This document shows positions 1-29,701 of a stretch of 29,701 nucleotides of DNA, piece after piece. The stretch spans positions 1 through 29,701 of the IMG/VR virus record IMGVR_UViG_3300027708_001780, one strand, 5' to 3'. The DNA comes from a virus. A program made the position numbers and the translations under genes. The first letter of the stretch is position 1; each line of letters opens with the position of its first letter. The notes beneath the pieces were generated by a model. It was not told the origin of the DNA. It searched no databases and saw only the letters and a list, made by a program, of their open reading frames with translations.

Positions 1-146
1 CTGTTAACCTATTGAAGCTGATACGTGAAAATTATGATGTGGAAACAGCGGCCGAATTAGAGCGTAGATTCATTAATAGTATTCGTAGTGCCGACAGCTC
101 CAAATTCAAACGCGGCATTAAAAAGATCCAAGAAGGCAAAGAATGA
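1..146 (+). CDS. C-terminal end of an unidentified phage protein (partial)
   Basis: An open frame enters from the left edge (first complete codon at base 3) and stops at TGA 144-146, leaving 47 codons. The visible tail is charged and helical, with a predicted helix around ETAAELERRF and a basic end (KFKRGIKKIQEGKE). Its stop overlaps the ATG of the next gene (143-145), a coupling typical of this genome. I do not recognise the family; the gene must be read from the sequence to the left. Confidence 0.75.
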   Translation, partial: VNLLKLIRENYDVETAAELERRFINSIRSADSSKFKRGIKKIQEGKE

Positions 147-1069
147 GCGGTTTTGCATTAGAGCCTGCTGGCCTGTATGGTATTGAAGAACTAAACGATA
201 CACGTTTAGGATCAACAGCCAAACCAAAGAAACAAATCAAACCTGAAATGATTCGCGGTGTAATTGTGCGCATCCCACGCAAAGCATATGATAGTGTAGT
301 AAAACAAGTACAGCCTGTGCTAGATGCACTGGGTACCAAAGGACATTGGACTAGCGGGTCAGCAGGTAGCTGGCACCAAGACCACCCGTACTATAAAATG
401 GGCAGTGTTAAAACAACTGCTGGCGATATTGATATTCATATCAGCAGTAAAGAAATTGCTCCTAAGCTAGGCTTAGATGCCAGTGCTGATGACGGACAAA
501 TTCGTGTTGCACTTGCACAATATCTTAAGCAGTCATTTGACAGTGTAACTCAAACAGGTGAACAAGTACACTTGGGTATTCCTTCTGGACACGAAGTAGA
601 TGTGCCAGCACTGGGTAAAAAATTACCAGCATTTTATCAAGTGGACTTTCCAACAACAGAACATGCGGCCACCACAGTCAAACATCACGAACATGACTAT
701 GCCAAAGACTATCAATGGGATGGACAGGATCAGCAGTTTGCCCTGTCCAGTCTAGCCAACAGCATACCTAATCATCTTGAAAAGACATTCCTATACTACG
801 GCATGGGCGGCTCATTAAAGAACCGTGCTAATGGTGAAGTAGTAGAGCGTGATATACACAAAATAGCACAGCAGTTATTTGCTAACCCACAAGCCAATCA
901 AGACTGGCTGGCCACAGTGGATCGCATACTGCAACATATCCCACAAGGCATAGACAACCCACGTCTAGCGCAGTTCAAGGGCGATATGCAGAAGAAATAC
1001 CCAGAGCGTTTCCTCAAAGAAGGTACTGCTGGCTGGTTCCGACTTATCTCTCAAAAAATAGCCCTATAA
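143..1069 (+). CDS. Nucleotidyltransferase-fold protein (putative)
   Basis: 308 aa. The central part carries a DNA-polymerase-beta-type nucleotidyltransferase signature: Gly87-Ser88, then Asp95 and Asp97 in GDIDIHI, and a plausible third carboxylate at Asp168 (QVDF). These are the positions that bind metal and nucleotide in this superfamily. The C-terminal 100 residues are helical with no recognised motif. The start overlaps the preceding stop. The substrate cannot be told from sequence; no HEPN-type partner that would suggest a MNT toxin-antitoxin pair lies next to it. A second protein of the same broad fold is encoded at 2666. Fold call moderate, function unknown. Confidence 0.7.
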   Translation: MSGFALEPAGLYGIEELNDTRLGSTAKPKKQIKPEMIRGVIVRIPRKAYDSVVKQVQPVLDALGTKGHWTSGSAGSWHQDHPYYKMGSVKTTAGDIDIHISSKEIAPKLGLDASADDGQIRVALAQYLKQSFDSVTQTGEQVHLGIPSGHEVDVPALGKKLPAFYQVDFPTTEHAATTVKHHEHDYAKDYQWDGQDQQFALSSLANSIPNHLEKTFLYYGMGGSLKNRANGEVVERDIHKIAQQLFANPQANQDWLATVDRILQHIPQGIDNPRLAQFKGDMQKKYPERFLKEGTAGWFRLISQKIAL

Positions 1070-1090
1070 CTAGCATTTTTTACCAAAAGG

Positions 1091-1097
1091 CTAAATA
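1091..1097 (+). promoter_or_regulatory. Late promoter box (CTAAATA)
   Basis: CTAAATA matches the core of the T4 late promoter TATAAATA. It lies in the gap before the gene at 1155 and predicts a leader of about 50 bases. The leader contains a small hairpin, GCCAC (1109-1113) with GTGGC (1120-1124), and the ribosome site AGAGGAG at 1142-1148. Confidence 0.6.
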
Positions 1098-1154
1098 AAA
1101 TTACAAAGGCCACAGAGTAGTGGCAGTTGAAAAGCATATTCAGAGGAGATTATT

Positions 1155-1700
1155 ATGCCTTCATTATTAAACACAGTAGTAACACAAAACTACCAACGTA
1201 TGACCCCACAGGATACATACGCAACAGGTGCAGAGTTCAGTGGATTTGGCACACGCCCAATGACATTGATCAAAATCAATTTGTCATCAGTAACAAACGG
1301 TTCAATGATTCTACAAGACGGTACAACAGCTGACGGTTCATTAACAGCCGCTTTAGGTTTTGTTCCAAGTGTAGTAGGTTGGAAGCAACCATACAGCTTG
1401 TTCAGTCGTATCGTTCGTACAGTTCAAAGTTTTGGCGAAGTTTATGTAGTTGGTCAGCCAAACGCAACAGACGTAATGATGTTAGTATCAGCTGACACAC
1501 TAAACGGTGCTGATTCAGGTAACACACAAGGTACAGGTTATGGTTTGTTAGAAGCCGCTATCCTAAGCGAAATCACTAAGACTCGTGTAGCAACTACCGG
1601 TGCATTAGGTACTTCTACTGCAACTGTAGCAGTTACAGCTAGTGGTACAGCCGCTAACCCTAACTTCTTCGTTGGTTCTTCATTAGGTACATTCGCTTAA
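1155..1700 (+). CDS. Putative virion structural protein
   Basis: 181 aa, preceded by a strong AGAGGAG ribosome site and a late promoter box, and followed by a strong terminator, so it is a single-gene late transcription unit. The sequence is rich in Ser, Thr, Gly and Ala with alternating hydrophobic stretches, as in beta-rich virion proteins, and has no signal peptide or membrane segment. The C-terminal 40 residues are a low-complexity Thr/Ala/Val stretch. I do not recognise the family. A late promoter plus its own terminator suggests high late expression. Confidence 0.8.
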   Translation: MPSLLNTVVTQNYQRMTPQDTYATGAEFSGFGTRPMTLIKINLSSVTNGSMILQDGTTADGSLTAALGFVPSVVGWKQPYSLFSRIVRTVQSFGEVYVVGQPNATDVMMLVSADTLNGADSGNTQGTGYGLLEAAILSEITKTRVATTGALGTSTATVAVTASGTAANPNFFVGSSLGTFA

Positions 1701-1733
1701 TAGTAAGTATATTCTCAGGGATGGGAAGCAACT

Positions 1734-1755
1734 AAGGACCTTCGGGTCCTTTTTT
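1734..1755 (+). terminator. Rho-independent terminator with UUCG loop
   Basis: AAGGACC (1734-1740) pairs with GGTCCTT (1745-1751) around a TTCG tetraloop and runs into a T tract (1750-1755). UUCG-capped terminators are common in T4-like phages. It ends the transcript of the gene at 1155. Confidence 0.93.
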
Positions 1756-1778
1756 GTTGGCCCTAATTAAGTACTCAG

Positions 1779-1785
1779 TTAAATA
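1779..1785 (+). promoter_or_regulatory. Late promoter box (TTAAATA), 5 bases before the ATG
   Basis: TTAAATA is flanked by AGT/ACT arms (1778-1788) and ends 5 bases before the ATG at 1791. T4 late transcripts start about 6 bases after the box, so the mRNA should start at or next to the A of ATG. No ribosome site is visible. Confidence 0.6.
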
Positions 1786-1790
1786 CTACC

Positions 1791-2192
1791 ATGGAATATA
1801 AGCTATACACAACCGTTGATATCACACATACAGGACAATTTAGAAATGAGCCTGGACGAGAACTTGAACGTTGGCAAGAGCAAAACTTCAACACAGTATT
1901 GCAAACTATTGGCATACGTGCCAATATAACTTATAGACACGGCCCTGAGGTATTTGATATAGGTGGTAAGGCATGTGGGTTTGAGTTTGATCACATTGCC
2001 CGCACTTGGCGTTTTGATTTTTACACTGAACAGGATTTTGTATTTGAAGCGGACAACAGTCCAGTTGGACATTTGAAAGAAATGTTTGACGGAGTTCCTT
2101 ACATAGCCAACTTGACAGAACAAGTAGAACAAAACTACGCAGTTTTTGTCACAGATGGCCCCAACCGAAATATTGTTTTTCATCAAAAGTAA
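1791..2192 (+). CDS. Conserved phage hypothetical protein
   Basis: 133 aa. The mixed alpha/beta sequence starts YKLYTTVDITHTGQ and has a long acidic and aromatic middle. No signal peptide, membrane segment or catalytic motif is visible. The ATG at 1791 is chosen because a late promoter box sits right before it and the reading frame has no better upstream start. Proteins of this look occur as unannotated small proteins in T4-like phages of aquatic bacteria, but I cannot assign a role. Confidence 0.75.
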   Translation: MEYKLYTTVDITHTGQFRNEPGRELERWQEQNFNTVLQTIGIRANITYRHGPEVFDIGGKACGFEFDHIARTWRFDFYTEQDFVFEADNSPVGHLKEMFDGVPYIANLTEQVEQNYAVFVTDGPNRNIVFHQK

Positions 2193-2198
2193 TAAATA
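2191..2198 (+). promoter_or_regulatory. Late promoter box (AATAAATA) and structured leader
   Basis: AATAAATA overlaps the stop codon of the gene at 1791. The leader of roughly 100 bases to the next ATG holds a perfect hairpin, GACTCG (2260-2265), loop GAG, CGAGTC (2269-2274), just before the ribosome site GGAG (2291-2294). Confidence 0.5.
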
Positions 2199-2301
2199 AC
2201 ATTGTAGGCAAATTCAGTACACGTAAACACTTAGGCATTCAATCATACATTAGGCACATGACTCGGAGCGAGTCCCTGACTTATAACATTGGAGAGCCAA
2301 G

Positions 2302-2649
2302 ATGGCCACAAAAGAAGCAGTAGCACAATTAGCCATGCTACCAGAGCGTGTAGCAATAGTAGAAACCAAAGTACATGCAATAGAAGAAAAAATTGACGAT
2401 CTCAAAGTAAACGTCAAAGAAATGCACGACTGTTTAGACAACACACGTGACTTGCTGGACAAGAAGCTGTGCGAGATGGCAGAAGCCAGCAACAGTCAAC
2501 ATGCAGATCTAGCTGACAAAATCAAAGACCTACAAACAACCAAAGACAAGTGGGTCAAGTACGCACTGGCCGCAATGGCGTTTGCGGCAGGTGCTGGTTG
2601 GATCAACACCATGAACTTGCCACACTTATTAAAGTTCCTAGGCATGTAA
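2302..2649 (+). CDS. Coiled-coil protein with C-terminal membrane segment (XhlA/holin-like candidate)
   Basis: 115 aa. Residues about 10-85 form a long heptad-rich coiled coil (VAIVETKVHAIEEKIDDLK and onward). A hydrophobic stretch around residues 90-113 (YALAAMAFAAGAGWINTMN) looks like a single membrane segment. This order, coil then membrane anchor, recalls XhlA-type holin partners, but the same layout occurs in other small phage membrane proteins. The ribosome site GGAG at 2291 supports ATG 2302. It is far from the endolysin at 16199, which weakens a lysis role. Confidence 0.75.
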   Translation: MATKEAVAQLAMLPERVAIVETKVHAIEEKIDDLKVNVKEMHDCLDNTRDLLDKKLCEMAEASNSQHADLADKIKDLQTTKDKWVKYALAAMAFAAGAGWINTMNLPHLLKFLGM

Positions 2650-2654
2650 TTCAG

Positions 2655-2661
2655 TTAAATA
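2655..2661 (+). promoter_or_regulatory. Late promoter box (TTAAATA) inside CAGT/ACTG, 4 bases before the ATG
   Basis: The box sits in the small palindrome CAGT-TAAAT-ACTG (2653-2665) and ends 4 bases before ATG 2666. The expected start of transcription falls on the start codon, and no ribosome site is present. The context is nearly identical to that before 1791. Confidence 0.6.
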
Positions 2662-2665
2662 CTGA

Positions 2666-3367
2666 ATGCACATAAACGAATTTGTCAAAGCTGTCACTTA
2701 TCACAGCACACTGAATCCCAAACTATGGACTGGTACATTCCTTAAACAGGATGTGCGTCACAAATTACTTGCAATAGCCAAAGACTTCGTCCACTTTATT
2801 GCTCTTCCCCAAATCAATTTAAAAGACATAACCATTAGCGGAAGCAACGCCAGTTATGGTTACAGCGAATACAGCGATGTAGATCTACATCTAATAGTTA
2901 CCATGCCAGACGATCCTGTTGTGCGTGAACTATTTGATGCTAAGAAAAACAACTACAATTTCAAACATAAGATACAGTTACACGGCATTGATGTAGAAGT
3001 ATATGTACAAGATGCTAAACAAACACATCATTCAGCTGGCATATTCAGTGTACTAAACAATCAGTGGATTACCAAGCCAGAGCACAAGACTCCGGAAGTA
3101 ACAGACAAAGAAGTACGTCAAAAAGCCCGCAGTTATGCCGTTATGATTAACAAAGCTCTCAAGTCAAATGACTTAAATACACTAGAAGATATTGCGGCCG
3201 ATTTAAAGAGATTACGTCAAGCTGGTTTAGCTAAAGGTGGCGAGTTTAGTGTAGAGAACTTGGCATTCAAATTGCTACGCAGTCGCGGCAAGATAGATGC
3301 AATACATAAAAGCATTACTAAATTAAAGGATGCCAAACTAAGTTTGGAGAACACATATGAAAGTTAA
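2666..3367 (+). CDS. Predicted nucleotidyltransferase
   Basis: 233 aa. A clear nucleotidyltransferase active site is visible: Gly59-Ser60, then Asp71 and Asp73 in SDVDLHLIV, with a third acidic position in GIDVEVYV (Glu111). The C-terminal third is helical and Lys-rich. The N-terminus, MHINEF, resembles the start of several other proteins here (MRINEL, MKVKDI, MRILDI). Overlap of 11 bases with the next gene implies coupled translation. The family is broad (from antibiotic adenylyltransferases to tRNA enzymes), so the substrate is unknown. Confidence 0.8.
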   Translation: MHINEFVKAVTYHSTLNPKLWTGTFLKQDVRHKLLAIAKDFVHFIALPQINLKDITISGSNASYGYSEYSDVDLHLIVTMPDDPVVRELFDAKKNNYNFKHKIQLHGIDVEVYVQDAKQTHHSAGIFSVLNNQWITKPEHKTPEVTDKEVRQKARSYAVMINKALKSNDLNTLEDIAADLKRLRQAGLAKGGEFSVENLAFKLLRSRGKIDAIHKSITKLKDAKLSLENTYES

Positions 3368-3989
3368 AGACATTGTGCATGAAGACGGCCCAATACCTGG
3401 ACAACCACAAATGGGTAAAGTAACAAAGACACAACCAGGTGTTGGCGGAGCTCCAGGCACAGTAACAGTCTCAATGCCAAACGGAGTCACGCAGACGATA
3501 CCAACCAACATGATTTCGATGGGTCCAGATGGTAAACCCATGGTTAATCAGCAACAGCAAACACAATCCAATCAACAAACACAACCAACAACCGCTCCTA
3601 CTCCAAATGGACAACCACCAATAGCTATGGGACAAGATCTTGCAATGGCTGAAGAAGGCAGTGAAGATATCAAAAATGTGCTCGCACAACAGAAAGTTCC
3701 TTATTATGTGGACATGACTACAGGTATGGTAAATGCTGGCGGCTCACGTGTGTTAAAAATTAGAGTTGACCCAGCACTGGATCAAGGCCCAGATACAGGC
3801 GAAGGCAGTAGCCCAGTGGTATTACAAGCAAAAACTGGCGGTAACAAAGTGATTGGATATATGGGTGCAAGCGGTGTTCGTTTGAGTCAAGCCAGTATGC
3901 AACAACTATCTAGTCCAACACCCACTGCTCCAGCACCAGTAAAAAGTCCAGGAATGTTAGATCGTATCAAGAGTCTAGCAGGTCTATGA
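3357..3989 (+). CDS. Hypothetical protein with Gln/Pro-rich linker; candidate internal virion protein
   Basis: 210 aa. The N-terminus MKVKDIVHED resembles the T4 capsid-targeting peptide, with Glu at position 9 where T4 prohead protease cuts after (I/L)-x-E. Residues about 63-90 are a Gln/Thr/Pro-rich disordered linker; a globular domain of about 80 residues follows (YYVDMTTGMVNAGG to VIGYMGASG) and the tail is Pro-rich. It overlaps the previous gene by 11 bases and the next by 4 (ATGA). Function unknown. Confidence 0.78.
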   Translation: MKVKDIVHEDGPIPGQPQMGKVTKTQPGVGGAPGTVTVSMPNGVTQTIPTNMISMGPDGKPMVNQQQQTQSNQQTQPTTAPTPNGQPPIAMGQDLAMAEEGSEDIKNVLAQQKVPYYVDMTTGMVNAGGSRVLKIRVDPALDQGPDTGEGSSPVVLQAKTGGNKVIGYMGASGVRLSQASMQQLSSPTPTAPAPVKSPGMLDRIKSLAGL

Positions 3990-4201
3990 GAATAAACGAA
4001 CTACTGGGTGAGTTTGGTATATTCACAACCAATGAAGAAGCTACTATACTTAAGAAGCTTTCACGTCCAGTGCTGTTATCTAGTCTAAGCGAACAAGAAC
4101 AGTTCAGGATCGAGGCCTTGATCCGTAAAAGTTTGGTAACTAAGATAGGACAAGTTAATCCTAAAGTGGTAGCCAATGAACAAGCAAAAGAACAAGCCTA
4201 A
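3986..4201 (+). CDS. Small hypothetical protein with capsid-targeting-like N-terminus
   Basis: 71 aa, translationally coupled through ATGA (3986-3989). It begins MRINELLGEF, the clearest match here to the T4 capsid-targeting pattern, with a possible cut after L-G-E. The rest is helical (EEATILKKL, EQEQFRIEALIRKSL). T4 internal proteins are small and helical too, so an internal-protein role is plausible but unproven. The 3' end overlaps the next gene by 26 bases. Confidence 0.7.
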   Translation: MRINELLGEFGIFTTNEEATILKKLSRPVLLSSLSEQEQFRIEALIRKSLVTKIGQVNPKVVANEQAKEQA

Positions 4202-4646
4202 AACAAAACACGCATCCAAACCAAATATAACCAAGTTGGCTGATGTGTTGGATATTGAATTTAAAAAGATAGTCCCGCTTATACCCCTGCCAGATGGTAG
4301 TGTTGTCTACAAGAATTACATTGTAAAGCAAGACAAGCAGGGCAACTGGCTTATCCATACTAAAGGCTCTCCAACAGTACATGGACAGTTTAATCTCAAG
4401 ACATGTGCATTGATAGCGGCAAAAGCGTTGACTTATATGCAACTTCAACGCTATAATGAGATTAAGGATTTAGATAACAAGTATTGGAGCAATGTATACA
4501 GAACTAGTGTATACGAGCATAATATTAAGTCTGCTAAAGATTTGGACAGGTACCTAATTCTGTTAAATAAACTAGAAGACAGTAGATGGAAGGCTGGACA
4601 TTACAAAGAAGAAATCTCCAAGCTATTTCGTTGGAGTTTTGTATAA
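4176..4646 (+). CDS. Hypothetical protein
   Basis: 156 aa. A Lys-rich N-terminus (about 20 residues) precedes a compact domain with a beta hairpin (GSVVYKNYIVKQDKQGNWLIH) and a helical C-terminal half. No signal peptide or membrane segment. It overlaps the preceding gene by 26 bases; the start ATG 4176 is the first in frame. Its stop sits beside a full late promoter for the next gene. I do not recognise the family. Confidence 0.72.
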   Translation: MNKQKNKPKTKHASKPNITKLADVLDIEFKKIVPLIPLPDGSVVYKNYIVKQDKQGNWLIHTKGSPTVHGQFNLKTCALIAAKALTYMQLQRYNEIKDLDNKYWSNVYRTSVYEHNIKSAKDLDRYLILLNKLEDSRWKAGHYKEEISKLFRWSFV

Positions 4647-4649
4647 ATA
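4642..4649 (+). promoter_or_regulatory. Late promoter box (TATAAATA)
   Basis: Exact match to the T4 late promoter TATAAATA, overlapping the stop of the gene at 4176. It predicts a leader of about 20 bases with a TAGGAT ribosome site before ATG 4675. Confidence 0.75.
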
Positions 4650-4674
4650 TTAGATGATAGCTTAGGATATAATC

Positions 4675-5697
4675 ATGAACATTAGAGAACTTTCTCAACC
4701 CGTTACAAGTAAGAAACTTAACGAAAATATGGCCCGCAATTTAGGCTACAAATTGAACTTGGAAAAGTTCACTGATGCCCAGCTGGAAGATGCCCGCAAC
4801 AAAATGCGCACAGAAATGAGCCAATTTGAAGTTAGCGAAAGTTTTGATAGTGTTAATGCAAGCCCACAGTACCAAAAAGTACGTATGCTACATGATGTAA
4901 TCAACCAAGAGATTTTAGAACGTGAAGCCGCTATCGAAGAAGGCAAAAAAGACTTGCCAGGCAATCAAGAACGTCTCGATGTTAACAAAAATGGCAAACT
5001 TGAAAAATCAGACTTCGCGGCATTACGCAACAAGAAAAAACAAAAAGCAGAGGAAAGTATGGACAACAACATTTATTTAGGTAAGTTAGCTATGAAGGCT
5101 AAGGAACATTCAGTTCCAACTAGTTGGATTGCCGATGCTATCCGACGCATCAATTTAGGCGAAAGCGATCAAGAAGAATTGGCTAGTGAGTTACAACTAC
5201 GTTACGACCTAAGCGAAACAGTTGCCAACCACATTGTATATCTAAACGAAGGCGAAGAGGAAAAAGCCAAAATTATTATGTCCACCAAGGACATGGTTGA
5301 TCGTATTACAGGTTGGCTTGACGATGTGTCAGCTATGAAAGCCGAACAACTATTACAATTGTTAGACTCTATAAGAGAAGAACTAGGTTCAGATGTTGCT
5401 GAACAATATACACAGGCAGTTCGTCCAGCATTAGAAGAAATTTATGCAGGCTTAGAAAAAGCACGTGGTTCATTAAGTTCAGGCTTAGGAATTGTATCAG
5501 GGCAAGGCGGCGGAGAAATGATGGGCGCACAGCCTGGTCAAACTCCAGCAGTACCTGGCCAAGAAGACTTAGGCATGGAAGAACCAGGCATGGAAGAACC
5601 AGGCATGGAAGAACCTGCAAGTCCAGCAGGTCGTGAAATGAGAGAAAATTATGGCCGTAAATTAGGCATAATGTTGGCACAATCAAAAAAAAAGTAA
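4675..5697 (+). CDS. EF-hand-like putative virion/prohead protein, ending at a frameshift site
   Basis: 340 aa. Residues 102-113 form an EF-hand-type loop (Asp102, Asn104, Asn106, Gly107, Glu110, Asp113), so calcium binding is likely. Long charged helices surround it. The C-terminal part is a Gly/Pro/Glu-rich linker with three tandem copies of GMEEP. The N-terminus MNIREL resembles neighbouring starts. The frame ends just after TCA AAA AAA AAG TAA; a -1 slip on this run would add about 111 residues (to 6029). Transcribed from the TATAAATA box at 4642. Function unknown; a scaffold or internal-virion role is inferred from context. Confidence 0.8.
   Translation: MNIRELSQPVTSKKLNENMARNLGYKLNLEKFTDAQLEDARNKMRTEMSQFEVSESFDSVNASPQYQKVRMLHDVINQEILEREAAIEEGKKDLPGNQERLDVNKNGKLEKSDFAALRNKKKQKAEESMDNNIYLGKLAMKAKEHSVPTSWIADAIRRINLGESDQEELASELQLRYDLSETVANHIVYLNEGEEEKAKIIMSTKDMVDRITGWLDDVSAMKAEQLLQLLDSIREELGSDVAEQYTQAVRPALEEIYAGLEKARGSLSSGLGIVSGQGGGEMMGAQPGQTPAVPGQEDLGMEEPGMEEPGMEEPASPAGREMRENYGRKLGIMLAQSKKK
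5572..5616 (+). repeat. Three tandem 15-base repeats
   Basis: The unit GGCATGGAAGAACCA occurs three times in a row (5572-5586, 5587-5601, 5602-5616), the last differing by one base. It encodes GMEEP three times in the linker of the EF-hand-like protein. The near-identity at DNA level suggests recent expansion by slippage or recombination. Confidence 0.95.
5685..5694 (+). promoter_or_regulatory. Probable -1 frameshift site (A9 followed by G)
   Basis: Nine A then G: zero-frame codons are TCA AAA AAA AAG TAA, so the in-phase heptamer is A AAA AAG (5688-5694), the sequence used by E. coli dnaX. The -1 frame is open from 5661 to 6029 with no ATG, GTG or TTG before 5775. A possible downstream stem is CTGAAG (5698-5703) with CTTCAG (5727-5732). 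A miscounted homopolymer is the main alternative. Confidence 0.6.
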
Positions 5698-5774
5698 CTG
5701 AAGACATAGATCCATTATTAGCAACACTTCAGGCAGTTCAATCTAGCGCATTAAATAACAAATCAGTCGCTCCA

Positions 5775-6029
5775 ATGAGTTGGAGCGCACTGAATCAAGA
5801 GTTAGCACAAAGTGGTGCACCTGGCATCGAATATCAACGATTTGTAGCACGTTGGAATGATCCTAAAGATCCACTCAAAGCCAGCGGACTCATTAAAAAA
5901 TTCGACAAGAATGGTGTTATAATTGACACAGGTAGCGAGGGTGACTCACCTGAAGTGCAGGCAAAACCTGGCAAGAGCTCATTAGATACCACAGCCGCAC
6001 GTGGTGCCGCAAATACTCCTTTGGCATAA
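5775..6029 (+). CDS. Hypothetical protein, probably the -1 frameshift extension of the EF-hand-like gene
   Basis: From the ATG at 5775 the product is 84 aa, but the same frame is open and protein-like back to the A9 run (5694-5774 reads VTEDIDPLLATLQAVQSSAL and onward) with no start codon there and no ribosome site before 5775. The natural reading is a fusion to the 340-aa protein by a -1 shift. A TTAAATA box at 5751-5757, 17 bases before ATG 5775, leaves open separate late expression of the short form. The domain holds RFVARWNDPKDPLKASGLIKKF and a disordered C-terminus. Family not recognised. Confidence 0.65.
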   Translation: MSWSALNQELAQSGAPGIEYQRFVARWNDPKDPLKASGLIKKFDKNGVIIDTGSEGDSPEVQAKPGKSSLDTTAARGAANTPLA

Positions 6030-6036
6030 TTATTTG

Positions 6037-6065
6037 TTGACTCATGGCACAATTGATAGTACAAT
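6037..6065 (+). promoter_or_regulatory. Sigma70-type promoter overlapping a perfect palindrome
   Basis: -35 TTGACT (6037-6042), 17-base spacer, -10 TACAAT (6060-6065). The palindrome GCACAATTG-N6-CAATTGTGC (6047-6070) covers the spacer and -10 box, an ideal operator position. The predicted start of transcription, 6-8 bases after the -10 box, coincides with the ATG at 6072, so the mRNA may be leaderless. Confidence 0.75.
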
Positions 6066-6071
6066 TGTGCT

Positions 6072-6788
6072 ATGACATTACTCAAAGAACGATACGATTA
6101 TACTCCCTTAAACAGGGAAAGCGTAGAAGGCAAGCGTTTATACGCAACGCCAGACGGAGGTAAACTACCATCCGTCACAACAATCCTAGACAAAACTAAA
6201 CCTTGGGAAAAGGTACAAGCCTTACTCAATTGGAAGAAAGCGGTTGGCGAAAAGAAAGCACAAGAGATTGTAACCGAGGCCGCAGGACGCGGAACCCGTA
6301 TGCACAAGTTCCTTGAAGATTATATTACACAAGGTACTATTAATCCTCCAGGCACCAATCCATACAGTGTGCAAAGCCACAAGATGGCTAACCATATTAT
6401 TGAACACGGACTTAAAAACGTAGACGAAATATGGGGTGTTGAAGTAGGCTTGTACTATCCAGGATTGTACGCAGGTACAACAGACTGTGTAGGCCTGCAC
6501 TTAGGCGAAGCCGCCATCATGGATCATAAGCAGACCAACAAGCCAAAGAAACAAGAATGGATTGAAGATTACTACTTACAAATGGTAGCTTATGCACTAG
6601 CACACAATAAAGTACATGGCACAAACATACAAAAAGGTGTTGTGTTTATGTGTGTTAAACCTCCCGAAATTAAGCCTATGACATGGGGCGAACCTGCTTA
6701 TCAGGAGTTTATCCTAACTCCGGACATGTTTGATCATTGGGAAAAGCAATGGTGGAATCGAGTGGAACAGTACTACAATCAAAACTGA
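6072..6788 (+). CDS. PD-(D/E)XK exonuclease of the RecB/Cas4-like family
   Basis: 238 aa. RecB-type nuclease motifs are in order: His78 in GRGTRMHKFLED (motif I), Glu124, Asp138 in GTTDCVG, Asp151 and Lys153 in IMDHKQ (the D-x-K core), and QxxxY at 170-174 (QMVAY). Such enzymes degrade DNA ends in a metal-dependent way, and T4-like phages carry them for recombination or host-DNA breakdown. No Cys cluster for an Fe-S cofactor is seen, unlike true Cas4. The gene has its own sigma70-type promoter and a start codon inside a stem, and no ribosome site. Confident family call. Confidence 0.88.
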   Translation: MTLLKERYDYTPLNRESVEGKRLYATPDGGKLPSVTTILDKTKPWEKVQALLNWKKAVGEKKAQEIVTEAAGRGTRMHKFLEDYITQGTINPPGTNPYSVQSHKMANHIIEHGLKNVDEIWGVEVGLYYPGLYAGTTDCVGLHLGEAAIMDHKQTNKPKKQEWIEDYYLQMVAYALAHNKVHGTNIQKGVVFMCVKPPEIKPMTWGEPAYQEFILTPDMFDHWEKQWWNRVEQYYNQN

Positions 6789-6794
6789 TAAATA
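6787..6794 (+). promoter_or_regulatory. Late promoter box (GATAAATA) overlapping a ribosome-site hairpin
   Basis: GATAAATA overlaps the stop of the exonuclease gene. AATATCC (6791-6797) pairs with GGATATT (6806-6812), and the right arm holds the ribosome site AGAGGA of the tail spike gene. A late mRNA starting near 6800 would lack the left arm; read-through RNA would form the hairpin. Confidence 0.6.
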
Positions 6795-6815
6795 TCCTAT
6801 ATAGAGGATATTATT

Positions 6816-8888
6816 ATGGCTGTAGTGCAAATCTCGAGAATCCAAGTAAGACGCGGTAAAGAGAACTCAGGTAGCGGATTGCCGCAATTAGCTTCGGGAG
6901 AGATGGCCTGGAGTATAGATTCGCAGAATCTATGGATTGGTAACGGATCTGTAGCTGAAGGTGCTCCGTTTGTAGGTAACACTAAGATCTTAACACAAAA
7001 TGATTTAAGTTCTAATGGTAACATTCTTGACTTAATTTCATATCAGTATAAGAAAAACGATTATACAATCGTTACAGGTACACAAGGTGCTAACTATCCT
7101 TATGTTAGAGACATTCAACAAAAATTAGACGAAGCACAAACCAGCGTACACGATTTTGGAGCATTAGGTGACGGCATTACCGACGATACCGCGGCCATTC
7201 AGTTGGCAGTTAATCAGTTATTCTTAAACAGTTTAAATCTTTCCACTATTAGCAGTAGGGTCACATTAAAATTCCCTCCGGGCAAATACATTATTACTCA
7301 AACAATTTATGTTCCAAGTTACGCTACTATCGTAGGTTCAGGTAAAGAAAAAACTATTATTCAGTTTAATAATACATTGAGCACACCCGGCCCAGTATTT
7401 CAGTTTGTAAATGACACATCGGTTCCAGGGGTACCTCGTATTTTTAGTATGCCAACTATTGCACGAGCATCGTACAATCCAGTTGGATCAGCTGGTACAA
7501 CTATCAAATTAACAAGAGCAGATACTTTAACAGGTACTACTGGTATTGTAGCTGGTATGGTTGTAACTGGTACAGGATTCAACAGTCCGCACACAGTTAT
7601 TAGCGTAGATGATTCAACAACAGTTACAATTAGTAGCGCACCGGATACTACTCCAAGCGGAGTATTAACATTTACAGCCGCCAATGCGCCAGCACCAACA
7701 TACTTAAATCAACCACGTAATATTATCATTAAAGACCTGTCTTTATTCAATAATACTAACGATCAATATGGTATTAGATTAGATGCTGTCCGAGATAGTT
7801 TGTTTGAAAATATTGCTATACAAGGTGCCTGGGCACAATCATTTTATGAAACTAGTGCTGGCATTTATATGACAGCGTTCAGTCGATTAGTCACTTGTCA
7901 ACGTAATGTGTTTATCAATGTCGATGTTAACGGATTTGGTTATGCTATATATTCTAATAATGATATTCAATACAACACATTTAGAAGCATGTATATTTAC
8001 GACACACGCAGTGGCGTAATATTTGGTCGTACTAGTGATTTGTCTAGTACAGGACAACTATATGGCCCGTCGTATAATGAGATTGTTGGATGCCATTTTG
8101 AAAACATTAAACAACATGCTGTCTATGTATATAATGGTGTAAGTAACACTACAAGAGACTCTAGATTATCTAATGTCGGTAACAACGGCGGATCGAATAT
8201 TACAACAGCGGCTTATCCGCAAATTTATTTTGCAGTTTCAGGTAATGCAAGTCAAAATGATCAAAGCGACAGAAGTAAAGATCTATCAACAAGTGTACCA
8301 AGTGTTACAGCCACATACAATCCAAGTGGATCAAGTGGAACAACTTTGGTAGTTTCAAATACAGCTGGAATCGCTATTGGTATGGTAGTTAGTGGAACTG
8401 GATATGCTAGTAGTCAAACAGTGACTAACATCATTAATAGTACAACACTTTCAATTAGTGCAAACCCTAGCACAACTCCTAGCGGAACATTAACATTCAG
8501 TGTTCCTTACTATCCGGAAATTAGCGGATTAGTTTCTTATAATAGTTATGGAATTAACCAAGTATCTATTAGTAATATTACCAGTCCCACATTTGCATTT
8601 CGGTTGCCATTGCCAATCGATGGTGTTGGATACATAGTCAACTATGTATATCGCAGTGTCAACAGAGCACAAAGTAGAAGAGGACAACTGACTATCATGG
8701 CCGATGTGGCCAATAATCTAGTACAACTGAGTGATGAATATGATTATGTGCAATATGCATCCACTTCGGAAGACACTAAGTTAGAATTCAGCGCACAAAT
8801 TTTGAATAAAAGTTTGAATATATCGTATAAGAACACTAGTAGCGGTGACTCTGGTGTAATACTCTATTCATACTCAGCTGTATTTTAA
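6816..8888 (+). CDS. Tail spike/fibre with Mtd-like N-terminus and pectate-lyase-like beta-helix
   Basis: 690 aa. The N-terminal 60 residues (RIQVRRG, LASGEMAWSIDSQNLWIGNG) match the small head domain seen in phage receptor-binding proteins such as Mtd. VHDFGALGDGITDDTAAIQ starts a pectate-lyase-superfamily right-handed beta-helix, typical of glycan-cleaving tail spikes. Two related inserts of about 70 residues interrupt the helix, near residues 220-290 and 499-570. A late promoter with a sequestering hairpin controls it. It probably binds and may cleave surface polysaccharide. Catalytic residues are not identifiable by eye. Confidence 0.85.
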   Translation: MAVVQISRIQVRRGKENSGSGLPQLASGEMAWSIDSQNLWIGNGSVAEGAPFVGNTKILTQNDLSSNGNILDLISYQYKKNDYTIVTGTQGANYPYVRDIQQKLDEAQTSVHDFGALGDGITDDTAAIQLAVNQLFLNSLNLSTISSRVTLKFPPGKYIITQTIYVPSYATIVGSGKEKTIIQFNNTLSTPGPVFQFVNDTSVPGVPRIFSMPTIARASYNPVGSAGTTIKLTRADTLTGTTGIVAGMVVTGTGFNSPHTVISVDDSTTVTISSAPDTTPSGVLTFTAANAPAPTYLNQPRNIIIKDLSLFNNTNDQYGIRLDAVRDSLFENIAIQGAWAQSFYETSAGIYMTAFSRLVTCQRNVFINVDVNGFGYAIYSNNDIQYNTFRSMYIYDTRSGVIFGRTSDLSSTGQLYGPSYNEIVGCHFENIKQHAVYVYNGVSNTTRDSRLSNVGNNGGSNITTAAYPQIYFAVSGNASQNDQSDRSKDLSTSVPSVTATYNPSGSSGTTLVVSNTAGIAIGMVVSGTGYASSQTVTNIINSTTLSISANPSTTPSGTLTFSVPYYPEISGLVSYNSYGINQVSISNITSPTFAFRLPLPIDGVGYIVNYVYRSVNRAQSRRGQLTIMADVANNLVQLSDEYDYVQYASTSEDTKLEFSAQILNKSLNISYKNTSSGDSGVILYSYSAVF
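7474..8520 (+). repeat. Duplicated ~70-residue insert in the tail spike
   Basis: Copies at about 7474-7686 and 8310-8520 encode YNP(V/S)GS(A/S)GTT, GMVV(T/S)GTG(F/Y) and TTPSG(V/T)LTF in the same order. The DNA has diverged clearly, so the duplication is old or the two copies were acquired separately. Confidence 0.85.
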
Positions 8889-8897
8889 TCAATCCGA

Positions 8898-8926
8898 TAG
8901 ACATCGTTTAAAACTACGTATATAAT
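8898..8926 (+). promoter_or_regulatory. Sigma70-type promoter for the nrdA operon
   Basis: -35 TAGACA (8898-8903), 17-base spacer, -10 TATAAT (8921-8926). It opens the 193-base gap between the tail spike and nrdA and gives a leader of about 150 bases. A nine-codon open frame (MYKRYRFAT) starts at 8931, too close to the predicted start of transcription to be trusted. I see nothing else defined in the rest of the gap apart from the late box at 9039. Confidence 0.65.
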
Positions 8927-9038
8927 TCATTATGTACAAAAGATATAGATTCGCCACCTAAAAAAATCGTGCGTAACCCGGTGAAATAATTAGAAAAACA
9001 ACAGAATTGAATAAGAATGACAAGTTATGACCTGGCAA

Positions 9039-9045
9039 CTAAATA
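9039..9045 (+). promoter_or_regulatory. Possible late promoter box (CTAAATA) before nrdA
   Basis: CTAAATA lies 37 bases before ATG 9082. With the sigma70-type promoter upstream, nrdA could be made both early and late. Confidence 0.45.
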
Positions 9046-9081
9046 CTTCCTAATCAATATAACTTGCATAAAGCGGACCCA

Positions 9082-11424
9082 ATGAACATAACAGTAATTA
9101 AAAGAAACGGACAAAAAGAGCCGTTAACAATCGATAAATGGCAAGCGCAGGTCGCAAAAGTTTGCCAAGGCATTGCAGACGTTAGCCAATCGATGATTGA
9201 GATCAAAGCTCAATTACATTTTTATGATGGCATAACAACTAAAGAAATTGACGGCATTACACTTAGAGCTATAGTCGACTTGATCGACGTAGAACAAAAT
9301 CCAGATGTCGGACATGTAAACTATCAATATGTAGCAGGCAAGCAACGACTTAGTATGCTACGTAAAGATGTATATGGTAGTTATACTGTGCCGCATCTAT
9401 ATGAAATTGTAAAAACAAATGTGGCATCAGGCCTGTATACAAAAGAATTATTAGAATGGTATGGCGAAGAAGACTGGAACCGAATGGATGACATGTTGGA
9501 TCATGAAAAAGATGAACAGTATGGCTATGCGGCGATTGAACAACTAATCGAAAAATACCTAGTTAAGAATCGTGCAACTAAACAAACTTATGAAACTCCG
9601 CAAATCAGATATATGATTGCCGCGGCAACAGTCTTCCATAAAGAAGAACCAAATAGCGCAAGGATGCGTTACATAAAGGAATACTACAATGCCGCAAGCG
9701 ATGGGTTATTTACATTGGCCACGCCAGTGTTGGCAGGGCTTGGTACTCCTACTAAACAGTTTAGTAGTTGCGTACTTATTAGGTCGGATGATGATTTGGA
9801 CAGTATTTTCGCATCCGGAGAAATGATGGCCAAATATGCCAGTAAACGTGCGGGGATTGGATTGGAAATCGGTCGACTGCGCCCATTGGGCTCCCCAATT
9901 CGCGGCGGCGAAATCATGCATACTGGTATGATACCTTTCTTAAAGAAATGGTTTGGCGATCTGCGTAGTTGTAGTCAAGGAGGTATCCGTAATGCAAGTG
10001 CTACTGTATTTTATCCCATTTGGCATCATCAGTTTGATGATCTTATTGTTCTTAAGAATAACCAAGGAACAGAAGAAACTAGGGTTCGACATATGGACTA
10101 TGGAGTGGTATTGTCTGCCTTCTTCTGGAGACGATTTCGAAATAAGGAAGCTATAACTTTCTTCGACCCGAACGAAGTCCCAGACTTGTACGAAGCATTT
10201 TATAAAGACACTGCACTATTTGAACAACTATATGTCAAATACGAAAAGCGTAAAGACTTGCGCACCAAGACTATGAACGCTGAAGAAGTATTCAAGTCAG
10301 GCATACTGAAAGAGCGTACTGATACAGGACGTATCTATCTGGTGTTCATTGACAACGTAATGAATCAAGGTCCATTCGATCCTGAGTATCATACTATCTA
10401 CCAGAGTAACCTTTGCTGTGAAATACTATTACCTACTAAATCTTTCAAGCGGCTTGATGATGCTGATGGCCGCATTGCTCTTTGCACACTCGGCTCGATC
10501 AACTGGGGAGCATTCCGTAATCCAGAAGACATGCGCAGGGCTTGCCGTATTCTACAGCGTAGTCTATGCAACATACTTGATTACCAAGACTTCCTGAGTA
10601 TCCAAAGCAAACTAAGTAACGATGAGATCCAACCATTAGGCATTGGTGTTACTAATCTAGCCTACTGGCACGCCAAGCGCGGCCTCAAGTATGGCGATAA
10701 AGATGCACTACAAGATGTTAAAAGCTGGATGGAACATCAAGCATTTTACCTAACAGAAGCAACAGTAGAGTTGGCAAAAGAACGCGGCCCATGTACACAC
10801 AGCGCACGAACACGTTATGGACAAGGCACATTCCCTTGGGAACTACGTGCCAAAGGTGCTAACGAACTAGCAGACTTTACTCCAGAACTTGATTGGGAAC
10901 CGTTGCGCGAACAAATGAAATTGCATGGAGTTAGAAATGCTACACTTATGGCTATTGCCCCTGTTGAAAGTTCTAGTGTTGTTATTAATAGCACTAATGG
11001 CATCGAAATGCCTATGTCGCTTATTTCAGTTAAAGAAAGCAAAGCAGGTTCCTTTGTACAAGTAGTTCCAGAGTATCACAAATTGAAGAACAAGTATCAA
11101 CTCATGTGGGAACAGAAAGACTGTGACGGCTACTTAAAGACAAGTGCTGTGCTAGCGGCCTATGTGGATCAAAGTATCAGTACCAATACTTTCTATAACC
11201 CAGCACACTTTCCAGGACGCAAAGTTCCAACCACATTGATTGCCAAGAACTTGATGCAGGCCCAGTTGTGGGGATTAAAAACATTCTACTACAGTTTGAT
11301 TAATAAAGCAGGCAGTAAGGCAGTAGAAGAACCTACTCCTGAGCAAACTCAGATTAATGGAGTTCAAGTAAACGGATATCATTATGATGATATGGAAGAT
11401 GATTGCGAGTCGTGCAAACTATGA
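9082..11424 (+). CDS. nrdA: Ribonucleotide reductase class Ia, large (alpha) subunit
   Basis: 780 aa, close to the size of T4 and E. coli NrdA. It reduces ribonucleoside diphosphates to deoxyribonucleotides with the NrdB radical. Visible: an N-terminal ATP-cone (ITVIKRNGQKEPLTIDKWQ), FTLATPVLAGLGTPTKQFSSC with an active-site Cys, NLCCEILLPT with the radical Cys region, GIGVTNLAYWHAKRG, ATLMAIAPVESSSVV, and the C-terminal redox pair CESC in DDCESCKL. ATG 9082 is preferred to the upstream TTG because the ATP-cone begins there. The frame is uninterrupted, with no intein or intron. Its stop overlaps the next start (ATGA). Confidence 0.97.
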   Translation: MNITVIKRNGQKEPLTIDKWQAQVAKVCQGIADVSQSMIEIKAQLHFYDGITTKEIDGITLRAIVDLIDVEQNPDVGHVNYQYVAGKQRLSMLRKDVYGSYTVPHLYEIVKTNVASGLYTKELLEWYGEEDWNRMDDMLDHEKDEQYGYAAIEQLIEKYLVKNRATKQTYETPQIRYMIAAATVFHKEEPNSARMRYIKEYYNAASDGLFTLATPVLAGLGTPTKQFSSCVLIRSDDDLDSIFASGEMMAKYASKRAGIGLEIGRLRPLGSPIRGGEIMHTGMIPFLKKWFGDLRSCSQGGIRNASATVFYPIWHHQFDDLIVLKNNQGTEETRVRHMDYGVVLSAFFWRRFRNKEAITFFDPNEVPDLYEAFYKDTALFEQLYVKYEKRKDLRTKTMNAEEVFKSGILKERTDTGRIYLVFIDNVMNQGPFDPEYHTIYQSNLCCEILLPTKSFKRLDDADGRIALCTLGSINWGAFRNPEDMRRACRILQRSLCNILDYQDFLSIQSKLSNDEIQPLGIGVTNLAYWHAKRGLKYGDKDALQDVKSWMEHQAFYLTEATVELAKERGPCTHSARTRYGQGTFPWELRAKGANELADFTPELDWEPLREQMKLHGVRNATLMAIAPVESSSVVINSTNGIEMPMSLISVKESKAGSFVQVVPEYHKLKNKYQLMWEQKDCDGYLKTSAVLAAYVDQSISTNTFYNPAHFPGRKVPTTLIAKNLMQAQLWGLKTFYYSLINKAGSKAVEEPTPEQTQINGVQVNGYHYDDMEDDCESCKL

Positions 11425-11972
11425 GTTACAGTTTTATCAGACAATTTGTTGTCGAAGGTAGACCAGCATCACTAAAAATAGATGCTCTACCTTACGGGAT
11501 GAACGATTTAAATCCTGCTATCTCCAAAGCTACATTGGATTATCATTACGAGCATCTTGCTAAGACTTATGCCAAACGTTACAACGCAGGTGAAGGCGAT
11601 CCAGATTTCAACGAAGCTGGAGTGTTTTTACATAACATCTTGTTCCAGCAATATCAAGATCCAACAGACAGCAACGATCCTCGTGGAGCAGTAGGAGAAC
11701 TCATTGTCAAGCATTACAAAACATTTGCCAAGTTCAAAGATGAATTTGAAAAAGTAGCAATGGCAGTACAAGGCAGTGGCTGGGTATATCTTGCCAAGGA
11801 CGGTAAGATTAAAACTATAACTAATCATGAAATTAAAAAAGATATTGTAGTACTAGTAGACTGGTGGGAACATGCATGGGCATTGGACTATCAATCTGAA
11901 AAGAAAAGCTATTTAAAGAATCAATGGAAAATTATAAATTGGAATCATATTAATGAGCAAAGCACAATATAA
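11421..11972 (+). CDS. sod: Iron/manganese superoxide dismutase
   Basis: 183 aa. It converts superoxide to hydrogen peroxide and oxygen. The four metal ligands of the Fe/Mn family are visible: His42 (LDYHYEHLAKTY), His71, Asp147 and His151 (VDWWEHAWALDY). GSGWVYLAKDG and the C-terminal YLKNQWKIINW are family landmarks. No signal peptide, so cytoplasmic. Metal choice (Fe or Mn) cannot be set by eye. ATG 11421 overlaps the nrdA stop, and its end overlaps nrdB by 20 bases, so it is locked into the reductase operon by translational coupling. That position is unusual. Confidence 0.92.
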   Translation: MSYSFIRQFVVEGRPASLKIDALPYGMNDLNPAISKATLDYHYEHLAKTYAKRYNAGEGDPDFNEAGVFLHNILFQQYQDPTDSNDPRGAVGELIVKHYKTFAKFKDEFEKVAMAVQGSGWVYLAKDGKIKTITNHEIKKDIVVLVDWWEHAWALDYQSEKKSYLKNQWKIINWNHINEQSTI

Positions 11973-13053
11973 TCTAAACACAAAGACAGACTATTTAAAT
12001 CGTAAGATGTTCCTAGACCCTGCTGGGCCAGTTACTATCCAACGCTTTGAGGAAGTTAAGTATAAGAAGATTGCAGATTTTGAAGCTACCGCACGTGGCT
12101 TCTTTTGGCAACCAGAAGAGATTAGCCTTAGCAAAGACAGCAACGATTTTAAGGATGCAAGTGATGCAATCAAACATATCTTTACTAGTAACTTGCTTAG
12201 GCAAACTGCTCTTGACAGTCTGCAAGGTCGCGGCCCAAGTCAAATCTTTACTCCGGTCGTAAGCCTACCAGAATTAGAAAGTCTAGTTTATAACTGGACG
12301 TTCTTTGAAACTAATATTCACAGCAAGAGTTATAGTCATATTATTCGTAACATCTATAACGTGCCAAAAGATGTATTCAATACAATCCATGATACTAAAG
12401 AGATTGTTGACATGGCCAGTTCGGTAGGCACTTATTATGATAAACTTCATATGATTAACTGTCTTGTGGAAACTGGTGAAAAGATTGACGAGAAGATACA
12501 CATCAAAGCAATTTATATGGCATTACACGCGAGCTATGCATTGGAAGCATTCCGCTTCATGGTATCATTTGCCACCTCACTAGCCATGGTTGAGAATAAG
12601 ATCTTTATCGGTAATGGTAATATTATTAGTTTGATTCTTCAAGACGAACTACTGCACAAAGGATGGACTGCTTACTTGATTAATCAAGTGGTTAAGGAAG
12701 ATAGCAGGTTTGCCGAAATTAAAGCAGAATGTGAACAAGAAGTATATAATCTATATATGGATGTTATCCGTGAAGAAAAACAGTGGGCGGACTATTTGTT
12801 TAACAAAGGCCCAGTTATTGGATTGAACGCTAACATTCTAAAAGACTTTGTAGACTATACAGCCGTTAGCGCACTTAAAGATATTGGTATTAAGTATAAT
12901 AACCCTGCACCAAAGTCTACACCTATTCCTTGGTTCAACAAGCACGTTAACACAAGCAATAAACAAACAGCATTACAAGAAAGCGAAAGTACAAATTATG
13001 TCATAGGTGTTATGAGCGATGCTCTGGACTATGACGCTTTACCAGAGTTATAA
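11953..13053 (+). CDS. nrdB: Ribonucleotide reductase class Ia, small (beta) subunit
   Basis: 366 aa. It holds the di-iron centre and radical tyrosine for NrdA. By comparison with E. coli NrdB I place the ligands at Asp88 (LDSLQGR), Glu119, His123, Glu198 (ALEAFRF), Glu232 and His235 (QDELLH), with the radical tyrosine at Tyr127 (SKSY). One oddity: Glu119 and His123 are four apart (FFETNIHS), where E. coli and T4 have ExxH (ETIH), so one residue is inserted. The C-terminal tail ends DYDALPEL, as expected for docking to NrdA. It overlaps sod by 20 bases. Confidence 0.96.
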   Translation: MSKAQYNLNTKTDYLNRKMFLDPAGPVTIQRFEEVKYKKIADFEATARGFFWQPEEISLSKDSNDFKDASDAIKHIFTSNLLRQTALDSLQGRGPSQIFTPVVSLPELESLVYNWTFFETNIHSKSYSHIIRNIYNVPKDVFNTIHDTKEIVDMASSVGTYYDKLHMINCLVETGEKIDEKIHIKAIYMALHASYALEAFRFMVSFATSLAMVENKIFIGNGNIISLILQDELLHKGWTAYLINQVVKEDSRFAEIKAECEQEVYNLYMDVIREEKQWADYLFNKGPVIGLNANILKDFVDYTAVSALKDIGIKYNNPAPKSTPIPWFNKHVNTSNKQTALQESESTNYVIGVMSDALDYDALPEL

Positions 13054-13054
13054 T

Positions 13055-13297
13055 ATGATTACAGTATACAGTAAAAACAACTGCCCGTTTTGCGACAGGG
13101 CAAAAGCATTATTAGAAAGCAAAAACATTCCATTTAAAACAGTTATGATGGAAGAAAATCCAGACGCACGTGAGTTCTTAATGGATCAAGGTTTACGTAG
13201 TGTTCCACAGATTTTCAAGGACGGCGTTCTCCTTCCAGGCGGCTTTCAAGGCCTAGCTGGTAAAGACGAAGAATTTTTTAACACACTCAAAGGATAA
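13055..13297 (+). CDS. grx: Glutaredoxin
   Basis: 80 aa with the thioredoxin fold: CPFC active site at residues 10-13 (NNCPFC), SVPQIF cis-proline loop and GG(F)QGL near the C-terminus. It starts one base after the nrdB stop, so it is the likely electron donor to this ribonucleotide reductase, like T4 NrdC or host Grx. ATG 13055 is chosen because the fold starts with ITVYSKNNCPFC. Confidence 0.95.
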   Translation: MITVYSKNNCPFCDRAKALLESKNIPFKTVMMEENPDAREFLMDQGLRSVPQIFKDGVLLPGGFQGLAGKDEEFFNTLKG

Positions 13298-13299
13298 AC

Positions 13300-13590
13300 A
13301 TGTTAATCAACAAAGGTATCGCAATAGGCGAAGTAGTAACAATTAAAACAACTGCGGGCGAGGAAATTGTCGCTAAACTAGTTGAAGAAAACCCAATGAC
13401 TATTACAGTTGCTAAACCATTGGTACTAACCGCAGGTCAAAAGGGTATTGCCCTTGTTCCCTTTTTGTTTACTACAGAACCAGATGCAGATATTCAAATT
13501 TCTCGTGCTACCATTATGGTGCTTGCACCGTGTGGTAAAGATGCATCTAATACCTATATTCAAAATACCACTGGTATTAAATTAGCATAA
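13300..13590 (+). CDS. Small beta-rich hypothetical protein (LSm/SH3-like look)
   Basis: 96 aa, two bases after the glutaredoxin stop, with AAAGGA as ribosome site. The start GEVVTIKTTAGEEIVAKLVEENPMTITVAKPL has the strand pattern of an Sm-like or SH3-like barrel. No catalytic residues or membrane segment. Last gene of the nrd operon as transcribed from 8898. Its stop lies inside the next late promoter. Role unknown; the fold is only a guess. Confidence 0.72.
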   Translation: MLINKGIAIGEVVTIKTTAGEEIVAKLVEENPMTITVAKPLVLTAGQKGIALVPFLFTTEPDADIQISRATIMVLAPCGKDASNTYIQNTTGIKLA

Positions 13591-13601
13591 ATATTGCTAA
13601 T
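13581..13601 (+). promoter_or_regulatory. Late promoter box (CATAAATA) inside a perfect inverted repeat
   Basis: The box CATAAATA (13586-13593) lies between the perfect arms ATTAGCA (13581-13587) and TGCTAAT (13595-13601). The right arm abuts the ribosome site TAGGAG (13601-13606). A late transcript starting near 13599 lacks the left arm, whereas read-through from the nrd operon would form the hairpin. Confidence 0.65.
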
Positions 13602-13612
13602 AGGAGCAGAGT

Positions 13613-14338
13613 ATGCCATTAGTCACAGCAACATTTACTACAGGTGGAAGTGTAGTAATTACAGATACAGTTGAAGTTACAGCAATTTCAACATTATCCA
13701 CAGCCGTGGCGGCTAATACTGCGGCTATTAATTTATCTATGGGAGCACTTGGATCTAAAACTCCTGGTAATGCTTCTACAAGTTTGGCTCGTCAAACTGT
13801 CATGCAGGCAAACATGCTTAAAGCACTCAATAAGATTGAAGGCAACCAGCAACTTACGATTGCGGCTATAAACAGTGTTTCTGCCGCACTGGAAGCAAAC
13901 ACCAAAGCAATAGGAGCCATAGCCAACCATACTCAAAATATTGATATCATGGCGACAACTGCAACTGCGGATCAAATAAAGAATAATAAATTTCAACAGA
14001 AAGTTACAAATCAGGCATTAGTGGATGCAGGTAAACCGCCGGTAACAGTTCCAGCCGATGAAATGGATAAAGTCCTGACCCAAACACTAGAAGATATGAA
14101 ACAGATGAACGCGATTCAGTTTACATATAAAGCAGTCGATAAAGCTACTGAAATGTTGACTAACAGTGCAAAGTGGACAGCTCAGTGGGCACTTGAAACA
14201 AAAGTTGGAAAATTCTTTGTCGATCAATATACCGGCGCAAAGAAGGCTGTTCTTGGATTGTTTAGCAAAGATAATGCCGATTCCGCAGTCCGAGAATCCA
14301 AAGCTATAGTAGCTGAAGCAGAATCAGGCGCAAATTAA
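13613..14338 (+). CDS. Putative tail/baseplate protein next to the PAAR tip
   Basis: 241 aa. A beta-rich N-terminus (VTATFTTGGSVVITDTVEVT) is followed by long Ala-rich helices (residues about 55-110 and 150-200). No signal peptide or membrane segment is evident. Ribosome site TAGGAG, late promoter, and a one-base stop/start overlap with the PAAR gene (TAATG) point to joint late synthesis and probably a joint place in the tail tip. Family not recognised. Confidence 0.75.
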   Translation: MPLVTATFTTGGSVVITDTVEVTAISTLSTAVAANTAAINLSMGALGSKTPGNASTSLARQTVMQANMLKALNKIEGNQQLTIAAINSVSAALEANTKAIGAIANHTQNIDIMATTATADQIKNNKFQQKVTNQALVDAGKPPVTVPADEMDKVLTQTLEDMKQMNAIQFTYKAVDKATEMLTNSAKWTAQWALETKVGKFFVDQYTGAKKAVLGLFSKDNADSAVRESKAIVAEAESGAN

Positions 14339-14595
14339 TGCGTGTAGCCAGAGTAGATCAAGAAACCAATAATCAAGGTTATAAGATTATTGAAGGCGCA
14401 GATACTGTTTTTGTAAATGATTTACATCTAGCCTTACAAGGCTCGGCACATGCCCGAGGTGCCACAGTAGTAGCAGGGTCATTAACCGTGTGGGCCGAAG
14501 ATAGACAAGTAGCTCGAGAAGCCGACGGGTTTTCGGACGGAACACTAATTGGGCCCGGCAGTTCGGATGTATTTGTCGAAGATCCAAATATCTAA
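14338..14595 (+). CDS. PAAR-like tail spike tip protein
   Basis: 85 aa. The repeated small beta turns (EGADTVFVNDLHLALQGSAH, GATVVAGSLTVWAEDRQVAR, GTLIGPGSSDVFVED) match the PAAR fold, whose glycine-rich hairpins build a sharp cone at the tip of contractile tails (T4 gp5.4 is the phage example). Size fits the family. It starts on the stop codon of the preceding gene. Confidence 0.78.
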   Translation: MRVARVDQETNNQGYKIIEGADTVFVNDLHLALQGSAHARGATVVAGSLTVWAEDRQVAREADGFSDGTLIGPGSSDVFVEDPNI

Positions 14596-14604
14596 TCAAT
14601 AAGA

Positions 14605-14633
14605 TTGACCTTTATTTTCTACCCCTGTACACT
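14605..14633 (+). promoter_or_regulatory. Sigma70-type promoter for the H1-like gene
   Basis: -35 TTGACC (14605-14610), 17-base spacer, -10 TACACT (14628-14633), giving a leader of about 33 bases with the ribosome site AAGGAG (14661-14666). Confidence 0.72.
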
Positions 14634-14672
14634 AGGTATAAGTACTTGGTACTTGCCTTAAAGGAGAAATAT

Positions 14673-14867
14673 ATGGCTACAAATAAATTCGCAGAATTCA
14701 CTGCAATCATCGAAGCAATGGAAAATGACTTTGAAAAGTTTTACGATAAAGAAGTTGGCGCGGCAGGAACTCGTGTTCGTAAGCATTGCCAAGATTTGGC
14801 CAAGTTATGCAAAGATACACGCAATGATGTAACCGCAGTTAAAAATGCCCGTAAAGAAGTAAAATAA
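14673..14867 (+). CDS. Histone H1-like (Hc1-type) DNA-binding protein
   Basis: 64 aa, basic and helical. FEKFYDKEVGAAGTRVRKHCQDL matches the bacterial histone-H1-like family related to chlamydial Hc1, where AA(G)TRVRK is the signature and the protein condenses DNA. ATG 14673 follows a strong AAGGAG site; the in-frame upstream start at 14646 would lie over the leader. It has its own sigma70-type promoter, suggesting early, high expression. A role in packing phage DNA or taking over the host nucleoid is inferred. Confidence 0.8.
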   Translation: MATNKFAEFTAIIEAMENDFEKFYDKEVGAAGTRVRKHCQDLAKLCKDTRNDVTAVKNARKEVK

Positions 14868-14870
14868 TAC

Positions 14871-14878
14871 TATAAATA
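14871..14878 (+). promoter_or_regulatory. Late promoter box (TATAAATA), 4 bases before the iscU ATG
   Basis: An exact T4-type box ending 4 bases before ATG 14883. The predicted mRNA start falls at the start codon, and no ribosome site is seen, so leaderless late expression is expected. Confidence 0.65.
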
Positions 14879-14882
14879 CTAT

Positions 14883-15263
14883 ATGGCATACAGCGATAAG
14901 GTCATTGACCATTATGAAAATCCCCGCAATGTAGGATCGTTTGCTAAAGATGATCCAACTATTGGAACGGGTATGGTCGGTGCCCCTGCCTGTGGCGATG
15001 TAATGAAGCTTCAAATTCGAGTAGAAGATGGCATTATCACAGATGCAAAATTTAAGACATATGGTTGCGGTTCAGCGATTGCGAGTAGTTCGTTAGTTAC
15101 TGAATGGGTTAAGGGTAAAACACTTGACGAAGCGCAACAGATTAAAAACTCAGAGATTGCAGAAGAACTCGCCCTGCCTCCTGTCAAGATTCATTGCTCT
15201 ATCCTGGCAGAAGATGCAATCAAGGCGGCTGTAAATGATTACCGTAACCGAAACAGCCACTAA
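14883..15263 (+). CDS. iscU: Iron-sulfur cluster scaffold protein IscU
   Basis: 126 aa, full length. It assembles [2Fe-2S] clusters from sulfur given by IscS. The three cluster cysteines are Cys37 (PACGD, with Asp39), Cys62 (YGCGSAIASSS) and Cys105 (KIHCS). LPPVK at residues 98-102 is the site bound by the Hsp70 HscA, so chaperone-driven cluster transfer appears kept. The N-terminus (MAYSDKVIDHYENPRNVGSF) looks beta/gamma-proteobacterial. It overlaps iscA by 29 bases. No iscS or hscA in the window, so host partners are presumably used. Confidence 0.97.
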   Translation: MAYSDKVIDHYENPRNVGSFAKDDPTIGTGMVGAPACGDVMKLQIRVEDGIITDAKFKTYGCGSAIASSSLVTEWVKGKTLDEAQQIKNSEIAEELALPPVKIHCSILAEDAIKAAVNDYRNRNSH

Positions 15264-15561
15264 AAAAATCAAACAGAATTTACAAAAGCGTGGCAAGGGC
15301 GTTGGCATACGTTTGGGTGTAAGGACTACCGGTTGTAGTGGATTAGCATACACTATCGAATATGTAGATGAATATACAGCAGAAGTTGGTGTTACTAACT
15401 ATGCTCAAAAAGACTTTGTTGTACTAGTTGATGCTAAAAGCCTAGCATATTTGAATGGCATAACAATGGATTGGGTTCGCAACGGACTCAATGAAGGATT
15501 TGATTTCATCAATCCAAACGAACGTGACCGCTGTGGGTGTGGCGAGTCGTTTAGAGTTTAA
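15235..15561 (+). CDS. iscA: A-type iron-sulfur carrier IscA
   Basis: 108 aa. The family cysteines are present: Cys34 (TTGCSGLAY), Cys100 and Cys102 (RCGCGESF). A-type carriers take Fe-S clusters, or iron, to target enzymes. ATG 15235 lies inside the iscU gene with an AAGGCGG ribosome site, so the two are translated together. Length matches bacterial IscA. ErpA, a close relative, cannot be excluded by eye. Confidence 0.95.
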   Translation: MITVTETATKKIKQNLQKRGKGVGIRLGVRTTGCSGLAYTIEYVDEYTAEVGVTNYAQKDFVVLVDAKSLAYLNGITMDWVRNGLNEGFDFINPNERDRCGCGESFRV

Positions 15562-15572
15562 ACCAAAAATAC

Positions 15573-15601
15573 TTGACTTTAAGTACAGATAGCTGTATAA
15601 T
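15573..15601 (+). promoter_or_regulatory. Sigma70-type promoter
   Basis: -35 TTGACT (15573-15578), 17-base spacer, perfect -10 TATAAT (15596-15601). An inverted repeat TACAG-ATAG-CTGTA (15584-15597) fills the spacer and touches the -10 box, a possible operator. Confidence 0.8.
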
Positions 15602-15633
15602 ACTAGTTAATGTTATAACTTTTGGAGATTATT

Positions 15634-16026
15634 TTGAGTATGCATTTAGAAGGTCCGTGGCTCAGTACCACCGGCAAAAAGAAAGGCAAAAAGAAATTTG
15701 CTAGTGCAGAACATGCCAGAAAAGCACGTGAGCAGGAAGAAAGTTGGAAAGAACTGCAAAAGCGTTGGGGCATTGAAGCAGAAGAAAAAAAACGCAATCG
15801 TGCCATGACTGCTGAAGTTTGGAAGCCGGATAACAAACCATACAGTAGATACGGTACCGATGTCAAACATCCAAGTTTACCATTTAGTGGTGGTGCTTGT
15901 ACTTTGCCTGCACCAAAAGTTTATACCGGAACTATGGTAAAAGGCATTGCAACCATGCACAAAAGTAACGCTGTACCCGTCTTTAGCGACGAACAAGCAG
16001 TAGATATTAGTAAAATGCGCAGATAA
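15634..16026 (+). CDS. Conserved phage hypothetical protein
   Basis: 130 aa if started at TTG 15634, which is 6 bases after TTTGGAG (15621-15627); the ATG at 15640 is the alternative. The N-terminus HLEGPWLSTTGKKKGKKKF is strongly basic, followed by a charged helix (EHARKAREQEESWKELQKRW), and the C-terminus has VYTGTMVKGIATMHKSNAVPVF. I recall similar unannotated proteins in many tailed phages. Its strong sigma70-type promoter suggests early expression. Function unknown. Confidence 0.8.
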   Translation: MSMHLEGPWLSTTGKKKGKKKFASAEHARKAREQEESWKELQKRWGIEAEEKKRNRAMTAEVWKPDNKPYSRYGTDVKHPSLPFSGGACTLPAPKVYTGTMVKGIATMHKSNAVPVFSDEQAVDISKMRR

Positions 16027-16154
16027 CCATTAAACTTATGTTTTTATACCGGCTATCATGGCATAACTATATATTGTACCTCAAAAGGTTTGGAGTACAA
16101 CAAAGCAGTGGGCTTTTAACGCACAAGGAGATGTATCAGAGCCAATTAATAATG

Positions 16155-16173
16155 ACGGAACTAGCGATTCCGT
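16155..16173 (+). promoter_or_regulatory. Leader hairpin before the endolysin
   Basis: ACGGAA (16155-16160) pairs with TTCCGT (16168-16173) around CTAGCGA, ending 11 bases before the ribosome site AAAGGAG (16184-16190). The 172-base gap 16027-16198 also holds a 14-codon open frame with an AAGGAG site (ATG 16132), too short to call. No convincing promoter was found there. Confidence 0.4.
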
Positions 16174-16198
16174 GATCCAGCGTAAAGGAGAAAATCAT

Positions 16199-16729
16199 AT
16201 GATACGCATTATCAAAACAGCAGTCTTTATATTAGCAATGGTGTTAGTAGGACTAGCAGGGGTCAAGGCAGTTAACTATAAACTGGACACCTTAAAAACA
16301 GCTCGCGAACAGGCGAGTCCCGTTACAGCAGAATTGAGACAGAAGCAGTTAGACTGTCTAGCTCGTAACATATACCACGAAGCAGGCTACGAACCTTTTG
16401 AAGGCAAGGTCGCAGTTGCACAAGTTACAATCAACAGAGCAGAAAGCGGACAATTCCCCAGTGACATCTGCCAAGTTGTATATCAAAAGAATGTAGTATA
16501 CGAAAAAGTACTTTGCCAGTTCAGCTGGTACTGCGAAGGCCCTAGTGCTAAAAAGCCTATGAATGGTCCTGTATACACAGAAAGTATGGAAGTAGCCAAA
16601 AAGGTGTTGTTGGAAGGATTTAGATTGCCTTCAGTTAAAAACGCACTTTACTTCCACGGTGATTACATTAATCCCAAATGGGGCAAACAGCCCGTGGCCA
16701 AAATTGGTCGACACATTTTTTATAATTAG
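16199..16729 (+). CDS. SleB-type cell wall hydrolase, probable SAR endolysin
   Basis: 176 aa from ATG 16199, placed by AAAGGAG at 16184-16190; the in-frame GTG at 16172 lies upstream of that site. Residues 4-24 form a weakly hydrophobic N-terminal segment (Ala/Gly/Val-rich), as in signal-anchor-release endolysins. The hydrolase domain starts at about residue 51 with CLARNIYHEAGYEPFEGKVAVAQV, where Glu61 is the likely catalytic acid of the SleB family, and has QFSWYCEG. It cleaves peptidoglycan glycan strands. The neighbour at 16738 is a membrane protein suited to be its holin. Confidence 0.88.
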   Translation: MIRIIKTAVFILAMVLVGLAGVKAVNYKLDTLKTAREQASPVTAELRQKQLDCLARNIYHEAGYEPFEGKVAVAQVTINRAESGQFPSDICQVVYQKNVVYEKVLCQFSWYCEGPSAKKPMNGPVYTESMEVAKKVLLEGFRLPSVKNALYFHGDYINPKWGKQPVAKIGRHIFYN

Positions 16730-16737
16730 GAGACAAT

Positions 16738-17085
16738 ATGAATTTGACTATTCTTACAGAACGTATCAAAACTAACATTAGCGATCTTTTTAATTTAGAT
16801 TTATGGGTAAAAGCAGTTAAAGAACACGCACCGCATGTGAGTGCGGAAACAATGGGCTGGGTGGCAGTTATTCTAATGCATCTAGCCACAATCCCAACTA
16901 TGATAGCAGTACTTACAGGACTAACTGAAAAGATGCCTCCTGTGGATTTGGTACTGTTTGTTTGGGCAGGACTGTTTTGCTTGTTTATCAAAGCAACAAT
17001 CCAGAAGGATCTATTAAATATTGTAACAATAGGATTTGGATTCTTTGTGCAGGCCGCTTTGTTAGCACTTATTGTGTTCAAATAA
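16738..17085 (+). CDS. Small membrane protein, candidate holin
   Basis: 115 aa with about three membrane segments: residues about 39-62 (GWVAVILMHLATIPTMIAVL), 69-87 (VDLVLFVWAGLFCLFI) and 93-114 (LNIVTIGFGFFVQAALLALIV). The N-terminus is amphipathic. It starts 8 bases after the endolysin with an AGGAGA ribosome site, so the two form a lysis pair by position and topology. No sequence family was recognised; holin is inferred. Confidence 0.75.
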   Translation: MNLTILTERIKTNISDLFNLDLWVKAVKEHAPHVSAETMGWVAVILMHLATIPTMIAVLTGLTEKMPPVDLVLFVWAGLFCLFIKATIQKDLLNIVTIGFGFFVQAALLALIVFK

Positions 17086-17098
17086 CTTGCTTTCAGCA

Positions 17099-17130
17099 TA
17101 GCCCTAGTGTAGAATTAAGCATTAGGGCTA
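17099..17130 (+). terminator. Inverted repeat after the lysis pair (weak terminator candidate)
   Basis: TAGCCCTA (17099-17106) is the exact complement of TAGGGCTA (17123-17130) across a 16-base loop. No T tract follows, so a pause, processing or factor-dependent site is as likely as a terminator. Confidence 0.45.
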
Positions 17131-17136
17131 ATTGCT

Positions 17137-17144
17137 GATAAATA
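17137..17144 (+). promoter_or_regulatory. Late promoter box (GATAAATA)
   Basis: The T4-type box is followed by the ribosome site AATAGGAGC before ATG 17169. AATAT (17141-17145) and ATATT (17149-17153) form a short inverted repeat beginning in the box. The TAATAGGAGCA context is shared with the gene at 13613. Confidence 0.65.
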
Positions 17145-17168
17145 TATGATATTAATAGGAGCATAATA

Positions 17169-17771
17169 ATGCCATCAGGATTTCAAAACGCAGTCGATCA
17201 GCTACAAGCTGAAATGTATAAAGTTATTGTCGATATGTCTAACACGACATATTTCCCAACAGCGGACGGTAATGATAACGGCGGAGTTACACCAAACGCA
17301 TGGGACGCATTCACCATACCGCCAACTACACTAATTTTGGGTAAAGCCCGTGCTAGAGGAAATATGCGTTTCCGTAACGTAGTTAATCGTTTACAAGGAT
17401 TAGGCGACTGCCAAATTCGTGATATTACAATTACAGAAGCAAACGGTAGCGCACAAGCAACTAGTTTGCAATTTACAGTACTATACGAGCGTCCTTTGTT
17501 TGCGGCCCTAACAGGCGCACAGCAAGGTGCTACTACTGTTGGTAACGATATTAACGGTTCAACTATGGACACAACTGCTAAAGTAGTACGTAATGCTATT
17601 GCACAAGGCATCCGTGACACAACTACAGCAACAGCTCGTGTTTATGATCCGTCAGTCGGTGTAGGTGGTACTCAACAAAGTATCAGTGTTACCGCAACAG
17701 GACAAACAGCGGCCCAAACAATTGGCGTGTTAACTGTTACTCAAATTGACGAATCAACATTATTCGATTAA
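17169..17771 (+). CDS. Putative virion protein
   Basis: 200 aa, late promoter and strong AATAGGAGC ribosome site. Soluble and beta-rich, with charged helical and Thr/Ala/Gly-rich parts (QQGATTVGNDINGS; TATGQTAAQTIGVLTVTQ). FRNVVNRLQGLGDCQIRDITI sits in the middle. No signal or membrane segment. Context and composition suggest a structural component made late. Family not recognised. Confidence 0.75.
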   Translation: MPSGFQNAVDQLQAEMYKVIVDMSNTTYFPTADGNDNGGVTPNAWDAFTIPPTTLILGKARARGNMRFRNVVNRLQGLGDCQIRDITITEANGSAQATSLQFTVLYERPLFAALTGAQQGATTVGNDINGSTMDTTAKVVRNAIAQGIRDTTTATARVYDPSVGVGGTQQSISVTATGQTAAQTIGVLTVTQIDESTLFD

Positions 17772-17778
17772 GGACTGG

Positions 17779-19050
17779 ATGATACTTGCGTACTTACTCC
17801 TATTAACTGGTTTAACAATATCTGCGGTCGCAATCTATTACTCTGTAGTAGGTTTGACCGCAATATTTTCTGCCGCGGCCATTCCAATTATTATTATGGG
17901 ATCGGCTTTAGAAGTAGGTAAACTAGTATGCGCTAGTTGGCTCAAAGCCAATTGGGAACGTGCTCCACGTTTCATGAAGTATTATATGATCACAGCAGTG
18001 ATGGTGCTGATGCTCATTACTTCGATGGGTATTTTTGGATTCCTTTCCAAAGCACACAACGATCAAAATCTAGTAAGCGGTGATGTTCAAAGTAAGATTG
18101 CCATTTACGATGAAAAGATTAAAACAGCAAAAGACAATATAGATGCAAACCGTAAAGCTCTTAAACAAATGGATGAAGCTGTGGACCAAGTCATGGGCCG
18201 AAGCAATGATGAAAAGGGTGCCGAAAAAGCTGTTGCTATTAGACGTAGTCAGCAAAAAGAACGTGCAAGGCTTCAGTCTGAGATCGCGTCCGAACAGAAA
18301 ATTGTTGCCGCCGTTAGCGAAGAACGTTCTCCAATCGCGGCAGAAGTACGCAAAGTGGAAGCAGAAGTCGGGCCAATCAAATACATAGCCAAGTTCATTT
18401 ATGGTGAACATGGTGCCGATGAAAACATGTTGGAAAAAGCAGTAACATGGATCATTATCCTTATTGTTATTGTATTTGATCCTTTGGCAGTTATCATGTT
18501 GTTGGCCGCACAAATGACATTTGGTTGGAAACGAGAAGAGCAGAACCTGGCAAAGCCTGCAAGCATCAATGACTTTGTGCCTCAACCCACAGAGTATATT
18601 CCCAAAGAAGAAACCAAAGAACCCGAAGTAGAATATGCTATTTTGGATGACCATCATGAACCGGACTATCCAGAGTCTACGTGGCCATTCCCATCATACA
18701 ACGAAACAACCGCAGATCAAACTACAAGTATTAATCAAACTGAGGCACTAAGCGAAACGCCTGTTACAGCACTAGGAGGTGATATAACTGAGCAGGAATC
18801 GTCAGATCAAGAAATTCCACAGCCAATAGAGCAATGGAACGCCATGATTGCAGAGGCAGAAGCAGAGGCACACAAAGAAACAGTCGAGAAGGAAGCTCGT
18901 AAATATCAAATACTTCCTGAACTTGTTGAACACAACAACGAGCGCACTAAGCCTGATCTTACAGAAGTTATAGAATCCGACGAATCAAAAAAAAAGACTT
19001 ACATGACCAAGGCACCGGACGGATCAATACAGATCAAAAACCGATCATAA
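17779..19050 (+). CDS. Membrane protein with large coiled coil; ends past a frameshift site
   Basis: 423 aa from ATG 17779, after TTAAGGA; an in-frame TTG at 17746 lies inside the previous gene. Three membrane segments occupy about residues 1-20, 22-50 and 69-91. A coiled coil (about 105-205, Lys/Glu/Ala-rich) and a fourth membrane segment (about 215-245) follow, then a long acidic disordered tail. The layout recalls DUF4407-type membrane proteins, but that is a weak guess. Near the end the frame runs through TCA AAA AAA AAG (18985-18996); a -1 slip would swap the last 18 residues for about 107 others. Confidence 0.78.
   Translation: MILAYLLLLTGLTISAVAIYYSVVGLTAIFSAAAIPIIIMGSALEVGKLVCASWLKANWERAPRFMKYYMITAVMVLMLITSMGIFGFLSKAHNDQNLVSGDVQSKIAIYDEKIKTAKDNIDANRKALKQMDEAVDQVMGRSNDEKGAEKAVAIRRSQQKERARLQSEIASEQKIVAAVSEERSPIAAEVRKVEAEVGPIKYIAKFIYGEHGADENMLEKAVTWIIILIVIVFDPLAVIMLLAAQMTFGWKREEQNLAKPASINDFVPQPTEYIPKEETKEPEVEYAILDDHHEPDYPESTWPFPSYNETTADQTTSINQTEALSETPVTALGGDITEQESSDQEIPQPIEQWNAMIAEAEAEAHKETVEKEARKYQILPELVEHNNERTKPDLTEVIESDESKKKTYMTKAPDGSIQIKNRS
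18987..18996 (+). promoter_or_regulatory. Probable -1 frameshift site (A9 followed by G), second copy
   Basis: Zero-frame codons are TCA AAA AAA AAG, giving the in-phase heptamer A AAA AAG (18990-18996). The local context AATC-A9-G is identical to that at 5681-5694. The -1 frame stays open to 19319 and contains no ATG or GTG, and its one TTG (near 19140) has no ribosome site. Confidence 0.6.
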
Positions 19051-19319
19051 GCAATGATTATGTACAAAACGCCGAACAAGGCGAAAGTACATTATGGGCA
19101 AGAATTAATAAAAGAAATACTGATTTAAAACCTCGCAGTCAATTGTATGTAGAATACGGTCGCGATGAGTTCCAAGGCATAGAAGTAGACAAGGATAAAG
19201 AACCTGAGCTTTATAATTTTGTGGAAGATTGTAAAGCTAATGGTGCTCGTTTTTATGGGCACGATGAAGAAACACTAGAATATTTTGCAAGAAGGATATA
19301 TGAGCTTAGGAAAGATTAA
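18996..19319 (+). CDS. -1 frame extension of the membrane/coiled-coil protein
   Basis: An open frame of 107 codons follows the A9 run in the -1 frame and fills the otherwise empty stretch 19051-19299. It reads as real protein ([58 protein letters not shown]) and stops at TAA 19317-19319, overlapping the next ATG (19300) by 20 bases as neighbours in this genome do. Without a start codon it is best explained as the tail of a frameshift fusion. A homopolymer sequencing error would give the same picture. Confidence 0.62.
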   Translation, partial: DLHDQGTGRINTDQKPIISNDYVQNAEQGESTLWARINKRNTDLKPRSQLYVEYGRDEFQGIEVDKDKEPELYNFVEDCKANGARFYGHDEETLEYFARRIYELRKD

Positions 19320-19707
19320 TTTGATAACACCGCCCGATAAACTGTTCAATATGAATTTAGGTTATCTTTTGGTTAAACCGTCATTGCATGTTAAACAACA
19401 ATTTCAAACTATATTAAGTCATAATGTAGAGGAAATCAATGTGTTTATATATGATGAAAACGAACACGATATTGATTGGTTGTTAAGTGTTGCCAATCAG
19501 TGCGATGTTACTATTATTGATATTGATAATTGTGACCCAACAACTCATAAGTTTGTCACTTATTTGTTAGCCCAGCCCAATACACATTATATAACTAACG
19601 ACGAGATTACTCCTTACGGTTTAATCAACAAAAACAGAATTTACAATTTGGACTGGATTGTACAACAATTTAACGACAACGAAGAAGAGGATGATACTGA
19701 TGAGTAG
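19300..19707 (+). CDS. Hypothetical protein
   Basis: 135 aa from ATG 19300 with AAGAAGGA just upstream. Alternating strands and helices ([58 protein letters not shown]) suggest a Rossmann-like alpha/beta fold. The tail is acidic ([11 protein letters not shown]). The 3' end overlaps rpsU by 8 bases. No catalytic motif recognised; I recall similar unannotated proteins in T4-like phages. Confidence 0.75.
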
Positions 19708-19936
19708 AGAAAAGCGTTATGATGGTAATCGTGTTACTGTCAAAGATAACGAAAATATAACACAAGCACTTCGACGATTTAAACGTAAGATTGAAGATAG
19801 CGGTCTTTTGGATACACTCCGTAAAAAAGAGTTTTATGAAAAGCCAACTACTGAACGCAAACGTAAGAAATCTGCGGCCGTAAATCGATATAAAAAGAAA
19901 CTCGAAAAAGAGCAATTACCTAAGAAAATGTATTGA
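19700..19936 (+). CDS. rpsU: Ribosomal protein bS21
   Basis: 78 aa. [24 protein letters not shown] and [25 protein letters not shown] are unmistakable bS21 signatures, in the right order and size. bS21 sits on the small subunit near the anti-Shine-Dalgarno end of 16S rRNA and affects initiation. A phage copy could replace the host protein and favour phage mRNAs; phage-encoded bS21 is known from several aquatic phages. ATG 19700 overlaps the previous stop and follows GAGG at 19687-19690. Confidence 0.95.
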
Positions 19937-19961
19937 CGAACAACATTATATCTGTTATACT
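19933..19961 (+). promoter_or_regulatory. Sigma70-type promoter
   Basis: -35 TTGACG (19933-19938), 17-base spacer, -10 TATACT (19956-19961). It overlaps the rpsU stop and would give a leader of about 22 bases to the exonuclease gene. Confidence 0.75.
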
Positions 19962-19989
19962 TTAAATTCATAATAAAGAAAGAATTTAA

Positions 19990-20574
19990 ATGGCCAATAC
20001 GGATATAATGATTGATTTGGAAACGCTAGCAACATCAACTGATGCTACGATTCTAACAATTGGTGCTGTAAAGTTTGACCCTTTTGGGAAAGACATTGAA
20101 GAACCCGCAATGGATTCTTTTTATGTTAGAGTAGATTTGGATAGCTGTGACGAACTTGGACTTGCAGTTAACGATGACACTATAGCATGGTGGGCACAAC
20201 AAAGCAAAGAAGCACAAGACGAAGCCTTTGGAACAGAAGGTCGTATTCATATACGTGATGCCATGGAAAAACTCTATAAGTTTTGTTGGGGTGCAAAGCG
20301 TGTTTGGGCCAACGGTGCTTGCTTTGATATTCCAATTTGCGAAACAGCATATCGTAAACTCAACAAAGCAATCCCTTGGAGTTTTTGGCAAATACGCGAT
20401 GTGCGTACTGCCTTTGACTTGGGTATAGATCCTAAACGTCCGACTGTAACAGCACACCATGCATTACAGGATGCTTACAACCAAGCAGTTGGTATTCAAA
20501 ATGTATACACACTTTTGCGTAGCAGTACCACAAGAGAAGGTAACTACATTACACCTTTTAAAAATGAAAGATAA
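19990..20574 (+). CDS. dexA: DexA-like 3'-5' exonuclease (DEDDh)
   Basis: 194 aa. DEDD nuclease motifs are in order: Asp9 and Glu11 (MIDLETLAT, with ILTIGAVKFDP), Asp in RVWANGACFDIPICE, and His/Asp in HHALQDAYNQA. This pattern, with WANGxxFD and HxALxDA, fits T4 exonuclease A (DexA) and related proteins. It would trim single-stranded DNA or RNA. Transcribed from the sigma70-type promoter at 19933; the ribosome site AAAGAAAG is weak. Confidence 0.85.
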   Translation: MANTDIMIDLETLATSTDATILTIGAVKFDPFGKDIEEPAMDSFYVRVDLDSCDELGLAVNDDTIAWWAQQSKEAQDEAFGTEGRIHIRDAMEKLYKFCWGAKRVWANGACFDIPICETAYRKLNKAIPWSFWQIRDVRTAFDLGIDPKRPTVTAHHALQDAYNQAVGIQNVYTLLRSSTTREGNYITPFKNER

Positions 20575-20575
20575 T

Positions 20576-20908
20576 ATGCACTTTACAAATACAGACAATC
20601 CGATCGATTTTCCAAAAGATCCTATGAATAAACAAACTAAAGAAGTAATGGACATTCTCCAAGAAGAATGTGCAGAAGTAATTCAAGCGGTAAGTAAGAT
20701 CAGCCGCTTTGGACTTGATAATCTCAAACCAGGTAAACCTAAAACTAACAGGGAACACTTGGAAGAAGAATTGGGCGATTTGTATGCCATGATTGAAATC
20801 CTACAAGAACTAGATGTAGTTAGTTGGACCAACATTGAACAAGCCGCAGAAGCCAAGCGTGAAAAACTTAAAAAATGGTCAAATATTTTCAGTGAAGAAA
20901 TTATCTGA
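20576..20908 (+). CDS. mazG: MazG-like nucleoside triphosphate pyrophosphohydrolase
   Basis: 110 aa from ATG 20576; an ATG at 20564 (four residues longer, overlapping dexA) is equally possible. The all-alpha NTP pyrophosphatase motifs are clear: EECAEVIQAVSKISRFG (ExxE helix, residues 30-34) and EEELGDLYAMIEIL (ExxD, about 65-68), which bind magnesium. The family cleaves NTPs or dNTPs to monophosphates and is common in phages, where dCTP/dUTP clean-up or alarmone lowering has been proposed. Confidence 0.85.
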   Translation: MHFTNTDNPIDFPKDPMNKQTKEVMDILQEECAEVIQAVSKISRFGLDNLKPGKPKTNREHLEEELGDLYAMIEILQELDVVSWTNIEQAAEAKREKLKKWSNIFSEEII

Positions 20909-20910
20909 GA

Positions 20911-20918
20911 GATAAATA
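20911..20918 (+). promoter_or_regulatory. Late promoter box (GATAAATA) before dnaK
   Basis: The T4-type box lies 2 bases after the mazG stop. It predicts a leader of about 50 bases with a GTAG/CCTAC partial hairpin and the ribosome site AAGGAG (20963-20968). Confidence 0.65.
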
Positions 20919-20974
20919 AATTTGTAGAGCGCCGTAAGGGCCTACATATTCTTGCTTAATTAAAGGAGAACAAT

Positions 20975-22885
20975 ATGAGCAAAATCATCGGTATCGACTT
21001 AGGTACAACAAATAGCTGTGTAGCGATTCTAGAAAACGGAGTTGCTAAGATAATTGAAAACAGCGAAGGTGCTAGAACAACACCATCAATCGTAGCTTAC
21101 ACTAAAGACGAGATTCTCGTTGGTGCTACAGCTAAACGACAAGCAGTAACAAACCCAAAAAATACAATCTACGCAAGCAAGCGTCTTATTGGCCGCAAGT
21201 TCGAAGAACAAGCAGTCCAGAAAGATATTGACCTAATGCCTTATTCAATCATCAAAGCTGACAACGGTGATGCATGGATTGAAGCAAATGATCAAAAACT
21301 TGCACCACAACAAGTGTCAGCTGAAGTACTTCGAAAAATGAAAAAAACAGCGGAAGACTATTTGGGTCATTCAGTTACTCAAGCAGTTATTACAGTACCT
21401 GCTTACTTTAACGACAGTCAACGCCAAGCAACTAAAGATGCTGGTAAGATTGCCGGCTTAGAAGTACTACGTATTATCAACGAGCCAACAGCGGCCGCAC
21501 TAGCATATGGTGTAGACAAAGCAGACAAGAAGGATCGCAAGATTGCGGTATACGACTTGGGTGGTGGTACATTTGATATTTCCATTATTGAAATTGCCAA
21601 CATTGACGGCGACAAGCAAATTGAAGTATTGTCAACAAATGGCGATACATTCCTCGGCGGTGAAGACTTTGACCAGGCTATCATGGATCACCTAGTTGCT
21701 GTATTCAAGAAGGAAAACGGAATTGATCTTAAACAAGACCAATTGGCCTTACAACGTTTGAAAGACTCTGCTGAAAAGGCCAAGATTGAATTATCAAGCT
21801 CTTCAAGCACAGATGTTAATTTGCCGTACATCACAGCAGACGCTAGTGGTCCTAAGCACTTGAATGTTAAGTTAACTCGTGCTAAGTTTGAACAAATGGT
21901 TGAAGACTTAATTAAACGTTCAATTGAGCCATGTAAGACAGCTATGGCAGATGCCAATGTAACAGCCGCTGATATCGACGAGGTTATCCTTGTCGGTGGA
22001 CAAACACGTATGCCTAAGGTACAAGAAGCAGTTGAGAAACTATTCGGCAAGGCCCCACGTAAAGACGTTAACCCAGACGAAGCTGTAGCGGCTGGTGCGG
22101 CAGTACAAGGTGCTGTTCTAGCAGGTGACAAGACTGATGTTCTATTGTTGGACGTTACTCCATTGAGCCTAGGTATTGAAACAATGGGCGGAGTGTTTAC
22201 TAAAGTTATTCAAAAGAACACAACAATTCCAACTAAGGCAAGTCAAACATTTAGTACTGCTGAAGATAATCAACCCGCAGTTACTATTAAAGTTGGCCAA
22301 GGTGAGCGTGAACTTTACAAGTTTAACAAAGCACTAGGCGAATTTAACTTGGATGGTATTGCTCCAGCACCACGTGGTATGCCACAGATTGAAGTTACAT
22401 TCGATATCGATGCAAACGGCATCATGAACATCAGTGCTAAGGACAAGAACACTGGCAAGGAAAACAAAATCACTATTAAGAGTGATGGTGGCCTAAGCAA
22501 GGAAGATATCGAACGCATGGTACAGGAAGCTGAACAAAATGCCGAGTCTGACAAGAAAGCCAAGGAACTTATTGAAGCACGTAACCAAGCCGATGGTGCT
22601 ACTCATAGCTTTAAGAAGGACTTTGAGGAAGTTAAAGAACAATTGACTGAAGAAGAAAAGACTACTGTTGAAACTGCACTTAAAGGTGTAGACGAAGCAG
22701 TTGCTGGAGAAGATCCAGAAGCTATTCAAAAGTCAGTACAGAATCTTTTTGAATCAGGTAAACCTGTGTTTGAAAAGAAACAGGCCGCAGAGGCCGCAAA
22801 GAATGCCGCACAAACAGAGCAACCAAAAGATGGTCAAACTGTTGATGCGAGCTTCACAGAAGTTGACACACCTACAGAGAAGTAA
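20975..22885 (+). CDS. dnaK: Hsp70 chaperone DnaK
   Basis: 636 aa, full length (E. coli 638). The ATPase domain has [63 protein letters not shown] and [11 protein letters not shown]. The linker [19 protein letters not shown] leads to a complete substrate domain and lid, with a Gln/Ala-rich tail. The phrases [20 protein letters not shown] and [14 protein letters not shown] are of beta/gamma-proteobacterial type. It folds and disaggregates proteins with DnaJ and GrpE, absent here, so host partners are needed. The terminal EEVD-like segment reads [14 protein letters not shown] full DnaK in a phage is uncommon. Confidence 0.98.
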
Positions 22886-22891
22886 TATAAT
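22863..22891 (+). promoter_or_regulatory. Perfect-consensus sigma70 promoter inside the end of dnaK
   Basis: -35 TTGACA (22863-22868), 17-base spacer, -10 TATAAT (22886-22891): both boxes match the consensus fully. The -35 box lies in the last dnaK codons and the -10 box follows the stop. It drives hsp20. Confidence 0.9.
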
Positions 22892-22898
22892 ATAAACA

Positions 22899-22924
22899 TG
22901 CAGGACGCCTAAATGGGTCCTGCA
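22899..22924 (+). promoter_or_regulatory. Hairpin at the 5' end of the hsp20 mRNA
   Basis: TGCAGGAC (22899-22906) pairs perfectly with GTCCTGCA (22917-22924), loop GCCTAAATGG. It begins at about the predicted first base of the transcript, so it could protect the 5' end. It does not directly cover the ribosome site AAGGAG (22941-22946), so a thermometer role is not evident. Confidence 0.6.
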
Positions 22925-22952
22925 AAGTTCTTGCTTAATAAAGGAGAAAATT

Positions 22953-23375
22953 ATGACAATGCAACTAAGAACTATTGATACTGCCGCTTTGGCACAACTA
23001 AGTAAAGCACTAGTAGGATTTGATCGTTATTTTAACGTACCAAGTCATGTAAACGGAAACTACCCTCCACATAACATTGTAAAGTATAATGATACACACT
23101 ATGGTATTGAAGTGGCAGTTGCTGGTTTTAGCAAAGAAGAAATTACTGTTGAAGTTGATCAAGATCAACTGTTGATTACAGGTAAGAAATTTGCTAATGC
23201 AGATGCAGTGGAATACTTACATCGTGGTTTGGCCGCACGTGACTTTGAACAACAATTTACTCTAGCTGAGTATATGGAAGTTAAAGGCGCAGAAGTTAAG
23301 GACGGTATGCTTCGAATTGAAATCGAGCGTATTGTTCCAGAAGCTTTGAAACCACGTCAAATCACAATTAAATAA
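22953..23375 (+). CDS. hsp20: Small heat shock protein (Hsp20/IbpA family)
   Basis: 140 aa. The alpha-crystallin domain spans about residues 45-135: PHNIVKYNDTHYGIEVAVAGFSKEEITVEVDQDQLLITGKK, then HRGLAARDFEQQFTLAEYMEVKGAEVKDGMLRIEIER as in IbpA, and a short C-terminal extension with an I-x-I motif (ITI). It holds unfolded proteins for DnaK, its upstream neighbour. The start is set by AAAGGAG at 22940-22946. Hsp20 genes are common in T4-like phages of cyanobacteria and other aquatic hosts. Confidence 0.95.
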   Translation: MTMQLRTIDTAALAQLSKALVGFDRYFNVPSHVNGNYPPHNIVKYNDTHYGIEVAVAGFSKEEITVEVDQDQLLITGKKFANADAVEYLHRGLAARDFEQQFTLAEYMEVKGAEVKDGMLRIEIERIVPEALKPRQITIK

Positions 23376-23376
23376 T

Positions 23377-23383
23377 GTAAATA
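23377..23383 (+). promoter_or_regulatory. Late promoter box (GTAAATA) and leader hairpin before clpS
   Basis: GTAAATA follows the hsp20 stop. The leader starts with an 8-bp hairpin, AGTGGAAG (23386-23393) with CTTCCACT (23402-23409), then the ribosome site CGGAG (23414-23418) before ATG 23426. The hairpin has no T tract and is not a terminator. Confidence 0.6.
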
Positions 23384-23425
23384 ACAGTGGAAGGGGCAAC
23401 TCTTCCACTAACCCGGAGAAACAAA

Positions 23426-23728
23426 ATGGCAGGCACTGATATCCAACTAGACGAAAAAATTAAGGTTACTGTACAAGAACCTAAACGTTGGAAAGTAATT
23501 CTATTGAACGATGACGCTACACCTATGGATTTTGTAGTGGGCGTACTTGTTGAAATCTTTAAGCATACAGATACAACTGCTAGAGATATTATGATTACTG
23601 TACACGAAACAGGCGCTGGCATTGCAGGTGTATACAGTTTTGAAATCGCAGAAGCTAAAGCAGTTGAATCAACACAACTTGCTCGTGCTAATGGATTTCC
23701 ATTACAAATTAAATTGGAAGAAGAATGA
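23426..23728 (+). CDS. clpS: ClpS-family N-degron adaptor
   Basis: 100 aa. WKVILLNDDATPMDFVVGVLVEIF, IMITVHETGAGIAGVYSFEIAEAKA and ANGFPLQIKLEEE match ClpS along its length. The N-degron pocket residues are visible (Asn28-Asp29, Met34, His60), so it should still load N-degron substrates onto the host ClpA(C)P protease. ATG 23426 is set by the CGGAG site; the in-frame GTG at 23387 lies in the leader hairpin. Its stop overlaps the heme oxygenase start (ATGA). A phage copy could steer host proteolysis. Confidence 0.94.
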   Translation: MAGTDIQLDEKIKVTVQEPKRWKVILLNDDATPMDFVVGVLVEIFKHTDTTARDIMITVHETGAGIAGVYSFEIAEAKAVESTQLARANGFPLQIKLEEE

Positions 23729-24267
23729 GCTTAAAAGACTTAACATGGGAACATCACAAATACGCTGAAACACGCCCGTTTGTTAAAGTATTATTTTCAG
23801 GCAAGATCACTCCAGAAGCATACGCTACGTATCTCTATAATCAACATAAGTGTTATGACTTGCTAGAAGCTATTGCTATGATGCATGGTTTAATGAATGA
23901 TTATCCTGCTATTCGCAGAGCTCCAGCAATTCTTGAAGATTTTAACGAACTATGGACTAGTAAAGAACTACCCACTGAAGTTCCTAGTGTAAAAGTATAT
24001 CACGATCATTTGATATCTATCAAAGATGATCCTAAAAAGATTCTAGCACACTTGTATGTTAGACACTTTGGCGACTTGAGCGGTGGACAAATGATTGCCA
24101 AACGTGTTCCAGGTGCTGGTAAGTATTATCAGTTTGACGGCGACACAACAGAAATTAAAAACATCCTACGTGCCAAGTTAGATGATAGTCTAGCAGAAGA
24201 GGCCGCGGTATGTTTTAAGTTTGCGGCTGATATGTTTGACGACTTAGAAAAGGTAGTCAATGAGTAA
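23725..24267 (+). CDS. hemO: Heme oxygenase
   Basis: 180 aa. It opens heme to biliverdin, CO and ferrous iron, using reduced ferredoxin or similar. His11 in EHHKYAET is the likely proximal heme ligand, and HFGDLSGGQMIAKRVPG (GDLSGGQ at 116-122) is the distal-helix signature. Size and fold fit bacterial and phage heme oxygenases. It is coupled to clpS by ATGA and overlaps the bilin reductase by 8 bases, so biliverdin is presumably passed to that enzyme. Confidence 0.95.
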   Translation: MSLKDLTWEHHKYAETRPFVKVLFSGKITPEAYATYLYNQHKCYDLLEAIAMMHGLMNDYPAIRRAPAILEDFNELWTSKELPTEVPSVKVYHDHLISIKDDPKKILAHLYVRHFGDLSGGQMIAKRVPGAGKYYQFDGDTTEIKNILRAKLDDSLAEEAAVCFKFAADMFDDLEKVVNE

Positions 24268-24940
24268 AGTCTGGGATACGCTAATAGGTATACAGCAGTT
24301 ATTAGAAGAAAGTTTTGATGCCACCGGTACAGAAACATTTGAACCTGGCATGGATCGATTCAATCAACCTGGATGGGTCAACCGTGTATGGATCAGTGAA
24401 GCATATCGCAGGGCACACGTTGATGTTGTAGATGCCCGTGAAAGCAAGGGTTTATGGATGATGCATTGTTGCATCTTTCCACATACACACAACCCAGCAC
24501 CAATATACGGTTTTGACGTTATAGCTGGTAAGAACAAGATTACCGGCTGTTTTCACGATTACTCAAAAGCAGGCGATGCTGACCATCCAATGATGCAATG
24601 GTTCCACGATGAAGTTGCCAAACTGGAATGGCGCAGAGAACGTGCCCTTCCTGAATGGGCAACTAACATATTCAGTAAAAGTATGGTAGCCGCGGCTAAC
24701 GTACAAGACGAAGAAGAACTAGAACAGATTACTAATCTAGCAAAGACTACAGTTGCACACTATCTAAGCACAGTAGCTGAAACTAACAATACAGCTGAAA
24801 ATACTACAGAAGCACAGAACTACTATGCGCAGAACCAGAAATGTAACCCCCATACACCCCGCGTAATGGTTAGTTTAGGGCTGAGTGAGGAAGATGTACA
24901 GCATTTCATACAGGAATGCCTGTTCCCCGAAATACGCTAA
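24260..24940 (+). CDS. pcyX: Ferredoxin-dependent bilin reductase (PcyX/PebS-like)
   Basis: 226 aa. GLWMMHCCIFPHTHNPAPIYGFDVIAGKNKITGCFHDYS is the core of the bilin reductase family (HY2/PcyA/PebS). By comparison with PcyA, His69 and Asp86 match the catalytic His and Asp. The C-terminus (YYAQNQKCN, then VMVSLGLSEEDVQHFIQECLFPE) is also typical. The enzyme reduces biliverdin IX-alpha to a coloured bilin. Pairing with heme oxygenase in a non-cyanobacterial-looking phage fits PcyX, described from uncultured marine phages as making phycoerythrobilin. Family secure, product type inferred. Confidence 0.9.
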   Translation: MSKVWDTLIGIQQLLEESFDATGTETFEPGMDRFNQPGWVNRVWISEAYRRAHVDVVDARESKGLWMMHCCIFPHTHNPAPIYGFDVIAGKNKITGCFHDYSKAGDADHPMMQWFHDEVAKLEWRRERALPEWATNIFSKSMVAAANVQDEEELEQITNLAKTTVAHYLSTVAETNNTAENTTEAQNYYAQNQKCNPHTPRVMVSLGLSEEDVQHFIQECLFPEIR

Positions 24941-24948
24941 ATATTAGC
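24936..24948 (+). promoter_or_regulatory. Late promoter box inside a palindrome, 6 bases before an ATG
   Basis: GCTAA-ATA-TTAGC is a perfect palindrome that contains the late box GCTAAATA (24936-24943). ATG 24950 starts 6 bases after the box, where late transcripts are expected to begin. There is no ribosome site, so leaderless translation is predicted. Confidence 0.6.
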
Positions 24949-24949
24949 T

Positions 24950-26485
24950 ATGCGTATATTAGATATTTTATTAGAATCTCAGGTTAAAGATGAGAAATAC
25001 ATACCCGCTATTAACATTCTGTTGAGAAGAAGCGGTATTAATCTTCCATTGGAAAAAGATGCTGGAGTATATGTAGACTTTTATCCAAGCCCAAATCAAC
25101 AAATTAATAGTATCCAGGATAAGATAACTGGCAAAACTGCCGATGGAAGGATAGTATCCGTTAGATCTGGTTCTCTTTACAAAAGCGAAGATATTAAAAA
25201 TTTAGCTACTGGTAAAGAGCAAGGAAGTACTACTGCTAATAAAGGCGAACTAGCTGAAGGATATCATTCTGTGGCTGTATTCGCAAGACTAATACATCGC
25301 CCGCTCAAAGACATTGACCTTAAAGACATACAAGCCATTATTAGCAGATTAGATAATGGTGTGCCGCTTATACTGGACAAAGTCAAAGAAACTACTAGTA
25401 AGATTGCTGATAAATTTGAATTAATGATCAGACTTAAACCAGAAGCTTGGAGAGCATTTAAAGACCCGATAACTATTAAACATATGGGTAGACTCATAGA
25501 TAGTATTATCTCAGATGCCAATCATGAAACTTCTAAGTATGCGCATAGATATGCTACCAACAAAGCATTTGACATTGCCCGTGTAATTGGTGACGGAGTT
25601 TCAGACGAAGCTGAACGTAAAACAGATGTATCATTTGAAAACGTTACAACTAAGAAATTTGCAGGCTTTAGTTTAAAAGTAGATACTACTAAACAAGTAC
25701 ATCAAGTCGGCGGCGGTGCTGTGATGGATTCTAAGAAAGGCAAAAAGGCAACTGCGGAAGAACGCTTTAACATCTTAGCACACAATTTATTTGCAGTTGA
25801 CGGGCGTTTTCCGCTTGCTAGTATAGATAGCACAAAGGCAGAATTCTTACAAGCTAAGAACATAGTTGAAATGCAACAAATTGCATACAAAGCCGCTACA
25901 GATTCATTCAATGAAAGTTTTCAATCTGACAGCTCAGAAAAGCATTTCTTAAAGAATTTAGTTGGTGCTTTAAAATACTGGATGGGTCGAGATGATCCAA
26001 ATATCAAAGTAAAGCAATTTACTAATTCAGGAACATACATTCTTAATCCAAGTTTAATTGACAAACTTATTGATCAAGAAGAACTTCAATTGGTTGCAAC
26101 ATATACAGATGCCGCAAAAGACAATCTTCCAAAACTTATTATAGGCGATGCAATATCTGGAAAGCCATTAGTAACTTTTAGAACTTATAAAAATGGCAAA
26201 GGATATATTAGAAACTATATTGAGAAAGAACAATTATGGGTTGATTTAACTCAAGTAACATATATTCCTAATAAGGCTCCTAAAGAGGCTAACCCAGTTA
26301 AAGCGACCGCTGTAAAAACTGCTAAAACTTTGCCAGCTAAGGTCAATTCTAAATTTAATGTTAAGCCGCAAGTAACTACATTATCTAATAATACAATGCG
26401 GTCAACATCCCCAGAAATGAACATGGATATTGATCCAAGTTTGCACCATATTTCACATCCAGACGATCACATTCCGCAAGTGTAA
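24950..26485 (+). CDS. Large protein with capsid-targeting-like N-terminus; possible PD-(D/E)XK nuclease
   Basis: 511 aa. It starts MRILDILLES, close to the T4 capsid-targeting peptide with a possible cut after L-L-E. In the middle, NKGELAEGYHSVAVFARL (Glu100, Glu103), Asp226 (KTDVSF) and FSLKVDTTKQVHQVGGG (Ser241-Leu-Lys243) recall the E...D...(E/S)xK order of restriction-type nucleases, a fold guess only. The C-terminus has a beta-rich part (GKGYIRNYIEKEQLWVDL) and a disordered tail ending in His/Asp/Pro. A late, packaged and perhaps injected protein is the inference. Confidence 0.72.
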   Translation: MRILDILLESQVKDEKYIPAINILLRRSGINLPLEKDAGVYVDFYPSPNQQINSIQDKITGKTADGRIVSVRSGSLYKSEDIKNLATGKEQGSTTANKGELAEGYHSVAVFARLIHRPLKDIDLKDIQAIISRLDNGVPLILDKVKETTSKIADKFELMIRLKPEAWRAFKDPITIKHMGRLIDSIISDANHETSKYAHRYATNKAFDIARVIGDGVSDEAERKTDVSFENVTTKKFAGFSLKVDTTKQVHQVGGGAVMDSKKGKKATAEERFNILAHNLFAVDGRFPLASIDSTKAEFLQAKNIVEMQQIAYKAATDSFNESFQSDSSEKHFLKNLVGALKYWMGRDDPNIKVKQFTNSGTYILNPSLIDKLIDQEELQLVATYTDAAKDNLPKLIIGDAISGKPLVTFRTYKNGKGYIRNYIEKEQLWVDLTQVTYIPNKAPKEANPVKATAVKTAKTLPAKVNSKFNVKPQVTTLSNNTMRSTSPEMNMDIDPSLHHISHPDDHIPQV

Positions 26486-26505
26486 TATACACACTTAAAA
26501 ATCCA

Positions 26506-26528
26506 TTATTAGTAGTAAATACTAATAA
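26506..26528 (+). promoter_or_regulatory. Late promoter box in the loop of a 9-bp hairpin, before csgF
   Basis: TTATTAGTA (26506-26514) and TACTAATAA (26520-26528) are perfect complements around GTAAA; the late box GTAAATA is 26515-26521. The ribosome site GGGAG (26540-26544) precedes ATG 26553. Confidence 0.62.
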
Positions 26529-26552
26529 GGATTATAGCGGGAGCGAATCGTC

Positions 26553-26996
26553 ATGTCCAGGTTTCTATTTTTACTAGCAATGTTGCCCATTGCGGTTATA
26601 GCCGCACCCATAGGTGACTATCAGTTCAAAAGCCCTAGCTTTAACGGTGTAGGTTACAGTAGCCACGTCCTAACGATTGAAAACCAAGAATTTACTCGCC
26701 AAGTACAAGTACAAAAAGATGTACAGGCCGCGCTAGATAAAGCCAAAGCAGATAAAGCAAACACAAATTTAGCTAAGTTTTTAAACAACTTAGAATCACG
26801 TATCTATGCACAAATCAGCCAAAATTTAGCAACTGCTATGTTTGCTAACGGCGGATCAACTAGTGGCACACTAAACTTTGAAGGTAATACTATATTCTGG
26901 ACTAAAGACGGAACGTCTGTAACTATGACTGTAACTGATGTTACTGGAAATCAGACAACAGTAGTTATTCCGTTGAGTCAATTCCAGTTCCAATAA
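26553..26996 (+). CDS. csgF: Curli assembly protein CsgF
   Basis: 147 aa. The signal peptide, residues 1-18 (MSRFLFLLAMLPIAVIAA), directs export to the periplasm. The mature start has YQFKSPSFNG, matching the N-terminal CsgF segment (FRNPNFGGN in E. coli) that inserts into the CsgG pore, then a helix and a C-terminal beta sheet (TIFWTKDGTSVTMTVTDVTGNQTTVVIPLSQF). CsgF couples curlin secretion to nucleation at the cell surface. One base separates its stop from the csgG ATG. Confidence 0.88.
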   Translation: MSRFLFLLAMLPIAVIAAPIGDYQFKSPSFNGVGYSSHVLTIENQEFTRQVQVQKDVQAALDKAKADKANTNLAKFLNNLESRIYAQISQNLATAMFANGGSTSGTLNFEGNTIFWTKDGTSVTMTVTDVTGNQTTVVIPLSQFQFQ

Positions 26997-26997
26997 T

Positions 26998-28170
26998 ATG
27001 AAGAAAATTATTCTAATTATTGCAATAGCCTCGTTGATGAATGGATGTGCAATCATTCAAAGCACTGGTTTGACTGAATCCGATCCAGTATTGACAGAAC
27101 AACGACAAAACGTTAAGAAAGAATTTGATACAGTAACCGCACCTGCCGCTGGAAAAATTAGTGTGGCAGTATACAGCTTTGCTGATAAAACAGGACAGCG
27201 CAGACCACAGGCTAACGTGGCAAGTTTATCAACAGCAGTTACGCAAGGTGCTGAAACATTCTTAATACAAGCATTGCAAGGTGTTGGTCAAGGTCGTTGG
27301 TTTGATGTAGTAGAACGTGTGGGCATTGATAATCTTACAAAAGAACGTACAATCATCCGTCAGATGCGAGAGGCATACGAAGGAAAAGATGCTAAACCAT
27401 TATTACCAATGCAGTTTGCTGGAATCATATTTGAAGGAGGCATCGTTGGTTATGATAGTACGACCACTAGCGGTGGCGCAGGCATGCGTGTATTTGGAAT
27501 AGGCAAACAAACACAATGGTCAACCGATACAGTCACAGTTAGTCTAAGAGCAGTCAGTGTTAACACAGGCAAAGTACTAGCAGTAGTTACAGTACAAAAG
27601 ACAATTTTAAGTACAGCTGATAGTGCAACAGCATTAAAATTCTTTGACCAGGGTACAAAAGCATTTGAAGCAGAAGCAGGTTTGACAATTAATGAACCTG
27701 GAACTTATGCAGTTAAGGCCGCAACGGAAATGGCAGTTGTTGAATTAATTAAAGAAGGCGTTAAGAAAAACATATGGGAATATAAACAGGAAACTCCAGT
27801 AGCTTTAAAACCCCCTGTAGTTGAAAACAAAGCACCTGTAATTAGTAGTGAAATTAAGAAAGACGTTAAAGTAGAGGAGAAGAAAGATGTCGTGGTTCAA
27901 CCGCAAGCCATCACCGAAACCAAAGCCGAAGCCGTACCCAGTACCCCCTCTGAAGTAAAAGAGTTAGAAGCATTACCAAACGAAGTGGTATTAAAAGAAG
28001 CTCAATACATCTATAAAGAGCGGGATGAAAAGAGTATAAAGATTTGGCAGTTTAAGAAAGGCACAGTTGTTACAATCGTAGGTAGCGAAAACGATTGGAT
28101 AGAAGTAAGAGACGCTGAAAAGCGTAAAGGTTTTATCAAGAAGGATGTACTTATTGGTAAACAGCAGTAG
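26998..28170 (+). CDS. csgG: Curli secretion channel CsgG with C-terminal SH3-like domain
   Basis: 390 aa, about 110 longer than E. coli CsgG. A lipoprotein signal ends LMNGC (Cys17). Residues about 40-265 carry CsgG landmarks: VAVYSFADKTGQRRPQ, WFDVVERVGIDNLTKERTIIRQMR, FAGIIFEGGIVGYDS and VTVSLRAVSVNTGKVLAVV. It forms the nonameric outer membrane pore for curlins. A Lys/Pro/Val-rich linker (about 270-320) follows, then a bacterial SH3-like domain (about 323-390: QYIYKERDEKSIKIWQFKKG, then WIEVRDAEKRKGFIKKDVL). The fusion is unusual and may bind cell wall or a partner. Family call very secure. Confidence 0.95.
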   Translation: MKKIILIIAIASLMNGCAIIQSTGLTESDPVLTEQRQNVKKEFDTVTAPAAGKISVAVYSFADKTGQRRPQANVASLSTAVTQGAETFLIQALQGVGQGRWFDVVERVGIDNLTKERTIIRQMREAYEGKDAKPLLPMQFAGIIFEGGIVGYDSTTTSGGAGMRVFGIGKQTQWSTDTVTVSLRAVSVNTGKVLAVVTVQKTILSTADSATALKFFDQGTKAFEAEAGLTINEPGTYAVKAATEMAVVELIKEGVKKNIWEYKQETPVALKPPVVENKAPVISSEIKKDVKVEEKKDVVVQPQAITETKAEAVPSTPSEVKELEALPNEVVLKEAQYIYKERDEKSIKIWQFKKGTVVTIVGSENDWIEVRDAEKRKGFIKKDVLIGKQQ

Positions 28171-28180
28171 TAGTACGCGG

Positions 28181-28213
28181 TGTTGATTTTTCAACAGTGT
28201 AAATTTTTTTACA
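28181..28213 (+). terminator. Terminator-like hairpins after csgG
   Basis: TGTTGA (28181-28186) pairs with TCAACA (28191-28196) across TTTT; next, TGTAAA (28198-28203) pairs with TTTACA (28208-28213), containing a T7 tract. AT-rich and weak, but well placed between csgG and the curlin gene. Confidence 0.45.
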
Positions 28214-28264
28214 TCTGATCGTAACGAAAAAATAACAGCGGAGTATTATTAAGTGGTAAATGTA

Positions 28265-28272
28265 TTTAAATA
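28265..28272 (+). promoter_or_regulatory. Late promoter box (TTTAAATA) and long curlin leader
   Basis: The box predicts a leader of about 100-130 bases, part of the 208-base gap 28171-28378. The leader contains the self-complementary block TGGCCAATGGCCA (28291-28303) and two tiny open frames, MANGQGAMRGIN (28290) and one starting at ATG 28354. Nothing else is defined there. Confidence 0.5.
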
Positions 28273-28378
28273 AAAAGGCGGCGATAATAATGGCCAATGG
28301 CCAAGGAGCGATGCGGGGCATAAACTAAGCGTTAGTAAACAATTACAAACAAGATGTTTAACCCAAATCTAGAGAAGT

Positions 28379-29293
28379 ATGAACAAAAGTCTAAAAGGCG
28401 GTGGTGAGTTGTCGAGAAAAGTACTCACAATTCTGATGCTGGCTGTAATGCCAACGTTGGGCTATGCTGTAGACAATAGTATCTATATTGATCAAACAGG
28501 TAGTAATGCTGTAATTAATATTACTCAGGATGGTGCAGGTAATACAGTTAAGGCATTAACAAGCAATCGTACCGATGCGGCTATAATTAACGCAGATGGC
28601 GCTAATATTGCTATAACACAAGTTGGGTCTGGTAACACAGCATCGTTAGGAATATCGGCATCAGTAACAAGTGGTATATCTACTGACATTACATATTCTA
28701 CAGGTACAAACGGTACAACAAATTCTACTGCTATCATTAATGTTAATGCAGGTGGATCGCAAGCAGATGCAAGTAAGACAAGTATTAATGTATTACAAAC
28801 TGGTAATAGTTCTAAATTTGAAGCTGATGTCAAAGGCACGGGTAATAGTATAAGTGCTACCACAGCAGGTCCTAGTGATGATGTTTATTCTAAAATGCGC
28901 GGAAGCAGTAATACAGCCAATATTAGTTTTAGCGGAACTGGTGGATCAAACCAAGCAATACTTGATCAATCAGGAACTGGTAGTAATGCTATTGGCATAG
29001 ATGCTAGTAGTACTGGAAACTTGTTTGGTATAACACAAACTGGCAGTTTGAATACTGTTACAATCGGTGGGTACTCCAGTGGCACTTCATTATCTGGAGA
29101 CAACAATACTGTACAAGTAAATCAAACTGGTACAAGCAACACGGCTAACTTGGGAATTACTGGTGCAAGTAACAATGTTAATATTAATCAAGGCGGTACT
29201 GCTCAAGATGCTAATATAAAAATTAGTGGGGCAAGCAATACTGTTAATATTACACAAGGTGCTAGCGGAGTCATGTTACCGGCGTTACGTTAA
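28379..29293 (+). CDS. Curlin-repeat protein (CsgA/CsgB-like amyloid subunit)
   Basis: 304 aa from ATG 28379, or 294 aa from TTG 28409, which has GGTGGTGAG upstream and gives the cleaner signal peptide (SRKVLTILMLAVMPTLGYA, then VDN). The mature protein is built of repeats of the type (I/V)xITQxGxxN: IYIDQTGSNAVINITQDGAGN, IAITQVGSGN, FGITQTGSLN, VQVNQTGTSN, VNINQGGT and VNITQGAS. These Gln/Asn-marked strand-turn repeats are the amyloid signature of curlins. It is longer and less regular than E. coli CsgA. Expected cargo of the CsgG pore encoded upstream. Confidence 0.88.
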   Translation: MNKSLKGGGELSRKVLTILMLAVMPTLGYAVDNSIYIDQTGSNAVINITQDGAGNTVKALTSNRTDAAIINADGANIAITQVGSGNTASLGISASVTSGISTDITYSTGTNGTTNSTAIINVNAGGSQADASKTSINVLQTGNSSKFEADVKGTGNSISATTAGPSDDVYSKMRGSSNTANISFSGTGGSNQAILDQSGTGSNAIGIDASSTGNLFGITQTGSLNTVTIGGYSSGTSLSGDNNTVQVNQTGTSNTANLGITGASNNVNINQGGTAQDANIKISGASNTVNITQGASGVMLPALR

Positions 29294-29294
29294 T

Positions 29295-29701
29295 ATGGTT
29301 AAGTTTTTAATATGTCTAGTAGCTCTGTTAGTAACATCGCAGAGCTACGCGGCTATTGGAACTATAACTGAACAAGTAAATGCGGCTCCTACCGTAACTC
29401 GTAAAAGCCAAACTTTAACTGGTGCTAAAGGCACAGGTATGGAGATGAACGACACAGTTCGTACAACTCAAGGAAAAGTTGGAATAACATTTGAAGACCA
29501 AACTAAAGTACAAGTAAACGAAAACTCAAAACTAGTCATAGATGATTTTGTTTATGATGCTAAGAAAGGTTCAGGTAAGATAGCACTTAATATGGCCTTA
29601 GGTACTGTTCGCTATGCCAGCGGACAGATTGCTAAGAATAATCCACAGAGTGTAGGAATCAATACACCCAGTGCCACAGTTAGTGTGCGCGGTACAGACT
29701 T
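29295..29701 (+). CDS. FecR-domain exported protein (cut by the window end)
   Basis: 135 codons are visible from ATG 29295, one base after the curlin stop. The signal peptide, residues 1-19 (MVKFLICLVALLVTSQSYA), is followed by a FecR-like beta domain: VTRKSQTLTGAKGTGMEMNDTVRTTQGKVGITFEDQTKVQVNENSKLVIDDFVYD, GTVRYASG and NTPSATVSVRGTD. In this family the domain is a periplasmic or surface beta-sandwich, not necessarily iron regulation. Its place after curlin suggests a role in fibre anchoring or assembly. The C-terminus lies beyond the window. Confidence 0.88.
   Translation, partial: MVKFLICLVALLVTSQSYAAIGTITEQVNAAPTVTRKSQTLTGAKGTGMEMNDTVRTTQGKVGITFEDQTKVQVNENSKLVIDDFVYDAKKGSGKIALNMALGTVRYASGQIAKNNPQSVGINTPSATVSVRGTD

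Follow-up and report, generated by a model that had tools for sequence, protein, structure and literature searches.

How is an open reading frame translated that follows a virion-protein gene in the -1 phase and has no start codon near its beginning? This question is raised by the gene at position 4675 of the window, i.e. of the IMG/VR virus record of 29,701 bases that was scanned. The initial annotation had proposed a programmed -1 frameshift at its 3' end. Re-reading of the letters confirmed that the gene ends with TCA AAA AAA AAG TAA, that the heptamer A AAA AAG, which also occurs in E. coli dnaX, lies in zero-frame phase, and that the open stretch of the -1 frame spans 5661-6029. The earliest ATG, GTG or TTG of this frame is the ATG at 5775, and no Shine-Dalgarno (SD)-like 4-mer is found ahead of it. 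The extension, previously estimated at about 111 residues, comprises exactly 111 and would give a fusion of 451 aa together with the 340-aa part. When the 29.7-kb window was scanned mechanically for in-phase heptamers followed by an orphan -1 frame, two places emerged, 5688 and 18990. Elsewhere in the genes of this family, KKK occurs 64 times and is never written AAAAAAAA(A/G), and there are no further A runs of eight or more. Because the scan yields two places and KKK is never so written elsewhere, the pattern at the junction exceeds chance. The features of the locus are compiled in the following table.

Coordinates of the features at the two sites of the window
Feature	Position	Strand	Description	Basis
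Zero-frame gene	4675-5697	+	340 aa; helical, disordered acidic/Pro linker, C-terminal helix	AF2, PHROG, family HMM
A9 run	5685-5693	+		read from sequence
Slippery heptamer A AAA AAG	5688-5694	+	zero-frame phase; family-invariant element	
Zero-frame stop TAA	5695-5697	+	directly 3' of the heptamer	
-1 frame extension	5694-6029	+	111 aa (5694-6026) plus stop; winged-helix-like fold predicted; likely counterpart of GAP32_294/CBB_299	
Weak six-pair stem	5698-5732	+	CTGAAG (5698-5703) / CTTCAG (5727-5732); candidate stimulator; poorly kept in nearest relatives	
Strong hairpin	5763-5793	+	about 70 nt downstream; kept in the window and its four nearest relatives	
PD-(D/E)XK exonuclease (next gene)	6072-6788	+	same neighbour in cultured jumbo phages	
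Host gene of second site	17746-19050	+	434 aa, membrane-like	
Candidate second site TCA AAA AAA AAG	18985-18996	+	heptamer 18990-18996, A9 18987-18995; next codon ACT	
Second -1 extension	18996-19319	+	107 aa plus stop; no start codon before +147	

Two contigs with mutually identical sequence in this region were retrieved when the -1 part was first used as query; they show 75% protein identity to the window and have the same A9 run and frame. Alignment scans with the upstream protein identified several hundred relatives, and the best 80 per scan were kept. The 150 junctions considered below, mutually less than 90% identical, come from the closer members of a set of at least 500 relatives. The end of the upstream gene was placed by means of an HMM, and the frame of the downstream homologue was determined by applying a second HMM to all stop-to-stop frames. 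A DNA-pattern scan was biased to A9, but 104 of the 134 junctions with a heptamer come from protein searches and are independent of it.

Among the junctions of these nearer relatives, 134 of 150 contain A AAA AA(G/A/C) in phase and 0-4 codons from the stop, with no intervening sense codon in 121 cases; as the rows share descent, these are not 134 independent events. The downstream homologue is in the -1 frame in 134 of 134. Each junction without an ATG of its own thus possesses an X XXY YYZ heptamer in zero-frame phase ahead of the stop. The run is A9 in 118, A10 in 12, A8 in two and A6 in two junctions, and the last base of the heptamer is G in 114, A in 14 and C in six. The site is kept in divergent relatives, given that the identity of the upstream protein drops to about 40% within the clade; the second codon of the -1 frame is variable (ACT, ATT, AAT, AGT and others). 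A9 is not universal: runs of A6 and A8 came to light when the marine branch was examined in an unbiased protein-level search. In L292 (positions 1220-1290) the slippery run is doubled, TCAAAAAAAAAGATCTAACTGATTCAAAAAAAAAGATAGC, which results in two nearby A9 runs.

Homopolymers are error-prone, and a missing A in the assembly had been named as an alternative; the locus would then be a plain single gene disrupted by a sequencing error or by a recent frameshift mutation. This explanation is excluded. Many independent metagenomes contain the same run and frame, in about 120 junctions altogether; none of these offers a single open frame, and the A6 and A8 variants keep the arrangement as well. A run of A10 had been expected to indicate a single gene, but the A10 variants carry AAA for AAG and the -1 relation is therefore unchanged. 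Furthermore, the -1 part is under purifying selection, with dN/dS values of 0.24-0.26 against the three nearest relatives at a dS near 1.

The other 16 of the 150 junctions lack the heptamer, and their downstream gene starts at its own ATG on or after the stop (TAATG, ATGA, TAAATG). The presence of the heptamer and the absence of the ATG coincide in every row. The initial annotation had held that its proposal would fall if the downstream part always had its own start codon and ribosome site; relatives with such a start exist, and they are exactly those that lack the heptamer. It could be argued that the downstream part is generally translated alone, by re-initiation after the TAA at a weak or non-AUG start. 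The separate gene with its own ATG in these relatives and in Rak2-like phages would fit this explanation, and re-initiation is plausible where the ATG overlaps the stop. However, a start codon 5' of the A run is found in none of 101 junctions, no start position 3' of the run is conserved, and 54 of the 101 contain no ATG, GTG or TTG up to +45. Moreover, re-initiation does not need the heptamer, yet the heptamer replaces the ATG row by row. Re-initiation is thus very unlikely.

The extension has a length of 98-129 aa in all complete cases and contains no internal stops. AlphaFold2, applied to an alignment of 97 sequences, modelled a compact H-E-H-H-E-E domain with a disordered tail; the pLDDT of residues 1-80 is 78-94 in blocks of ten. 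A Foldseek search of PDB and BFVD with this domain gave nothing at E≤0.001. The best PDB matches are winged helices, all of low confidence, none significant and none indicative of a function; the fold is predicted to be winged-helix-like. In the wider comparison the median dN/dS of the -1 part is higher than that of the upstream part (0.56 versus 0.23, at nearly saturated dS), which points to faster evolution, as would be the case if the heptamer were a relic and the domain a decaying pseudogene. Decay is nevertheless hard to reconcile with a uniform length, a conserved fold, the lack of stops and a single ancient gain that was retained clade-wide, and the probability of this explanation is negligible. 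What is observed beyond the zero-frame stop is an open -1 frame under selection at the protein level.

For the upstream protein, the label of an EF-hand-like virion protein had been proposed. The virion part of this label agrees with the homologues found, the EF-hand part is weak: the sole match was Dockerin_1 with E=0.008, which is below the cut-off of that profile, and the motif is absent in near relatives, e.g. L009 and L010. The protein matches PHROG 14154 (E=4e-8), and the family HMM matches seven Rak2-like proteins, among them GAP32_293 and CBB_298, with E-values of 1e-15 to 1e-18. The protein core is about 30% identical to virion structural proteins of Rak2-like jumbo phages. The gene order of these phages, namely structural protein, a protein of about 110 aa and PD-(D/E)XK exonuclease, is that of the window, and a ribonucleotide reductase (RNR) follows downstream both in GAP32 and in the window. 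Sequence homology and synteny hence place the protein in this structural protein family. In GAP32 and CBB the two parts are neighbouring separate genes; the second has its own start and, in the Rak2-like phages, mostly a clear ribosome site, e.g. GGAGGTACTATG in GAP32. A profile comparison of the -1 domain with the GAP32_294/CBB_299 type gave E=1.6e-4 and a probability of 51. Together with synteny this makes it likely, but not certain, that the Rak2-like protein of about 110 aa is the counterpart of the -1 domain. Both CBB_298 (10 peptides) and CBB_299 (2 peptides) were identified by mass spectrometry of CBB virions (PMC5259590, Table 4). A tblastn search of INPHARED with the two parts of the window and of several relatives found no match at E≤0.01; at E≤10, only the core of the upstream protein reached Rak2-like phages. 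No relatives were found in bacterial or archaeal genomes. Relatives of the window are represented by contigs of up to 330-400 kb, which encode a T4-type Gp23 capsid protein.

Taken together, the conservation of the site, the frame relation, the extension, the missing start codon and the own-ATG alternative are very probably explained by a programmed -1 frameshift. Most ribosomes would read the A run in frame, terminate at the TAA and release the 340-aa virion protein. Some would slip back by one base on A AAA AAG, where the tRNA-Lys in the P- and A-sites could re-pair with AAA AAA. The slipped ribosomes would continue with GTA ACT GAA... and produce the 451-aa protein with the C-terminal 111-residue domain. 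The predicted junction peptide of the fusion is SKKKVTEDIDPLL..., and the junction-spanning sequence would be SKKKVTEDIDPLLATLQ..., with the tryptic form VTEDIDPLLATLQAVQSSALNNK. Both products presumably enter the virion in a fixed ratio.

The fusion could also arise without any slip of the ribosome, if RNA polymerase slipped on A9, altered the A count of the mRNA and the edited message was translated normally. The initial annotation had listed this alternative, and A9 is indeed long enough: 9 As or Ts allow efficient slippage, and nine is a length where bacterial RNA polymerase slips well (PMC5009743). The run is A9 or A10 in 130 of the 134 junctions. In addition, the third base of the fourfold-degenerate codon that precedes KKK is A in nearly all rows, an A that the heptamer alone could do without; but NCA is the preferred codon anyway (59-69%), and the two overlapping heptamers contained in A9 would account for the run as well. 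A run of about nine or more is present in the window, but not family-wide. One lineage possesses only A6 (GGA AAA AAG TCG TAA in L297, TCA AAA AAG TCG TAA in L308), and in L270 and L304 the run is A8 after TCT with the heptamer still in phase. The RNA structure described below lies downstream of the run and not upstream, where nascent hairpins that promote slippage form. In E. coli, A_AAA_AAG combined with a stimulator ranks among the top three heptamers in efficiency (PMC4066793). Because the A6 lineage keeps the heptamer, the structure is located downstream and this heptamer is efficient in E. coli, a slip made by the ribosome is clearly favoured, and polymerase slippage appears improbable.

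The downstream structure is most pronounced in freshwater sequences. In 101 junctions the mean z at +10..+55 is −2.25, and it is -3.99 in a freshwater group of 57 members, 88% of which have a z below −2. Windows wholly upstream of the run have a mean z of −0.8 or weaker. For the freshwater hairpin, the covariation is 0.218 versus 0.122 +/- 0.009 in shuffles, 84% of the cells are paired versus 78.2±0.6 in shuffled and 29-53% in slid alignments, and both sides have changed in 21 cells versus 5.0±1.9 (shuffled). Examples of covarying stems are CCCTTAGT/ACTAAGGG, CCGTTAGT/ACTAACGG and CCTTTAGT/ACTAAAGG. The largest freshwater clade thus has a covarying hairpin behind the site, which is not clear in the window's own clade: it was not found in the window and its near relatives, where z is +0.6 at +10. 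The spacing of the freshwater hairpin is roughly 9-14 nt, in some cases more than 20 nt, and is longer than the usual 5-9 nt. Rows with their own ATG also show downstream structure (z -1.2 to -2.0). It is plausible to assume that the hairpins stimulate the slip. An SD-like stimulator upstream of the heptamer, which is an optional feature, was not seen; SD-like 4-mers occur in 6-8% of the junctions in bins of 8-24 nt. An Rfam search at the site gave no match. The ATG at 5775, which is the only in-frame ATG of the -1 ORF, sits atop the strong hairpin.

The history of the site was deduced from a tree of the upstream protein (154 rows), which was built without the site itself. The heptamer and own-ATG states require two changes on this tree. 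Most simply, these are one gain at the base of the 134-row clade (SH-aLRT 92) and one return in L274, L285 and L290. These three form a marine branch that has an own ATG (TAATG), has lost the heptamer and is nested among relatives with the frameshift site; a return to two genes is therefore probable. Homology of the downstream gene in this branch is an independent result, because the branch was left out when the downstream HMM was built.

The second place detected by the scan, about 13 kb away, is a candidate for another conserved -1 frameshift site of the same kind, judged by its letters and its relatives. Here, the zero frame stops after 17 more codons. Sixteen virus records were searched, and the extension is encoded in 12 of them, namely in the window and in 11 relatives. 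Its length is 104-113 aa; in all 13 copies the junction contains a run of A8-A11, and ATG, GTG and TTG are absent before +90. When both strands of a 356-kb relative were scanned mechanically for an orphan -1 frame behind A AAA AA(A/C/G), these two genes were the only ones found. Record G006 contains a second copy of the host gene at 38.6-40.0 kb. At 19285-19704, the ATGAGC start of the next gene and its AGGA ribosome site overlap with the end of the second extension, whose conserved RIYELRK end may in part reflect this overlap. A 636-aa protein encoded at 20975-22885 matches PHROG 22485 over its full length (E 9e-272).

Both sites can be combined in a tentative scenario, which we rate at somewhat under an even chance. 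In a clade of jumbo phages, a translationally coupled gene pair, whose start overlapped the stop in -1 phase, could have become a frameshift fusion once and been kept through diversification. With the same TCA AAA AAA AAG cassette also placed in an unrelated gene for a membrane protein, a single slip rate, set by tRNA-Lys and A-run length, might then fix the stoichiometry of two proteins.

The locus is most likely an old, conserved programmed -1 frameshift site in a gene that encodes a virion protein of uncultured T4-type jumbo phages. As the downstream domain has no start codon, it is either overlooked by automatic annotation or reduced to a spurious short gene beginning at the ATG 5775, an error repeated in many jumbo-phage contigs. 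The reading predicts a virion protein in two forms in phages whose cultured cousins make the parts separately. The family appears to have passed from a coupled gene pair to a frameshift fusion, with one reversal, and would thereby provide a natural test of how programmed frameshifting originates. The A6 sites of L297 and L308, whose junctions lie near 2770, are useful naturally occurring variants with which a slip of the ribosome can be told apart from one of the polymerase. No article describing frameshifting in these phages was found in the open-licence literature. Frameshifting in phage structural genes is already known, and the case presented here is a further instance for which we found no earlier report.

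Compared to E. coli dnaX, the heptamer A AAA AAG, its phase and the -1 direction are the same. In dnaX, however, the -1 product is the short one and an SD-like stimulator lies upstream at the usual spacing, whereas here the -1 product would be the long one, no such stimulator is seen and the stop directly follows the heptamer. For the transcriptional slippage of Thermus dnaX and of Shigella type III genes, 9 As or Ts suffice, which the A9 of the window would provide; unlike in these systems, the run goes down to A6, the heptamer is kept in phase and the structure is located downstream. The G/GT frameshift of lambda produces a tail-assembly chaperone. The virion homologue described here has no chaperone profile match, and its neighbours are an exonuclease, a tail-spike-like protein and RNR, whereas the lambda-type chaperone precedes the tape measure gene and also differs from the CBB case, where both parts are virion proteins. 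GAP32_293/294 and CBB_298/299 have a homologous upstream protein and the same gene order, but consist of two genes, the second of which has an SD sequence and an ATG, and there is no slippery run. The closest parallels are structural genes of phages in which frameshifting generates C-terminal extensions, namely gene 10 of T7/T3 and genes of Lactobacillus phage A2 and Listeria phages A118/A500/PSA (PMC5009743). As predicted here, a virion protein is made in two lengths and the C-terminal domain is added by frameshifting. In those phages, major capsid or tail proteins are concerned and Ig-like domains are often added. In the jumbo myoviruses studied here, the partners would be an uncharacterised helical virion protein and a winged-helix-like domain, which is a separate gene in the sister phages.
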